Shown here one piece after another: positions 1-64,000 of a stretch of DNA of 64,000 nt. The stretch's first letter is position 1; every line of letters begins with the position of its first letter. The DNA is from Arthrobacter sp. D5-1. Its GTDB lineage: Bacteria; Actinomycetota; Actinomycetes; Actinomycetales; Micrococcaceae. Below the pieces are notes generated by a model that made no database searches, was not told where the DNA came from, and saw only the letters and a list, made by a program, of their open reading frames with translations. The stretch lies in assembly GCF_017357425.1 (NCBI RefSeq), contig NZ_CP014571.1, positions 3,100,001-3,164,000 on the forward strand, read 5' to 3'. The position numbers and the translations under genes are program-made.

Positions 1-255
1 GTCGGAGCCCAATTCCATCGCGGCTTTGTGGGCCGTGAGGACTGCGCCTCCCACGCCTTGGTTGACTTCATGGCGAATCAAGGTGACCCGGCCGTCGTCG
101 GCCCGACGTGCTGCCCCCGACGTGTCGTCCGGGCTGCAGTCATCAACAATGACAATGTCATCAACAAAATCAGGCATCGTTTCGATGACCTGTGCGATGT
201 GGTTTTCTTCTTTGTAGGCCGGTACTACCGCGGCAATTCGAACGCCTCGATACAT
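1..255 (-). CDS. Glycosyltransferase family 2, N-terminal part (truncated by window edge)
   Basis: The first 85 residues of a GT-A fold glycosyltransferase are visible, reading from an ATG at 255; the rest lies before base 1. The start shows the usual family-2 pattern: a hydrophobic first strand ending VVPAYKEE, then IVIVDDCSPDDT (nucleotide-binding Asp pair) and the NQGVGGAV segment typical of dolichyl-phosphate-mannose synthase-like enzymes. It begins 3 nt after the stop of the GtrA-like gene, so it is the last visible member of the minus-strand polysaccharide operon. A DPMS-like enzyme next to a GtrA protein suggests polyprenyl-phosphate-linked sugar transfer or flipping; this pairing is known from other loci and is an inference here. 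Acceptor and sugar cannot be told. Confidence 0.85.
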   Translation of the reverse strand, partial: MYRGVRIAAVVPAYKEENHIAQVIETMPDFVDDIVIVDDCSPDDTSGAARRADDGRVTLIRHEVNQGVGGAVLTAHKAAMELGSD

Positions 256-258
256 CGA

Positions 259-744
259 TTATCCTTCGCTGCTGTTTGGTGTGAGTTTCTGTGTTGGCGC
301 GTCGGTGCCCGACTGGCCATCTGACTGTTCGCTGCCGCTGGTCGGTTGCTTCTTTTGCGGGAAGACCCAGTGCTTGTAAATGAAGTAGTTCCACCCCATG
401 GTCACAATGGTCGCAACCACCTTGCCTATCACGTAGCCGGCGCCGATGAACTGGAAAAGCTCAACGATGCCCATCACGGCAAGCGTGTTGAAAACCAAAA
501 GCCCTGAGTAGCGAAGTACGCCACCCAAAGCTGTTCCACCGCCGTTGAACGCAAAATGCCGCTGCAGGAAGTAGTTGAAGAAAAAGCTGCCCCAGAAGCC
601 CGCACCGGTCGCCAGCCACAGCGGCCAGCCGAAGACCTGGAAGCACAGGGCCAGCAGCCCCAGATCCAAGAGGAAGCTCAGGCCGCCGATCAGCAGGAAC
701 TTGAACAAACTGGACGCCAGGAACTTGGAGATGAATGCCTTCAT
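259..744 (-). CDS. GtrA-like membrane protein
   Basis: A 161-residue protein with four predicted membrane segments, at roughly residues 14-35, 40-60, 75-98 and 105-125, which is the size and topology of the GtrA/DPMS family. The segment NYFLQRHFAFNGGG in the first half and a second NYFIYKHWVFP motif near residue 125 match the paired N-Y/F-x-x-x-x-x-W/F-x-F signature of GtrA. The C-terminal 30 residues are polar and cytosolic. GtrA proteins are thought to help move polyprenyl-phosphate-sugars across the membrane. It sits 2 nt downstream of the DUF6541-like gene and 3 nt upstream of a glycosyltransferase, consistent with translational coupling in one operon. Confidence 0.85.
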   Translation of the reverse strand: MKAFISKFLASSLFKFLLIGGLSFLLDLGLLALCFQVFGWPLWLATGAGFWGSFFFNYFLQRHFAFNGGGTALGGVLRYSGLLVFNTLAVMGIVELFQFIGAGYVIGKVVATIVTMGWNYFIYKHWVFPQKKQPTSGSEQSDGQSGTDAPTQKLTPNSSEG

Positions 745-746
745 GA

Positions 747-2855
747 TCAGCAGATCCTTCCTAGCGGTGCTATTCCATCAGGGTTCCGGTTCTCAAGGAT
801 TCCCGATACGCCGTCGAGCTGGAGCCGGTCCTTCGCTGCGGCGTCGAATGCTTCCTTACCGCCAGGCAGTTGCGACCAGTCAATCTTGTACAACGCAGCA
901 TTACCTTCACGCACTACCAGCTGAAGATACGGAATCGAGTCAGGCTGCGTCAGCCCGGCCTTGGGTTCGTCCCACGCCCGGATCCTGCCATCAGCAATGT
1001 AGACCCATTCGATACCCAGTTCAGCAGCTGCGTCGCGGACCTCGGAGTCAGTGGCAAGCTCGGGGAGCTTTTGGAGCACCAGCAATTGGCGGTTGGTCGG
1101 AAGGATCTCGAAGTGGCGGATCATCGGCATCCGGTTACCCAGCGCGTACATCCATACTGACCCGTCGCAGGAATCGTTCAGAACCGTGGCATCCTCTGGC
1201 ACATACTGATCGATTTTGCTGAGGAGTCCAACCTCGGATGCACTCAACGTAGCCCCATCCACCTTGGTATTGATGTTGATGCGTTGGGCGTTTTGCTTGA
1301 AGTACGGAATGGCCGCAATACCACTGACAAGGAGTACCGCTGCCGCGGCAACTGCGGTCACCACGTGGCTGGGCCTGCGCCCGGCTTTGATTCCGTCCGT
1401 AGTGGAGTTGGCCGAGCGGCTGCGTACCTTCGCCACCAGCCAGGCGATGGCTTCAGCCAACTGCGCCACTCCCAAACCCGCAAGGGGCACAAGGAGCATC
1501 ACCAAGATTCCGAAGATACGCCACTGGTCGTCGTAGAACGGTGCCGTCAGAGTCATGAAGCGTGGGTTGTCGGTACCCATGGTGTAGACCGAGAGGAAGG
1601 CGAAAGCGAGGACCGGTCCGAAGTACCACCACATGCGGATCCTGAGGACCACGGCCAGGCAGCCAAGGGCCACAAGGGCCGTCAGGATCGGCATTGCCAT
1701 TGAACCGTGGTTCAGGAAAATGATGTTCTGGATAGCGCCGTTGCGGTCAGTGTCCGCGGCCCAAACCTGTTTGGAGACGCGCTCGGATTCCTTCAGCATC
1801 TGGGCGATGATCGGCCACCCGAGGACGACTGCCAGAGCACCGGAGACCGCAAGGTAGACCGTGATGCCGAGGATCCTGCCCTTGCGGCGGATCAGGGCGG
1901 AAAGGAACCAGAAGATCAGAACGGGCAGGACGACGAAGGCCAGTGAGGGATGGACTGCTATGAGTCCGACTGCGCCAAAAGCGATGCCGGGGATCCAGAA
2001 CTTCTGCCGCTCCAGGGCCCCCTTCACTGCCAGCAGGGCGAACGGCCCAACCAGCAGCATTCCGGCAAAGAAAGGAATCAGCGGGCCACGCCACAGGAGG
2101 TCGTAAGGGTAGACCGTGAACCAACCGGCAACGGCCGCCGCGGCCGCCAGAGCAATCGGGCGGCGGGTGACCAGCATGGTCAAGGCCATGGTGCTCAACG
2201 GCAGTTGAACTGCCATCATCACCAGGACAAAGACGTTCAGAAACACCGGGATGCTGACACTGCTCATCGGCCAGAACAGCGACAACACTGCGTGGAAGGC
2301 AATCGGGTAGCTCCGGATGGGAGCCTCAGGAATGGTGGTGTCGTAATAGGCAAAGTTGCCTGCGATACTCGGATCCCACTCGTGGTTCACGGAGATCAGT
2401 CGGATCATGTTGGCGTGCCAGGGAATGTCCCAGTCCTGGTTGATGCCTTGGAGACCTTCGGTGCCCACAATCCAAGACACAGCGGCAACCGCACCGCCAG
2501 CAACCAAACCGGCCAGGAGGATCCACCACGATCCCTTAAAAAGCTGCTTGCCAAAGACAGACGGCTGGTCAACGGTTCCGAACTTATCCGGGAAATAGCG
2601 CCGCAGAGTCAGGCGCAGGGCAAACAGGAGCGCACAAAGTACCAGCAGGACGGCAGTCACCGGGAGCAACTGCCAGCTGAGACCCAGCGCATTTCCCATG
2701 ACGCCGATGACAGTCAGGACGCCCATTCCGAGCAAGGGCGCTACAACGGGCAGGAGAACCCGGCGGACGCCCAACGCTTCTCCCAGGATCCAACCCGGGC
2801 CCCACCACAACACAACGATCAGGAGTACACACAAAAGCAGCGGGCCGATACCCAT
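747..2855 (-). CDS. Large polytopic membrane protein, DUF6541-like, possible glycosyltransferase-C type
   Basis: A 702-residue protein. The first 500 residues are a series of about 12-13 hydrophobic segments; the last 200 are soluble and probably exported. An early loop after the first third carries a conserved-looking DWDIPWHANMI stretch (about residue 140) rich in acidic and aromatic residues, as in GT-C sugar transferases. The overall plan (short N-terminal TM bundle, acidic loop, long TM array, C-terminal extracytoplasmic domain) matches actinobacterial proteins classed as DUF6541. The position between an ABC polysaccharide exporter and GtrA/glycosyltransferase genes supports a role in adding a sugar to an envelope glycan outside the membrane. 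The family assignment comes from recognition, and no enzymatic activity is demonstrated by the sequence. Confidence 0.7.
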   Translation of the reverse strand: MGIGPLLLCVLLIVVLWWGPGWILGEALGVRRVLLPVVAPLLGMGVLTVIGVMGNALGLSWQLLPVTAVLLVLCALLFALRLTLRRYFPDKFGTVDQPSVFGKQLFKGSWWILLAGLVAGGAVAAVSWIVGTEGLQGINQDWDIPWHANMIRLISVNHEWDPSIAGNFAYYDTTIPEAPIRSYPIAFHAVLSLFWPMSSVSIPVFLNVFVLVMMAVQLPLSTMALTMLVTRRPIALAAAAAVAGWFTVYPYDLLWRGPLIPFFAGMLLVGPFALLAVKGALERQKFWIPGIAFGAVGLIAVHPSLAFVVLPVLIFWFLSALIRRKGRILGITVYLAVSGALAVVLGWPIIAQMLKESERVSKQVWAADTDRNGAIQNIIFLNHGSMAMPILTALVALGCLAVVLRIRMWWYFGPVLAFAFLSVYTMGTDNPRFMTLTAPFYDDQWRIFGILVMLLVPLAGLGVAQLAEAIAWLVAKVRSRSANSTTDGIKAGRRPSHVVTAVAAAAVLLVSGIAAIPYFKQNAQRININTKVDGATLSASEVGLLSKIDQYVPEDATVLNDSCDGSVWMYALGNRMPMIRHFEILPTNRQLLVLQKLPELATDSEVRDAAAELGIEWVYIADGRIRAWDEPKAGLTQPDSIPYLQLVVREGNAALYKIDWSQLPGGKEAFDAAAKDRLQLDGVSGILENRNPDGIAPLGRIC

Positions 2856-2928
2856 TCCTACGATCGCCTTTCTTAGATGCTTCCACCAGCCATCCGTTGA
2901 CAGACGACTCTTTGCAATTGGATGCGGG

Positions 2929-3660
2929 TTAGTTGCGTTCCCGCAGCCACGCCACAGCTTGGTCAGCCGGACCCTCGAACTGGACCGTGCCCGAAGACAA
3001 CACCACTCCCCGGTCGCAGATCCGCGAAATCATGTCGAGGTCGTGACTGACCACCACCAAAGTGCGGCCTTCATCAGAGAGCTGCTTGATCTTAGCCAGG
3101 CACTTCCTCTGGAAAGGCTCGTCGCCCACGGCAAGGATTTCGTCAACGAGGAAAATATCCGGTTGGGTATGGACAGCTACCGCAAACGCAAGCCTGAGGA
3201 ACATACCCGAGGAATAAAACTTGACCTCGGTGTCAATGAACTGTTCGATCTCGGAGAAGGCAACGATGTCGTCGAACTTTTCCTGGATCTCCTGCTCCGT
3301 CATCCCCAGGATGGCTGCATTGAGATAGACGTTTTCACGACCTGATAGATCCGGGTGAAAGCCTGCTCCCACCTCGATCAGGCCTGCGACCCTGCCCTTG
3401 GTGCGAACGGTCCCTTGGTCGGGCAGGATGACACCCGAGATCAGCTTCAGAAGCGTGGACTTGCCGGAGCCGTTGAAGCCCAACAATGCCACGGTCTCCC
3501 CCGGCTGGATCTCAAAACTGACGTCGTGCAGGGCGTCGAATTTCTTGGTGAGATCCCCCTTTCGCCCCTTGGCGAGCCACACCAGCGTTTCCTTCATGGA
3601 GTGCGAGTGGCGGAGGTTGAAAGTTTTCTTCAAGCCCTTGACGATTACTGCTGCACCCAT
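2929..3660 (-). CDS. Polysaccharide ABC exporter, ATP-binding subunit (Wzt/TagH type)
   Basis: A 243-residue nucleotide-binding domain. It has a Walker A motif GFNGSGKST at about residues 60-68, a signature loop reading FYSSGMFLRLAFA in place of LSGGQ (characteristic of Wzt/TagH/RfbE exporters), a Walker B stretch IFLVDEILAVGD and an H-loop VVSHD. There is no C-terminal carbohydrate-binding extension, so it belongs to the short class that exports without a terminal-modification check. It starts immediately before the stop of its permease gene (no gap). In mycobacteria the equivalent pair (Rv3781/Rv3783) carries the galactan of arabinogalactan; the neighbouring glf and glfT2-like genes make the same cargo type plausible here. 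Confidence 0.93.
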   Translation of the reverse strand: MGAAVIVKGLKKTFNLRHSHSMKETLVWLAKGRKGDLTKKFDALHDVSFEIQPGETVALLGFNGSGKSTLLKLISGVILPDQGTVRTKGRVAGLIEVGAGFHPDLSGRENVYLNAAILGMTEQEIQEKFDDIVAFSEIEQFIDTEVKFYSSGMFLRLAFAVAVHTQPDIFLVDEILAVGDEPFQRKCLAKIKQLSDEGRTLVVVSHDLDMISRICDRGVVLSSGTVQFEGPADQAVAWLRERN

Positions 3661-4518
3661 TTAGACCTCCTGCGCAAAGTGGCCCTCGAGCCGTCGGAAG
3701 ACGATCTGGCCAATAACAAGGAACAGTGCCGCCATGCCCAACCCGATGAAGCCGGTCACCAGGAGGTGCGGAGGCAATTCGACAGGCTGATTGACTGTTG
3801 GATACCAAAACGCCCAGTGAAACAGTTCCACCGCAACGGTAATGGGGTTGAGCTGGTAGATCGTCAATACCCAAGGCGCAGCCAGGCGGCGGATCATGGT
3901 CCAGTCGTACAAGACCGGCGAAGTCCATGTCACGATCATCATCAGCATGTCCACGATGTTCTCGGCATCCCGGAAGAACACATTGATGGCACCGGCCAAC
4001 AGGCCAAGGCCTGTTGCCGTAACGGCCACAATGACAAAACCAAGAAGGGCACCGAAGAGCTGCATGATGTCCGGATGCCACCCGCTCAGCAGTGCTGCAG
4101 CCAGCAGGACAATCAATTGCGGCAGGAAGTGGACCGCAGCCACCCATACGGATGCCACTGGGAACAGCTCACGCGGAAGATAGATCTTCTTTACCAGCGC
4201 CGCATTCGAGACGATGGATCGGGTGGCATTCGAAAATGCCTCCGAGAAGAAGTTGATGACAATGACACCGGAGAACATGTAAAGCGCGTAGTTGGGAATT
4301 TGATCCCCAACCCGCAACACGATGCCCAAGGCAAAAAACAGGACCACATACTGGACCAGCGGCTTAACGTAGGACCACGCCAAACCCAGGACCGAGCCAC
4401 GGTAGCGGACCCGGAGTTCCTTGCGGACAATCAGCTTAAGGAGGTACCGCCGGCGGTAGACGTCCAACAACCCGGCGCCCACCCCCGGAACAGCATACGT
4501 ATCAGTGGAGTTCGACAT
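3661..4518 (-). CDS. Polysaccharide ABC exporter, permease subunit (Wzm/TagG type)
   Basis: A 285-residue ABC-2 type permease with six predicted membrane segments. An N-terminal cytoplasmic helix containing LIVRKELRVRYRGSVLGLAW is the typical Wzm/TagG entry motif, and the end is a short basic tail. The stop codon directly abuts the ATPase start, and the upstream glycosyltransferase stop lies 2 nt before this gene, so all three are very likely translated from one mRNA. The protein forms the membrane channel for a lipid-linked glycan assembled on the cytoplasmic face. Which glycan is exported is inferred from the neighbours (galactofuranose genes), not from this protein. Confidence 0.92.
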   Translation of the reverse strand: MSNSTDTYAVPGVGAGLLDVYRRRYLLKLIVRKELRVRYRGSVLGLAWSYVKPLVQYVVLFFALGIVLRVGDQIPNYALYMFSGVIVINFFSEAFSNATRSIVSNAALVKKIYLPRELFPVASVWVAAVHFLPQLIVLLAAALLSGWHPDIMQLFGALLGFVIVAVTATGLGLLAGAINVFFRDAENIVDMLMMIVTWTSPVLYDWTMIRRLAAPWVLTIYQLNPITVAVELFHWAFWYPTVNQPVELPPHLLVTGFIGLGMAALFLVIGQIVFRRLEGHFAQEV

Positions 4519-4520
4519 CG

Positions 4521-7756
<3,236 letters not shown>

Positions 7757-7832
7757 TCAAGGCTACCCGACATGACGCGGGTTCCCGTATCCGGGGCGGT
7801 GCACGGCGGTGAGGTGCCACGCCAGGAAACGG

Positions 7833-7867
7833 CAAGGGGAGGTTGGCCAGCGGCCAACCTCCCCTTG
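7833..7867 (-). terminator. Strong hairpin between the dehydrogenase and glf genes
   Basis: A perfect 16-bp inverted repeat (arms 7833-7848 and 7852-7867) with a 3-nt loop lies 24 nt downstream of the Gfo/Idh stop and 128 nt before the glf start on the minus strand. There is no long U-tract on the minus strand, as is common in high-GC actinobacteria. It divides the sugar locus into an upstream nucleotide-sugar operon and a downstream galactan/export operon, or attenuates read-through between them. Confidence 0.8.
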
Positions 7868-7890
7868 GTGCCTTGCTTGGTCTGAAGTGC

Positions 7891-8877
7891 TCAGAGAGTG
7901 ATGACTGAGCCGGATTTCGCGGATTCCAAAACAGCCTCCGCGACCCTCAGTGTCTCGAGCCCTTCCGCCATGGTGACAATGTTCAACGACTTTCCGAGAA
8001 CTGCATCACGGAAGGCCTCGTGCTCCATTTTGAGGGGTTCACGCTTCGCCAAGGCAAAGCGTGTCGATGAACCCTCCGAAACACCGCGGAACGCCGCCAC
8101 GGAATCCCAGTCCGTTTGGAACGTACCGTTCTCCACGAATGTGAGGTCCGCGGAAATGGTGTCGGCAATGAACGCGCCACGTTCACCAAGAACCACGGTG
8201 GTGCGTTCCTTCATGGGCGACAACCAGTTGACAATGTGGTTCGTCACAACGCCACTCTTAAGGTGACCGATGGCCGTCACCATATCTTCATGCTCGCGGC
8301 CACTGCGCGATGTGGTGTGGGCAACGACGTTGACGAAGTTGCTCTGGGCCAGCCAGGCTGTGAGGTCGATGTCATGGGTGGCCAGGTCTTTGACCACCCC
8401 GACATCGGCGATACGGGCCGGGAAAGGCCCCTGCCGCCTCGTGCTGATCTGGTAGACATCGCCCAGGTCACCGTTCTCCAACCGGTCCCGCAGGCTCTGC
8501 AGCGAGGGATTGAACCGTTCAATGTGCCCTACGGCACCGATGAGCCCCTTGGATTCAAAGGCTTCCGCGATGCGTCGTCCCGACTCGGAATCGTTCGCGA
8601 TCGGCTTCTCTACGAGGCAGTGAACACCTGCCTCTGCAAGCTGCAGCGCCACTTCCTCGTGCAGGATGGTGGGCACTGCTGCCACAGCCATGTCAATGCC
8701 CTGTGCGATGAGTTCCTCAACGGTGTTGAAAACCGTCAGGCCGTCGGCGACGTTGTGGGGGTCGCCGAAGGAATCGGCAACAGCAACAAGGTCAACACCT
8801 TCAAGTTCACGAATGACACGGGCGTGGTGACGCCCCATCATTCCCAGTCCAATGAGGCCTGCGCGCAGATTCGCCAC
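7891..8877 (-). CDS. Gfo/Idh/MocA-type sugar dehydrogenase (WbpB-like)
   Basis: A 328-residue NAD(P)-dependent oxidoreductase. The N-terminal Rossmann domain carries GLIGLGMMGRHHARV, then the hallmark LVEKPIANDSESG (catalytic lysine of the EKP motif) near residue 95 and an AVGHIERFNP motif. The C-terminal alpha/beta domain follows. It starts at a GTG that shares one base with the TAG stop of the aminotransferase gene upstream (TAGTG). Together with the DegT aminotransferase and hexapeptide acetyltransferase it reproduces the WbpB-WbpE-WbpD trio, in which WbpB oxidises C3 of a UDP-GlcNAc-derived uronic acid. The substrate is inferred from this gene set; the UDP-GlcNAc 6-dehydrogenase (WbpA) that the pathway needs is not in the window. 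Confidence 0.88.
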   Translation of the reverse strand: MANLRAGLIGLGMMGRHHARVIRELEGVDLVAVADSFGDPHNVADGLTVFNTVEELIAQGIDMAVAAVPTILHEEVALQLAEAGVHCLVEKPIANDSESGRRIAEAFESKGLIGAVGHIERFNPSLQSLRDRLENGDLGDVYQISTRRQGPFPARIADVGVVKDLATHDIDLTAWLAQSNFVNVVAHTTSRSGREHEDMVTAIGHLKSGVVTNHIVNWLSPMKERTTVVLGERGAFIADTISADLTFVENGTFQTDWDSVAAFRGVSEGSSTRFALAKREPLKMEHEAFRDAVLGKSLNIVTMAEGLETLRVAEAVLESAKSGSVITL

Positions 8878-9968
8878 TAGCTACCCGCCTTGGCGACAGC
8901 GTTGACGGCGGCAACAATCCGGTCAAGGTCATCCTGGCTCAATGACGGGTGCACCGGAAGGGAGAGCACGCTTGCTGCCGCCTCTTCGGTGACGGGGAGG
9001 TCATCCGAGGTCTGGAAAGGCGCAAGACGGTGGTTGGGAATCGGGTAGTAGACCCCGCAGCCAACGTTGTATTCCTCGCGCAGTGCCTTGGCAAAACCGT
9101 CACGGTCCTCAGCGATGCGGATCGTGTACTGGTGGTAAACGTGTTCGTAACCTTCAGCGACCTTAGGCGTGACAACGCCTTCGATGTTCGCGTCAAAGAA
9201 GGCAGCATTTTCCTGGCGGGTCTTGGTCCAGCCGTTGACCTTGGTCAGCTGGACGCGGCCGATGGCGGCATGGATGTTGGTCATACGGCAGTTGAAGCCA
9301 ACCAGTTCGTTCTCGTACTGGCGTTCCATGCCCTGGTTGCGGAGCAACCGGAGGCGGCGCTCCACGTCGGCCAGACCGGTGCTGACCATGCCACCCTCAC
9401 CCGACGTCATGTTCTTGGTGGGGTAAAGGCTGAACATGGCGAAGTCGCCGAACGTGCCGACCTTGCGTCCGTTAACTGCTGCGCCATGGGCCTGGGCAGC
9501 GTCCTCGAAGACCTTGACGCCGTGCTTTGAGGCAAGCGCGCCAATTGCGTCGACGTTGAATGGGTGTCCGTAAAGGTGCACAGGCATGATGGCCGCTGTA
9601 CGGTCTGTGATTTTTGCTTCGACCGAAGCCGGGTCCAGCGTGTAGTGGTCGGGATCAACGTCAGCGAAAACCGGGGTGGCACCAGTCAGTGCCACCGAGT
9701 TGGCCGTCGCCGCGAAAGTAAACGACGGAACGATGACCTCGTCTCCAGCGCCGATGCCGGCAGCCAGCAGGCCCAGGTGAAGACCCGAGGTGCCGGAGTT
9801 GACGGCGACGGCGGCCCTGCCATCGAGGAGGACCTGGGAGAATTCCTCCTCGAAAGAGGCTACCTCCGCGCCCTGGGCGAGTTGGCCGGAAGCCAACACG
9901 GCATCAACGGCCTTGCGCTCTTCATCGCCGATGATGGGTTTGGCCGGGGGAATGAATTCGGGGCTCAT
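8877..9968 (-). CDS. DegT/DnrJ/EryC1/StrS aminotransferase (WbpE-like)
   Basis: A PLP-dependent sugar aminotransferase of 363 residues. Visible motifs are the substrate/PLP loop NSGTSGLHLGL (about 57-67), the PLP-stacking EDAAQAHGA (Asp156) and the Schiff-base lysine K185 in YPTKNMTSGEGG, followed by the FNCRMTNIHAAIG arginine region. The enzyme most likely transaminates a 3-keto nucleotide sugar. Its start ATG overlaps the acetyltransferase stop (ATGA) and its stop overlaps the dehydrogenase start by one base, so the three enzymes are translationally coupled. A role in making a 3-amino-3-deoxy-GlcNAc uronate (WbpE type) fits best; 4-keto sugar aminotransferases of the same fold are the alternative. 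Confidence 0.93.
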   Translation of the reverse strand: MSPEFIPPAKPIIGDEERKAVDAVLASGQLAQGAEVASFEEEFSQVLLDGRAAVAVNSGTSGLHLGLLAAGIGAGDEVIVPSFTFAATANSVALTGATPVFADVDPDHYTLDPASVEAKITDRTAAIMPVHLYGHPFNVDAIGALASKHGVKVFEDAAQAHGAAVNGRKVGTFGDFAMFSLYPTKNMTSGEGGMVSTGLADVERRLRLLRNQGMERQYENELVGFNCRMTNIHAAIGRVQLTKVNGWTKTRQENAAFFDANIEGVVTPKVAEGYEHVYHQYTIRIAEDRDGFAKALREEYNVGCGVYYPIPNHRLAPFQTSDDLPVTEEAAASVLSLPVHPSLSQDDLDRIVAAVNAVAKAGS

Positions 9969-10555
9969 GCCTCTACCTCTCGAAGGGTCTCGTTCTGTTC
10001 AACATACGTTGCGCCGGTTTCCGGACACACCCAGTTCTCTCCGCTGCGCTGCAGCGGGAAACCGGCTTTGCCGACCCACCCGTGACGCTTGGCCGGAACT
10101 CCGACCATCAGGGCAAAATCCGGGACATCTTTAGCCACGACCGCGCCGGCGGCAACTGTGGCCCACCGTCCAATGGTCACGGGAGCAACGCACACGGCAC
10201 GGGCACCGATTGATGCGCCTTCGCGAATGGTGACGCCAACGGGCTCCCAATCGTGAGCGCTCTTCAAGCTGCCGTCTGGGCCGACAGCACGGGGGTAGGT
10301 GTCGTTGGTCAGCACAACAGCCGGGCCAATGAACACACCGGCTTCAAGTTCCGCGGGCTCGTAAACAAGTGCGTAGTTCTGGACTTTGCAGTTGTCCCCC
10401 ATCTTTACCCCGGTGCCGATATAGGCACCTCGTCCCACGATGCAATTGACGCCTAACTCGGCCTGCTCGCGGACTTGGGCAAGATGCCAAATCTTTGATC
10501 CATCACCAATTACCGCCTTGTCTGAAACATCGGCGCTCTCCGCAACCACTATCAC
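9965..10555 (-). CDS. Left-handed beta-helix sugar N-acetyltransferase (WbpD/WlbB-like)
   Basis: A hexapeptide-repeat acyltransferase of about 196 residues. Imperfect hexapeptide repeats run from the N-terminus (SADVSDKAVIGDGSKIWHLA, then VGRGAYIGTGVKMGDNCKVQ) and the C-terminus carries a short GKAGFPL plus cysteine/threonine tail seen in WbpD-like enzymes. I use a GTG start at 10555, preceded at a good distance by AGGAAGG; a TTG at 10591 would add 12 residues but lacks a ribosome-binding site. The enzyme would acetylate the amino group installed by the adjacent aminotransferase. As the first gene of the locus it should be driven by a promoter in 10556-10773, which it shares divergently with the FHA-FtsK gene. 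Confidence 0.88.
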   Translation of the reverse strand: MIVVAESADVSDKAVIGDGSKIWHLAQVREQAELGVNCIVGRGAYIGTGVKMGDNCKVQNYALVYEPAELEAGVFIGPAVVLTNDTYPRAVGPDGSLKSAHDWEPVGVTIREGASIGARAVCVAPVTIGRWATVAAGAVVAKDVPDFALMVGVPAKRHGWVGKAGFPLQRSGENWVCPETGATYVEQNETLREVEA

Positions 10556-10657
10556 CGGTGAAGGTCCTTCCTCATTGAGCACACGCGACAACGAGATTCA
10601 TCTTAGCTGAGACACCATGCCGCGGCGTCAAGGGCCACCCGTGAAGATCGCCCGGGT

Positions 10658-10666
10658 TTGTCCACA
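10658..10666 (+). promoter_or_regulatory. DnaA-box-like nonamer in divergent intergenic region
   Basis: TTGTCCACA, identical to the preferred DnaA box of high-GC actinobacteria, lies in the 218-bp gap between the divergent acetyltransferase and FHA-FtsK genes. A single copy is seen, with only a weak CTTATCCGA a few bases downstream. A lone box can be a DnaA-titration or regulatory site or chance. No other clear element is visible in 10556-10773. Confidence 0.3.
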
Positions 10667-10773
10667 TACGCCTTATCCGAGGCTGCAGTACGGCGTGAAG
10701 GCCTCTAGCGTCAAGGGCAGCGGCCTACTCTGTTTGGGCAGGCGCGTGACTGATCACGGGAAGACGGAAAACC

Positions 10774-13700
10774 ATGACTTTGGAATGCACGTTGGTGAGG
10801 GGCCCGGCGGCCGCGGAGCTCTCGGCTCCGGAGGAATTGACCATCCGGGTCCCTCCAGGCACCCCCGGAGCCCAACTTCAGTCGATTCTTGGGGAGGAGC
10901 GCGGGACTGGTCGATTGGCAGTGGATGGAAGGGATATAGCCGACCTGACGGTCGGCCGGCCTCCACTGGTGTCGGGTGCAATACTCGTCGACGGCCCCGC
11001 ACCGCACCACGCCTCCGAGCCAGCGTCCCTGCCGCTCATGCTGCTTGCTCATTCTGGCCCCAGCGCCGGAGCTGTCTTCCGTATTCATCGCGGCCGCTTC
11101 CGGATAGGCCGCGGAGTCACGGAGATTTCCGTGCCGGATCCAGGCATGTCCAGGGAGCACGCCGTGCTGGATGTTTCCAGTACTGCACTGACCCTGAGTG
11201 GCGTCGCAGCCGTCAACCCGGTCCTCGTGGATGGACGCCCGTCGCGGCGCACGTCCGTGACGTCGGAATCAACCATCCTGTGCGGCAACAGCGTGTTCTC
11301 TGTCTCCACGGAGAGAGGTCCCCTCCCCGAAATTTCCAACGATGCCGGACGGTCCGTGGAGGAACCACTTGAGGTGCCGCATGCCGGACGGCAGGGAAGC
11401 CGCACGGCGATCATCCTGGCCGCCGGGCTGCCGTTGATCGCAGGCGTTGGACTGGCCATTGCCACAGGAATGTGGATGTATCTGGGATTCACCGCCATCT
11501 CCGCGGTCAGTCTCCTGATCCCGTTCATCACCGGACGGAAGAGCCGCCGGGAATGTGGATTGGCTGTGGCCCGCGCTGCTCAGGAGGATCTCGGCCGCCG
11601 GCAACGTTGCTCTCCCTCCGCGGCGGAACTGGTGCTGGCTATCTGCGGCACGGCCGCCCTGCAGGTTCAGGACGAAGCACGAGGCCAAGCCGGTTCATCG
11701 TTGTCCCCATCGCCCACAAATACCCACGGGAAAACCGTAGGCGCAGATTCCGGCAGCTGGATCCGGCTGGGCACAGCCAATGCACAGGCAAACATCCGGT
11801 TGGTACCTGACGATCCGATGTTCAGCGCACCAGACATCGGATCAGCCGCAGTGACATTGGACCCTGGACTTCCTACGGTGGCACTTGACGGACCTCCTGA
11901 CCACGTTGATTCCCTGCTCCGATTCATGCTGATGCAGATGGCCGGCTACCCCCGGGCTGCGGAGTCACCGGTCATTATCGTTGGGACGGTCGGAAGGCTG
12001 CCCCTAAGCGCCAGGTTCCTCGCGAAGGTAACTCTTACGACCCAGCACGAGGTGGCCCTCACGGCCATGCAGCAACTAAGCGGCAGCGCCCATGGAAGGC
12101 TGGTCATCATCGATGAACCGGCAGGTTGGGACAAGGGCGCGTTGTCGTCTCTCCTGGTTGCCGGACGCCGGAACGGGTGGCAAGTGGTCCATTGCGGCCC
12201 ATCTGCTGATCACCCCGACCCCTTTGTCGAGCTTTCCACGTCAGGGACCACCGGGACACTGACCGTGGCCGGCGAGCGCCGGTCATTCGTCCCAGACCTC
12301 GTCCCAATCAGCGTTTTCGATACGTTCTGCCGCACTATTGCTTCGCGGGTCCACCAGGAACGTGTCGACGCGCGGCAGCCCGTTCCTGAGCAGTGCACAT
12401 TGGCTACTTTTCTTCCCTTCGGAACCCGAAGAGTTCTTCTTCGCTGGGAAGACAATGCACGATTGCCTGGACTAAGGGCAGTGTTGGGCCAGGGACGTCA
12501 GGGACCCGTGACTTTTGACTTTAAGCGCGACGGACCACACCTCCTGGTGGCGGGTACCACGGGCTCAGGAAAATCCGAGCTCCTGAGGACCCTCGTCGCT
12601 TCCATGGCGTTGACGTACTCCCCCGATCACACAACATTCCTCTTTGTCGATTTTAAAGGCGGCTCAGGATTACGGCCGCTCGCCGGCTTGCCTCACTGCG
12701 TAGGCCTCTTGACCGATCTGGGTGGGCGTCAGTTGGATCGCGCACTTGCTTCGCTCCGGGGAGAAATCAGGTACCGCGAGGAATTGTTCGCTGCGGCTGA
12801 CGTCACGGACCTGGACCAATACCACCTTGCTGCGTCGAGCACGTGTCCTGCAGTTCCGCATTTGGTTTTGGTCATCGACGAGTTCCGCATGCTGATTGAC
12901 GAAGCTCCCGGCGCCCTCCGCGAGCTCATGCGGGTCGCCACCATCGGCCGATCCCTTGGTGTCCATCTGGTGATGGCAACCCAGAGGCCTCAAGGAGCAT
13001 TGACCGCCGACATCCGGGCGAACGTCGCGTCGAGTATCGCCCTTCGAGTGCAGTCAGAGGCGGAGTCCGTGGATATCATCAATTCAAAGGTGGCCGCCTC
13101 CATCAGGGCAGACACTCCGGGAAGGGCCTACCTGGTCCGGGCCTCAGGCAAGCCGGAAGAATTCCAGGCCGCGTCCCTCTCGGTTTCCCACGATGCCAGA
13201 GCCTCCGATGGCCCTGTTGATGGATCTCCTCAGCTGGTCCACTCAGCCTCCCAGATACTCAACAACGGCTCACGCCATGAGGTCCTACCGTCCCGGCCCT
13301 TGGCCGGACATCGGGATGCCCTCCCGGATGCCGGTGTCGGGCGGCTTGTTTTGGCTGTCCAGGACGCGTGGCGCCGCCAAGGGAGTTCACTCCCGCGACA
13401 TCCCGTGGCGGCACCCCTGCCGTCCGCGATTGCGTGGAGTGGTGGACTTTCCCTGGCGGATGCCTCTTATGTTCCCGAAACTGCTGAAGCAGTGCCATGG
13501 CGTGTTGGGCCGCTGGCGTTGGTTGACAGACCCACACGGCAGGTTGTGGAGCCTTTGCAATGGTTGCCGGCCGAGCACGGACATCTGGCCATGATCGGAA
13601 GTGCTTCAAGCGGCATGCACGCCTGCTTCAGGGCAGTCTCGGCCATGCTGGCCATGCAAGGACCCCAGCCTTATCCCTTTGTTCTGGATGCGGCGGGAAT

Positions 13701-14904
13701 AATGGCCGACCTCGTTGGCCAGGAACGGGTAGGTGCGCTCGTCGGTCTGCACCAACTGCCGCTTGCAGCGCGTGTGCTACAGCGTCTTGTCGAGGAAATG
13801 GACTTTCGACGCACCAGCAACGACGCCGGGAGGACCGCCAAGCCTCTGACTTTGATCATCACGGGGTGGTGCTCATGGGCCACCGCCTTCCGGGCCGGGA
13901 CCTCAGCCTGGGCAGAGAGCCTCCTGCAGGACATTGTGAGGGACGGCCGTCCTCTCGGCATCACGGTGATGATTTGTGGCGACCGGGAATTGGTCAGTTC
14001 ACGTTTCTTTGCCGCGATACAAAACCGGGCTTATTTTCCGTCAGGCTCCACGGAGGAAGCCCGGTTTCACTGGCCCCGCCTTCCAGAGGTGGAGCCAATT
14101 CCAGGGCGCGCCGTCGCCGCGGGCAACTTCGTCGACGGAGATACAGTGGTTACCCAGTTTCGCGGGGCTCCCGACGAGGGGCACTGGCCGTTCGCCCCTC
14201 CCCCACAAGGGAAACCGCCCTTCCGTCTGCGGCCGCTTCCCGATCGCCTGGACGAACAGGAATTTCGTGTTGGGCTCAAGTCCTCGTCTGCCCTGTTGAT
14301 GACTGCCGGGCAGGAATCGGGGAACGCTCTATGGATCGGCGTTGGAGGGGACGAAGCGATGCCAGTTTCCCTGCCTCTCCGGCTGCACGGTGTCAGCATC
14401 ATCCTCGGCGGCCATCGATCAGGGAAGAGCACGGCTTTGGCATCACTCCGTCGCCTGAATCCTTCAGTTGCCTGGGTTGTGCCGGCACTTGGAACATCCG
14501 CGGACTCTTTCCGGGCCTCGGCCACACAAGAAAACTTTGAGCTGGCCCCGGAGAGCGTCGTGTTGGTGGACGACGCGGACTCTCTTGACACCCAAGGGCG
14601 CCAAGCCCTCACTGCTTTGGTGGGTAAAGTCCGAGGCATCGTGATGACAGCCACTCCCGGGCCCGCACTGACGCAACAACTGCCACTCGCCCGGGAAGTC
14701 CAGACCTTCCGAATGGGTGTGGTCCTGGCGCCGGGATCGGCACACGATGGCGAACTCCTGGGAGTACGGCTGGAAACAGACCGCCCAGCCCGCCCAGGGC
14801 GTGGCTATGTGGTGGACGGAGGAGAAGTGCAGCCGTTTCAAGCAGTCCTCACAACGGACTTCCCACCGATTGCCACCGATTGTTCCCCCACGGAGGCGGG
14901 CTAG
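10774..14904 (+). CDS. FHA-domain, membrane-anchored FtsK/SpoIIIE ATPase of EssC/EccC architecture
   Basis: A 1376-residue protein. Residues 1-75 look like a small beta-rich domain. Residues about 92-180 form an FHA domain with GRG at 112-114 and SREH at 126-129, the phosphothreonine-binding signature. Two membrane segments follow at about 211-230 and 235-253, then three RecA-like domains. The first is canonical, with Walker A GTTGSGKSE at about 594, Walker B LVLVIDEF at about 697 and the FtsK arginine-finger region ATQRPQGALT. The second is degenerate (GSASSGMHA without lysine, about 955). The third has GGHRSGKST at about 1212 and a VLVDDAD Walker B. This is the plan of type VII secretion motor EssC/EccC. 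No WXG100 substrate or other ESX gene is nearby, so the role is unknown; DNA translocation seems less likely given the FHA domain and three motor domains. Confidence 0.9.
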   Translation: MTLECTLVRGPAAAELSAPEELTIRVPPGTPGAQLQSILGEERGTGRLAVDGRDIADLTVGRPPLVSGAILVDGPAPHHASEPASLPLMLLAHSGPSAGAVFRIHRGRFRIGRGVTEISVPDPGMSREHAVLDVSSTALTLSGVAAVNPVLVDGRPSRRTSVTSESTILCGNSVFSVSTERGPLPEISNDAGRSVEEPLEVPHAGRQGSRTAIILAAGLPLIAGVGLAIATGMWMYLGFTAISAVSLLIPFITGRKSRRECGLAVARAAQEDLGRRQRCSPSAAELVLAICGTAALQVQDEARGQAGSSLSPSPTNTHGKTVGADSGSWIRLGTANAQANIRLVPDDPMFSAPDIGSAAVTLDPGLPTVALDGPPDHVDSLLRFMLMQMAGYPRAAESPVIIVGTVGRLPLSARFLAKVTLTTQHEVALTAMQQLSGSAHGRLVIIDEPAGWDKGALSSLLVAGRRNGWQVVHCGPSADHPDPFVELSTSGTTGTLTVAGERRSFVPDLVPISVFDTFCRTIASRVHQERVDARQPVPEQCTLATFLPFGTRRVLLRWEDNARLPGLRAVLGQGRQGPVTFDFKRDGPHLLVAGTTGSGKSELLRTLVASMALTYSPDHTTFLFVDFKGGSGLRPLAGLPHCVGLLTDLGGRQLDRALASLRGEIRYREELFAAADVTDLDQYHLAASSTCPAVPHLVLVIDEFRMLIDEAPGALRELMRVATIGRSLGVHLVMATQRPQGALTADIRANVASSIALRVQSEAESVDIINSKVAASIRADTPGRAYLVRASGKPEEFQAASLSVSHDARASDGPVDGSPQLVHSASQILNNGSRHEVLPSRPLAGHRDALPDAGVGRLVLAVQDAWRRQGSSLPRHPVAAPLPSAIAWSGGLSLADASYVPETAEAVPWRVGPLALVDRPTRQVVEPLQWLPAEHGHLAMIGSASSGMHACFRAVSAMLAMQGPQPYPFVLDAAGIMADLVGQERVGALVGLHQLPLAARVLQRLVEEMDFRRTSNDAGRTAKPLTLIITGWCSWATAFRAGTSAWAESLLQDIVRDGRPLGITVMICGDRELVSSRFFAAIQNRAYFPSGSTEEARFHWPRLPEVEPIPGRAVAAGNFVDGDTVVTQFRGAPDEGHWPFAPPPQGKPPFRLRPLPDRLDEQEFRVGLKSSSALLMTAGQESGNALWIGVGGDEAMPVSLPLRLHGVSIILGGHRSGKSTALASLRRLNPSVAWVVPALGTSADSFRASATQENFELAPESVVLVDDADSLDTQGRQALTALVGKVRGIVMTATPGPALTQQLPLAREVQTFRMGVVLAPGSAHDGELLGVRLETDRPARPGRGYVVDGGEVQPFQAVLTTDFPPIATDCSPTEAG

Positions 14905-15401
14905 AGGACTCCAGAGGTACCGCCTGTGCGCGACACGTAGGCAATCACGTCCCTATGGAAAAGAAAGACAATGGCCGCAACGGCCGGGATGATCATAGCC
15001 AGGCCTGGCAGAACCAGCCCACCGGTCATGGTGGGGAAGCCGATGGTGAGAACAAACAACTGGGCCACCAATGCAGCGGCCCGGGTCCATCGGTATCCAC
15101 GGAACAAGTAATGGCCCACCGCGAACAACCACACCGAGAAGGCAAGGAGCAGCCCCAGCGTAAAAACGGCTCCCCAAAAAGTCAGGACAGGGGCGCCAGT
15201 CAGCAATTCGTACGCGTACCAGGCGGCGGCGCCCATGAGCGCTAGGGCTTCCAACAGGACAACAGCAGAAATCACTGCCACACCCCTTGGCCGGCGGCTG
15301 CCGGTCGGGCCGCTCTTTTCTCGGTGCGCCTGCGCATCGGAATCTTCTCCCGGCTCCGGTCCGGAGGCGGGTTGGGCAGGGTTTACGGGAGGTCTTGACA
15401 C
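14901..15401 (-). CDS. Small membrane protein of unknown function
   Basis: A 166-residue protein read from a GTG at 15401. The first 35 residues are polar and rich in Pro, Ser and charged residues; the remainder is four hydrophobic segments (about 38-60, 68-90, 98-118, 125-148) with short loops. No catalytic motif is visible. It is convergent with the FHA-FtsK gene, overlapping it by 4 nt at the stops, and is transcribed away from the whiB region. I do not recognise the family beyond small actinobacterial integral membrane proteins. The start is uncertain because several in-frame GTG codons lie within the polar N-terminus. Confidence 0.65.
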   Translation of the reverse strand: MSRPPVNPAQPASGPEPGEDSDAQAHREKSGPTGSRRPRGVAVISAVVLLEALALMGAAAWYAYELLTGAPVLTFWGAVFTLGLLLAFSVWLFAVGHYLFRGYRWTRAAALVAQLFVLTIGFPTMTGGLVLPGLAMIIPAVAAIVFLFHRDVIAYVSRTGGTSGVL

Positions 15402-15640
15402 ACTGGCACACTACCGGACATAGTCATCTAGCAGTGAGGGCACTGGCGGCTGATGTGATGCATCGCTCACAGATTCCGGGCATTTCGACCACTAACACCC
15501 CTTGTTTACAAGGCGTTAACATGAAACGCTTGACTCAGACGACCAAGGGGGCCCATGCGGGCCCCTTTCCTTTGGAGCCTCTCGTGAATGTTTTCACAAA
15601 AGGCCCTATCTAGTTCTCACGAATGGAGTGACTGATCAGC
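15402..15640 (+). promoter_or_regulatory. Upstream region of the whiB gene with palindrome and hairpin
   Basis: A 239-bp gap. It contains TGTGA-N8-TCACA (15454-15471), a CRP-like dyad with a spacer two bases longer than the classical site. A CTTGT-TT-ACAAG dyad lies at about 15511-15522. A hairpin with a 7-bp GC stem (arms 15548-15554 and 15559-15565) is followed by TTTCCTTT and looks like an attenuator or terminator in the whiB leader. The 30-codon reading frame through the hairpin has no ribosome-binding site that I can support. Confidence 0.4.
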
Positions 15641-15889
15641 ATGGATTGGCGTAATCGCGCAGCCTGCCTCGACAAGGACCCGGAGCTCTTCTTCCCAGTC
15701 GGCAACACGGGACCAGCACTTCTGCAAATCGAGGAAGCCAAAAGCGTCTGCCGCCGCTGCCCCGTAGTGGACACCTGCCTGCAGTGGGCGCTGGAGTCCG
15801 GACAAGACGCCGGCGTTTGGGGCGGTATGAGTGAAGACGAGCGTCGGGCTCTCAAGCGTCGCGCTGCCCGCGCGCGCCGCGCTTCCTAG
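15641..15889 (+). CDS. whiB1: WhiB-family iron-sulfur transcription factor (WhiB1-like)
   Basis: An 82-residue protein. Four cysteines at 9, 37, 40 and 46 give the C-x27-C-x2-C-x5-C pattern that binds a 4Fe-4S cluster. The GVWGGMSEDERR motif follows, and then an Arg/Lys-rich DNA-binding tail (LKRRAARARRAS). Length and motif match WhiB1, an essential nitric-oxide-sensitive regulator that binds region 4 of the principal sigma factor. The adjacent pdtaS-like gene in convergent orientation reproduces the mycobacterial Rv3219/Rv3220c arrangement, which supports WhiB1 over other paralogues. The ATG at 15641 has GGAGTG about 10 nt upstream. A strong hairpin follows the stop. Confidence 0.93.
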   Translation: MDWRNRAACLDKDPELFFPVGNTGPALLQIEEAKSVCRRCPVVDTCLQWALESGQDAGVWGGMSEDERRALKRRAARARRAS

Positions 15890-15900
15890 ACCTCAAAAAT

Positions 15901-15943
15901 AATAAGGAAGGCCGCTGACCATTGGTCAGCGGCCTTCCTTATT
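15901..15943. terminator. Bidirectional terminator between whiB and the histidine kinase gene
   Basis: A perfect 20-bp inverted repeat (arms 15901-15920 and 15924-15943) with a 3-nt loop. On the minus strand it is followed by TTATTATTTTTG, a good U-rich tract; on the plus strand by TATTTAAG. It sits 12 nt after the whiB stop. Confidence 0.9.
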
Positions 15944-15954
15944 TAAGCATGAAT

Positions 15955-15993
15955 GTCGGAGCGCTCCCCAGTGTCACTGGGGAGCGCTCCGAC
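15955..15993 (-). terminator. Second hairpin, at the 3' end of the histidine kinase gene
   Basis: A perfect 19-bp GC-rich inverted repeat (arms 15955-15973 and 15975-15993) begins 4 nt after the pdtaS-like stop codon on the minus strand. With only one unpaired base at the centre, the inner pairs must open to form the loop. Together with the hairpin at 15901-15943 it forms a tandem terminator for the convergent genes. Confidence 0.8.
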
Positions 15994-15996
15994 CCC

Positions 15997-17466
15997 TTAG
16001 GTGCGGGCCAAATTCAACACGATCTCGACGGCGGTTCCCCCACCGTCGCGATGGCTCCACTGGATTGATCCACCGAGTTCGCTCGTCACCAATGTGCGCA
16101 CAATCTGTAAACCCAAGCCTTCGGTGTATTGACCGTCCGGCAGACCAACGCCGTCGTCGGCAATGGTCACGGTCAAAAATTCGTCATTTCCGTCTCCATC
16201 AGCCCGATCAGCCAAGAGCCATACCGTTCCTGTGCGCCCTTCAAGACCGTGCTCCACGGCATTGGTGACCAACTCGTTGATAACCAGGGCCAAAGGAGTC
16301 GCGAAGTCGCTGGGCAACTCGCCAAACATCCCTGAACGTTCCGTTCGTACTTGCTGGGACGGAGATGCCACCTCGGCAGACAACCGGAACTGCCGTCCGA
16401 TCAACTCATCAAAATCAACGCTCTGCGTCAGCCCCTGGGACAGGGTTTCGTGGACAAGTGCGATGGTGGCCACGCGCCGCATCGCTTGCTCCAAGCCCTG
16501 CTTCGCTTCGTCACTGACCATACGGCGGGATTGCATTCGCAGCAGTGCTGCCACAGTCTGAAGATTGTTTTTCACCCGGTGATGGATTTCCCGGATGGTG
16601 GCATCTTTGGTAACGAGTTCCATTTCCCTGCGCCGCAGTTCCGAGACATCGCGGCACAGGACGAGGGCACCGAAACGGTGTTGCTCGTCGCGCAAAGGAA
16701 TGGCCCGGAGGGAAAGGCTGACCCCACGCGACTCAATCTCACTGCGCCAAGGCATCCGACCAGTGACAACCAAGGGCAGTGTCTCATCCACCATCCGGCG
16801 GTCTTTGAGGAGCCCGGCAGTCACTTCCGCCAAGGACCGACCCTCCAGCGATTCAACTTCCCCGAGTCGCCTGAAGGCTGACACCCCGTTGGGGCTCGCG
16901 TACTGCACGATGCCTTCGGCGTCCAGCCTGATGAGGCCATCCCCCACACGTGGCGCCCCACGGCGGGATCCAGTGGGCGATGCGAAGTCGGGCCACAGTC
17001 CCAAAGTTCCCATGCGCAGAAGGTCATAGGCACACTGACGATACGTCAACTCCAGCCTTGAGGGCATCCGGGAGCTGGAGAGATCCATGTGGGATGTCAC
17101 TACGGCCAGCGTCCTGCCGTTTCGCACCATGGGAACAGCTTCGACACGCAGTGCCATCTCGCTGCTCCAGCTCGTTTCGCTGGAACGTTCGATCGCGCGG
17201 CTGTTCCATGCCTTTTCCACCAGCGGGCGAAGATCGGAACGAATGCCCTCCCCCACGAAGTCCGCGTGAAACACCGTATGTGATGTCGACGGACGGACGT
17301 GGGCGAGGGCAATGTAACCGAACTCCGGGTGCGGGAACCACAATGCGAGGTCCGCGAATGCCAAGTCGGCGACCATCTGCCAGTCACCGACGAGGAGGTG
17401 CAGCCATTCGGCATCTCCAGGCCCGAAATCAGCGTGTTCCCTGATGGGGTCTGTAAAGATTGCCAC
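15997..17466 (-). CDS. pdtaS: Sensor histidine kinase of the PdtaS type
   Basis: A 489-residue cytosolic kinase without membrane segments. The N-terminal region (about 1-150) is GAF-like and 180-285 is PAS-like. A HisKA_2 dimerisation helix carries REIHHRVKNNLQTVAALLR with the phospho-accepting histidine at 295/296. The HATPase_c domain has VINELVTNAVEHG (N box) and ADDGVGLP (G1 box). PdtaS works with PdtaR, an ANTAR-type RNA-binding antiterminator regulator, which is not in this window. The domain order, length and convergence with the WhiB1-like gene match Rv3220c. Signals proposed for PdtaS (c-di-GMP, copper, nitric oxide) come from mycobacterial work and cannot be read from this sequence. 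Confidence 0.93.
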   Translation of the reverse strand: MAIFTDPIREHADFGPGDAEWLHLLVGDWQMVADLAFADLALWFPHPEFGYIALAHVRPSTSHTVFHADFVGEGIRSDLRPLVEKAWNSRAIERSSETSWSSEMALRVEAVPMVRNGRTLAVVTSHMDLSSSRMPSRLELTYRQCAYDLLRMGTLGLWPDFASPTGSRRGAPRVGDGLIRLDAEGIVQYASPNGVSAFRRLGEVESLEGRSLAEVTAGLLKDRRMVDETLPLVVTGRMPWRSEIESRGVSLSLRAIPLRDEQHRFGALVLCRDVSELRRREMELVTKDATIREIHHRVKNNLQTVAALLRMQSRRMVSDEAKQGLEQAMRRVATIALVHETLSQGLTQSVDFDELIGRQFRLSAEVASPSQQVRTERSGMFGELPSDFATPLALVINELVTNAVEHGLEGRTGTVWLLADRADGDGNDEFLTVTIADDGVGLPDGQYTEGLGLQIVRTLVTSELGGSIQWSHRDGGGTAVEIVLNLART

Positions 17467-17496
17467 TGCACCTCCATTTGCAACGCCGGGATTCCC

Positions 17497-20400
17497 CTAG
17501 CGTCGAACGATTGACCTCAAGAGCCTTAATGCTACCGACAGTGAAGCCATGTCGTCGGCTTCGAGCGCGTTGACCTCGTCAAACATGGTCTTGGCCCGGC
17601 CCAGTTGCTCGGCATTCTGTCCTTCCCACGCCTTCAGGCGATCTTCAGCCGAGGTGCCGGCCTCCGTCGACTCAAGGACCGACGTTGTCATATCCGCGAC
17701 CGTTGAGTACAGGTCATCACGAAGGGCGGCCCTGGCCAACGCCTGCCAGCGGTCATCACGCGGCAGGGAACTGATCCGTTCCAGCAGCGAATCGACATGG
17801 AAGCGGTTGAACACGGTGTAGTAGACGTGAGCCACGTCTTCGACACTGCCGCCACCGGTCTGGGCAATCCGCGCGATATCCAACAGCGCGTAACTCTCGA
17901 ACAACTCCGCCCACCTGTGGGCAAGGTGTTCGGGCAAGTCCCAGCCACGTGCCTTCTCAAGCCACCCTGAGATGCGGGTTTTGTCCTCGCCCCGGAGGTA
18001 GTCCAGCAGCTTGGCCCGCAACGGGGCCATCATCGGCTTGAACGATTCCACCACGGTTGAGATCGGTTGGGATGCGATCCCTTGCCCAAGAACCCATCGC
18101 ACAGCCCTGTCCAGCAGACGGCGGATGTCCAGGTGGACTTCACTCCAGTGTTCTGTCGGGAAGGAGGCTGGGAGCGCGTTCAACTCCGCCACCATGGGAT
18201 CGAGGTCGTAAATTTCGCGCAGCGCCACAAATGCCTTGGCAACTGCTACCTCATTTGCCGATGTTTCTTCGATGGCCCGGAAGGCGAACGTGATACCACC
18301 CAGGTTGATGATGTCATTGGCCACGACGGTGGCGATGATTTCGCGGCGCAGCGGGTGGGTGTCCAGCTCGGCGTCGAACTTCTCGCGCAATTGCTTCGGG
18401 AAGTAGTTACGGATGGTGTCCGCAAACCAGGGATCGTCAGCAAGGTTGCTGTCCCGCAGTGCTGCACCGAGTTCGATCTTGGCGTAGGCCGCCAGAACTG
18501 CCAGTTCCGGGGACGTCAAACCTTGGCCCTGCTCCAACCTTGAACGAAGCGTCTCCGTGGTGGGCAAGGCTTCGAGATCACGCTTGAGATCGGCGGACTT
18601 CTCCAACCAGTCCATCAGCCGCTCGTAGCTTGGACTCCACTCGGCAACCCGGGTCCGGTCATTCAGCAGCAGGATATTTTGGTCGATGTTGTCCTGAAGG
18701 ACGAGTCGCCCCACCTCATCGGTCATATCTGCCAGGAAAGCAGCCCGTTCATCGGCCTCAAGCTTGCCGGCGGCCACCATTCGATCCACAAAAATCTTGA
18801 TGTTCACTTCATGGTCGGAGCAGTCCACCCCGGCTGAGTTGTCGATGGCATCCGTATTGAGGATGACTCCTTGCAGTGCGGCTTCAATACGCCCACGCTG
18901 CGTCAATCCAAGGTTTCCACCTTCTCCCACAACCTTGACCCGCAGGTCGCGCCCATCCACACGGATGGCGTCGTTGGCTTTGTCGCCAACGGCCGCGTGG
19001 GTCTCCGTGCTGGCCTTGACGTAAGTGCCGATGCCGCCGTTATAGAGGAGATCAGCGGGCGCCAGCAAGATCGCGCGAAGCAGCTCCGGCGGGCTCAGCT
19101 GCGTGGTGCCTTCGGGGAGGCCCAGTGCTTTTCGGACCTGGTCAGAGACGGGGATGGTCTTCGCATGGCGCGCGTAGACGCCTCCACCTTCACTGATCAG
19201 TGACCGGTCATAGTCATCCCAGGAAGACCGGGGCAGTTCAAATAGCCGCTGCCGTTCCGCGAAGGATGCCGCGGCGTCGGGTGTGGGATCGAGGAAGATA
19301 TGGCGATGGTCGAATGCGGCCAGCAGACGGATGTGCCGGGACAGCAGCATCCCATTGCCGAAGACGTCGCCGGACATGTCGCCGACGCCAACTACCGTGA
19401 ACTCTTCGGTCTGGGTATCCAGATCGAGTTCACTGAAGTGCCTCTTGACTGATTCCCACGCCCCGCGTGCCGTAATACCCATGGCCTTGTGGTCGTAGCC
19501 CACCGACCCGCCGGAGGCAAAGGCATCGCCCAACCAGAATCCGTACTCGGCCGCGAGTCCGTTGGCGGTGTCGGAGAAGGTGGCGGTTCCCTTGTCGGCT
19601 GCCACCACCAGGTAGGAATCATCGCCATCGTGGCGAACAACGTCCGACGGCGGGACAAGCCTTTCGCCGTCCGCTGACGTCACGAGGTTGTCGGTGATGT
19701 CCAGCAAACCCCGGATGAAGGTCTTGTAGCTCTCAATACCTTCGGCCATCCATGCTGCCCGGTCAACTGCCGGGTTGGGCAGCTTCTTCGCGAAGAACCC
19801 ACCCTTGGCACCCGTAGGAACGATCACGGCGTTCTTGACTGTCTGGGCCTTCACCAAGCCCAGGATTTCCGTGCGGAAGTCTTCCCGACGGTCCGACCAG
19901 CGGAGACCGCCGCGGGCTACCTTCCCAAAGCGCAGGTGCACGCCTTCAACCCTGGGTGAGTAAACCCAGATCTCGTACATGGGGCGGGGGAAGGGCAATC
20001 CGTCGATCGACGTTGGATCCAGCTTGAAGCTGAGGTATTCCTTGTTTTGGAAGTAGTTGGTCCGCAGGGTGGACTCAATCAGGTTCACGAAGGTACGCAG
20101 CACGCGGTCAGCGTCCAGTGTTGCCACCTGTTCAATGGACTCGGCGAGGGCTACCCGTGCTGCAGCCTGGCGTTCCGGCCGAAGATCCTCCGGAACAGTG
20201 GGGTCGAAGCGCGCAGAGAAGAGTGCGTTAAGTCCGCGGGCAACGTCGGGGTTGCCCAGAAGAGTGTCCGCGATGAAACCGAACGAATTGGTGTTGCCCA
20301 TTTGCCGCATGTATTTGGCGTAGGCACGGAGGACCACAACTTGGCGCCAGTGCATGCCCTCACGCAGCACCAGCCGGTCAAAGTTGTCCGACTCGACGGA

Positions 20401-22353
20401 TCCTGTGACGGCTGCTCCAAAGGAATCACCCAGAAGTTCCCCCGTAGCGAGCGGATCGACGCCGGCGGGGTATTTAAGCCCGAGGTCGTAGAGGAAGAAG
20501 TCGCGGTGATCTGCGGTTTCGATCTCGAAGGGACGTTCATCCAGAACTTCAAGACCAAGATTGTGGAAGTAAGGGAGGATCTGGCTCAGGCTCTTGGGCT
20601 CCATGAGGTAGAGCTTGACGCGGGCGTCCTCCTCCAGAGCTTCTCCGGCACCTTCTGGAAGATACACGTGAACCCCAGGTTTGACATGCCTGGTTGCTTC
20701 ACCGGCTCGCTCGGCCTGTGCCCCATACTTTTCGAAGCGTTCGATGTCCTCCAAGGCGTCTTCAACTTCATAGTCCACCCGGTAGCCTGCGGGGAATGCC
20801 TCTGCCCACAGGGCAGACAGCACATCGGCACTTTCTGCCGGGCGGTGCTCACGGAGGACCTCGGCGACTCCTTCGCTCCAGGAGCGGGACGCCCTCATCA
20901 GCCGGTGTTCAAGCTCAGCAACATTGACTTCCGCCAGCTCAGCGGTGCGTGGGAGGCGGATCCTGAAGAAGACACGTGCCAAGGCAGACTCAGTGATCCG
21001 GGCCTCGTAGTCGATGCTCTCGGCCTGGAACGTTTCCCGGAGTTCCTGTTCGATCCGAAGGCGAACGCTGGTGGTGTAACGATCACGGGGCAGGTACACC
21101 ACCGCAGACATGAAGCGACCATAAATGTCAGGCCGGAGGAACAACTTTGTACGGCGACGTTCCTGCAACCGCTGGATACCCGTGGCAGTAGCAGCCAGGT
21201 CCGGAATCTCGATCTGGAACAGTTCGTCGCGCGGGTACGTCTCGAGGATACCCAGGAGGTCCTTGCCGGAGTGGGAGTCAATAGGGAACCCAGCGTTCCG
21301 CAGGACGGCGTCCACCTTGTCCCGGACAATAGGGATGTTGCGCACAGAACCGGTGTAGGCACTTGTTGCAAAAAGCCCGATGAATCGCCGTTCCCCATTG
21401 ACGTTGCCCTGGGCGTCGAAGCTCTTGACGCCGATGTAGTCGAGGTAGGCAGGCCGGTGGACAGTCGATCGGGAATTGGCTTTGGTGATTACCAGTGCCC
21501 GCTTTTCCCGGGCGCGCTTCCGCCCGGCGTCCGTAAGGTGCTGGACCTGACGCGTGGTGTCCCCTGCGCGCAGAAGCCCAAGACCGCTGTCTTCACGCAG
21601 TTGAAGGACGTCCTCGCCGTCCTGGTCTACGAGGTCGTACTCGCGGTACCCGAGGAAGGTGAAGTTGCCGTTGTCCAGCCAGCGCAGAAGATCCTGTGCC
21701 TGCCGGAGTTCGGCGATCTGCTCGGGGTGGGATATGCCCCCAAGGGCTTCTGCCAGTTCCAGTGCTTTGCTGCGCATCTTGGGCCAGTCCTCGACTGCTG
21801 CCCTGACATCGCCGAGGACACGGTGCAGTCCTTCGATCAGTTCTGCACGGGCGTCGTCGTTGACACGGTCAATCTCCACCGCAATCCACGACTCCATGTG
21901 CGACGAGTTGTCGCCGTCGCCCAGGAGGTGCGCCACGCTTGGCAGGGCCGCAGTATCACCGCTGGAGATCCCGACGTTGGAAGGAACCCGGGAGATGTTA
22001 CGGAGCTCCCCGGATACGCGGTCGCGGGTGATCACAAACAAGGGGTGCATGACAAGCCGGATCGCGCAGTTCTGGCGAACGAGTTCTGCATTTACCGAGT
22101 CCACGAGGAAAGGCATATCGTCCGTGACGATGTACACGACGCTTCGGTCCGCTTCACCGGCGATTTCGACGACGGCGTTCCCCGGCGTCCGGGACTGCGC
22201 GACTTTCTTGTGATTCGTTGCCCGCGAGATCAGCAGCTCAGGCGAATACGCACGGGCATCCTCCTCTGCGAGGTGTTCATAGTAGTCACCGAAGAACCCT
22301 TCACGGACAACTGCTGCATCGGACCGATCCTCCACGCTGGATCCTGACGACAT
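17497..22353 (-). CDS. gdh: NAD-specific glutamate dehydrogenase, 180-kDa class
   Basis: A 1618-residue enzyme that oxidatively deaminates L-glutamate to 2-oxoglutarate. The large N-terminal half carries ACT-like and helical regulatory regions. The catalytic core lies around residues 780-1150, with the glutamate-binding [24 protein letters not shown] area and the active-site KGGFFAKK (within [10 protein letters not shown]). The Rossmann domain follows, with [15 protein letters not shown] as the NAD-binding loop, and then a helical C-terminal domain. This is the class found in Streptomyces and Mycobacterium (Rv2476c). The gene is monocistronic in appearance, 57 nt downstream of the CpaE-like gene and 30 nt upstream of the kinase gene. 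In mycobacteria activity is repressed by GarA, an FHA protein; no GarA gene is in the window. Confidence 0.96.
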   Translation of the reverse strand: [1618 protein letters not shown]

Positions 22354-22410
22354 CTACAAACGCCTCCATCACATGTTGATTGCTGCGACTCTGCAGCCCA
22401 CATTTTGAGC

Positions 22411-23721
22411 CTAGCGCTTAAGCAAGCGGACGGCTCTGGTACTTCGGCCAAAGGAATTTCGTTTTTGCTGGACAGGCGCACAGACCAAGTCTGCTATCGC
22501 GATCCGCAGCGCAGATTCAGGCGAAGTTTCAAGGAGGACCGAGCCGGAGAGCAAAGCGGCGTCGCAGGCCACTGGATCTGCCGGGAGGTAGGCATCAATC
22601 GCCATGCCGGGCCCGTACCGGTCCCAGGCTTCCGCCAGTTGCTGCTTGGGTGCGTGCCCAACGGCCGATCTCTTCACCTTGTTCAGCACCACACGGAGGG
22701 ATGCTTGTGGAACGGCTGCTTGAAGGTCCGCCAGGCCCCGGACCAGCCTCGGTACTCCGATTGCGTCGGCTGCTCCCACCGCGAACACAACGTCAGCCAT
22801 TTCCAAACTCCTGAGAGTGGCTGCGTTCCGCCGCGGGGCCATGGTGTCAAAGCTCAGTTCCTCATCTGATTCGAGGCAGAATCCGGTATCAACCACCACA
22901 ACATCAGATACATGTTTGGCTCGTTCAAGGACCTGCGACAGCGCAGCTGCCCTCAGTTCCGTCCATCGATCCGCGCGTGTCGTCCCAGTCAGCACCCGAA
23001 AGGAGCCCTCTTTGGTGTAGACCGGGGTCGCCACGGCCTTCAAAGCACTGGGGTCGAGCATCCCCTGGTCCGCAAGCCTGCAGGCCTGGGCCAGTCCTGC
23101 GGCTTCGTCCAACAACCCCAGCACAGCAGAAACACTGGCACCATAACTGTCAGCATCGACGAGGATGACGGATTTACCCTCTGCTGCCAATTCGGCAGCG
23201 ATGTTGACCGCCAGCAATGTCCTGCCGGGTGACCCTATGGGACCCCACACAGCAAATACCAGGCCTGAACCCTCCGGGGAGTCCTCCACAGTTTCCGGAG
23301 CGGGCATCAAAAGTGGTCCGCCTCCCGCATCAGCGAAACCTGCGTCCTGGCCCGCGCCCAGGCGGCCGCGCGCGTGCTCACGACCCACAGCCTCTGATAT
23401 TTTTTCCGCGAGTGCAGACGGTTCTATTCCGGAAGCCGCCACAACGACTCCGATGGAGTCCAATCGCCGTACTTCGGCCGGGTCATCCGTCAGGGCCACG
23501 ATCGTAACTCCAACAGCGCCAAGCCGATCCACCAAAGTCGTGGTCAATTCCTCGCAGCCCTCGGCGACGACGGCAGCCATGGCAAGGCCGCTTTGGCAGG
23601 CAGCCATCAGCTCAGCAAGCTCTGAACAACGGCGAACCACCGTTACCGGACCATGCAGGCCCTCCAGCCCGCCCACTACGGCCTCCTGGGCAGGACCCAC
23701 AGTGACTACTGGAATACTCAT
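22411..23721 (-). CDS. CpaE/TadZ-like ParA-family ATPase with altered Walker A
   Basis: A 436-residue protein. The first 125 residues resemble an atypical receiver domain and the rest is a MinD/ParA-like fold. The deviant Walker A motif reads WGPIGSPGRT in place of KGGxGKT, so the signature and catalytic lysines are replaced. VILVDADSYG (switch region) and VVVVDTGFCLE follow. I start it at 23721, where the ATG overlaps the stop of the SAF gene (ATGA); the 8 residues upstream in frame are not needed. CpaE/TadZ proteins place Tad pilus machinery at the pole, and CpaB/RcpC SAF proteins belong to the same system. No other Tad gene (ATPase CpaF, platform TadB/C, pilin) is present, so the pair may be an orphan or act elsewhere. 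Confidence 0.82.
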   Translation of the reverse strand: MSIPVVTVGPAQEAVVGGLEGLHGPVTVVRRCSELAELMAACQSGLAMAAVVAEGCEELTTTLVDRLGAVGVTIVALTDDPAEVRRLDSIGVVVAASGIEPSALAEKISEAVGREHARGRLGAGQDAGFADAGGGPLLMPAPETVEDSPEGSGLVFAVWGPIGSPGRTLLAVNIAAELAAEGKSVILVDADSYGASVSAVLGLLDEAAGLAQACRLADQGMLDPSALKAVATPVYTKEGSFRVLTGTTRADRWTELRAAALSQVLERAKHVSDVVVVDTGFCLESDEELSFDTMAPRRNAATLRSLEMADVVFAVGAADAIGVPRLVRGLADLQAAVPQASLRVVLNKVKRSAVGHAPKQQLAEAWDRYGPGMAIDAYLPADPVACDAALLSGSVLLETSPESALRIAIADLVCAPVQQKRNSFGRSTRAVRLLKR

Positions 23722-24362
23722 GGGTTGAGGCCCGCAGGGTTCCACACGACGGAGATACTGGCCTTGTTTGCTTGAGCCCCCAACAATTTGGGCATCTGCT
23801 CATCCGTCACAAGAACCAGCACTTGAGTGGTCTTCGATGCCCCCAAGGCAGCGGCGCCTGAGACCACCTGGGCGATCTCCGCACCGGGCAGAAGCAGTTG
23901 CGGCTCATCGAAGGCTCTGCTCGCACCGGGCAAGGCAACCCAGACATCCACGCGCGCTCCCCCGACCGCTTGGGCAGGAAGTTCCCCTTCCACGGAAATA
24001 GCCACCGGTTTCCTGTTCAGGGCATCAGCTTTTCCCAGGCTTTCCTTTGGAACGAGCTGGTTTTTCGCCACCCGCTGCAGGGCTACCCGACCCTCAGGCA
24101 AGCCACCCTCCACAGTGACGTACCCGGACTCGACATCATCCAGGCGCACACTGACAATTGAGAGGTCGGCCACGGCGACCACCTGGCCGACTGCGATGTC
24201 TTCGCGTGCAGTGTAGACCTGCGTAGTCCTGTCAGCCGATCCAACCAAGGCGATGACGCCGGCAATGGACACAAGCACCAGCAGAATGCCGATGAGAAGC
24301 CGCGGGTCCTTCCACGATGGCTTCTTCAGTCTTGCTGCAGCGACCACTGTAACTTGAGCCAT
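23718..24362 (-). CDS. SAF-domain membrane protein (CpaB/RcpC-like)
   Basis: A 214-residue protein with a basic N-terminal tail (RLKKPSWKD), one membrane segment at about 23-42, and an extracytoplasmic SAF domain from about 50 (YTAREDIAVGQVVAVADLSIV). A second beta-rich region contains VDVWVALP. This is the layout of CpaB/RcpC-type pilus assembly proteins and of SAF-domain flagellar chaperones. Its stop overlaps the start of the CpaE-like gene, so the pair is one operon with a promoter in 24363-24518. The actinobacterial two-gene unit is conserved-looking but its function is not known to me. Confidence 0.82.
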   Translation of the reverse strand: MAQVTVVAAARLKKPSWKDPRLLIGILLVLVSIAGVIALVGSADRTTQVYTAREDIAVGQVVAVADLSIVSVRLDDVESGYVTVEGGLPEGRVALQRVAKNQLVPKESLGKADALNRKPVAISVEGELPAQAVGGARVDVWVALPGASRAFDEPQLLLPGAEIAQVVSGAAALGASKTTQVLVLVTDEQMPKLLGAQANKASISVVWNPAGLNP

Positions 24363-24394
24363 GTTTCTGCTACCCCCCGATGAGCTAAAGGCAT

Positions 24395-24480
24395 GGTCGA
24401 TGGACCCGCCCCCTCATTCTTACCGGCCGTTTCTGCGGGACAAAAGCCATCGACCTCAAAGGGGTCGAAACTGTGGATAA
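24395..24480. promoter_or_regulatory. Inverted repeat and DnaA-box-like site between divergent genes
   Basis: The 156-bp gap between the SAF gene and the HTH gene contains a perfect 9-bp inverted repeat, GGTCGATGG (24395-24403) and CCATCGACC (24447-24455). A third GGTCGA half-site lies at 24463-24468 and TGTGGATAA at 24472-24480, the exact reverse complement of the classical DnaA box TTATCCACA. The dyad spacing of about 52 bp centre to centre (five helical turns) would suit a looping or tandem operator. It could be the binding site of the adjacent HTH protein; this is inference. Confidence 0.35.
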
Positions 24481-24518
24481 ACACACCAAAGGGGAGCCAA
24501 CGGTGGCAAAATGGTGCC

Positions 24519-24740
24519 ATGCCCCGATTCCTGACTCTGGCGGATGTCGCCGAACAACTCCAAATCAACTCACCACAGGCCTACGCCTTGGTGCGAAGCG
24601 GCGAGTTGAAAGCCATCCAGGTAGGAGGTCGTGGACAATGGCGCATCGAGGAGACGATGCTTGAGCAGTACATCCAGGAGCGCTACGCAGAAGCAAGCCG
24701 CATGATCCAGGAAGCAAAAACCAAGGCGAACCAGCCCTAG
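24519..24740 (+). CDS. Small helix-turn-helix DNA-binding protein (excisionase/AlpA-type fold)
   Basis: A 73-residue protein, FLTLADVAEQLQINSPQAYA followed by LVRSGELKAIQVGGRGQWRI and a helical, charged tail. The pattern (sensor helix, winged turn, then W-R-I before a final helix) is that of MerR-like excisionase domains (HTH_17). I choose the ATG at 24519; an in-frame reading further upstream (to 24393) would add 42 residues with no homology-like character, running through the inverted repeat. It is not BldC, whose wing sequence differs. No integrase or phage gene is nearby, so it is a chromosomal regulator rather than a true excisionase. It may control the divergent CpaB/CpaE-like pair. Confidence 0.8.
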   Translation: MPRFLTLADVAEQLQINSPQAYALVRSGELKAIQVGGRGQWRIEETMLEQYIQERYAEASRMIQEAKTKANQP

Positions 24741-24757
24741 GGGCTGCCCCGGAGGGA

Positions 24758-25324
24758 TTATTCTCCGCCTGCCGAACAAAGGGCTGCAACAGCACTGAAC
24801 GGGACGGTCATGACTGACGCCACGTTGCCAGCCCGCCGCACTTCACCGTCGCGGACCACAGCAATATCGAAGTGGTCCCTTCCGACCCTGTCGATGACGC
24901 CGTTGACCTTGACGCCGCCTCCGGCCCGCGTGCTCAAATGAACAACCACGGCGGACCTGTCCCTGGCCAATGCCCGCAGGACTGAGGCGATCCCCGGCAA
25001 CTGCCGGACCGTGGACACAGGCTTCAGGGCCAGCCTCCCCAGGCCTTGGAAGGTAAGCACAGCAGCCAAGGGCACCAGCCATTGCCGCGACCCCTCGGAC
25101 AACACCAGCCACCCGGCACCCACGCGGCCCAGCACTCCGTGAATAATGTTGCCGTCAGCGAGGAAAAGCTTGAGCCCGGAGCCGGCTGCACCACGGAGGC
25201 GATCACCCAGTTCGATCCCCGCAAGCTCCATCCTGGCCCGCTCGGTGATCTCCGATTCCGCCTCCAGGGCACGCTCGGCAGAAAATTGTGCTTCCAAGTC
25301 GTCAAAGAGAGAGTCCCATCTCAT
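24758..25324 (-). CDS. Hypothetical actinobacterial protein
   Basis: A 188-residue soluble protein of unknown function. The N-terminal 35 residues form an acidic helix (SLFDDLEAQFSAERALEAES), followed by two similar beta-rich segments that each begin with a hydrophobic LHGVLGRVG / VNGVIDRVG pattern and could be a small Sm- or SH3-like barrel repeated twice. There are no signal peptide, membrane segment or catalytic motif. It converges with the HTH gene with 17 nt between the stops and is divergent from the LysM gene. The coding case rests on good third-position GC bias, an ATG with a plausible upstream region, and the absence of overlap. I do not recognise a named family. Confidence 0.7.
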   Translation of the reverse strand: MRWDSLFDDLEAQFSAERALEAESEITERARMELAGIELGDRLRGAAGSGLKLFLADGNIIHGVLGRVGAGWLVLSEGSRQWLVPLAAVLTFQGLGRLALKPVSTVRQLPGIASVLRALARDRSAVVVHLSTRAGGGVKVNGVIDRVGRDHFDIAVVRDGEVRRAGNVASVMTVPFSAVAALCSAGGE

Positions 25325-25473
25325 GTAAGCAGACTAGGCTGCAACATATAGGCAGGGCGAATAATGCGTGATCCGGCACCCGAATTGGACAGGAAGCCCG
25401 GGACGTGCCCACAATAGGCCTAAAGATGTCAAAACGCATCAAAATGCATCAAACGAAGCTTTGGGGGCTTTGA

Positions 25474-26241
25474 ATGGGAAGAACGTTACGGGGCGACGCC
25501 TGCCTCGCTGCAACGATTCTGGGGCTGGGGATACTGCTCGTCCAGGTGGGTGGCATGCTCCTTGCCCAGTGGCGGTCAGCCGATCACCATCATCAGAACT
25601 TCTCATTTGAGGACCTCCTCGGTATTGTCGCGAACGGCGCCGGCATAGCGCTGGTGGCATGGTGGGTCCTTTCCTTACTGCTTGCCGTCTTCGCGTCGCT
25701 GTTGCATCGGAGCGGGCGGGAGAGAGGGGCCAACACCCTTGCCAAGTTCAGCCCTGCCTTTATGCTGCGGCTTGCTGTAGCAGTGGTGAGTGTGAATCTC
25801 CTGGGCGTCACCATGGCGCAAGCATCGCCTCCACCCGCCCCCGGCTGGGCACCTACATCTGCGGGTGTGGAAACCTCTCCCCACCCGGAGTGGAGCCCGG
25901 AGCCCGCTGCCGGGCCTGTGTCTTCATCACAGACGTCCATGGCCGACACCACAACAGGTAGGGGCGATCCGCGCTGGAAGCCTCAAGCACCCGCACCTGA
26001 ACCTGGGCTTCTAAGTCGCCCTTCGTCCAGGCAAGAGATCTCCCATGACGACGCCGGCGTCGTCGTGAAGGCAGGAGACTCCCTGTGGTCGCTTGCAGCA
26101 TCGCGGCTTGGTCCCTTTGCCACGGACGTGGAGGTCGCGCTGATGTGGCCTAAGTGGTATGCCGCAAACCTCACCGTCATCGGCGGCGACCCTTCAGTGT
26201 TGACTCCTGGTCAGGTCTTGCGGCCACCCGCACCTGACTGA
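25474..26241 (+). CDS. Membrane protein with C-terminal LysM-like domain
   Basis: A 255-residue protein with three hydrophobic segments in the first 120 residues (about 11-31, 50-75 and 93-115). A Pro/Ser/Thr-rich linker covers about 118-190, and a C-terminal LysM-type module begins VVKAGDSLWSLAASRLG and ends LTPGQVLRPP. The LysM module would bind peptidoglycan outside the membrane. The ATG follows a G-rich stretch (GGGGGCTTTGA). It lies upstream of the Rv3235-family gene in the same direction, 150 nt away, in a region where many actinobacteria keep a LysM protein before Rv3235 and secA. The module is slightly atypical, with an insertion (FATDVEVALMWPKWYAAN) in place of the usual short loop. 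Confidence 0.82.
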   Translation: MGRTLRGDACLAATILGLGILLVQVGGMLLAQWRSADHHHQNFSFEDLLGIVANGAGIALVAWWVLSLLLAVFASLLHRSGRERGANTLAKFSPAFMLRLAVAVVSVNLLGVTMAQASPPPAPGWAPTSAGVETSPHPEWSPEPAAGPVSSSQTSMADTTTGRGDPRWKPQAPAPEPGLLSRPSSRQEISHDDAGVVVKAGDSLWSLAASRLGPFATDVEVALMWPKWYAANLTVIGGDPSVLTPGQVLRPPAPD

Positions 26242-26391
26242 CAGTACGGGTCACCCGACCCTCCGATTTGTCGGCCCACTCAGGGGCCGTATCACCGCAC
26301 CAACCAAGTTCAGCGTCATCCCAGCAGAAGCCACCAGAACAGAGTGTCCCCACGCTCCTGTTCATGTAGTGAATGCCTGAGGTGTATGACC

Positions 26392-26814
26392 ATGACCGTT
26401 GCGACTGCAAGCCGGCCCGCGGGCCGACAGAGCACCCAACGAACATTGTCCGGCTACGGTTCGAGCGGTTCGGACATCGATGTTCGGCTGGTTGCGCGCA
26501 GTATTGCGCAGGCAGCTTTGGAAGTCCTGGCCGGAACGCGTGCTGTGAGCCAGCTTTCCCGTTCCCTCGACCCTGACTGCTATGTCGCTCTTCAACATAG
26601 GGCGGCCCTCACCCGCAAGCACGCCGCCAGAGTCCGGGGGAACCTGCAACCCCACCGCAGCCCCATGGTCCGCTCCGTTCGAGCCTGCTCCATCTCCGAG
26701 GACATTTGCGAAGCAAGCATTGTGGTTGCGGAAGAACTCAGGTGCCGGGCTGTCGCCATGAGGTTGGAACGCTTGGACGGCGTGTGGCGGGTTACGGCCC
26801 TGGAGATCGGCTAG
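26392..26814 (+). CDS. Rv3235-family protein
   Basis: A 140-residue soluble protein. The C-terminal 90 residues match what I know of the Rv3235 family: an ALEVLAGTRAVSQLSRSLD motif, then VRACSISEDICEASIVV and a final beta pair ending VWRVTALEIG, with a fold related to nuclear transport factor 2-like cups. Two ATGs six bases apart are possible; I use 26392 because the TGAGGTG element lies 7-8 nt before it, whereas 26386 would leave only one base. The gene lies just upstream of the secA terminator, in the same place as in mycobacteria. Molecular function is unknown. Confidence 0.82.
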   Translation: MTVATASRPAGRQSTQRTLSGYGSSGSDIDVRLVARSIAQAALEVLAGTRAVSQLSRSLDPDCYVALQHRAALTRKHAARVRGNLQPHRSPMVRSVRACSISEDICEASIVVAEELRCRAVAMRLERLDGVWRVTALEIG

Positions 26815-26841
26815 ACCTGGCGAATCCATCTGCAGACAACA

Positions 26842-26884
26842 AAAAGGGTGGACTCCGGACTTTTAGTCCGGAGTCCACCCTTTT
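26842..26884. terminator. Bidirectional terminator between the Rv3235-like gene and secA
   Basis: A perfect 20-bp stem (arms 26842-26861 and 26865-26884) with a TTT loop. Both ends carry A/T runs (AAAA before, TTTT after), so it can terminate both convergent transcripts. Confidence 0.92.
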
Positions 26885-26949
26885 GAGTTACAGATATTCG
26901 TGCCTGGCAGACCACTGAAATGGCTATCGGCCCGCCGTACGGTGTTGGG

Positions 26950-29691
<2,742 letters not shown>

Positions 29692-29733
29692 GTGAAATTG
29701 CTCCCAGTCTCATGCTGCCGAATTCTGGCTGTT

Positions 29734-31023
29734 TCAGTCTACGGGAGAGACCAGCGCCACGTGGCCGCGTTCCCCTCTGAGCGGACTGTCCGCATGCAGC
29801 GGCCCGCCCCGGCCATCAGCGCGGTCCGCGACAGCCTGGGTAAGAACGCCGGCGAGGTCCCCCACGGGCCACACCACTACCTCCTGCAGCCTGAGCCAGG
29901 CGCACATGAGTTCCAGTTCGGCAGCAAGCTCGACGGCGGTATCCGCCGGAGCGCCAACCTCCGCGAACGCCGAACGCACCAGGAGCTGGCCGGACGCACG
30001 GTCAGCCTTCAAGTCCACTCTTGCCACGACATCATCCCTGAGGAGGAATGGGAGAACGTAGTAGCCGAACTTACGCTTGGCCGCGGGGGTGTAGATCTCA
30101 ATCCGGTAGTGGAAGCCGAACAGTTCCTCAAGACGCCGTCGCTCAAAGACCAGCGAGTCGAACGGGCTCAGCAGTGCACGCCCGACGGCCCTGCGTGGAA
30201 TCCTGGCATTGACGTGTTTGTAGGTTTCCCTGTCCCAACCACGCACAGAGACCGGATGGAGGCGCCCTGCACGGACCAATCGCTGGACCGAGTCCGCTCC
30301 GGCTTTCAGGGGCGTACGGAAGTAGTCGGAAAAGCAGCGTACAGTGCCGATGCCATGTGCCTGGGCGGCCGCGTCCATCAGGCGGTCGAGCGCTTCTTCG
30401 GGAGTGCCCCCGGGCTGTGCCATGGCAGGAACAACCTTGGAGGTCAGGGTGTACTTGCGTTCGAATTGCTGTGTGCGTGAGGCGGCAGAAATCCGTCCCT
30501 GTTCAAACAGATGTTCAAGGACCCGCTTAACGATGTTCCAATTCCATCCCCAGTTGCCACGGTCAGCTTCCTCATTGTGTCCGAGCTCGGCCGTCAGTTC
30601 GGAGGCCGTCATGGGTCGTCCGGCTGTGAGTGCAGCAAGAATACGGCCTTCCATGTCCTGACGGACAAGGGGCTCAAGGTTGTGGGCGCCCACCCAGCCC
30701 CGCTTTTGCCACACCAGGAGGTCATGAAAGTGCTCCGGGCGGATAAAGCTTGCCTCGTGTGCCCAGTACTCCATCATCCTGCGGGGTTTCCGCCCGGCCA
30801 TGGCATGGAGGATGCGGGGGTCGTAGTCACCCAGACGGGAGAAGAACGGCAGGTAGTGGCTTCGTGCCACCACGTTCACGGAGTCGATTTGGACAAGCTG
30901 GAGTTGGGCAAAGGTCCGGCCCACCGCCCGTGATGTCACGGGGCCGGCGGGCCGGGTCTTTGCCAATCCTTGAGCTGCCAATGCGATCCGCCGTGCCTGT
31001 GACAGGCTCAGCGAAGCGGTCAT
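29734..31023 (-). CDS. YcaQ/AlkX-type winged-helix DNA glycosylase
   Basis: A 429-residue member of the HTH_42 (AlkZ-like) superfamily. Near the N-terminus, LQLVQIDSVNVVARSHY carries the Q-x-D catalytic pair (Gln45, Asp47), the form found in YcaQ enzymes that unhook interstrand DNA crosslinks, as opposed to the Q-x-Q of AlkZ. MMEYWAHEASFI is another family signature, and three winged-helix units fit the length. It lies 42 nt before secA and 29 nt after hpf on the same strand, so it is probably co-transcribed, but there is no obvious functional tie. The glycosylase activity is inferred from the motif. Confidence 0.85.
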   Translation of the reverse strand: MTASLSLSQARRIALAAQGLAKTRPAGPVTSRAVGRTFAQLQLVQIDSVNVVARSHYLPFFSRLGDYDPRILHAMAGRKPRRMMEYWAHEASFIRPEHFHDLLVWQKRGWVGAHNLEPLVRQDMEGRILAALTAGRPMTASELTAELGHNEEADRGNWGWNWNIVKRVLEHLFEQGRISAASRTQQFERKYTLTSKVVPAMAQPGGTPEEALDRLMDAAAQAHGIGTVRCFSDYFRTPLKAGADSVQRLVRAGRLHPVSVRGWDRETYKHVNARIPRRAVGRALLSPFDSLVFERRRLEELFGFHYRIEIYTPAAKRKFGYYVLPFLLRDDVVARVDLKADRASGQLLVRSAFAEVGAPADTAVELAAELELMCAWLRLQEVVVWPVGDLAGVLTQAVADRADGRGGPLHADSPLRGERGHVALVSPVD

Positions 31024-31052
31024 GGAAGTCCCTTCATGCAGGAAAAGTGGGC

Positions 31053-31781
31053 CTACTTGGCGGTGGACGCCTCATCATCGGAACGGTAAGCGTGGATCTT
31101 CTCTTCCACAGCCTCCTCGCCCGGTTCGCAGGTGGAGTCGAGGGTGATTACTCCGTAGGTCCAGCCATTGCGCCTGTAGACAACCGACGGCGCGTTGGTT
31201 TCCTTGTCCAGGAAAAGGTAGAAGTTGTGGCCAACGAGTTCCATATTGTCCACAGCGTCATCCAGTGTCAGGGAAGCTGCGGGGAAGACTTTCCGGCGGA
31301 TCAGGACGGGTGAATCGCCTGCCGGAATATCGTTCTCGATCTCATAAGGAGAACGCTCGTCTGCGGTGGGAACGGATTCCTGGTGGTTGCTCGCCTCGAC
31401 GTAGAGTGGTTCGCTCGCGCTGGCTGGCTCGAGTGTTGCGGTGGCCTCCCGCACGGCTTTCGGCGTGTGGCGTCCGTGGTGCACCTTTTTCCGGTCTTTC
31501 GCACGGCGAAGCCTCTCAAGAAGCTTGTTGTACGCGAGATCGAAGGCAGCGAATTTGTCAGCGGCTGTCGCCTCGGCACGGATGACGGGGCCGCGGCCCA
31601 GGACTGTCACTTCTACGGTGAGCTGGCCTGGCGTCTGGCGCGGGTTGGTTTCCTTGGAAACCTTTGCGTCGACTCGCTGGACCTTATCCCCCAGCGATTC
31701 AATCTTTGAGATTTTCTCGCCGGCGTATTCGCGAAAGCGGTCAGAAACTGTGAGATTTCGTCCGCTGATCATGAACTCCAT
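31053..31781 (-). CDS. hpf: Ribosome hibernation promoting factor, long form
   Basis: A 242-residue protein. The N-terminal 110 residues are the S30AE/RaiA domain (MISGRNLTVSDRFREYAGEK at the start, and the beta-rich middle TVEVTVLGRGPVIRAEA). A variable linker of about 60 residues follows, then a C-terminal dimerisation domain with IRRKVFPAASLTLDDAV and VVYRRNGWTYGVI. Long HPF alone dimerises 70S ribosomes into inactive 100S particles in stationary phase. I start at 31781, where GGAGGGC precedes the ATG by 3-4 nt; the upstream in-frame start at 31814 is not supported. The preceding 188 bp are unusually AT-rich for this genome and probably hold its promoter. Confidence 0.95.
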   Translation of the reverse strand: MEFMISGRNLTVSDRFREYAGEKISKIESLGDKVQRVDAKVSKETNPRQTPGQLTVEVTVLGRGPVIRAEATAADKFAAFDLAYNKLLERLRRAKDRKKVHHGRHTPKAVREATATLEPASASEPLYVEASNHQESVPTADERSPYEIENDIPAGDSPVLIRRKVFPAASLTLDDAVDNMELVGHNFYLFLDKETNAPSVVYRRNGWTYGVITLDSTCEPGEEAVEEKIHAYRSDDEASTAK

Positions 31782-31969
31782 GGTGCCCTCCAAATAACTC
31801 AGGTGACACGACAACGACGCTGGTGGGGGCTAGTCTGACGGACAGTCGAGCCCCTTTCCGAGCCGCTATCGACAGGTACATCTGTTCTTGGTACCCACAA
31901 CCGACGTTAGTTCATCGCCACGCGTTATTCATCCTTTAGTCACTTATTTTTTGATTGAGTCTTAAGGAC
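31782..31969 (-). promoter_or_regulatory. AT-rich hpf promoter region
   Basis: This 188-bp gap between comF and hpf contains an AT-rich block around 31920-31970 (ATTTTTTGATT and TTAAGGACTTAA). A small dyad at the comF end (AGTC-CTTAA-GACT on the minus strand) could be a weak terminator. I could not settle a unique -35/-10 pair. The composition contrast with flanking genes suggests a strong growth-phase promoter for hpf. Confidence 0.35.
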
Positions 31970-33028
31970 TTAACAGGGATCGCGCCTTGCACTGTTGAAA
32001 GCATAGGCTGGTGGCCTCGTGGCCGCGAGGACAACAGCCCCGCAGACCACTCCCCCCGCGGTTTCCACCGCCCTCATCGCTTCTGCAAGGGTGGCCCCGG
32101 TAGTGAGGACATCGTCCACGAGAATGCATCTCCTGCCCCTGATCTCTTTGCGAAATCGGCTTCTCACGCGCATGGATCCACGGACCCTGCTGGCCCGCGC
32201 ACCTCGTCCCAGTCCTTTTTGCCCTGCGCCGGAGCCCCCTGTCCCCTTACCGGCGAGAGAATCGGCGGCCCGGGCAAGCAGGGTCTTGATGGAATCCCTG
32301 CTGATGTAGGCTGCCGGCGAACCGCGCCTCTTCTCAAGCGCGTCAAAGCTTGGGCATTCCGGCACCATGCCCCGCATCCGCAGGCAGAAAAGCAACAGGT
32401 GCAGCGGACTGAATCCCCGCATTCGGTACGCCCGGCCGCTGGTAGGAATTGGTACGAGGCACAATCCGGATTTGCCTCCGATGGCCCGTTCGACCGCTTT
32501 GCCCAGACATGGCGCCAAGACCCCGGCCAAGCGCCACTGGCCGAAGCGTTTGAAGGACAGGAGGCACTGTGCCAGCTCATCACGGTATGGGCCCGCGGCC
32601 ACCACCCCGATCCTCGCTGTGCCATCCGTCTCCACCAATGCGGGCGATTCCCGTTCCGCGCGGAAGGGTTGGCTGCAGAGTTGGCGGACGCGCTTGGCGC
32701 AGCCGCCACATAACACGGTGTCCTCCGCTGAACAGCAGACACAATCCACCGGGACCAGCAGTCCCAGCAGATCGACAGCCGTACCCTGGAGCACCACCAG
32801 CAACCGGCCGAGCCCCCGTTGGTCCGGACCACGACGACGGGCCCGTACGGGATCCACCGGGTAGAGGTCCGGGTCGCGTACCCGCAGAGGCGGCCGCCCG
32901 CGTGTCCCGATATTGGGTTCGGGAGCAGCACCCTGGTCAGAGCCTCTCCCGACGACGGCGCCTGCCCCAACGACAGAGTCAGTCCCAGTCCCAATGCCTG
33001 GCGCTGTCCCCGTATCTGGTCTGATCAT
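31970..33028 (-). CDS. ComF-family phosphoribosyltransferase-like protein
   Basis: A 352-residue protein. A four-cysteine zinc-ribbon (CVCC and CGGC, about residues 97-112) precedes a type I phosphoribosyltransferase fold with the PRPP loop CILVDDVLTTGATLAEA near residue 310. ComF proteins take part in DNA uptake and processing with PriA in naturally competent bacteria, but the gene is widely kept in actinobacteria with unclear function. The first 65 residues, rich in Gly, Arg and Pro with a GIGTGTDSVVGAG run, are unlike other ComF proteins; the real start may be a later codon. A 36-residue Gly/Arg-rich insertion (GKGTGGSGAGQKGLGRGARA) lies just before the PRPP-loop strand. Confidence 0.85.
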   Translation of the reverse strand: MIRPDTGTAPGIGTGTDSVVGAGAVVGRGSDQGAAPEPNIGTRGRPPLRVRDPDLYPVDPVRARRRGPDQRGLGRLLVVLQGTAVDLLGLLVPVDCVCCSAEDTVLCGGCAKRVRQLCSQPFRAERESPALVETDGTARIGVVAAGPYRDELAQCLLSFKRFGQWRLAGVLAPCLGKAVERAIGGKSGLCLVPIPTSGRAYRMRGFSPLHLLLFCLRMRGMVPECPSFDALEKRRGSPAAYISRDSIKTLLARAADSLAGKGTGGSGAGQKGLGRGARASRVRGSMRVRSRFRKEIRGRRCILVDDVLTTGATLAEAMRAVETAGGVVCGAVVLAATRPPAYAFNSARRDPC

Positions 33029-33109
33029 GTTGCAAGCCTGCGCGGACGCAGCCCTCGCCGGAAGCCACGTTGCACCCTATGTGGACATCCGGCACGATTT
33101 GACGGCAGC

Positions 33110-34822
33110 CTATCCGGGGAAGGCGGGTTCCGTGGGCCCTTTGAGTTGGAGCTCCCATCCGTTCCCGACCCGTTGGAACACCCCGGCCTCGGACTGCCCA
33201 TAAATCTGCTCGGAGCCGTTCCCGGCACTGAGACTGGTCAGGCCGTCCCAAGGGGCCAATTGCTGCGGCTCGCCCGATTCGAGCGAAAGCAGCTCAGGAA
33301 CCACGGTTCCTGTCGCCGATCCGGACATCACAGCCACTGTGGAACTGTTGACCCAGACTCCCTGGTCAGCGGATCCGGTGCTGACCAATGTGATGGGCGA
33401 TGTGAGGTCCTTGGGCACGCCGTCGGCATTCCGGACTATTCCGGTGATCTGCACCGTTGACTTTCCGTTTGCTGCAGAAATGACCAGCGCCCTGGTCCCT
33501 TCCCTGGAAACCCTGAAGTCCTTCACGGTCCGCCCGGACAGCCAGGCAGGGGTGATGGTGACATTGGGAACGGCCATGCCAGGTGCAATGCCCGTCGGTT
33601 TGAAGGCCACCACTTCGGCAGCCCCGTTGGCGCCCGGCCCTGCGGTCCATACCCAGTCGTGTGGGCTGAATGATGGCCCCGTGAGCGTGCTCCTGGTAGT
33701 CAGCTGGCGCGCGGGCTGCCCGGGTTCGATTGCGTACAGAGTTGTCTTGTCACCATTGAGGAACGCGGCCGTTTGGGACACGGGGGACTCAGCCGGCGAG
33801 TGGGGACCCAATCCGGACACGGGTTGTATGTCCGGAAGCGGAGTCATCCGGTTGTTCTCATACCGCACCAAGTCGCCGTTGCTCACGGCAATCTGGCGTG
33901 CCGGAACGCTCTTGTCCACTACGGGAGGCAACACGGTGCCGTTGTCCTCAACCCGTACCAGGTCCTGATCCGCCCGCAGTTGGACGTTGATGACATCGGG
34001 CTGGTCACGGAAAGTCAATGCCAATTGGTTCTGCATCCTTTGGCGGTCCTCCGCCGAGGCATCAAACAGTTCTTTGGCAGAGAGGTCCACCTGTGCAGAT
34101 CCGGACACGACCGGAACGGATTCCCGTGCGAGTTTTATGCCGGAAGGAAAGGCGCTGACAACTGCCCCCCGGAGGTACGGAGCAGGGCCGGCCAGCACGG
34201 CAGAAGTCATGGACTTGACCGTGTTCTTCTTGATGAACCAACGGTAGTCGGGCACGGCGTAGGTAAATGTGGGGTCGTAGAAGTAGATGGGGAAGGCCCC
34301 ATAAATCACCTTGAACGTCTCTTCCGGTATGGCCGTCCCGTCGGGCACCTTGGAAATCCGCCATTGGCCTTCCACCTGCTCAAGAGTCAGCGGAATGGTC
34401 TCCTTGGTACCCGGCGGGAATTGCGTTGCCACGCCATCGGCATCCACCGAATAGGCGAGGTCCAATTCGTAGAGGTACTCGTTCTCCCCCGCTGCCTTGA
34501 CTACCTGCGCCTCGCGAAAAACGATGGCTCGCTTGTCTGGTTTCCAGGTGACGGACTGTGCCTGCGTCAGGTACTGGCGGGCAACAGGGTAATCGTCCTC
34601 ATAACCGCTGCCTGCCATGTAGAAGTCCTCGATCACAGTCTCCGGACTCGAACCCGCGCGCGGGGCCGCCGGAAAGAAGACCGGCGCATTGGGATTGCCT
34701 GCTCCCTCATCCTTGCTCTTGCCTACAGGACCGGACCGTGGAATCTGCGCACAGGAAGCCAGCAACACCATCAGCACCGCCAGGACTGCCACAACCGCCC
34801 GTGAACGCCGGAGACTTACCAT
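33110..34822 (-). CDS. lpqB: Lipoprotein LpqB, MtrB partner
   Basis: A 570-residue exported lipoprotein. It has an N-terminal basic stretch, a hydrophobic core and the lipobox LLASC with Cys at residue 24. A GerMN-like domain (about 60-300) is followed by a C-terminal beta-propeller-like half with repeated short strands. LpqB binds the extracytoplasmic part of MtrB and tunes MtrA phosphorylation, which links it to cell division and envelope maintenance in actinobacteria. The start codon is 2 nt after the mtrB stop, giving the usual mtrA-mtrB-lpqB operon. The downstream comF gene is 81 nt away on the same strand. Confidence 0.95.
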
Positions 34823-34824
34823 GT

Positions 34825-36858
34825 TCAGTCCCCCTCCCCGAATGAGCCGTCATCAGCCGCAGCTTTTCCTGCAGCGGAGTGGGACGATTGCGGGGCACTT
34901 CCGGACTCTGTACCCAGGATGAGCATGTGCCGCTCACTTGCGGTGCCGGGGAATTCGATGTCAGCAGGTTCAAGCTGAAGCGGTGATTTCACGATGGTGC
35001 CACCTTGGCGAAGGGGCAGGGTCAACCGGAAATTGGAACCGGCCCCCTTGCGCCCCCAAGCCTGAAGCCAGCCGTTGTGCAGTTTGGTGTCCTCGGCGGC
35101 GATGGAGAGGCCCAAGCCGCTGCCGCCGGTGGTCCGGGCGCGTGCAGGATCTGCACGCCAGAATCGGTCGAAAACCCTTGCAGCCTCTGCCTGGGTCATT
35201 CCGATGCCGTGGTCCCTCACGGAGACTGCCACAGCGTCGTGGTTGGCCGCCACGGATATGTGAATCGGTTTGCCTTCTCCATGTTCCAGGGCGTTGAGCA
35301 GCAAATTACGGAGGATCCGGTCAATCCTCCGGGAGTCCATTTCCACCACGATGCTCTTTTGCCGGGCGTTCAGCCTAACCTCTGAGCCGTACTCTGCGGC
35401 GACAGGCGCGGCGCCGTCCATGACGTGGGAGATGACTTGGAAAATGTCCTGGGGTTCTGCATCCAAAACAGCTGCCCCGGCGTCGAAGCGGGAAATCTCC
35501 AGCAGGTCGGAAAGCAACGACTGAAAGCGCTCAACCTGGTGGTAAAGCAGCTCAGCAGACCGTTTGTTCATGGGGTCAAAGTCGTCACGGGCGTCGAAGA
35601 GGACCTCGGCAGCCATTCGGACAGTGGTGAGCGGCGTCCGCAGTTCATGCGAGACATCGGAGACAAACCGCTGCTGCATCTGCGACAAAGTGGCCAGTTG
35701 GGTGATCTGCTCTTGGAGGCTGGCAGCCATATGGTTGAACGAGGCGCCCAATCTCGCGACCTCGTCCTCGCCCTTGACCACCATGCGCTCCTGGAGCTGT
35801 CCTGCCGCAAGCTTTTCGGAGACCACGGCGGCGTGGCTGACAGGACTGACCACATTGCGTGTGACGTACCAGGCGATCGCCCCGATCATGAGGACCAGCG
35901 CTGCCCCGCCTGCCCAGAGGACGTTCTGGATTTCGTCCAACGTCTGCTGGGCGGTATTGAGGTCGTAGATGAGGTACAGCTCATAGGACGTGCCATTGAA
36001 CGTCACCATGTTTCCGACCGCTATGCCGGGGCGGTCCTCATTACCGACGGGGAACTGGGTGGAGGCCCAGAACTGCTGCTTGCCGCCTTCCTGGACGGCC
36101 TTCCGCAACTCCGGCGGAATAACCCGGACCGTCAGTTGATCGGATGCACGTGACTCGACCCAGCGGTTGCGGGGCTTGGTCTGTTCAGGTTTCGCTTCAA
36201 AGACGTAGCGGCGTTGGATGACCGAACCGCGACCTTCAACGGCGGTCAAGGTGTCGTAAACCAGGGTGATGACGCTGGACTGATCGGTGACCTGCGCGCC
36301 GTCGAACGTGTCTTGAACCTGCTTGACGTTGTAGCGCGACTCGGATTCCGCTTGGGCCAGACGTTCCTGGAAAAGGTTGTTCGCGATCTGGTTGGACAGG
36401 TAGGCGCCCACGATTGCGAAGGATGTCACCGCCAGCAGCAAGGTGGTGAGGACTGTCCGGAACTCCAGTGAGCGCCGCCAGCGCCGGAGCACTGAGCGCC
36501 AGAGGTAGCGAATTCCCGGCCTGATCTGCCGGATGCCGAGGGATACCAGCCGGGAAACCCGAAGAACCAGGATGAGTCCGCGCCGCGTCCAGATCCTCGC
36601 CCGGGTAATAATCCACGGCAGGGTCCGCATGCTCCGTACCGGTGGCCCGGAGGACGCCGTTTGCTCCGGGGACGGTGAGGCGGACTCCCCACCGGACGGA
36701 TCGGGGGACGGGGCAAGCGCCGGTTCGGAGGTCGTTGACTCAGCCGGTGTCATCTGGTGGACACCGGCCCCGTCCTGCCCCTGAGTATCAGGGCCCTCTC
36801 CTGCCGCGCCGGTCTTGCCGACCGGGGACTCAGGAACCTGCTTTATATCCGACACCAC
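34825..36858 (-). CDS. mtrB: Sensor histidine kinase MtrB
   Basis: A 677-residue membrane kinase. After a Pro/Ser/Glu-rich cytosolic N-terminus of about 75 residues comes TM1 (about 140-162), a 150-residue extracytoplasmic domain, TM2 (about 310-330) and a HAMP linker ([19 protein letters not shown]). The HisKA segment is [20 protein letters not shown] with His404 (counting from the GTG at 36858), and the HATPase domain has [19 protein letters not shown] and [10 protein letters not shown]. The reading frame begins inside the mtrA C-terminus, overlapping by 29 nt. Later starts are possible within the low-complexity N-terminus. MtrB phosphorylates MtrA to coordinate replication, division and wall hydrolases. 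Confidence 0.95.
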
Positions 36859-37504
36859 GCACCGTCAAAACGACCTCGGGCGCCTCCGGGTCGCGTTCAA
36901 TCTTGGAGCGCAGACGCTGGACGTGGACATTGACCAACCGCGTGTCCGCGGCATGGCGGTAGCCCCAAACCTGCTCGAGGAGGAGTTCGCGGGTAAAGAC
37001 CTGCCAAGGCTTCCGCGCCAGTGCCACCAGGAGATCGAACTCCAGGGGAGTCAGGGAAATCCGCTCGCCGCCGCGGGTGACCAAGTGGCCGGCGACGTCG
37101 ATGGTCACGTCGGCAATGCGCAGGGTTTCGGGGGCCTTCTGATCGCCCGGGCGGAGCCGCGCACGAACACGCGCCACAAGCTCGGCGGGCTTAAAGGGCT
37201 TGGGCACGTAATCGTCGGCACCGGATTCAAGCCCCCGGACCACGTCGGAAGTATCGGACTTTGCCGTGAGCATGACGATGGGGACGTCGGACTCGCCGCG
37301 GATTTGCCGGCACACCTCGATGCCGTCGGAGCCCGGCAGCATGAGGTCCAGGAGCACCAAGTCCGGCTTGGAAGAACGGAAGACCTCCAGGGCCTGGCCG
37401 CCATCTGCGCAGAACACCGGCTCGAAGCCATCATTGCGCAAGACGATGCCAATCATCTCTGCGAGCGCTTCGTCGTCGTCAACTACCAGAATGCGTGCCT
37501 TCAT
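36830..37504 (-). CDS. mtrA: Response regulator MtrA
   Basis: A 224-residue OmpR/PhoB-class regulator. The receiver domain begins MKARILVVDDDEALAEMIG, with phosphorylation site Asp53 in LVLLDLMLPG and Lys in VIMLTAKS. The winged-helix DNA-binding domain ends with VNVHVQRLRSKIERDP and VRGVGYK. A much longer open frame exists upstream, but the ATG at 37504 has AAGGGA ahead of it and gives the standard MtrA length. The region 37505-37728, divergent with the next operon, is AT-rich only in its first 40 bp (TATATAAC close to the start), probably part of the mtrA promoter. In mycobacteria MtrA controls ripA, dnaA and wag31. Confidence 0.97.
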   Translation of the reverse strand: MKARILVVDDDEALAEMIGIVLRNDGFEPVFCADGGQALEVFRSSKPDLVLLDLMLPGSDGIEVCRQIRGESDVPIVMLTAKSDTSDVVRGLESGADDYVPKPFKPAELVARVRARLRPGDQKAPETLRIADVTIDVAGHLVTRGGERISLTPLEFDLLVALARKPWQVFTRELLLEQVWGYRHAADTRLVNVHVQRLRSKIERDPEAPEVVLTVRGVGYKAGS

Positions 37505-37728
37505 AGTTATATATTCCCTTATCACCAAGTCTTTGTCCCGTTGGGCACGGCGCACGGCATGGCGCCCCAAGGGCAACTTCCACCGTACTGCACAACAGTG
37601 GCGGCCCATCTGCCATGGCTGGCCGGGCGTCAGGCTATGAGGGACGACGGCGGGACTATAGGCTGGGTGCCAAGGTCCGTATGGGGGACGTCGGATGCCG
37701 GCGCGCCGGGTCTTATGGGGAGGATATC

Positions 37729-39069
37729 GTGTCACAGCCAGAGCATGGCCACCATCCATCGCCGGGCAATCAGCCCGGGTGGGGGAACCAGCCGCAGTGG
37801 GGCAACCAGCCGCAGTGGGGCGGTCCCCCGGCATGGGCAGCTCCCCAGAGCGGTGGACCATATGGCCAGGGTCAACCGGCACCCGGTTGGCCACCGGTGC
37901 CTCCTTATGGACAACCCCTCTACGTCGCTCCCCCCAAGCCGGGCATAATTCCCTTGCGTCCACTGCAATTCGGCGAGATCCTGGATGGTTCGTTCCAGAC
38001 AATCCGTCGCAATGCCGCTTCCATGTTTGGATCAGCACTGATCGTACAAGCACTCGGTGCGGTGTTCATCGGGATCGTCACAGTGGGCATGTTCCAGCTG
38101 TCAATGTCCTTTGAATCCGTCAGCACTGAGGCGGAATTCACCGAAGCCATGGGTCCCTTCCTGGCCATCATGGCCGGCACTTTGGGTGTCTCGGTCCTGA
38201 TCGGTTTCCTTGGTTCGGTCCTTCAAGGTGTCCTGGTGGTGCCGGTGGCGCGCTCGGTCCTCAACCGGCGCACAGGCTTCAAGCAGATGTGGAAACTTGC
38301 CGGCCGAAAGATCTGGCCGCTGCTGGGCGTTGCACTCCTGCTGACACTCGGCGGGCTTTTGGCAGCAACTGCGGTGGTGGGGATTGCGGTGCTGTTGTTC
38401 ACTGCCATGGGTCCCGGAGCCCTGCTCCTTGTCTTGCCTCTGGGCCTTGGATCGGTAGTGGCCTTCGTCTGGATCGGACTGAAGGTGATGCTGGCCCCCG
38501 CCGCGATCGTGGTTGAGCGGACAGGTGTCTACGGCGGACTTCTCAGGTCCTGGCAGCTGACCAGGAACAACTGGTGGCGGATCTTCGGCATCACCCTTGT
38601 GGTCGCCATCATGGTGGGCGTCATCGCCCAGATTGTCCAGATCCCGGCTTCCCTGGCAGCGGCGGCCATTGGCGAGGTGGTTACTCCCCACCCGGACGCT
38701 GAGTCGGTTGCTTCCACCCTGGTGATCACCACTGTGATTTCTTCAGCGATCGGCGCTCTGGTGGGGTCCGTGACGTTCGCTTTCCAAGCCTCGGTGTTCG
38801 CCTTGATCTATATGGATCTGCGGATGCGCCGGGATGGTTTGGACGTTGAGCTGATGCGGCTGATGGAAACCGGCGCCGATCCTGATGGCGTGCCGGGCGG
38901 CCCGCCAGCCCAAGCCGGAAACCCGGCGCAACCCGCAAACCCGGCGCAACCCGGATACCCGTCGGCCACCCTCCAAAATCCGCCGACCCAGCCCCAAGCC
39001 CCCATGTGGCCGCCGAACGGCGGGCAGTTCCCGTCTGCGCCTCCGTCCGGGCCACGGCCGCCGGCATGA
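37729..39069 (+). CDS. Polytopic membrane protein with repeat-rich termini (glycerophosphodiester phosphodiesterase membrane-domain-like)
   Basis: A 446-residue protein. The first 75 residues are Gly/Pro/Gln/Trp-rich with repeats (GNQPQW). The core (about 90-370) has six or more membrane segments and begins IIPLRPLQFGEILDGSFQTI, the entry motif of the membrane domain found ahead of some glycerophosphodiester phosphodiesterases. The last 65 residues are Pro/Ala/Gln-rich with NPAQPA repeats. No phosphodiesterase catalytic domain is present. I use the GTG at 37729, preceded by GGGGAGG; the earlier in-frame ATG (37615) lacks a site. The stop overlaps the DUF4129 gene (ATGA), making it the first gene of a five-gene coupled operon divergent from mtrA. 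Confidence 0.85.
   Translation: MSQPEHGHHPSPGNQPGWGNQPQWGNQPQWGGPPAWAAPQSGGPYGQGQPAPGWPPVPPYGQPLYVAPPKPGIIPLRPLQFGEILDGSFQTIRRNAASMFGSALIVQALGAVFIGIVTVGMFQLSMSFESVSTEAEFTEAMGPFLAIMAGTLGVSVLIGFLGSVLQGVLVVPVARSVLNRRTGFKQMWKLAGRKIWPLLGVALLLTLGGLLAATAVVGIAVLLFTAMGPGALLLVLPLGLGSVVAFVWIGLKVMLAPAAIVVERTGVYGGLLRSWQLTRNNWWRIFGITLVVAIMVGVIAQIVQIPASLAAAAIGEVVTPHPDAESVASTLVITTVISSAIGALVGSVTFAFQASVFALIYMDLRMRRDGLDVELMRLMETGADPDGVPGGPPAQAGNPAQPANPAQPGYPSATLQNPPTQPQAPMWPPNGGQFPSAPPSGPRPPA
37783..37818 (+). repeat. Two 18-bp repeats in the N-terminal coding region
   Basis: Two near-identical 18-bp units (37783-37800 and 37801-37818, one mismatch), with a diverged third, encode the GNQPQW hexapeptide. Being a multiple of three, copy-number change would lengthen the cytosolic tail without a frameshift. 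Confidence 0.85.
38919..38954 (+). repeat. Two 18-bp repeats in the C-terminal coding region
   Basis: Two 18-bp units (38919-38936 and 38937-38954, one mismatch) encode the NPAQPA hexapeptide repeat in the proline-rich tail of the same membrane protein. Confidence 0.85.
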
Positions 39070-39758
39070 CCCTGAGGCTGTTGGATGCATCCACCACCGT
39101 GGCTGCCATGGAACCGCCCGTAACGCCGGACCGCGAGGAAGGTCGGCGCTGGGCGGCCGAAGAACTCTCCAAACCCCAATACCCGGACGCCCAACCTCCT
39201 TGGCTGGAGCAGTTATGGCGCGATTTCCTCGACTGGTTGTCGTCCTTGGATGGCGACGGGATGGGCCAGGGACCAGACCTTGCTGTTCCACTGATGATCG
39301 CTGTGGCGATTGCGATCATCATCGCTGCGGTTGTTGTGGTCCGGCCCAGGTTGAATGCTCGCCGAAAAGCCGCTGCAGTGGACATCTATGGGGATGACGA
39401 CAGTGTGGATTCGGAAGGCTACCGGAGGCGTGCGGCAACCGCGGCCGACCACGGCAACTACCCGGCCGCCGTCGTCGACCAGTTCCGGGCGCTGGTCCGT
39501 TCCGCGGAGGAGCGTGACATCATTGACCCGCGCGCCGGGCGGACAGCTGACGAAGCGGCAGGCCAGCTTGGACAGGTGTTCGGCGCCGCGCAGTTCCGGC
39601 TGGATGCAGCCGCCCGCCTTTTTGACGCTGTGCGCTATGGCGAGCAGGGTGCAACAGCGACTGACTACGAGGATGTTCGCGGACTCGATGCCGACCTGCT
39701 GGAGATGAAGCCAGACTTTTCCGGACAGGCACACACCGGATTCGCGGTGCCGAAATGA
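39066..39758 (+). CDS. DUF4129 domain membrane protein
   Basis: A 230-residue protein with one central membrane segment (about residues 75-97, MIAVAIAIIIAAVVVV). A short exported N-terminal part contains WAAEELSKPQYP and WLEQLWRDFLDWL. The C-terminal DUF4129 domain starts YRRRAATAADHGNYPAAVVDQFR and includes RTADEAAGQL and FDAVRYGEQGATATDYE. The ATG at 39066 overlaps the preceding stop (ATGA) and the gene's own stop overlaps the next start in the same way. DUF4129 domains resemble the C-terminal part of transglutaminase-like membrane proteins and almost always travel with MoxR and DUF58 genes. Function is unknown; the genomic company suggests an envelope assembly or protease complex. Confidence 0.92.
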   Translation: MTLRLLDASTTVAAMEPPVTPDREEGRRWAAEELSKPQYPDAQPPWLEQLWRDFLDWLSSLDGDGMGQGPDLAVPLMIAVAIAIIIAAVVVVRPRLNARRKAAAVDIYGDDDSVDSEGYRRRAATAADHGNYPAAVVDQFRALVRSAEERDIIDPRAGRTADEAAGQLGQVFGAAQFRLDAAARLFDAVRYGEQGATATDYEDVRGLDADLLEMKPDFSGQAHTGFAVPK

Positions 39759-40957
39759 CCACATCCATGGCGAAGGACAACATGGTCCAAGGCGAAGCCG
39801 CTGCCCTCCAGCAGCCCGCCGGCAAAGGTTTTCGCGTCTGGTTCCGGAAACATCTGGCATGGATCCTCATTGGCGCACTCTTGGCCGGCTTAGTGACCTA
39901 CTTGGTCGTCTCGAGTGTCTCGGGCGCCAAGGATCCGCGGCCGCTGTCCTCCCGGAATCCGGCCCCGGATGGCGCCATGGCCTTGGCCGAAATACTGGGG
40001 CGCCACGGCGTGGCAGTGACAGCTACGGACACCCTGGCGGAGACCATGGATGCCTTGGCCGACCGGGATAACGCCACGGTCCTCCTCTACGACCCCCGCG
40101 GCTTCCTCGACCGGGCACAGTTGGAAGGCATCACCGATGCCGCGGACCACGTGGTGCTGGTCAGTCCGCGCCTCAGGACCCTCAACGCACTGGAGCAGGA
40201 CTTCAGGCCCGGCGGCGTGGTTCCTGAATCAGCGAAGAGTCTCGAACCCCGCTGCGACCAGGACGATGCCGCAGCGGCGGGCACGGTCTCGGCCCAGGGC
40301 TTCATCTATTCAGGACCCGTAGTTTGCTACCCAGCCGCGGGGACGGCCTCGGGTCTCTATGCGGCATCCGGCGACGGCCGGGTGGTGGTCCTTGGCAGTA
40401 CGGATGTGGTTGACAACCAGCACCTCGCCTCAGAGGGCAACGCAGCCCTCGCGCTCCGCACCTTGGGCAAGGATCAAAACCTTGTCTGGTACTTGCCCGG
40501 AGTTGGTGACCTCAGCGCGACGGATTCAACACCTACCCTGAACGAGTTGGCGCCCCGGTGGTTGGCGTTTGTGGGGCCGTGGCTGGGATTCGTGGCGCTC
40601 CTGGCCATTGTTTGGCGGGGTCGACGCCTTGGCCCGCTGGTTTTTGAGCCGCTCCCCGTTGTGGTGAAGGCTGCTGAGACCGCAGAAGGCAGGGCGCGTC
40701 TCTATCAGGACTCACGGGCAGTGGGGCGCGCGGCCGAGAATCTCCGGGCGGGCACGTTGGCCCGCTTGGCGCGGCACTTCAACCTCGGGGCGGATGCCAC
40801 CCCGGAGGCAATTGGGGACGCCTCAGCCAGACATGTGGAGCGGCCCGCTTCAGAAGTCAGGTCGGTGCTGCTCGATATCCGGCCGGAGAACGAAGGACAA
40901 CTGGTGCAATGGGCACAACAGATCGAACGAATCGAACAGGAGGCGACCGCCCGATGA
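39755..40957 (+). CDS. DUF4350 domain membrane protein
   Basis: A 400-residue protein with a basic N-terminal tail, TM1 at about 34-54, and an exported alpha/beta domain that begins PLSSRNPAPDGAMALAEILGRHG and resembles a glutamine-amidotransferase-like/ThuA fold. TM2 is at about 272-290, followed by a cytosolic C-terminal region of about 100 residues. The pattern DGAMALAEILGRHGVAV is the DUF4350 signature. Coupled by ATGA overlaps to DUF4129 upstream and MoxR downstream. The catalytic triad of amidotransferases is not evident, so it is probably a binding domain. The role in the MoxR/DUF58 set is not established. Confidence 0.92.
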   Translation: MTTSMAKDNMVQGEAAALQQPAGKGFRVWFRKHLAWILIGALLAGLVTYLVVSSVSGAKDPRPLSSRNPAPDGAMALAEILGRHGVAVTATDTLAETMDALADRDNATVLLYDPRGFLDRAQLEGITDAADHVVLVSPRLRTLNALEQDFRPGGVVPESAKSLEPRCDQDDAAAAGTVSAQGFIYSGPVVCYPAAGTASGLYAASGDGRVVVLGSTDVVDNQHLASEGNAALALRTLGKDQNLVWYLPGVGDLSATDSTPTLNELAPRWLAFVGPWLGFVALLAIVWRGRRLGPLVFEPLPVVVKAAETAEGRARLYQDSRAVGRAAENLRAGTLARLARHFNLGADATPEAIGDASARHVERPASEVRSVLLDIRPENEGQLVQWAQQIERIEQEATAR

Positions 40958-42069
40958 GCAGCCAGCCGAACAGCTACACAGACAGCAACAGCCAACCCAC
41001 CGGTGGTGTCCCGCCCCAGCAGGATGTCCGCCACCAGGATGTGCCCCACCAGGGCTTGCCGCAGCAGGCTGTGTCGCAAGGAGGCGATCCCTCAGGGAAC
41101 GGGCACCGCTCTGCGCCGGAGGACCCCGCCCGGCAGTCGCTGCTGAACGTCCGCGCCGAAGTGGGCAAAGCCGTAGTAGGCCAGGATCCTACCGTCACCG
41201 GTATGCTTATTGCGCTGCTCTGCGGGGGCCACGTCCTCTTGGAGGGTGTCCCAGGCGTGGCCAAGACCCTGTTGGTGAGGGCGTTGTCCACGGCTTTGAG
41301 CCTGGATACCAAACGTGTCCAGTTCACCCCCGACCTCATGCCGGGTGACGTCACAGGATCGTTGGTCTATGATTCCCACACGTCGGAGTTCACTTTCCGC
41401 GAAGGCCCAGTCTTCACCAACATCATGCTCGCGGATGAAATCAACCGTACCCCTCCAAAGACCCAGGCGTCCCTCCTGGAAGCCATGGAAGAGCGCCAGG
41501 TTTCCGTGGATGGCGTCTCCCGCCCGCTACCGAGCCCGTTCATCGTGGCGGCGACGCAGAACCCAGTGGAGTATGAAGGCACATATCCCCTCCCCGAGGC
41601 TCAACTTGACCGGTTCCTCCTCAAACTGACCATGCCTTTGCCCGGAAGGGCCGAGGAAATCGAGGTCATCCGGCGCCACGCAAGCGGCTTCGATCCGAGG
41701 AACCTTGCCGCAGCCGGTGTGCGTCCGGTGGCCGGCGCCGCTGAGCTTTCCGCCGCCCAGGCCGCAGTAGCCCACGTAGCAGTGGCCCCGGAAATCCTGG
41801 CGTACATCGTTGACGTTGTCCGTGCCACCAGGTCCGCGCCGTCCTTCCACCTCGGGGTCTCCCCCCGTGGTGCCACAGCGCTGCTCAATACGTCCAAGGC
41901 CTGGGCCTGGTTGTCCGGTCGGACTTTTGTCACCCCGGACGACGTCAAGGCTTTGTCTTTGCCATGCCTGCGGCACCGCGTTGGCCTTCGACCGGAAGCC
42001 CAGATGGACGGCATCCAGGTGGATGATGTCCTCGGCAGTATCCTGGCGTCCGTTCCGGTGCCGCGGTGA
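40954..42069 (+). CDS. MoxR-family AAA+ ATPase
   Basis: A 371-residue ATPase with an unusual 55-residue Gln/Pro/Gly-rich N-terminus (QQDVRHQDVPHQGLPQQ). The AAA core carries Walker A EGVPGVAKTLL at about 97-107, Walker B NIMLADEINRTPPKTQ and sensor 1 VAATQNPVEYEGTYPLPEAQLDRF, with a C-terminal lid including LGVSPRGATALLNTSKAWA. MoxR enzymes act as chaperones that load metals or assemble partners carrying VWA or DUF58 domains. The start overlaps the DUF4350 stop (ATGA). The next gene, DUF58, is the normal partner, here separated by 122 nt containing tandem repeats. Confidence 0.96.
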   Translation: MSSQPNSYTDSNSQPTGGVPPQQDVRHQDVPHQGLPQQAVSQGGDPSGNGHRSAPEDPARQSLLNVRAEVGKAVVGQDPTVTGMLIALLCGGHVLLEGVPGVAKTLLVRALSTALSLDTKRVQFTPDLMPGDVTGSLVYDSHTSEFTFREGPVFTNIMLADEINRTPPKTQASLLEAMEERQVSVDGVSRPLPSPFIVAATQNPVEYEGTYPLPEAQLDRFLLKLTMPLPGRAEEIEVIRRHASGFDPRNLAAAGVRPVAGAAELSAAQAAVAHVAVAPEILAYIVDVVRATRSAPSFHLGVSPRGATALLNTSKAWAWLSGRTFVTPDDVKALSLPCLRHRVGLRPEAQMDGIQVDDVLGSILASVPVPR

Positions 42070-42070
42070 G

Positions 42071-42148
42071 TTCGGGCTTGCAGGTTGGTTCGGGCTTGCA
42101 GGTGGGTTCGGGCTTGCAGGTGAGTTCGGGCTTGCAGGTGGGTTCGGG
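42071..42148 (+). repeat. Tandem 18-bp repeat between the MoxR and DUF58 genes
   Basis: Four units of an 18-bp sequence beginning TTCGGGCTTGCAGGT (42071, 42089, 42107 and 42125) plus a partial fifth occupy most of the 122-bp gap that separates two otherwise coupled genes. The array starts 1 nt after the MoxR stop. It contains no stop codon in one forward frame but is outside both genes. It could affect translational coupling or mRNA folding, or be a neutral slippage product. Confidence 0.95.
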
Positions 42149-42191
42149 CGCACGGATGACTTCCGACGCGCGCTTGACCGAGGCGGCCTGA

Positions 42192-43484
42192 ATGGCCATT
42201 ACGGGTCGATTCGTGGTCATTGCCTTGGCCGGCCTCATTCCGCTGGTGCTGTTTCCGACTTGGAGCACAGTCCTGTTCGTTACCGTGGGTTTGTTGCTGT
42301 TGCTGGTCCTTGACCTGCTCCTGGCTGCGTCACCGGCACGTCTCGGCTTGGAGCGCCAGCACCCGGGAAACGTGACGCTGCAGGGCCAGGTGGAGACTGT
42401 GGTGACAGTTGCCAACCCCACCCGGCGGACGCTGCGGGCGAAAGTCAGGGATGCATGGCAGCCTTCTGCCGGCGCCATCGACAATGTTCAATCCGTGGTT
42501 GTCCCCCCGGGCGAGCGGCGACGCATGAGGGTGGCCTTGGTTCCCCGGCGCCGCGGTGACCTGGACAGCCCTCATGTCACCATCAGGTCCCAAGGGCCAC
42601 TCGGCCTGGCAGCCAGGCAGCGCACGCGTGTGCTTCCCGGACATCTGAGGGTCCTGCCCCCTTTCCACTCCAAGCGCCATCTGCCGTCCAAGCTCCGAAA
42701 GCTCCGGGAACTGGACGGCAGGGCCGCCGTACAGATCCGTGGAGCCGGAACGGAATTCGATTCCCTTCGCGATTACGTGCGCGGTGATGACGTCCGCTCC
42801 ATCGACTGGCGGGCTACAGCGCGCCGCACCTCCGTGGTGGTGCGCACCTGGCGCCCCGAACGCGACAGGCGTGTGGTCATTGTCCTGGATACATCCCGCA
42901 CCGCTGCCGCCCGAATCGAGGACGAACCCCGCCTCGATACCGGCATTGAAGCGGCGTTGCTCCTTTCCGTGCTGGCCGAACGCGGAGGGGACCGCGTTGA
43001 CTTCCTCGCGTACGACCGCAGGTTGCGTGCCAGGGTCGAGTCGGCATCCAAAAGCAACTTGCTGGGCCAGCTGGTCCAGGCCATGGCCCCGTTGGAGGCA
43101 GAACTGATCGAGCTGGACTGGCAGCAGATTCCTGGACAGGTGAGGGCGGTCTCGGCGCACCGATCGCTGGTGGTGCTGTTGACAGCGCTCGACGGCGGCG
43201 CCCCCGAAGAGGGCCTGCTCCCCACGGTGGCGCAATTGTCCCGCCAACATGTGGTGGTGGTGGCATCGGTCAGGGATCCCCTGCTCGCGGCCATGAAGGA
43301 GGAAAGGACTACGGCAAGCCAGGTATTCCGGGCCGCGGCGGCTGAACGCGCCCTGTTGGAACGTGCTGCGGTCACGGCCCAGCTCCGGCAGCTGGGCGCC
43401 GAAGTGGTGGATGCCGAACCACTTGACGTCCCACCCCTGCTTGCTGACACCTATATCCGGCTCAAAGCGGCCGGCAGACTCTAG
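42192..43484 (+). CDS. DUF58 domain protein
   Basis: A 430-residue protein with two adjacent N-terminal membrane segments (about 5-45) and a beta-rich middle. The DUF58 core is marked by FDSLRDYVRGDDVRSIDWRA and TSVVVRTWRPERDRRVVIVLD, the latter leading into a von Willebrand A-like fold with a DTSRTAA metal-site-like motif. It starts at an ATG directly after a TGA (TGAATG), with GAGGCGG upstream. DUF58 proteins are the standard clients or partners of MoxR ATPases. In this operon they may form a membrane complex with DUF4129 and DUF4350 proteins. Confidence 0.95.
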   Translation: MAITGRFVVIALAGLIPLVLFPTWSTVLFVTVGLLLLLVLDLLLAASPARLGLERQHPGNVTLQGQVETVVTVANPTRRTLRAKVRDAWQPSAGAIDNVQSVVVPPGERRRMRVALVPRRRGDLDSPHVTIRSQGPLGLAARQRTRVLPGHLRVLPPFHSKRHLPSKLRKLRELDGRAAVQIRGAGTEFDSLRDYVRGDDVRSIDWRATARRTSVVVRTWRPERDRRVVIVLDTSRTAAARIEDEPRLDTGIEAALLLSVLAERGGDRVDFLAYDRRLRARVESASKSNLLGQLVQAMAPLEAELIELDWQQIPGQVRAVSAHRSLVVLLTALDGGAPEEGLLPTVAQLSRQHVVVVASVRDPLLAAMKEERTTASQVFRAAAAERALLERAAVTAQLRQLGAEVVDAEPLDVPPLLADTYIRLKAAGRL

Positions 43485-43508
43485 TTCCCACCTCCAGAAA
43501 GGACTGCC

Positions 43509-44234
43509 ATGAATGCGCCCATTTACCAGCTGGCACTCGGCGATGACTTCACCAAGCTGGCTCCCGAGCTTCAGGATTACTTTTCGCTGTCAGCAGGTTC
43601 CGGATTCTACGGGATAGGCGAAGGCGTCTTTGATGTGGTGGGCTGCCGGCAAAAATGGTTGCGGCCCCTGCTTGCCCTCACGGGCAGTGAGGAAGCATTC
43701 TTTCCTGAATACGGCGAAGGCATCCGGTTCCGGATCGAGAACCACGCTCATGTGGATCCCTTTGGACGCCCAGCCCTTACAGCACGGCGGGAGATCTACT
43801 TCCCCTCAAAGACGCGGCTGTTCCACGATACGACGAGTGCCATAGTGTCCGGTCCCGGACAGGGCAGCAACAAGCAGCGGGCCCGCCTGGTGGACCACGT
43901 GGGACGGTATCGGCGGCTGGTGACGGATCTGGATGTCAGCGTCACCGCCGAGGGCAGGCTTCGTGGTGTTTCCAAAGCGAGCCGACTGCTTCTGGGGCCT
44001 TTGCGGATTCCATTGCCGGCTGCCTTGGACGCACGTGCTTACGCCGAGCAATGGTGGGACAGCTCCGAGGGCAAACACCGTATCCAGGTCAAGGTCATCC
44101 AGCCGCAGATTGGGTTGGTACTGGTCTATGCCGGACGCTTCGATTACCGGTTGGCTCCGTATCTGCCGGGAGCCGCCCCTGGTACGACCCTCCCGCGCTA
44201 CGCAGAACCGGAGCGCTGGCAACAGCGGATCTGA
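43509..44234 (+). CDS. DUF4166 domain protein
   Basis: A 241-residue soluble protein matching DUF4166. The start region reads PIYQLALGDDFTKLAPELQDYFSL, the centre has FRIENHAHVDPFGRPALTARREIYF and the end has IQVKVIQPQIGLVLVYAGRFDYRL. The fold is presumably a beta-rich lipid- or ligand-binding type; this family is often fused to saccharopine dehydrogenase-like domains, but not here. It starts 24 nt after DUF58 with AGAAAGGAC ahead of the ATG, so it may be the last gene of that operon. A hairpin follows. Confidence 0.88.
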   Translation: MNAPIYQLALGDDFTKLAPELQDYFSLSAGSGFYGIGEGVFDVVGCRQKWLRPLLALTGSEEAFFPEYGEGIRFRIENHAHVDPFGRPALTARREIYFPSKTRLFHDTTSAIVSGPGQGSNKQRARLVDHVGRYRRLVTDLDVSVTAEGRLRGVSKASRLLLGPLRIPLPAALDARAYAEQWWDSSEGKHRIQVKVIQPQIGLVLVYAGRFDYRLAPYLPGAAPGTTLPRYAEPERWQQRI

Positions 44235-44235
44235 C

Positions 44236-44259
44236 GGGCCGCCCAGCGCCGGGCGGCCC
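44236..44259. terminator. Terminator hairpin after the DUF4166 gene
   Basis: A 9-bp perfect GC stem (arms 44236-44244 and 44251-44259), loop of 6 nt, starting 1 nt after the DUF4166 stop and 26 nt from the stop of the convergent MetE-like gene. There is no strong U-tract. Confidence 0.75.
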
Positions 44260-44285
44260 CTCAGGCCTCTGCCAAGTGATGCCCG

Positions 44286-45320
44286 TCAGCCTTGCGCCAT
44301 TTGGTCCAGTCCGTCGGCCACTTGGGTGAGTTTCGTCAATACGTCCATGGCCGCCGAAGGCGTGTAACCGGCAAGTCCCGTGGACGGGGTGACGCGCAGT
44401 CCAGCCAGGCCCGCTGCGGGCAGGCCAAGCTGGCGCCACGGCTTCCAGATACTCTCCACGATGTCCGAAGTCCGCGGCAGCTGGGCCTGCGGATCGTGGG
44501 TGGGCAGCGCACCGGCCCAAACACGCTTGCCGCTTTCCACGGCGGCGGCCAGCTGTTCCCACTGGCGCATGGTCAGCGCCCTCAGGGGGACGGCCAGGCC
44601 GTCTGCTCCAGCAGCCAGAATCCGTTCGATCGGCGCTTCGATCTCCGGCACGGACACCACGGCCTCGACGACGCCAGCCGCCTTAAGTGCCTCGATCACC
44701 AACCGCCAGGCCCCTGTGACCTCTTCACCGGAAACCGACCGCAGCGTTCTGTAACCGCTTGCAGTGGGGATGGTCCCGGCCATGACAGAGGCGATGTCCG
44801 GCTCGTCCACCTGGACCACAATGCCAGCGCCCGGCACTGCTCCGGAGACCCGGCGGATGTGCTCTCCCACGCCGGCGGCCAGGGACTCAGCAATGTCGCG
44901 GCGGGCGCCGTAGTCAAGCAGCGCGCGTTCTCCATTGTGCAGGTACAGATTGGCAGCAAGTGTCAGGGGACCCAATATCCGGATCTTGAACTCAGACGCG
45001 GAGACGTCCTCGGCTCCGGCTACGTCGGCCAGGATATTGATGTCCGTGGACAGTGCAGATCGTGCACGCTGGGCGTCCTTCCCAGGCCGGTCCACAAGCC
45101 GCCACCCGTGTGGCTGGACGTCGAGGGCCAGGTCCAGCAGCAGGGAGCCCGAACGGCCCACGGCGTCCGAGCCTACTCCGCGGTCCGGAAGTTCGGGCAG
45201 GAATGGAAGGTGGGGGTCACCGAGCTCGCCGCGGATGATCCGGCTTGCCTCGGCGGGATCGGTGCCTGGCCACGGTCCCAGAGCAGTTGCGCTGGCGCGC
45301 AGGTCATTCACTGGTGCCAT
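44286..45320 (-). CDS. Cysteine-free paralogue of cobalamin-independent methionine synthase (MetE C-terminal fold)
   Basis: A 344-residue protein of the UROD/MetE-like TIM-barrel family, about the size of the MetE C-terminal catalytic half. Recognisable landmarks are FKIRILGPLTLAANLYL and IVVQVDEPDIASV, which correspond to the folate- and homocysteine-side motifs. The zinc ligands of MetE (His-x-Cys in the HMCY motif, and Cys in NPDCGL) are missing: the second motif reads TPSTGL and the whole protein has no cysteine. It therefore cannot bind zinc in the normal way and is unlikely to be a methionine synthase, although such proteins (for example Rv3015c-like) are often annotated so. It is 3 nt downstream of chorismate mutase on the same strand. 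Confidence 0.8.
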   Translation of the reverse strand: MAPVNDLRASATALGPWPGTDPAEASRIIRGELGDPHLPFLPELPDRGVGSDAVGRSGSLLLDLALDVQPHGWRLVDRPGKDAQRARSALSTDINILADVAGAEDVSASEFKIRILGPLTLAANLYLHNGERALLDYGARRDIAESLAAGVGEHIRRVSGAVPGAGIVVQVDEPDIASVMAGTIPTASGYRTLRSVSGEEVTGAWRLVIEALKAAGVVEAVVSVPEIEAPIERILAAGADGLAVPLRALTMRQWEQLAAAVESGKRVWAGALPTHDPQAQLPRTSDIVESIWKPWRQLGLPAAGLAGLRVTPSTGLAGYTPSAAMDVLTKLTQVADGLDQMAQG

Positions 45321-45323
45321 GGA

Positions 45324-45713
45324 TCAAGCCTGCCGGCTGGAAATCTGGTGATCCTCGGCAATTGCCTCGTGGTGGCGGATCACTTCGCTGATGATGAAGT
45401 TCAGGAATTTCTCTGCGAACGCTGGATCCAGATGGGCATCTTCGGCGAGACGGCGGAGGCGGGCAATCTGTGCCGACTCCCGGCCCGGGTCTCCGGCTGG
45501 AAGCTTGTGCGTTGCTTTGAGGATGCCTACCTTTTGGGTGGCTTTGAAACGCTCAGCGAGCAGGAAAACAAGGGTGGCGTCGATGTTGTCGATGCTGGAC
45601 CGGATGGACAGCAACTCATCCATGACGGCGCGGTCCACTTGGCCGGCCAGGGAACTCGCTGCCGGGTTGAAGGAATCGGCGTCATCGGGAAGGGCATTGT
45701 TCTGCTCGGTCAT
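45324..45713 (-). CDS. Chorismate mutase, AroQ type
   Basis: A 129-residue helical enzyme that turns chorismate into prephenate for Phe/Tyr synthesis. The AroQ active-site residues are visible: Arg in LLSIRSSIDNID, Arg in LLAERF, Lys in ATQKVGILKA, and the C-terminal helix FLNFIISEVIRHHEAI. I start at 45713, where the ATG follows GGGGTGC; the upstream frame to 45797 would add 28 residues rich in Arg and Gly with no family match. There is no signal peptide, so it is the intracellular form. It needs activation by DAHP synthase in many actinobacteria; that partner is not here. It may be co-transcribed with the MetE-like gene. Confidence 0.92.
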   Translation of the reverse strand: MTEQNNALPDDADSFNPAASSLAGQVDRAVMDELLSIRSSIDNIDATLVFLLAERFKATQKVGILKATHKLPAGDPGRESAQIARLRRLAEDAHLDPAFAEKFLNFIISEVIRHHEAIAEDHQISSRQA

Positions 45714-45838
45714 GCACCCCAGTCTATGGTGCTTGCCGGTAGCGCCGCGGGTGTTACCTTCCCGTCCGGACACCAGGAAAGGCACGCCCCTGGCCACGGA
45801 ACGTGCCTTTCCTTCCTTCCGGAATTCAGTTGCCTGGC

Positions 45839-47545
45839 CTAGCCGCCCAGCAGCGCCCGGTGGGCTTCCCGCCGTCGTGCTTGTTCGTCCGGGTCCGGCA
45901 CCGGCAGGGACGCGATGAGCCTCTTGGTGTAATCGTGCTGCGGTGATCCCATCACGTGGTTGCCGATCCCCTGTTCCACCAGTTGGCCCTTGTAGAGCAC
46001 GCCCACCCAGTGCGACAACATATCCACGACGGCGAGGTCGTGGCTGATGAAGAGCGCCGCAAAGCCGAACTGCTCCTGGATGTCCTTGAACAGGTCCAGG
46101 ACTTTCGCCTGCACCGAAACGTCCAGGGCGGACGTCGGTTCGTCGGCGATCAGGAGACGCGGGTTCAGCGCCAGCGACCTCGCCAGGGAAGCGCGCTGCC
46201 GCTGTCCGCCGGACAGCTCGTGCGGATAGCGTTGCGCGTACGACGCCGGCAGCTGGACTGACTCGAGCAGCTCGCCGACCTTTTTCCTCGCCTCAGCCGC
46301 GCTCGGTTTGGTGTGGATCATCAAGGGCTCGGCGACGCACTCACCGATGGTGAGATGTGGGTTGAACGAGGCAGCCGGGTCCTGGAAGACGAAGCCGATC
46401 TCTTTTCGGAGAGGGCGGAAGGAGCGTTCCTTGAAGTCCAGCATCTCGTAGCCAAGTACCTTCAAGCTGCCACCCGTCACGCGGTTCAGGCCCGCAATGG
46501 CCCGGCCGATGGTGGACTTGCCGGAACCGGATTCGCCTACCAGGCCAAAGACCTCGTTCTCCGAGACCGTAAAGCTGACGTTGTCCACTGCCTTGAATCC
46601 ATGCCTGCCGAAACGGCCGGGATACTCGATGGTGAGGTTCTTCGCCTCCACCAGGACCTTGCCGTCCTGATGAAGCCGGGCCCGGGCACCTTCGGAGGCT
46701 GAATGGCGTCCCAGATGCGGAACGGCGGCCAGCAGCTTCTTGGTGTAGTCCTCCCGGGGTTCCGCGAAGAGGACCCTGGAAGGGGCCTCCTCCACTACGT
46801 CTCCCTGGTACATGACCACGACCCGGTCCGCCAGGTCGGCCACCACGCCCATGTTGTGGGTGATCAGGACAATCGAGGTGCCATAGTTGTCCCGCAAATC
46901 CCGGAGGAGTTGCAGGATTTCCGCCTGCACGGTGACGTCCAGGGCAGTGGTCGGCTCGTCGGCCACGATCAGGCCCGGGTTCAGGGCAAGCGCGGCCGCG
47001 ATGACAACACGTTGTTTCTGGCCGCCGGAGAACTGATGCGGATAATAGTTGACCCGTGTTTCAGGGTCCGGGATGCCCACCTTGCGCAATGCCTCGGTGG
47101 CCCGCTGTTTGGCCTCCTTGGCCGTGACGTGTTTGCCGTCCGTCGCGTGTGCCCGGATGCCTTCGGCGATCTGCCAGCCGACAGTAAAGACCGGATTCAA
47201 CGCGGTGGACGGCTCCTGGAACACCATGGCAACATCCCGGCCACGGATCTTGCGAAGCGTGGATTTGCTGACGCTGATTACATTGTTGCCGTTGATCAGC
47301 ACAGCCCCGGAACTGATGGCCGTTTCAGGAAGCAGGCCCAGTATGGTCTTGGCGGTCACGGTCTTGCCGGATCCCGACTCCCCCACGATCGCAACTACCT
47401 CGCCGGCTTTCACGTCAAGGCTGACATCCTTGACGGCGTGGACGTCCCCGCCGTCGGTGGCGAAGGTGACCTGGAGCCGGTCGATGGTGAGGACGGGCTG
47501 GCCGCTGCCGGCCTGGTCCGAAACGTGTCCAAGGTTGGTTGTCAT
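45839..47545 (-). CDS. Oligopeptide ABC transporter, fused double ATPase (DppD-DppF)
   Basis: A 568-residue protein containing two full ABC domains. The first has Walker A GESGSGKTVTA, signature FSGGQKQRVVIA and Walker B LIVADEPTTALD. The second, from about residue 300, has GESGSGKSTIGRA, LSGGQRQRASLARS and LLIADEPTSALD. Each is followed by the oligopeptide-type C-terminal extension. The fused arrangement replaces separate DppD and DppF. The start overlaps the permease stop by 4 nt (47542-47545). It provides energy for uptake of di- or oligopeptides (or, in some relatives, nickel or glycosides). It is the last gene of a four-gene operon. Confidence 0.96.
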   Translation of the reverse strand: MTTNLGHVSDQAGSGQPVLTIDRLQVTFATDGGDVHAVKDVSLDVKAGEVVAIVGESGSGKTVTAKTILGLLPETAISSGAVLINGNNVISVSKSTLRKIRGRDVAMVFQEPSTALNPVFTVGWQIAEGIRAHATDGKHVTAKEAKQRATEALRKVGIPDPETRVNYYPHQFSGGQKQRVVIAAALALNPGLIVADEPTTALDVTVQAEILQLLRDLRDNYGTSIVLITHNMGVVADLADRVVVMYQGDVVEEAPSRVLFAEPREDYTKKLLAAVPHLGRHSASEGARARLHQDGKVLVEAKNLTIEYPGRFGRHGFKAVDNVSFTVSENEVFGLVGESGSGKSTIGRAIAGLNRVTGGSLKVLGYEMLDFKERSFRPLRKEIGFVFQDPAASFNPHLTIGECVAEPLMIHTKPSAAEARKKVGELLESVQLPASYAQRYPHELSGGQRQRASLARSLALNPRLLIADEPTSALDVSVQAKVLDLFKDIQEQFGFAALFISHDLAVVDMLSHWVGVLYKGQLVEQGIGNHVMGSPQHDYTKRLIASLPVPDPDEQARRREAHRALLGG

Positions 47546-48564
47546 GGCTTACCTGTTTCTGCCGGCGCAGACGCCGCTGTTGGTGCTGCGGGGGTTGCCG
47601 GGGTTGGTGCTGCCGGCGTCCCGCCCGCACGCTTGCGTCCACGGATCCGGGGGTCGTTGAGGTCGTTAATGCTTTCGCCAACCAACGTAAGGCCCAAGAC
47701 GGTGAGCACAATGGCGATGCCCGGGAAGACACCGGTCCACCAAATCCCGGACGAGGTATCAGCCAGCGCCTTATTCAGGTCAAACCCCCATTCAGCAGCA
47801 GAGGTTGGTTCAATGCCGAAGCCCAGGAAGCCCAGCCCCGCGAGGGTGAGGATCGCCTCGGATGCGTTGAGGGTGAACATGAGCGGCAGGGTCCGCGTGG
47901 CGTTCTTGAAGATGTGACGCCCGATGATGCGCATGCTGGAAGCTCCCAGCACCTTGGCCGACTCGACGAACGGTTCAGCTTTCAGACGGATGGTCTCAGC
48001 CCGGATCACCCTGAAGTATTGCGGCACGAAGACCACCGTGATGGAGAAAGCGCAGGAGAAGATGCCACCCCAGAAGCTGGACTGGCCCCGGCTGATGACG
48101 ATCGAGATGACGATGGCAAGGAGCAAGGTGGGGAACGCATAGATGGCATCTGCCACCACCACCAGGATCCGGTCCAGCCAGCCGCCGAAGTAGCCGCTGA
48201 GCAAGCCCAGGGCAACGCCGAGGAAAATCGACATGGCGACTGACACAACAATGACTGTGACAGCGGTCTGGGATCCCCAGACAACACGGGACAGGACGTC
48301 ATAGCCGCTGACGGTGGTCCCGAGCAGGTGCTTGGCTCCTGGAGCTTCCTGGGTGGGGAAGGAACCGGAAGCATCGCTGAGCTGCGAGTAGCCGTAGGGG
48401 GCAAGCAGTGGCGCGAAGATACTGGTGAAGATCAGTAGTCCGGTCAGGACGAGGCCCACTATCAACATGCCGCGTTGGAGGCCAACGCTCTTCTTGTAAT
48501 GGGACACGACGGGCAGCCTGGAGAAGAACGGCTGCTTGGGTGCGGTCAGTGCAGGAATGCTCAT
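47542..48564 (-). CDS. Oligopeptide ABC transporter, permease DppC type
   Basis: A 340-residue permease with an N-terminal cytosolic tail, TM1 at about 32-55, a large exported loop and five further segments. The inner-membrane coupling motif appears as VESAKVLGASSMRIIGRHIFKN (EAA loop). The end is an Ala/Pro/Thr-rich tail of about 35 residues (GTPAAPTPATPAAPTAA), which is unusual for DppC and may be a linker of no fixed structure. The gene is 2 nt after the first permease and overlaps the ATPase gene, so the operon is tightly coupled. Confidence 0.95.
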   Translation of the reverse strand: MSIPALTAPKQPFFSRLPVVSHYKKSVGLQRGMLIVGLVLTGLLIFTSIFAPLLAPYGYSQLSDASGSFPTQEAPGAKHLLGTTVSGYDVLSRVVWGSQTAVTVIVVSVAMSIFLGVALGLLSGYFGGWLDRILVVVADAIYAFPTLLLAIVISIVISRGQSSFWGGIFSCAFSITVVFVPQYFRVIRAETIRLKAEPFVESAKVLGASSMRIIGRHIFKNATRTLPLMFTLNASEAILTLAGLGFLGFGIEPTSAAEWGFDLNKALADTSSGIWWTGVFPGIAIVLTVLGLTLVGESINDLNDPRIRGRKRAGGTPAAPTPATPAAPTAASAPAETGKP

Positions 48565-48566
48565 GG

Positions 48567-49658
48567 TCAGTACCTCACTCGGGGGTCAATGAGCGCGGCA
48601 ATGATGTCCACGATGAAGTTGGTGACGGCCACAATGATGGCCAACAGCACAACTATTCCCTGGACGGCCACAAAGTCGCGGGCATTGAGGTACTGCACCA
48701 ACTGGTACCCCAGCCCCTTCCATTCAAAGGTGGTTTCCGTCAGGATGGCGCCGCCCAGCATGAGGGCAATCTGCAGGCCCATCACGGTAATGATGGGAAT
48801 CAACGCCGGCTTGTAAGCGTGCTTGGTCACCAACCGGAACTCGCTGACACCCCTGGAACGCCCGGCCTCGACGTAGTCCTTACCCAGTGTGCCGATGACG
48901 TTGGTGCGTACCAGGCGCAGGAAGACGCCTGCGGTGAGCAGGCCGAGGGCAAGGGCAGGGAGGACCGCATGGGAAGCGATGTCGCCCAGGGCCGTGAAGT
49001 TGCCGCTGCGGAGCGCGTCCAGCCAGTAGATACCTGATGGTGCGGCCAGGCCGCTCATGGTCAATTCCGTTCGGGTGGAGGCACGGCCTGCCACCGGGAA
49101 CCATCCGAGCCACACTGAGAACGTGAGCTTGAGGAGCAGGCCTGCGAAAAAGACCGGCGTGGCATAACAAAGGATCGCAAAGAACCTCAGCAGCGCATCC
49201 GGAGTCTTATCCCGGTGCTGGGCCGCGATAAGACCGAGGGGGATACCCACCAGGAGCGCCACGATCAATGCGTTGATGGAAAGTTCAAGAGTGGCTGCCC
49301 CGAAAGTGGTCAATACTTCCACCACGGGACGCCGGTCCGTAATGGTGGTGCCGAAATTGCCCGTGAGGAGTTGGCCGATGTATTCGAAGTACTGGATCAG
49401 AATGGGGCGGTCGTAGCCGGCATCGTGGATGCGCTGGGCCAGGACATCCGGAGGAAGCCGGCCACCTTGTGATGCCGTGATGGGATCTCCAATGACCCTC
49501 ATCAGGAAGAACACCAGTGTCACGAGGATGAAGACAGTGGGGATGATCAGGAAGAACCGGATCACGATGTACCTGCCCAGCCCTCCCCCGGCTTTCGACT
49601 TGCTCTTCGGAGCGACGATCCCGGGATCGGCCTCGGGTACTTCAATATGTGTTGTCAT
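48567..49658 (-). CDS. Oligopeptide ABC transporter, permease DppB type
   Basis: A 363-residue permease. TM1 starts at about 30 within the N-terminal RYIVIRFFLIIPTVFILVT, the DppB signature with a following exported loop (GDPITASQGG). The C-terminal EAA loop contains DYVEAGRSRGVSEFRLVTKH. I use the ATG at 49658 (MTTHIEVPE); the upstream in-frame ATG at 49703 falls just after the hairpin in the leader and lacks a binding site. The distance from the solute-binding protein gene is 128 nt and contains a stable stem-loop, a common way of keeping more binding protein than permease. Confidence 0.95.
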   Translation of the reverse strand: MTTHIEVPEADPGIVAPKSKSKAGGGLGRYIVIRFFLIIPTVFILVTLVFFLMRVIGDPITASQGGRLPPDVLAQRIHDAGYDRPILIQYFEYIGQLLTGNFGTTITDRRPVVEVLTTFGAATLELSINALIVALLVGIPLGLIAAQHRDKTPDALLRFFAILCYATPVFFAGLLLKLTFSVWLGWFPVAGRASTRTELTMSGLAAPSGIYWLDALRSGNFTALGDIASHAVLPALALGLLTAGVFLRLVRTNVIGTLGKDYVEAGRSRGVSEFRLVTKHAYKPALIPIITVMGLQIALMLGGAILTETTFEWKGLGYQLVQYLNARDFVAVQGIVVLLAIIVAVTNFIVDIIAALIDPRVRY

Positions 49659-49734
49659 TATTACCTGTATTTCCTGCCCGTGGATTGCGCGGGATTGGCT
49701 CATGCGTGCCGGCCAAGGTGGTGGTCAGCAAAGG

Positions 49735-49763
49735 AGGCGGGACACCGGATCAGTGTCCCGCCT
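49735..49763 (-). terminator. Intercistronic stem-loop after the binding-protein gene
   Basis: An 11-bp perfect stem (arms 49735-49745 and 49753-49763) with a 7-nt loop lies 23 nt downstream of the binding-protein stop on the minus strand, before the DppB start. It is without a clear U-tract, so it probably acts as a partial terminator or 3' stabiliser, raising the level of binding-protein mRNA over the rest of the operon. Confidence 0.75.
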
Positions 49764-49786
49764 GCCTTCTGGTCTCAGTGGTGCAG

Positions 49787-51415
49787 TTACTTGGAAATGA
49801 CACCCAGACGGAACTTGAAGGACGGATCCAGCGTCTTGTCGACGCCGTTCACGCCACTTCCGACCACAGCCACCTGTGCACCCTGGAGCAGGGGCAGCGT
49901 GGAAATGTCCTTGGCGAGCGCATTCTGGACTTCCTTGATGGTCGACTCGCGGCTGGTCTTGTCCGCATCAGTGAGCTGCTTGCTGATCAGTTCGTTCACC
50001 GTGGCGTTGTTGTAGTGGTTCTTCAGGAAGCCACCCTCAGGGAAGAACGGCGTCAGGTAGTTATCGGCATCGCTGAAGTCCGGGAACCAGCCGAATTGGA
50101 ACAACGGGTATTCATCGGCACGGCTGGCCTTGCTGTAGGTGACCCACTCGGTGGACTGCAGGTTCACTGTGAAGAGGCCGGACTTCTCCAACTGCTCCTT
50201 GACCATGGCGTACTCGTCACCTGAGGATCCGCCGTAGTGGTCCGGGTTGTACTGGAGGTTCAGGGCCACGGGTTCGGTGATCCCGGCATCGGCCAGGACT
50301 TTCTTGGCCTTGTCCAGGCTGGGCTTGCCGGCATCACCATAAGCGTCCTTGAACGACTCGTTGGCACCGAGGAATCCACTCGGAACGTTGGAGTACAACG
50401 GCAGGTAGGTGCCCTTGTAAACCTGGTCGGCAATGGCCTGGCGGTCAACGAGGTTGGCCACGGCCTGGCGTACTGCGAGCGCCTTGGCCGGGTCCGCCCC
50501 CGCAGCCTTGGTTCCGTACGGCATGGTGTCGAAGTTGAACGTGATGTAGCGGATTTCGCCACCCGGGCCCGTGAGTACCTTGACCTTGGAGTCCTTGCGG
50601 AGATCGTCGATGTCCGTCGCGCTCAGGCTGCGGAAGGCAACGTCAATGGCTCCCTGTTGGATTTCCAGCTTCAGGTTGGTGGGGCTTGCGTAGTACTTGA
50701 TGGTGGCTGCGTCGTTTGCGGGCTTGCCCAGGACGCCTTGGTAGTCGGCGAAGGCCTTGAAACTGACGAGCTCATTCTTCTTGTAGCTGTCAATGGTGTA
50801 CTGGCCGTGGAACGCGTTGGCCTTGATGATCTCGTCGTCAGAAAGCACTTTGTCCGCCGGGAAGACTTCGTCGTCGACGATCGGCGCGGCAGGGCTGCTG
50901 AGGATCTGGCTGAACGTTTGGTCGTTGGCGTTCTTGAGCTTGAACACCACGGTGGTGGCGTCGGGCGCCGTGACGCTCTCGATGTTGGTCAGCAACGACG
51001 CCGGACCAGCGGGGTCATTGATCGCCACCTGGCGGTCAAACGAGAACTTGACGTCCTTGGAGTCCAAGGTGTGGCCATTGGCCCACTTCAATCCGGACTT
51101 GAGCTTGACCGTGTACTCGGACGGCGTCGTGAACGACGACGATTCCGCGAGGTCGGGCACGGGTTCCGCGCCGCCGGGCTTGGAATTCAAGAGGAAGGAA
51201 TAGATCTGGTTCATCACCATGAACGAACCGTTGTCATAGGATCCAGCGGGGTCCAGTGACGTGACCTTGTCTGTGGTGCCGTAGGCGATGGGGCCTGCAG
51301 CAGCCGGTGCGGACGATGAGCCGCCGCCGGAGGGTCCCGTGCATGCCGTCAGGGCGAGCGCGGAAATGCCCGCCAGCGCGATAGCGCCGTGCAGGGCCTT
51401 CTTATTCAGTGCCAT
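49787..51415 (-). CDS. Oligopeptide ABC transporter, solute-binding lipoprotein (family 5)
   Basis: A 542-residue lipoprotein. The signal peptide MALNKKALHGAIALAGISAL ends in the lipobox ALTAC (Cys25), followed by a Gly/Ser-rich linker. The body shows the family-5 plan: YGTTDKVTSLDPAGSYDNGS near the start, VKLKSGLKWANG (characteristic surface segment), DSKDVKFSFDR and ARIRFAVRQAVANLVDRQAI-like helices. I use the ATG at 51415, with GAAGG ahead; the 21 residues upstream in frame are not part of a signal peptide. It is first in the operon and its promoter must lie in 51416-51662. Specificity cannot be read reliably; peptides are the default for this family. Confidence 0.94.
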   Translation of the reverse strand: MALNKKALHGAIALAGISALALTACTGPSGGGSSSAPAAAGPIAYGTTDKVTSLDPAGSYDNGSFMVMNQIYSFLLNSKPGGAEPVPDLAESSSFTTPSEYTVKLKSGLKWANGHTLDSKDVKFSFDRQVAINDPAGPASLLTNIESVTAPDATTVVFKLKNANDQTFSQILSSPAAPIVDDEVFPADKVLSDDEIIKANAFHGQYTIDSYKKNELVSFKAFADYQGVLGKPANDAATIKYYASPTNLKLEIQQGAIDVAFRSLSATDIDDLRKDSKVKVLTGPGGEIRYITFNFDTMPYGTKAAGADPAKALAVRQAVANLVDRQAIADQVYKGTYLPLYSNVPSGFLGANESFKDAYGDAGKPSLDKAKKVLADAGITEPVALNLQYNPDHYGGSSGDEYAMVKEQLEKSGLFTVNLQSTEWVTYSKASRADEYPLFQFGWFPDFSDADNYLTPFFPEGGFLKNHYNNATVNELISKQLTDADKTSRESTIKEVQNALAKDISTLPLLQGAQVAVVGSGVNGVDKTLDPSFKFRLGVISK

Positions 51416-51662
51416 CTGATGAACCTTCTGTTCGATGGATTCGGCGCGCCGCCGTGGGATATTTGTGACGGCGCACACTCTTAGTGCCTCGATTCAACCA
51501 GACTTCGCAGGCCGCGAACCGTCATTTTAGTGATTTGAGACACAAAATTTACTTTCCAGTAGCTTTCTTCGAACGCCTCCCGGCCATTGCTCCGACGGAT
51601 GCGCCGGAATATCGTAGGTTCCGAGTCCCCACTCACTGAAAGACCGCCCGAAGGACACGCAC
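51416..51662. promoter_or_regulatory. Divergent promoter region of the peptide transporter and the metacaspase gene
   Basis: A 247-bp gap. An AT-rich core at about 51522-51560 contains TAAAAT on the minus strand, a good -10 candidate for the transporter, with only a poor -35 at 17 bp. On the plus strand the caspase start is preceded by GAAGGAC; no convincing promoter hexamers were seen for it. There is no repeat or dyad of note. Confidence 0.35.
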
Positions 51663-52490
51663 ATGAGCAAGGCAGCACTTTGTGTAGGGATCAACAAGTT
51701 CAAATTTCTGCCCCAGGCCAGCTGGCTCAACGGCTGCGTCAACGATGCCGAAGACCTCGCAGCGATGCTCGAAAAAAACTATGGCTTCGAAGGTTCCAAC
51801 ATCACTGTCCTGCGGGACGCCAAAGCGGTGAAAAAGTCAGTCATGGCTGCTCTCAATGCCTTGGTGGACGCTGCCGTGGCGGGTACCGTGACCCACATTG
51901 TGTTCACCTTTTCAAGCCATGGAACCCAAGTGCCGGACACCAGCGGCGATGAAAGCGACCGCTTGGATGAGGCCTTTGCGTGCTACGACATCAACAACTC
52001 CGGTGATCGCTGGGATCCCGGCACGGTGATCACCGACGACGAACTCGCATCCTTGTTTGCCCGGCTGCCGAAGGGAGTCCTGATGGATGTTGTGCTTGAT
52101 ACCTGCCACAGCGGAACGGGCCTGAAGTCATTGGACCTCCTCCCCGGACGCCGTCCCCGTTTCCTGCCGGCGCCCAGCCCCCGGGCAGCCATCGCCAATG
52201 AATCCAAGGACACCCGCAGCTTGCGGGACATGGTCAAGGCGGCCAAGCTCTCCGCACCGGTTCTGATGGCAGCCTGCCGCTCAGACCAGACTGCAGCCGA
52301 CGCCTTCATAGAGGGCCGGTACAACGGCGCCTTTACCTACAACTTTGTGAAGGCCCTCATGGGTGACGGTACCGTGGCGCGGGCCGACATCCTGAAGCAG
52401 GTCAGCAAGGGCCTCAAGTCCGGCGGCTTCGATCAGATCGCCCAACTGGAAGGCTCGACGGCGGCACGCAGGGCCGCGTGGGGCGCCTGA
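51663..52490 (+). CDS. Metacaspase-like cysteine protease (caspase family, C14)
   Basis: A 275-residue cytosolic protein made of a single caspase-fold domain. The first strand is KAALCVGINKFKF, followed by NDAEDLAAMLEKNYGF. The catalytic histidine is His86 in FTFSSHGTQV and the catalytic cysteine Cys148 in VVLDTCHSGTG. An acidic DESDRLDEAFACYD segment between them matches the calcium or substrate pocket of type I metacaspases, which cut after Arg or Lys. There is no prodomain, signal peptide or fused sensor. It is transcribed alone, divergent from the peptide transporter and convergent with a metalloprotease gene 37 nt away. The physiological role is unknown; bacterial caspase-like proteases are linked to stress and to abortive-infection systems in other settings. 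Confidence 0.93.
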   Translation: MSKAALCVGINKFKFLPQASWLNGCVNDAEDLAAMLEKNYGFEGSNITVLRDAKAVKKSVMAALNALVDAAVAGTVTHIVFTFSSHGTQVPDTSGDESDRLDEAFACYDINNSGDRWDPGTVITDDELASLFARLPKGVLMDVVLDTCHSGTGLKSLDLLPGRRPRFLPAPSPRAAIANESKDTRSLRDMVKAAKLSAPVLMAACRSDQTAADAFIEGRYNGAFTYNFVKALMGDGTVARADILKQVSKGLKSGGFDQIAQLEGSTAARRAAWGA

Positions 52491-52527
52491 CTTGGGTGCC
52501 TGGGGAAGTCCGCCGGCTGCCGAAAGC

Positions 52528-54159
52528 TTAGTCCCCGGTGCCATGGAACTTGTCCCGGACCCCCGATGAGGCGGCCTCCTCAGCGTCGTGGTGCTGGTCC
52601 GAACCGAACATCTGCCCTTGGCGTTCCCTGTCCATCACTGGTTTGAGGGCCGCATACACCAGCCGGCCACCGGCGTCGAAACGCAACAGCCCTCCCCCGC
52701 GGATGTCCACGAAGTCCCTCCGGGTTTTCAACCCGAGGCGGACGTATGCTTCCCGCCGGCTCATCCGGACCGTCTGGATGAACGAGGCTCCTATCTCGGA
52801 AATAATGAATCCATCCGGGGACACACGCTCAGAGGTACGTACGCGCGTGGAACTGAGGGGTGTACGCCGCTCAAGCCGCGCCGCCTCCAGGAGTCGGGGA
52901 TTTTCCCAGACAAAGCGCTGCACCTCCTGGGGGTCGGAGCCGAGGGCCGAAAGCCTGATGGGGTAGCGGAGGCCCTGGTAGTTGTCCACGCCGCTGATGT
53001 TGTTCAAGGAGACCCGACGTATTCCGATGGCGGAGAACTCGTTTTGGATCGCCTCGCGGTATCCGTGATTGTCTTCGGGAACCATGTCGAGGTCGGCTGC
53101 AATGATGCCGCGGAGGAGATCCCGCCACGAGACGTCCACAGGTGGCATGTAGGAGAGTCCGCGGATCACCATCCGCAGGACCCGGGTGGCCACAATCGAG
53201 CCTGATTCGGCTTTCTGTTGCAGACCTTGGCTGTCCCCGAACCGCGCGTTCCGCTCCGACCACAGACGTTGGACGGCCCGGAGCACCGCCCCCACCACCA
53301 CGGCACCCCGTGCATGCGGCTCCAGCAGTGACTGCCAGCCATCGGGCACAGCGCCAACGAAGGGCTCGCGCAGTGGCCCGCGGGCGAAGAGGTCACGCGC
53401 AAAATCAAAAAGGGAACGCATCAGGATGGCATCATCAACTGCTTGCCCGGCCTCAAACCCACCGCCGGCCGCTTCAAGCTGCCGCGCCACCACGTCGCGG
53501 GAAGAAAAGACGGAAAGGATGGCCACGATGTCGGCCAAGGCCTCGTGCATGGCCAGCTGCTCCGTGGTGGCCATGTGGTCGGCCCACGCCGGCCGGAACC
53601 CGTCCAGGATGGCATGTGTCACTTCGTGGGCGACGATGTCCCGGTAGAGGGCTGTGGGGACTTTGTATCCCATCCGATCCACCGAACCGAAGCGGATGAT
53701 GTTGGTTCCCCGTTCGTAGCCGGTGTCAGTGGCAGTGATCAGATCCCGCGCTTTGAGAACCACACGCCCTTCCGGGTTCCAGGGCATGCGCCTGCCGAGC
53801 GTCGTTTCGAAGATATCCAAGGTACTCATGGCCACACCGTAGACGTGCTGTGCCAGGAAACGTGTGTCATCCAGGAGTTCACGCAAACCCGGTGCCGGAG
53901 GTTCCGAGATCAGCTGCCAGGGATCACCTTGCTGCGTCAGCGTCACCGGGGACACAGTGGTTCCACGCCACTTCCTGATATGGACGGCGTAGCGGTGGCC
54001 GGTGGGACCACGCCTGAGGCGTTCAACCGGGATACGGACCTGTGCCGTCAGTGGAGGTGCTCCCGGGGCGCCGATAGGCCCCTCGGCCAGGACCGTCACC
54101 GAGACCATCTGCCCGGCTTTGATGTCCCCCGGGCTCTTTTTTGGATATGCCACAGTCAT
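52528..54159 (-). CDS. Cytosolic HExxH metalloprotease (gluzincin/M4-like), unclassified
   Basis: A protein of about 543 residues from the ATG at 54159 (a TTG at 54183 would add eight). The zinc motif HEVTH is at 178-182, followed 20-odd residues later by MHEALADIVAIL, where Glu206 takes the place of the third ligand and the pattern resembles the NEAxSD of thermolysin-type enzymes. The N-terminal 100 residues are beta-rich; the C-terminal 200 contain a long mixed region ending in a His/Asp-rich tail (GSDQHHDAEEAASS). There is no signal peptide or propeptide, which is unusual for the M4 group and implies action inside the cell. Convergent with the metacaspase gene. I do not recognise a named subfamily. 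Confidence 0.78.
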   Translation of the reverse strand: MTVAYPKKSPGDIKAGQMVSVTVLAEGPIGAPGAPPLTAQVRIPVERLRRGPTGHRYAVHIRKWRGTTVSPVTLTQQGDPWQLISEPPAPGLRELLDDTRFLAQHVYGVAMSTLDIFETTLGRRMPWNPEGRVVLKARDLITATDTGYERGTNIIRFGSVDRMGYKVPTALYRDIVAHEVTHAILDGFRPAWADHMATTEQLAMHEALADIVAILSVFSSRDVVARQLEAAGGGFEAGQAVDDAILMRSLFDFARDLFARGPLREPFVGAVPDGWQSLLEPHARGAVVVGAVLRAVQRLWSERNARFGDSQGLQQKAESGSIVATRVLRMVIRGLSYMPPVDVSWRDLLRGIIAADLDMVPEDNHGYREAIQNEFSAIGIRRVSLNNISGVDNYQGLRYPIRLSALGSDPQEVQRFVWENPRLLEAARLERRTPLSSTRVRTSERVSPDGFIISEIGASFIQTVRMSRREAYVRLGLKTRRDFVDIRGGGLLRFDAGGRLVYAALKPVMDRERQGQMFGSDQHHDAEEAASSGVRDKFHGTGD

Positions 54160-54262
54160 CGCCGTCCCGAATGCGGACCCCAAACACCGCAGCGGAAGCG
54201 CTGCTTAGCCCAGTATGGAGGCGCCCCATGGCGGAGGCAATGGGTGTGGCGGGCTAGAGCTC

Positions 54263-55402
54263 CTAGAGGGCCACGCGCTGAAGGGAACGGGCGGCATCGA
54301 TGGTTGCCTGCCCCAAAACCCGGCTGCCCTGGTAAAGGACAACTGTTTGCCCAGGAGCCACACCACGGAGCGGATCGGTCAAGGTGACAACGAGTTCGGC
54401 CCGCTGAACCCCTGAATCGTCGACAACGGTTTCCACGTGTGCTTTCGCCGGAACGGGATCCCCGTGCGCCCGTACCTGGGCATGGCAGTCGAACTCCGCA
54501 CCCGTCGCAACTTCGGCGATGGGCAAGCCTGCCCACGAAACCTTGATTCCACGGATCTCGTCGATGGCAAGCAAAGCTTCGGGTCCCACCACCACTTTGT
54601 TTTCCTTGGGACGGATCTCCAGGACAAACCGGGGCTTGCCATCAGCGGCCGGAGTTCCCAGCTTCAATCCGCGGCGCTGTCCCACTGTGAAGGCGTTGGC
54701 ACCGGGATGTTCGCCTACTTTGACCCCGGTCTCGTCAACGATGTCGCCGGTGGTCATGTCAATCTTTTCGGCCAGCCAGCCACGGGTGTCGCCGTCGGAG
54801 ATGAAGCAGATGTCGTGGCTGTCCGGCTTGTTGGCCACGGACAGGCCCCGCCGCTCAGCTTCCGCGCGCACTTCTGCCTTGGACGGCGTGTCCGCCAGCG
54901 GGAACATGGAGTGCTTAAGCTGCTCATGGGTCAGGACACCCAGGACGTAGCTCTGGTCCTTGGCCCAATCCGCCGCGCGGTGGAGTTCCCGGTTGCCGTC
55001 GGCGTCTTCGATCACCTTGGCGTAGTGCCCGGTGCATACGGCGTCGAAGCCCAGCGCAATGGCCTTCTCCAGCAGGGCAGCAAACTTGATGCGTTCGTTG
55101 CAGCGCATGCACGGGTTTGGCGTCCGCCCTGCAGCATATTCGTCAATGAAGTCCTGGACGACGTCTTCCTTGAAGCGCTCCGAGAAATCCCACACGTAGT
55201 AAGGGATCCCCAGGACGTCGCAGGCACGCCAGGCGTCACGGGAGTCCTCGATGGTGCAGCATCCCCGGCTTCCGGTGCGCAGGGTGCCGGGCATGCGCGA
55301 CAACGCGAGGTGGACTCCGACGACGTCGTGTCCTGCCTCGACGGCGCGGGCGGCGGCCACGGCAGAGTCAACTCCGCCGCTCATTGCTGCAAGTACTCGC
55401 AT
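54263..55402 (-). CDS. mnmA: tRNA 2-thiouridylase MnmA
   Basis: A 379-residue enzyme that thiolates U34 of tRNA Lys, Glu and Gln. The ATP-pyrophosphatase loop SGGVDS is at 8-13. The two catalytic cysteines lie in [12 protein letters not shown] and the [12 protein letters not shown] motif, with the central TGHYAKV and the C-terminal beta-barrel ([15 protein letters not shown]). I start at 55402; the longer frame to 55486 adds residues without family likeness. The sulfur donor is probably the cysteine desulfurase encoded just upstream (gap 126 nt), an arrangement common in actinobacteria. Confidence 0.97.
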
Positions 55403-55528
55403 GCTGGCTTTCTGTGTTGGGGGCTGTGGCAACTGTTCCGGCTCAGACCAGCCGGCGTGCCCGTCCATTCTAGCTTGCAATACCACGACTGCACTAAATT
55501 CCTTGGCCCCTCCCCACCAAGGCCACCG

Positions 55529-56761
55529 TTACAAGGACGTTGGCGATCCCTGCCGCGCCACTGTTGCAGCCGTCTGGATGCTGGACTCGTGGCCTGCCAT
55601 TCCTGCCTGCCGCGCCCGTGAGCATGCCTCGGGAAGAGCCTTCAGCAGCGCATCCACATCCGCTTCCGTAGAGCTGTGGCCCAGAGTGAAGCGCTGGGCG
55701 CCGCGGGCAGTATCCTCGTCGAGGCCCATGGCCAACAGCACGTGCGACGGGCGCGGGACTCCTGCCGTGCAGGCAGAGCCAGTAGACGATTCAACGCCTG
55801 CCAGGTCCAGGAGGAAGAGGAGCGAATCGCCTTCACACCCCGGGAACGTGAAATGGGCATTGCCCGGCAGCCGCCGCTCTCCCGCGGCACCCCGCAGCAC
55901 TGCGTCGGGCACGGCAGCGCCGACGCCATCGATCAGACGGTCGCGCAACGCGCTGAGCCGTTCCCGCTCTTCCGCGAGATTCCCAGTGACTGCTTCAGCC
56001 GCGGCGGCGAAGGCAGCAATGGCCGGGGTGTCCAGGGTTCCCGAGCGGACATCACGTTCCTGGCCGCCACCGTGCTGTACCGGTGTCAATTTCACAGCCC
56101 TCCCCAGGAAGAGCGCGCCAACGCCCACTGGGCCGCCCAGCTTGTGCCCCGACACCGACATCGCGGCTAGGCCGCTTGCCCGGAAATCCACGGGGACCGA
56201 ACCGAAGGCCTGCACAGCGTCGGAGTGGACCGGGATTCCATGGGGCTTTGCGAGGTCAACGATCTCCGCGACTGGTTGGATGGTGCCCACTTCATTGTTG
56301 GCCCACATGACAGTGACGAGCGCAATGGATCCGGGATCCCGCTCGATCTCCCGTTGAAGGACCTCGAGCCGCACGGTGCCGGACTCATCGACAGGTAGCC
56401 ACACAACGTCCGCACCTTCATGCCGCTCGAGCCACTCCACAGTGTCAAGGACCGCATGATGTTCGACGGCGGAGCACAAGACCCGCGTCCGGCGGGGGTC
56501 CTCGTCCCGGCGGGCCCAGAACAAGCCCTTGACGGCCAAGTTGTCTGCTTCGGTTCCTCCCGAGGTGAAAATGACCTCCGAAGGATGGGCGCCAGCTGCT
56601 GCGGCCAACATTTCACGGGCATCCTCGACGGCGCGCCGGGCGCGTCGACCCGCTCCGTGCAGCGAGGACGGATTGCCGGTTCGCGCCAACTCCCGCGTCA
56701 TGACGGCGAGCGCTTCTGCCGACAGGGGCGTGGTGGCAGCGTGATCGAGGTATACAGGCAC
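55529..56761 (-). CDS. Cysteine desulfurase (NifS/IscS-like)
   Basis: A 410-residue PLP enzyme. It starts MPVYLDHAATTPLS, the class V aminotransferase entry motif. VSGHKLGGPVG holds the PLP lysine K207, SSTGSACTAGVPRPSHVL holds the catalytic cysteine of the mobile loop, and HHAVLDTVEWL carries the stacking histidine. It abstracts sulfur from cysteine as a persulfide for MnmA and possibly for iron-sulfur clusters. It lies on the same strand upstream of mnmA. A separate suf operon for iron-sulfur assembly is expected elsewhere in the genome. Confidence 0.96.
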   Translation of the reverse strand: MPVYLDHAATTPLSAEALAVMTRELARTGNPSSLHGAGRRARRAVEDAREMLAAAAGAHPSEVIFTSGGTEADNLAVKGLFWARRDEDPRRTRVLCSAVEHHAVLDTVEWLERHEGADVVWLPVDESGTVRLEVLQREIERDPGSIALVTVMWANNEVGTIQPVAEIVDLAKPHGIPVHSDAVQAFGSVPVDFRASGLAAMSVSGHKLGGPVGVGALFLGRAVKLTPVQHGGGQERDVRSGTLDTPAIAAFAAAAEAVTGNLAEERERLSALRDRLIDGVGAAVPDAVLRGAAGERRLPGNAHFTFPGCEGDSLLFLLDLAGVESSTGSACTAGVPRPSHVLLAMGLDEDTARGAQRFTLGHSSTEADVDALLKALPEACSRARQAGMAGHESSIQTAATVARQGSPTSL

Positions 56762-56833
56762 CTTGCCATTCTACCGATGGGACCTGGGACGCAGTGGTCT
56801 CTTCCGCGGCCACGACCGTGCAAGACAGGCAGC

Positions 56834-56880
56834 AACCTGGCGGGACCCAGCTTAACCTGGCGGGACCACCACAAGCTGGG
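56834..56880. repeat. Short direct repeat and dyad at the lipoprotein stop
   Basis: AACCTGGCGGGACC occurs twice (56834-56847 and 56854-56867), and an 8-bp dyad CCCAGCTT/AAGCTGGG (56846-56853, 56873-56880) spans the stop codon of the minus-strand lipoprotein gene. The dyad could serve as a weak terminator; the repeat may be a local duplication. Confidence 0.5.
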
Positions 56881-57529
56881 CCGCCGCTTCAGCACGCGCC
56901 TTGTCCAAGGAACCGTCATCCGGGCAAGCCACCGAAATATACACCGACGACGCCGGAACACTGAACAACCGGGCCATCACTACAGCGGCGTTCCCGCCCG
57001 TTGCGGCTGACGATTCCAAAGCAAGGAACTCCACGTTGTGCTGCGGCTCATCCGAGTCCTGTCCCCACCGCAGCGACACCGGCTTCAGGCTTTCCACCGC
57101 AATGCCGGGATCAAGGTAACGGAAGAGTTCCTTGGTGGAGGCTGCGTCATCATCCGCGACGGTCAAGGGACCCTGGTTGACGCTGACGCGGGCTGCCAGG
57201 GTGCAGCCATCAGTCTTCCGATACCGGACTTCGCCTTGGAGGCCGGAATGCACCACAGTCCACCCCGGAACTTCTTCCAGCCGCGTAGATACCGTCACCG
57301 GATCCCCCGGAGCCAACGTGTTCCCAGCTCCCAACGGCAAGTCCTTCGCCGCAACCGCTGCCGCATCATGCCCGGGCGTGATGCGCGGCGTTGCCAGCGT
57401 GGACTCCGACGGCGACGGTTTCGGCGCCGCTGGATCCGGAACGTTAACGGTGCAGCCCGCCATCACGGCGCCAGCGGCTGCCAAGGCAGCAATCCCAGCC
57501 ACCCGTCGTCGAACGTTTCGCGCCACCAT
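56852..57529 (-). CDS. Putative lipoprotein of unknown function
   Basis: A 225-residue exported lipoprotein. It has a basic N-terminus (VARNVRRR), a hydrophobic Ala-rich core and the lipobox VMAGC (Cys25), followed by a Pro/Ser linker (PDPAAPKPSPSES) and a folded domain of about 180 residues. The domain has three cysteine-poor beta-rich segments including YRKTDGCTLAARV. I do not recognise a named family. It lies 71 nt downstream of the lipid-kinase gene and 90 nt upstream of the cysteine desulfurase, all on the minus strand. Good codon bias and a convincing signal peptide support it being real. Confidence 0.82.
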   Translation of the reverse strand: MVARNVRRRVAGIAALAAAGAVMAGCTVNVPDPAAPKPSPSESTLATPRITPGHDAAAVAAKDLPLGAGNTLAPGDPVTVSTRLEEVPGWTVVHSGLQGEVRYRKTDGCTLAARVSVNQGPLTVADDDAASTKELFRYLDPGIAVESLKPVSLRWGQDSDEPQHNVEFLALESSAATGGNAAVVMARLFSVPASSVYISVACPDDGSLDKARAEAAAQLVVVPPG

Positions 57530-57544
57530 CGCTCCTTATCCCCC

Positions 57545-57566
57545 TGCCATGCCGGAGGGCATGGCA
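57545..57566 (-). terminator. Hairpin after the lipid-kinase gene
   Basis: A 9-bp perfect stem (arms 57545-57553 and 57558-57566) with a 4-nt loop in the gap between the kinase stop and the lipoprotein start. There is no U-tract. It may end the kinase transcript or sit in the lipoprotein leader. Confidence 0.5.
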
Positions 57567-57599
57567 TCTGCCGCGATCGAGTCTAGCCGTCAGGCCCGC

Positions 57600-58527
57600 C
57601 TAGGCGAGGACCCGTAGAGCACCTGGAACAATATCGACCTCCACAGGCAACGCGCCGATGCGTTCGCCGTCCGCATATGCCACCACACCCTTCGCGTCCA
57701 ACCGCACCTTCCGGACACGCCTGGTCTCCACAGCGGGGTGGCTGACGTGCCTGCCGGCAAATACTTTGGGGAAGACTGCGAGGAATCGGAGCCGTGACAA
57801 TGGTTTGACCACAAAGAGGTCCAAGAAGCCGTCATCGGGCGAAGCCTCGGGGGTGATCCGCATGCCGCCGCCGATACTGCCCGTTAGCCACCGAAATCAG
57901 CAACGCCGGCTGGCGCCAGGTCACGTCATCGGCAGTCACCGTATAGTCGATCCGTCGGAACGAACCCAGCTCCATGAGCATCGCCAGGTTGTAGCGGCTC
58001 TTTCCGCGCGGCCACCGCCACGAGTTGGCCCGTTCGTTGACTGCGGCATCGAACCCGGCCGAGAGAACCCCGGCAAAATAGACGGTCCGGCCATCCGCAG
58101 CGACCCGTCCGGCATCGATGGTCCGCCCGCCTGAAACCATTGCGGCCAGGATCCGGCGGCAGGCAGCGGGTGTGTCATGCAGCGGCAAACCCAGGAGCCG
58201 GGCAACATCGTTACCTGTCCCGCTGGGAACAATACCCAGGGCAACGTCCCCTCCGGTAAGCGCGTTGACCCCCAGATGGACCATGCCGTCGCCTCCCACC
58301 ACCACCAGGGCGTCTACTGCAGGGCCGGAAAGGGTTCGGGCTACAAGCCGCTGCAGGGCGTCGTAACTATCCGCTTCGAGCACGACGACGTCCCGTCCGG
58401 CGGCGCGGAACTGCGCTGCAGCGTGGTCCCCGGCATTGCGGGTCCGGCCAAAGGACGCCGCAGGATTTATCGCCACGGCGATCGTCCCCGCTTTGCTGGA
58501 GGGGTTTATGGCTGCCGGTGGGGTCAC
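57600..58527 (-). pseudogene. Diacylglycerol/lipid kinase, broken by a frameshift
   Basis: Two reading frames together give a normal lipid kinase of about 309 residues. The first part, from a GTG at about 58527, has IAVAINPAASFGRTRNAG and the nucleotide motif VVGGDGMVHLGVNALTGGDVALGIVPSGTGNDVAR, written here only in pieces (VVGGDGM and PSGTGNDVAR). It runs to LLISVANGQY and then falls out of frame. The second part resumes at MRITPEASPDDGFLDLF and ends at 57600. The junction at about 57861-57876 holds three GGC codons in a row; two missing bases (or one extra) restore the expected N-G-x-x-x-G-G-G-M-R motif. It may be a true pseudogene or a sequencing error. The enzyme would phosphorylate diacylglycerol or a related lipid. 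Confidence 0.88.
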
Positions 58528-58647
58528 AGCGTGAATTATGCCAGTCGGGAACCACACGCCCCGATACCAACGTTCACATAGTGGCTGGATAAACTGGCCA
58601 CTACCGCGCCTCCCTGGAGCGCACCACCTTGAGAGAAGGGCCCGTGC

Positions 58648-59592
58648 TTGGCCGAGGGCAGCAGTTCGCACTATCAGGTTCTCCGTGTGTCCGTCACAGC
58701 TACGGACAAGGAGATCAAGGTCGCCTACCGCAAGGCTGCCCGAAAGGCGCACCCCGACCATGGCGGAGAAGCAGAGATGTTCCGGCGCGTGACTCTCGCC
58801 TACGAAACCCTGATCGACCCGCAGCGAAGGGCTGAGTACGATCGCAGGTACGCCAGCGGCTCCCCGGGCCGCGGTCAGCCGCAGCCCGGGGACTACACGG
58901 GCGCCACGGCGCCGGGGCCTTTCGCCACAGGCAGCGTCAGGCGACCCCAGGCCCAGCGCAACACCGCCGGTGATCCCCCTGTCTACGTCCCGGCCTTCGA
59001 CGATCCCCATGAAGTGCCGCTCATTTCTGCTGCGGACGCAGCACAGCAGGTCCATGGGTTACCGCGCAAGCGCGGCATCTTTGGTGCCGAAGCGCGGATT
59101 CAACGGGAAATGCGTACCGTCCAGCTCATCAGCAGGCAGGTCCTGCCTGCCATTCCTGCGGCCCGGCTCATCAATGGTCTTCGCTCGCCGTCGGACAACA
59201 ACCACATCGACCACGCTGTCCTGTCCGGATACCGGCTGGCCCTGGTGGGTTCCATGCTCCTTCCCAAGGGTGCCTACGCTTGGGATGGCCACTCACTGCG
59301 GCACGGTGGCCGATCCGTCGCTCCCCCACAGCTTGCCCATATTGTCCGGCATATGCAGGACATCTTCCCCGAACTCAACGTCACAGGATGGGTTGTCCTG
59401 CACAGTCCCGATGGCAACCTGCACGAACCGGTGATCGACCAGTATGGCAAGGGCCAGTCCAGCAACAGTGCCGTGGAAGTAGTCAACGCGGCAGGGCTGG
59501 TCAGGGGCCTGAAGCAGTTCCTGAGCTCGGGGCCGGCGCCCAACACCGTGGTGGTTCCGGTTCTGGCGCGGCTGCTGCGCGGGATGCACTAG
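58648..59592 (+). CDS. DnaJ-domain protein fused to a degenerate NERD-like domain
   Basis: A 314-residue protein read from a TTG at 58648 preceded by GAGAGAAGGG. Residues 5-70 are a J domain (HYQVLRVSVTATDKEIKVAY, with the HPD triad in KAHPDHGG) that would stimulate an Hsp70. A linker of about 60 residues follows, then a domain starting RGIFGAEARIQREMRTVQLI that continues NNHIDHAVLSGYRLALVGSM and AYAWDGHSL. This second domain follows the order of NERD nuclease-related domains (E-I-D-H, then V-I-E-T-K), but the acidic and lysine catalytic positions read N-H-I-D-H and L-V-G-S-M. No Gly/Phe or zinc region of true DnaJ is present. It is divergent from the lipid-kinase gene. Function is unknown. 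Confidence 0.8.
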   Translation: MAEGSSSHYQVLRVSVTATDKEIKVAYRKAARKAHPDHGGEAEMFRRVTLAYETLIDPQRRAEYDRRYASGSPGRGQPQPGDYTGATAPGPFATGSVRRPQAQRNTAGDPPVYVPAFDDPHEVPLISAADAAQQVHGLPRKRGIFGAEARIQREMRTVQLISRQVLPAIPAARLINGLRSPSDNNHIDHAVLSGYRLALVGSMLLPKGAYAWDGHSLRHGGRSVAPPQLAHIVRHMQDIFPELNVTGWVVLHSPDGNLHEPVIDQYGKGQSSNSAVEVVNAAGLVRGLKQFLSSGPAPNTVVVPVLARLLRGMH

Positions 59593-59638
59593 GCGATCGT
59601 GCCGCGGGAGGCTGGTTTGGGCTGGCTAAGATGGAACA

Positions 59639-60106
59639 GTGTTCCGCATCCTCTTCCACACCCCTGAAATCCCGGGCAACACGGGCAACGCCATCCGCCT
59701 GGCCGCCATCACGGGAGCCGAGCTCCATTTGGTGGAGCCCCTCGGCTTCGACTTTTCCGATGCCAAGCTTCGTCGCGCCGGCCTGGATTACCACGACCTT
59801 GCGGTGGTCACCGTCCATAAGGACATCGACGCCGCGTGGGAGGCACTGCACCCCGAACGCGTCTTCGCGTACACGTCCGACGGCGAAACGTCCTATACGG
59901 ATATCAGCTACCGTGAGGGCGACGTCCTGATGTTCGGGCCGGAGTCGGTTGGCCTGCCGGACTGGCTGAAACAGGACCCGCACGTCACGGCTCGAGTCCG
60001 CCTGCCCATGAAGCCCTCACTCCGTTCGCTCAACTTGGCCAACGCTGCCTCCATCGCTGTGTTCGAGGCCTGGCGCCAGAACGGGTTCGCAGGCGCCAAG
60101 GTGTAG
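59639..60106 (+). CDS. trmL: tRNA (cytidine/uridine-34 2'-O)-methyltransferase TrmL
   Basis: A 155-residue SPOUT methyltransferase. The N-terminal LFHTPEIPGNTGNAIRLAA is the family entry motif. The S-adenosylmethionine-binding knot carries LMFGPESVGLPD and LRSLNLANAASIAVFEAWRQ. It methylates the wobble ribose of tRNA Leu. It starts at a GTG (59639) with AAGATGGA upstream, 46 nt after the DnaJ-like gene. The length matches E. coli TrmL. Confidence 0.95.
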   Translation: MFRILFHTPEIPGNTGNAIRLAAITGAELHLVEPLGFDFSDAKLRRAGLDYHDLAVVTVHKDIDAAWEALHPERVFAYTSDGETSYTDISYREGDVLMFGPESVGLPDWLKQDPHVTARVRLPMKPSLRSLNLANAASIAVFEAWRQNGFAGAKV

Positions 60107-60107
60107 C

Positions 60108-60134
60108 CCATCCAAGCGCGCCACGGCACCGAAT
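60108..60134 (+). promoter_or_regulatory. Possible SigK-dependent promoter upstream of sigK
   Basis: CCATCC (60108-60113) and CCGAAT (60129-60134) are separated by 15 nt. As I recall, these two hexamers are the -35 and -10 elements reported for mycobacterial SigK; the spacing seen here is normal for an ECF sigma factor, though it may be shorter than the published one. Transcription would start near 60141, at the edge of a small hairpin. The position suggests autoregulation of sigK-rskA. Confidence 0.45.
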
Positions 60135-60139
60135 ACCTT

Positions 60140-60160
60140 ATGCAGGCACAGTTCCTGCAT
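60140..60160 (+). repeat. Inverted repeat in the sigK leader
   Basis: A 7-bp inverted repeat (ATGCAGG at 60140-60146 and CCTGCAT at 60154-60160) with a 7-nt loop lies just downstream of the possible SigK promoter. It could be an operator or a leader hairpin. Confidence 0.5.
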
Positions 60161-60296
60161 CAGGACATTCGTTGAGGGAGTATTCGTGAGCGCGCTGCAG
60201 ACCAGGGTGACAACGGTAGTCCGCTGTGCCGCCACGCCCGCAACACCATATGGCCGTGCTGCCGGTTTCAAACGGGACGACATATGCTGGACAGTA

Positions 60297-60902
60297 ATGG
60301 ACATCCCCAACAACCCCGGCCCCCCGGTCTTCGAGGACACAGGCACTGCAACTGACTTGAATACGCAGTTGACTGCCTTGCTCGAACTCGTGGCTGCCGG
60401 TGATCAGCCGGCTTTTGCCGAGTTCTACCGCCTGACCTCACGGCGAGTGTTTGGCATGGCCAAGCGCGTCCTGATCGACCCGGACCTGAGCGAGGATGCC
60501 ACCCAGGAAGTTTTCCTCCAGGTGTGGCAGGGCGCAAGCAAATTCGATCGCGCGGCCGGAACCCCGCTGGCATGGCTTATGACCATCGCCCATCGCCGCG
60601 CCATCGACCGCGTCCGTGCCGTACAGGCCGCCACAGACCGCGAGGCCAGATACGGCGCAGCGAGCCAGGACCCCGATCGGGACCTGGTGGCAGAGGAAGC
60701 CGACACCAACCTCGAAGCTGAAGCAGTCAGCCGATGCCTCGGCACATTGACAGACACCCAGCGCGAATCCGTCCGCCTTGCTTACTACGGCGGCCTGACG
60801 TACCGGGAAGTCGCCGAGCACCTGGGCGCCGCCGTCCCCACCATCAAGTCCCGCATCCGTGACGGTTTGCTGCGCCTCAAGACCTGCTTGGGGGTGGCTT
60901 GA
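60297..60902 (+). CDS. sigK: ECF RNA polymerase sigma factor SigK
   Basis: A 201-residue group 4 sigma factor. Region 2 includes FYRLTSRRVFGMAKRVL and DATQEVFLQVWQ (core binding and -10 recognition). Region 4 ends with LAYYGGLTYREVAEHLGAAV and a recognition helix PTIKSRIRDGLLRLK. The ATG at 60297 gives the family length. An alternative GTG at 60186 has a much better ribosome-binding site (GAGGGAG, 5 nt spacing) and would add 37 residues; the ATG itself has almost none and could be read from a leaderless transcript (TATGCT lies 8 nt upstream). The anti-sigma gene follows with 1 nt between the stop and start. This pairing identifies it as SigK, linked to oxidative control of secreted proteins in mycobacteria. 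Confidence 0.92.
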   Translation: MDIPNNPGPPVFEDTGTATDLNTQLTALLELVAAGDQPAFAEFYRLTSRRVFGMAKRVLIDPDLSEDATQEVFLQVWQGASKFDRAAGTPLAWLMTIAHRRAIDRVRAVQAATDREARYGAASQDPDRDLVAEEADTNLEAEAVSRCLGTLTDTQRESVRLAYYGGLTYREVAEHLGAAVPTIKSRIRDGLLRLKTCLGVA

Positions 60903-60903
60903 T

Positions 60904-61737
60904 ATGACTGAGAACACCAGTGGAGGCTTTATCCGCAGAATGTTTGCCAATGACATCGCTACCGACCTCGCCGAGGGACGCGTCCTCGAGCTGGCTGAGA
61001 TCTATGCCTTGGACGCCGTCAGTGACGATGAACGGGCCATGATCGATGACTACGTCAAGGATGCTCCCGAAGGTCCCGAATTCCTGGAGCGGGTCCGCGA
61101 AGCCCGCGAGACCCTCGCAGTCAGCTTTGCCCCGGAGGAAGCGCCACCAGCCAGGCTCTTCGATAACATCATGGAACGCATCACCACGGATGCTGCCGCC
61201 CAAGCGCCTTCTGAGCCAGTGGCGCCGCCTGCCCTGCGTCCCGCCGTCGACGACCTCGCGGCCGCCAGGGCCAAGCGCGAGGAACGCCAGCGCACCGGTG
61301 GCGCACGCAGATGGATCATCGGTGCGGCCGCAGCGGCCGTGATCGCGCTTGGAGGCATCGGTGTGGGCGCCTACGTCTCGGTGCAGAACGACCCCGTAAA
61401 CCAGGTGCTGCAGGCACAGGATGTCCAGCAGAAGTCCGCGCCCGTTCCCGGCGGTGGTACGGCAACCATCTCCGCGTCCTCGGCCAAGGACTCCTTCGTG
61501 GTTCTGATGGATGGCGTTGCACCCGCCCCGGAGGGCAAGGTCTACCAGCTGTGGACCCTGCCCAAGGACGGCTCCGCCCCGGTGCCACAAGGCACCATGG
61601 ACGCCCAAACACTCTCCAAGCCAGCCGTTGTCAAGGGGCTGTCCTCAGCTTCGTCCGTTGCCATCACCGTGGAACCCACGGGCGGATCAAGCGCCCCCAC
61701 CACAGACCCTGTCCTGGTGGTCGCGTTGAGCGCCTGA
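60904..61737 (+). CDS. rskA: Anti-sigma-K factor RskA
   Basis: A 277-residue single-pass membrane protein. The cytosolic anti-sigma domain (about 15-95) contains LELAEIYALDAVSDDERAMI without a zinc-binding His-Cys motif, as in RskA. The membrane segment is at 137-159 (WIIGAAAAAVIALGGIGVGA). The exported RskA domain ends with GKVYQLWTLPKDG and a beta-rich tail. RskA holds SigK at the membrane until it is cut by site-2 protease (Rip1). It starts 1 nt after sigK, so the two are co-translated. A strong hairpin follows. Confidence 0.93.
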   Translation: MTENTSGGFIRRMFANDIATDLAEGRVLELAEIYALDAVSDDERAMIDDYVKDAPEGPEFLERVREARETLAVSFAPEEAPPARLFDNIMERITTDAAAQAPSEPVAPPALRPAVDDLAAARAKREERQRTGGARRWIIGAAAAAVIALGGIGVGAYVSVQNDPVNQVLQAQDVQQKSAPVPGGGTATISASSAKDSFVVLMDGVAPAPEGKVYQLWTLPKDGSAPVPQGTMDAQTLSKPAVVKGLSSASSVAITVEPTGGSSAPTTDPVLVVALSA

Positions 61738-61758
61738 CCCTGAACGGGAATTAGCACA

Positions 61759-61796
61759 CGACGGCGGCCGTCCCACCATGGGGACGGCCGCCGTCG
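61759..61796. terminator. Bidirectional terminator between rskA and gntP
   Basis: A perfect 16-bp GC stem (arms 61759-61774 and 61781-61796) with a 6-nt loop, between two convergent genes. On the plus strand it is followed by AGCTTTATGG, a short U-containing end. Confidence 0.88.
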
Positions 61797-61820
61797 AGCT
61801 TTATGGAGTCGCTTTCGCAG

Positions 61821-63224
61821 CTATAACACGAGCGACAGAAGCATCACGAAGCCGAAGCCGACCACGGAAATCAGTGTCTCCATGACGGACCAGGTCTTGA
61901 ACGTCTGCCCAACGGTGAGCCCGAACAGTTCTTTGACCAACCAGAATCCGGCGTCGTTGACGTGGGACAGGAACAGCGAGCCTGCCCCGATGGCCAGGGC
62001 CAGCAAGGCCGCGTGCGTCGGGCTCAGGCTGCTGGCAAGGGGTGCCACGATGCCGGCGGCCGTTACAGTGGCCACCGTCGCAGACCCTGTGGCGAGGCGG
62101 AGCGCCACAGCAACGATGAAGCCGAGGACCAAGACCGACATATTGGCGCCCTCCGCCCATTTCTTGACGGAGTCCCCCACGCCGGCGCCGATCAAGGTCT
62201 GCTTGAAACCGCCACCGGCACCGACAATGAGGAGGATCGCCGCGATGGGACCCAGGCTCTCGCCGAGCTTGGCCGTGATCCTGCTGCCAGTGAAGCCCAC
62301 GGCGTAGCCGAAGGTAACTATGGCCAGCAGCACGGCCAGTGTCATGGCCACCAAAGGCTGGCCCACAAAGTCAAAGAAGATCCGAATGGCAGGTGCCGTC
62401 TCAGGGTTCGGCCAGATGATGCCGCCCAAAGCCTTCAGCAGCATCAGCACCACCGGGAAGATGATGGTCAGCAGCGTTACCAGGAACGATGGCTGGCGCT
62501 TGACCTCACTCAGGTCAGCCGCGTGCTGGGTGTCGATGCCACCGGCTACGGCCGGCGCGTCAACAGGCACCCACCGCGCTGCGAGTCGGGAGAAGAGCGG
62601 ACCACAGATGATGACGGTGGGAATCGCCACGAGGATGCCAAGACCGAGTGTTGTTCCCAGCTCGGCCTTAACGGCGCTGATGGCAATCAGCGGCCCCGGG
62701 TGCGGCGGTACCAGTCCGTGCAGTACGGACAAGCCGGCCAGCGCAGGGATGGCGATGCGCATCAGCTTCATCTTGGACCGCTGGGTGACCAGGACGATCA
62801 CCGGAAGCAGCAGCACGAGTCCGATTTCGAAGAACATGGGCAAGCCAATGATCACGGCTACCAGGGTGATCATCCAGACCAGCTTGTTGCCGCTGGCTTT
62901 GGCCAACAAGGTGTCCACCACACGGTTGGCGCCACCGGAATCGGCCAGCAGCTTGCCGAGCATGGCTCCGAGCGCGATCAGCAGCCCGACTTCCTTGAGG
63001 ACACTGCCAACCCCGTCTTCGAAGTTGGTGATGACCTTGCCCAGTTCTACTCCGGAGGCCAGGCCCACGAAGGCAGATCCCAGGACAAGCGCCAGGAACG
63101 GGTGGAGCTTCAATTTCGCGATCAGTACGACGATCAGCGCAATGCCCAGTGCAGCGACCACAAGGAGTTGGGTGTCGTGCCCGCTCCATTCCTGCACTTG
63201 CATTGCGGTATCCAGGACCTTCAC
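61821..63224 (-). CDS. Gluconate/H+ symporter, GntP family
   Basis: A 467-residue membrane protein with about 13 hydrophobic segments. GntP-family features include LALVLGSAFVGLASGVELG near the start, the GGANRVVDTLLAKASGNKLVW loop, VPPHPGPLIA (conserved Pro/His motif) and LLIVGAGGGFKQTLI. It imports gluconate with protons. The start ATG overlaps the gluconokinase stop (ATGA at 63221-63224), so uptake and phosphorylation are coupled. It might accept other sugar acids, but the kinase next to it supports gluconate. Confidence 0.95.
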   Translation of the reverse strand: MKVLDTAMQVQEWSGHDTQLLVVAALGIALIVVLIAKLKLHPFLALVLGSAFVGLASGVELGKVITNFEDGVGSVLKEVGLLIALGAMLGKLLADSGGANRVVDTLLAKASGNKLVWMITLVAVIIGLPMFFEIGLVLLLPVIVLVTQRSKMKLMRIAIPALAGLSVLHGLVPPHPGPLIAISAVKAELGTTLGLGILVAIPTVIICGPLFSRLAARWVPVDAPAVAGGIDTQHAADLSEVKRQPSFLVTLLTIIFPVVLMLLKALGGIIWPNPETAPAIRIFFDFVGQPLVAMTLAVLLAIVTFGYAVGFTGSRITAKLGESLGPIAAILLIVGAGGGFKQTLIGAGVGDSVKKWAEGANMSVLVLGFIVAVALRLATGSATVATVTAAGIVAPLASSLSPTHAALLALAIGAGSLFLSHVNDAGFWLVKELFGLTVGQTFKTWSVMETLISVVGFGFVMLLSLVL

Positions 63225-63765
63225 GAGACGGTCGATTCGGTACCGGCACCAGCAGGCCGAAGACCCAGCCGGTCAATGACCTCGTCGGCTTCTTCGGCCG
63301 GCGATGCGGAGACGCACAGCGAGATGTGGTTCTCGTCTTCCGTCGGCTCCTCCAGGGCGTCGAATTGGGATTCAAGGAGCGACGGCGGCATGAAGTGTCC
63401 ATGCCTGGACGCAAGGCGATCAGAGATCTTGTCTTTGCTCCCCTGCAGGAAGACGAACACTACGCCTTCTCCGCGGAGAACATCACGATACTTTTCTTCA
63501 GCGCCGAGCACGTGATAATGGCCGGCGTTCCAGCCTCCACGTGTTCCCGGATCCAGTCCGAAATGATACCCAGCCACGGCCACCGGTCCTCATCACTGAG
63601 GGCTTGACCAGCCTGCATTTTTGCCACGTTCGCTGCGGGATGAAGGTCGTCGCCCTCGGCCAGGTCCCATCCCAATTTGCCGGCCAGAACGCCGGCTACG
63701 GTCGATTTCCCAGAACCGGAGACTCCCATAATCACCAGTACGGGTTGTTGCGCAGTCTTCGCCAT
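63221..63765 (-). pseudogene. gntK: Gluconokinase, broken by a one-base frameshift
   Basis: Two frames make one GntK-like kinase of about 181 residues. The first part, from the ATG at 63765 (preceded by GGAAGG), holds the P-loop IMGVSGSGKSTVAG, then EGDDLHPAANVAKM and DRWPWLGIISDWI, and reaches AIITCSALKKS before running out of frame. The second begins KYRDVLRGEGVVFVFLQG and contains DRLASRHGHFMPPSLLESQ, ending at 63221 with an ATGA overlap into gntP. The break is at the T-run (63492-63495, reading AAAA on the coding strand); one more A gives CSALKKKYRDVLRG, the expected sequence. It is either a sequencing error in a homopolymer or a genuine inactivating deletion. The complete enzyme would make 6-phosphogluconate. 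Confidence 0.9.
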
Positions 63766-63839
63766 CAAAGTCTGCCTTCCTCGAATAAATATGATTTAAC
63801 CGAGATCAAGCATATGACACGGGTAACACCACGGCAACG
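63766..63839 (-). promoter_or_regulatory. gntK-gntP promoter/operator region
   Basis: A 74-bp gap between gntK and the partial upstream gene. It is AT-rich near the gntK side and contains TCATAT twice (minus strand, as TCATATG and TCATATT about 22 bp apart) and a TTGATC that could be a -35 with TATTCG 16 nt later. A regulator-binding site is plausible, but no regulator is identified in the window. Confidence 0.35.
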
Positions 63840-64000
63840 TCAGAAGCCGGCGATGGTGCTCGATCCGTTGACTGACACCACGTGGAAGCCCTCAGCGCTG
63901 GTCCCGGCAGGCAGCCCGGCACGTTCTCCATTGGCCAGCATCAAGTCCCTGACAACACGCTCCATGCCGTCAATATCGGGATGCTGGCTGGCATGGACGC
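63840..64000 (-). CDS. 3' end of an unidentified gene (truncated by window edge)
   Basis: The last 52 codons of a minus-strand frame entering from beyond base 64000 and ending in a TGA at 63840-63842. The visible residues include HPDIDGMERVVRDLMLANGE and end FHVVSVNGSSTIAGF. Third codon positions are mostly G or C, consistent with coding sequence, and the position upstream of gntK would suit a gluconate regulator, but the sequence does not look like a GntR/FadR or LacI C-terminus that I recognise. No function is offered. Confidence 0.5.
   Translation of the reverse strand, partial: VHASQHPDIDGMERVVRDLMLANGERAGLPAGTSAEGFHVVSVNGSSTIAGF

Follow-up and report, generated by a model that had tools for sequence, protein, structure and literature searches.

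The caspase and the zinc protease encoded side by side in Arthrobacter sp. D5-1 are very probably functionally linked. The link is judged so likely because, in the sequences compared, the two genes are present and absent together, stay adjacent through rearrangement, and show an apparent replacement of one partner by another of the same family. The window, which is the whole stretch of 64,000 nucleotides that was analysed, contains this pair, and its features are as follows.

51663..52490, + strand: metacaspase-type caspase, 275 aa (Pfam C14 81.3 bits, PDB phmmer, and Foldseek)
51918..51920, + strand: catalytic His86 codon (40/40 relatives)
52104..52106, + strand: catalytic Cys148 codon in the DTCHSG motif (40/40 relatives)
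52149..52160, + strand: Arg-rich loop, residues 163-166, a candidate self-cleavage site (conserved Arg)
52528..54159, - strand: cytosolic zinc protease with a mature thermolysin (M4/M36) fold, 543 aa
53614..53628, - strand: HEVTH, residues 178-182, with zinc ligands and catalytic Glu (40/40 relatives, 45/45 in the wider set)
53542..53544, - strand: Glu206, third zinc ligand (40/40, 45/45)
53314..53316, - strand: His282 (40/40, 45/45)
53011..54105, - strand: thermolysin-fold region, residues 19-383, without a preceding propeptide (structure-model alignment)
52570..52872, - strand: conserved C-terminal domain, approximately residues 430-530 (strands and a helix in the model, and sequence conservation in two alignments)

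The gene pair and its catalytic residues

The caspase and zinc protease genes are convergent in the window, with 37 bp between them. The preliminary description had reported two tail-to-tail proteases with a gap of this length, neither of them with a signal peptide. Both points are confirmed for the window proteins, and both genes are intact. It had also described the His86/Cys148 pair, the HEVTH motif, and a downstream glutamate as intact, and none of these residues varies among the 40 relatives compared. The dN/dS ratio in three comparisons is 0.035-0.05 for the protease and 0.072-0.087 for the caspase. Judged by substitution rates, these low values show that both genes are maintained in working form under strong purifying selection.

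Caspase: Membership in C14 is supported by PF00656, which scores 81.3 bits against a curated threshold of 21.4. A phmmer search of the PDB returned Metacaspase-4 (5e-20) and GSU0716 (1e-15), Foldseek matched the structure to metacaspases and GSU0716, and the PADLOC 'caspase' model matches at 1.5e-15. The common fold and the His/Cys dyad are shared with Arabidopsis metacaspase-4 and -9, fungal metacaspase-1, and Geobacter GSU0716, and the GCVND and DSCHSG residues of AtMC4 align. The class name of these metacaspases is C14B. In contrast to them, the close family of the window caspase was found in our samples only alongside a thermolysin-fold protease, and it is fused to a hydrolase in two genera (g17 and g22). 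The caspase domain also resembles that of the EACC1-associated caspases (NF047832), but with 27.2 bits against a cut-off of 140 it lies far below the family cut-off and is not a member. Residues C25, D28, and D146 are invariant in 40/40 aligned sequences, and the same motifs align with AtMC4. These residues are presumed to form an acidic S1 pocket for Arg/Lys, after Cys92/Asp95/Asp211 of TbMCA2. Since they are invariant, cleavage after Arg/Lys is expected. The caspase is probably calcium-dependent. In the Arg-rich loop, R163 is kept in 39/40 relatives, R164 in 38/40, and R166 in 40/40, and the structure model has a pLDDT below 50 at residues 150-197. A suggested EF-hand is disbelieved at E 0.15.

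Zinc protease: His178, Glu179, His182, Glu206, and His282 are identical in 40/40 relatives and also in the 45/45 rows that include distant relatives. His282 is presumably the counterpart of thermolysin His231. The predicted fold is like that of mature M4/M36 enzymes, and with thermolysin, aureolysin, vibriolysin, and fungal M36 enzymes the protease has in common the mature catalytic fold, HExxH plus Glu, and a downstream His. Unlike these enzymes, it has no signal or propeptide, possesses its own C-terminal domain, and reaches only 14 bits with Pfam PF01447, below the curated cut-off of 22.4. The C-terminal domain was barely probed by the PDB comparison. The earlier picture of an M4-like protease without pre- or propeptide is borne out, as the model fold starts at residue 19 and no signal-like stretch is present. 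Homologues that are normally secreted would have refuted the proposed pairing, and a secretion signal might have been overlooked in the window protein itself; both ideas are rejected, as no such signal was found in 40 near and eight distant proteases. A propeptide-less intracellular enzyme of the thermolysin fold poses the question of how its activity is restrained.

Shared presence and absence of the two genes

Close families were defined by a search identity of at least 49% for the protease and at least 61% for the caspase. In the genus sample, the close protease occurs in 16/101 genomes and the close caspase in the same 16. In the family sample, 16/197 genomes have the protease, the same 16 have the caspase, and the genes are adjacent in all 16, which belong to the window genus (g1) and to genera g7, g17, g22, and g31. 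The class sample has both close families in the same 3/394 genomes, two of them from another family. The three samples overlap, and the genome of D5-1 is in all of them. Across these overlapping genus, family, and class samples (101, 197, and 394 genomes), no genome with just one close family was found. Several remote matches were not counted as close. They comprise four genomes with distant proteases (32-33%) and six with only distant caspases (32-39%) in the genus sample, two of each kind in the family sample, and four distant-protease and seven distant-caspase genomes in the class sample, where G392 is in both groups with its two genes far apart. As the class and phylum scans scored just 3-6 candidates per genome, absence there is weak.

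When 14 loci were fetched with the protease alone, the caspase adjoined it in 12 and lay elsewhere in the genomes of the other two; six of the 14 loci are from genomes of the genus sample. Altogether, 40 genomes with both genes were collected, and the genes are adjacent in 37 of them. The soil strain Paenarthrobacter aurescens TC1 (L027) is one carrier of the pair. The preliminary description had suggested a functional link if the genes co-occur, and this suggestion is well supported by the holding of both genes in the same genomes and by adjacency across genera. Nor is adjacency limited to close relatives, which had been named as a point that would refute the idea. It is found in g1, g7, g17, g22, g31, and g41, the last of another family, and a caspase also lies near a distant protease relative on a planctomycete and a cyanobacterial plasmid.

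Gene order and partner replacement

The pair persists in the six genera despite altered orientation, being either convergent or co-directional. In g22 (six genomes) and g17 (one genome) the genes are co-directional, the caspase preceding the protease. An alpha/beta-hydrolase-like domain forms the N-terminal part of these caspases; it matched no Pfam model and was recognised by eye from its GHSAG motif. A BTAD-domain regulator follows the protease in 6/7 of these loci by cluster (2/2 tested by Pfam), and a sigma-70-family factor lies upstream in g22 (Pfam, one tested). In g31 and g41 the protease lies between two caspases, a short one that faces it and a hydrolase-caspase on its other side. In g31, a RelA/SpoT-domain protein adjoins the caspase (L109:6186-7295 and L108:10374-11483, with Pfam run on L109). 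The hydrolase domain was also sought as a detached gene; it is absent elsewhere in all 18 of the 18 g1 genomes tested, and in g7 it is present in 3/3 genomes, inside a separate hydrolase-caspase.

Three genomes of one clade (G022, G101, and G102) encode the caspase away from the protease. The protease of G022 is in the usual place, as shown by its neighbours. In the trees, the proteases of these genomes are among ordinary genus sequences, whereas their caspases fall outside the group of the 23 remaining caspases of the genus. The simplest reading of these trees is that the adjoining caspase was lost in this clade and replaced by a caspase of the same family from another lineage; being confined to one clade, the replacement is a single event. 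The protease and caspase trees are not congruent elsewhere either, as the proteases of G020, G059, G063, G081, and G100 group with g7 and their caspases with g1. Moreover, most g1 rows of the protease tree (21) sit on a very long branch (1.73) that has only short counterparts in the caspase tree. The protease may have diverged rapidly or been replaced there.

The apparent replacement bears on one alternative for the mechanism. Alternatives considered here and below concern role or mechanism and overlap, and their probabilities need not add up to one. The two proteases could each act on targets of their own within a single response, without ever contacting each other, which would suit the separate transcription units of the convergent genera and the distant loci, most of which pair the protease with a metallo-beta-lactamase-type (MBL) fold gene instead of a caspase. 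However, a replacement from within the same family suggests a need for that type of caspase, and parallel action is regarded as possible, if doubtful.

Chromosomal site, gain, and loss

The following unit is missing at the same site in a close relative.

51579..54257, no strand: unit of both genes, missing from this site in G023 (blastn against L149; window position 51578 joins the base next to 54258)

G023 is 97% identical in mnmA and 96% in the binding protein and is without the 2.68-kb unit, which consists of the two genes and their flanks. It is among the six genus genomes with only distant caspases. Of the 85 pair-less genus genomes, 20 were examined; mnmA was found in all 20 and a solute-binding gene at most 0.7 kb away in 18, the exceptions being G004 and G016, in which no binding-protein gene was found beside mnmA. 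The pair of the window genus is flanked by an oligopeptide transporter on one side and mnmA on the other, and the g7 pair is at the same site. For 46 genomes, 26 of them carrying the pair and 20 lacking it, a quick mnmA tree was built, with the presence labels of both genes set equal from earlier searches. It needs four changes, three of which are forced by supported branches; with so small a number, the sign test gives only p 0.25. Because the g7 pair occupies the same site, repeated loss of an old unit would fit no worse than repeated gain. Transposition of the unit via bounding repeats is not claimed, as the repeat search gave short, chance-like matches.

With g7 and the window genus sharing the site, location by itself accounts for part of the linkage. 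The genes could thus be plain, functionally unconnected neighbours that shared ancestry has kept together at one site, and the few independent changes within the genus and the partly conflicting protease and caspase trees also agree with this. In contrast, the genes are adjacent in another orientation or among other neighbours in g17, g22, g31, and g41, no sampled genome has one close family alone, and three genomes keep both genes though they are unlinked. Because unlinked genes are retained together, mere neighbourhood is highly improbable, and a functional link is preferred.

By Pfam, ten further genes around the pair (44-61 kb) are unassigned or belong to transport and house-keeping types. 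No defence island was found there by Pfam and PADLOC of the neighbours. The PADLOC matches that might have marked neighbours as defence genes are an oligopeptide ABC ATPase and an aminotransferase beside mnmA (SspA/DndA models), which are taken for an ordinary transporter and an IscS-like enzyme. With regard to a STAND- or SMC-type sensor, the flanking genes profiled in the window flanks are of transport and house-keeping types. This quiet chromosomal site in the window genus counts against a defence role. Alternatively, the linked genes could serve house-keeping or stress functions, such as the removal of damaged proteins or lysis during development; this would agree with the fixed site in g1 and g7, the strong purifying selection, the house-keeping neighbours, and the BTAD and sigma-70-family regulators of g22 and g17 (the sigma factor in g22). 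It fits poorly with the patchy presence in 16/101 genus genomes and with distant relatives that lie on plasmids, some of them next to defence-type genes. A role of this kind instead of defence is rated rather unlikely.

Distant relatives of the zinc protease

A tblastn search of plasmids with the protease gave 53 records, 35 of them from Rhizobium, with 29.9-34.8% identity in the 20 listed; an Agrobacterium relative as query gave 64 records. Thirty distant loci were examined: 19 from plasmid records, 10 from genome stretches, and one from a phage record. Several of these loci are near duplicates. An MBL-fold gene is directly downstream of the protease in 25/30 and is missing in L174-L177 and L193. 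The MBL profile was built from 10 of the 25 counted neighbours, and the other 15 matched independently. A phylum scan of 396 genomes added one further MBL-type locus (G752). All four MBL proteins tested match the PADLOC model LmuA and, more weakly, Avs1a, RTasMBL, and PDC-M48B.

Lipase-like neighbours occur in the 17 annotated plasmid loci (DUF2235/Tle1-like in four, patatin in four, and phospholipase D in one). Two of the 17 (L142 and L188) have annotated CBASS cyclases, and one (L184) has SIR2 proteins. On plasmids, a subtilisin (S8) domain is fused to the protease in L146, L183, L184, and L185, and an MBL-fold gene follows. Five genomes of the window genus (G014, G047, G082, G050, and G290; loci L169-L173) have the order DUF2235 (a Tle1-like phospholipase domain), protease, MBL, with no caspase and no window-type pair. 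The wider protease family thus does not need a caspase.

The likeness of these loci to MBL-fold defence systems (Avs1a, LmuA, RTasMBL, and PDC-M48B models) lies in the MBL gene downstream of the distant relatives. We take the MBL-protease defence module to be the Avs1/Lamassu hydrolase-protease type. In contrast, the window type has a caspase beside the protease, and its protease matches no PADLOC model. An MBL gene was found in 0/37 caspase-type loci scanned at E 1e-6, and one MBL query found no partner in the window genome. Elsewhere in the pair-bearing g1 genomes, the single MBL query gave nothing in 14/16 and a weak match (E 1.3e-4) in two.

Among the distant loci, a caspase is near the protease in two. 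L143, a planctomycete plasmid, has the order caspase, small regulator, protease, MBL. L193, a plasmid of the cyanobacterium Kovacikia, has a hydrolase-caspase followed by a protease that is broken into two reading frames (L193:5773-7720), by decay or sequencing error. Both are among MBL-linked rows of the protease tree, apart from the actinobacterial clade, and supported branches require caspase partnership to have changed at least twice in this quick tree, which includes 15/40 caspase-linked rows and in which long branches call for caution. A phage-borne origin is not adopted: among 50,697 phage records searched by tblastn, a single unannotated faecal record turned up with both protease and MBL. 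A scan of viral contigs with one of the alignments gave 73 pattern matches, none of them confirmed as a relative.

Proposed mechanism and role

By analogy, there is about an even chance that the pair is one functional intracellular two-protease module, acting as a proteolytic switch in phage conflict or in severe stress and cell death. The switch and the conflict or death role are proposed because of the company kept by the family and the roles of caspases and MBL-containing modules elsewhere. The preliminary description had likewise suggested that one protease might activate or degrade the other, possibly as a stress or phage-defence module, and this part of it stays a proposal. We infer the protease activity, the cleavage order, the trigger, and the defence or cell-death role, and we read the module as a caspase variant of the MBL-protease module. 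In the proposed switch, a signal would activate the caspase, which may mature by cutting its own Arg-rich loop. The caspase would then release or cut the zinc protease, for example at the conserved C-terminal domain, and the released zinc protease would degrade host or invader proteins. The reverse order, in which the zinc protease would release the caspase, is about equally possible; in the relatives concerned, the protease would act on the hydrolase-fused caspase.

More broadly, and tentatively, the cytosolic thermolysin-fold family may be the core of a partner-swapping immune or cell-death module, though we hold this with less than even confidence. Its partner would be an MBL-fold hydrolase in most sampled bacteria, often with a lipase-like enzyme or a subtilisin fusion. 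In Micrococcaceae and their neighbours it would be a metacaspase, either free-standing or joined to an alpha/beta-hydrolase. The caspase and the thermolysin-type enzyme would then form a two-step bacterial protease cascade. A swap from MBL to caspase around the same protease would connect the MBL modules of defence islands with caspase-based systems. To our knowledge, few bacterial caspases have a known substrate. Here, the shared presence and absence of the two genes and the apparent replacement of the caspase point to the zinc protease as a likely substrate or co-effector.

As a separate observation on the hydrolase domain, the caspase-fused domain of g22 and g31 was matched within proteins of proteobacterial plasmids that are annotated as C1 family (papain-like) peptidases (H84, H85, H87-H89, and H92).
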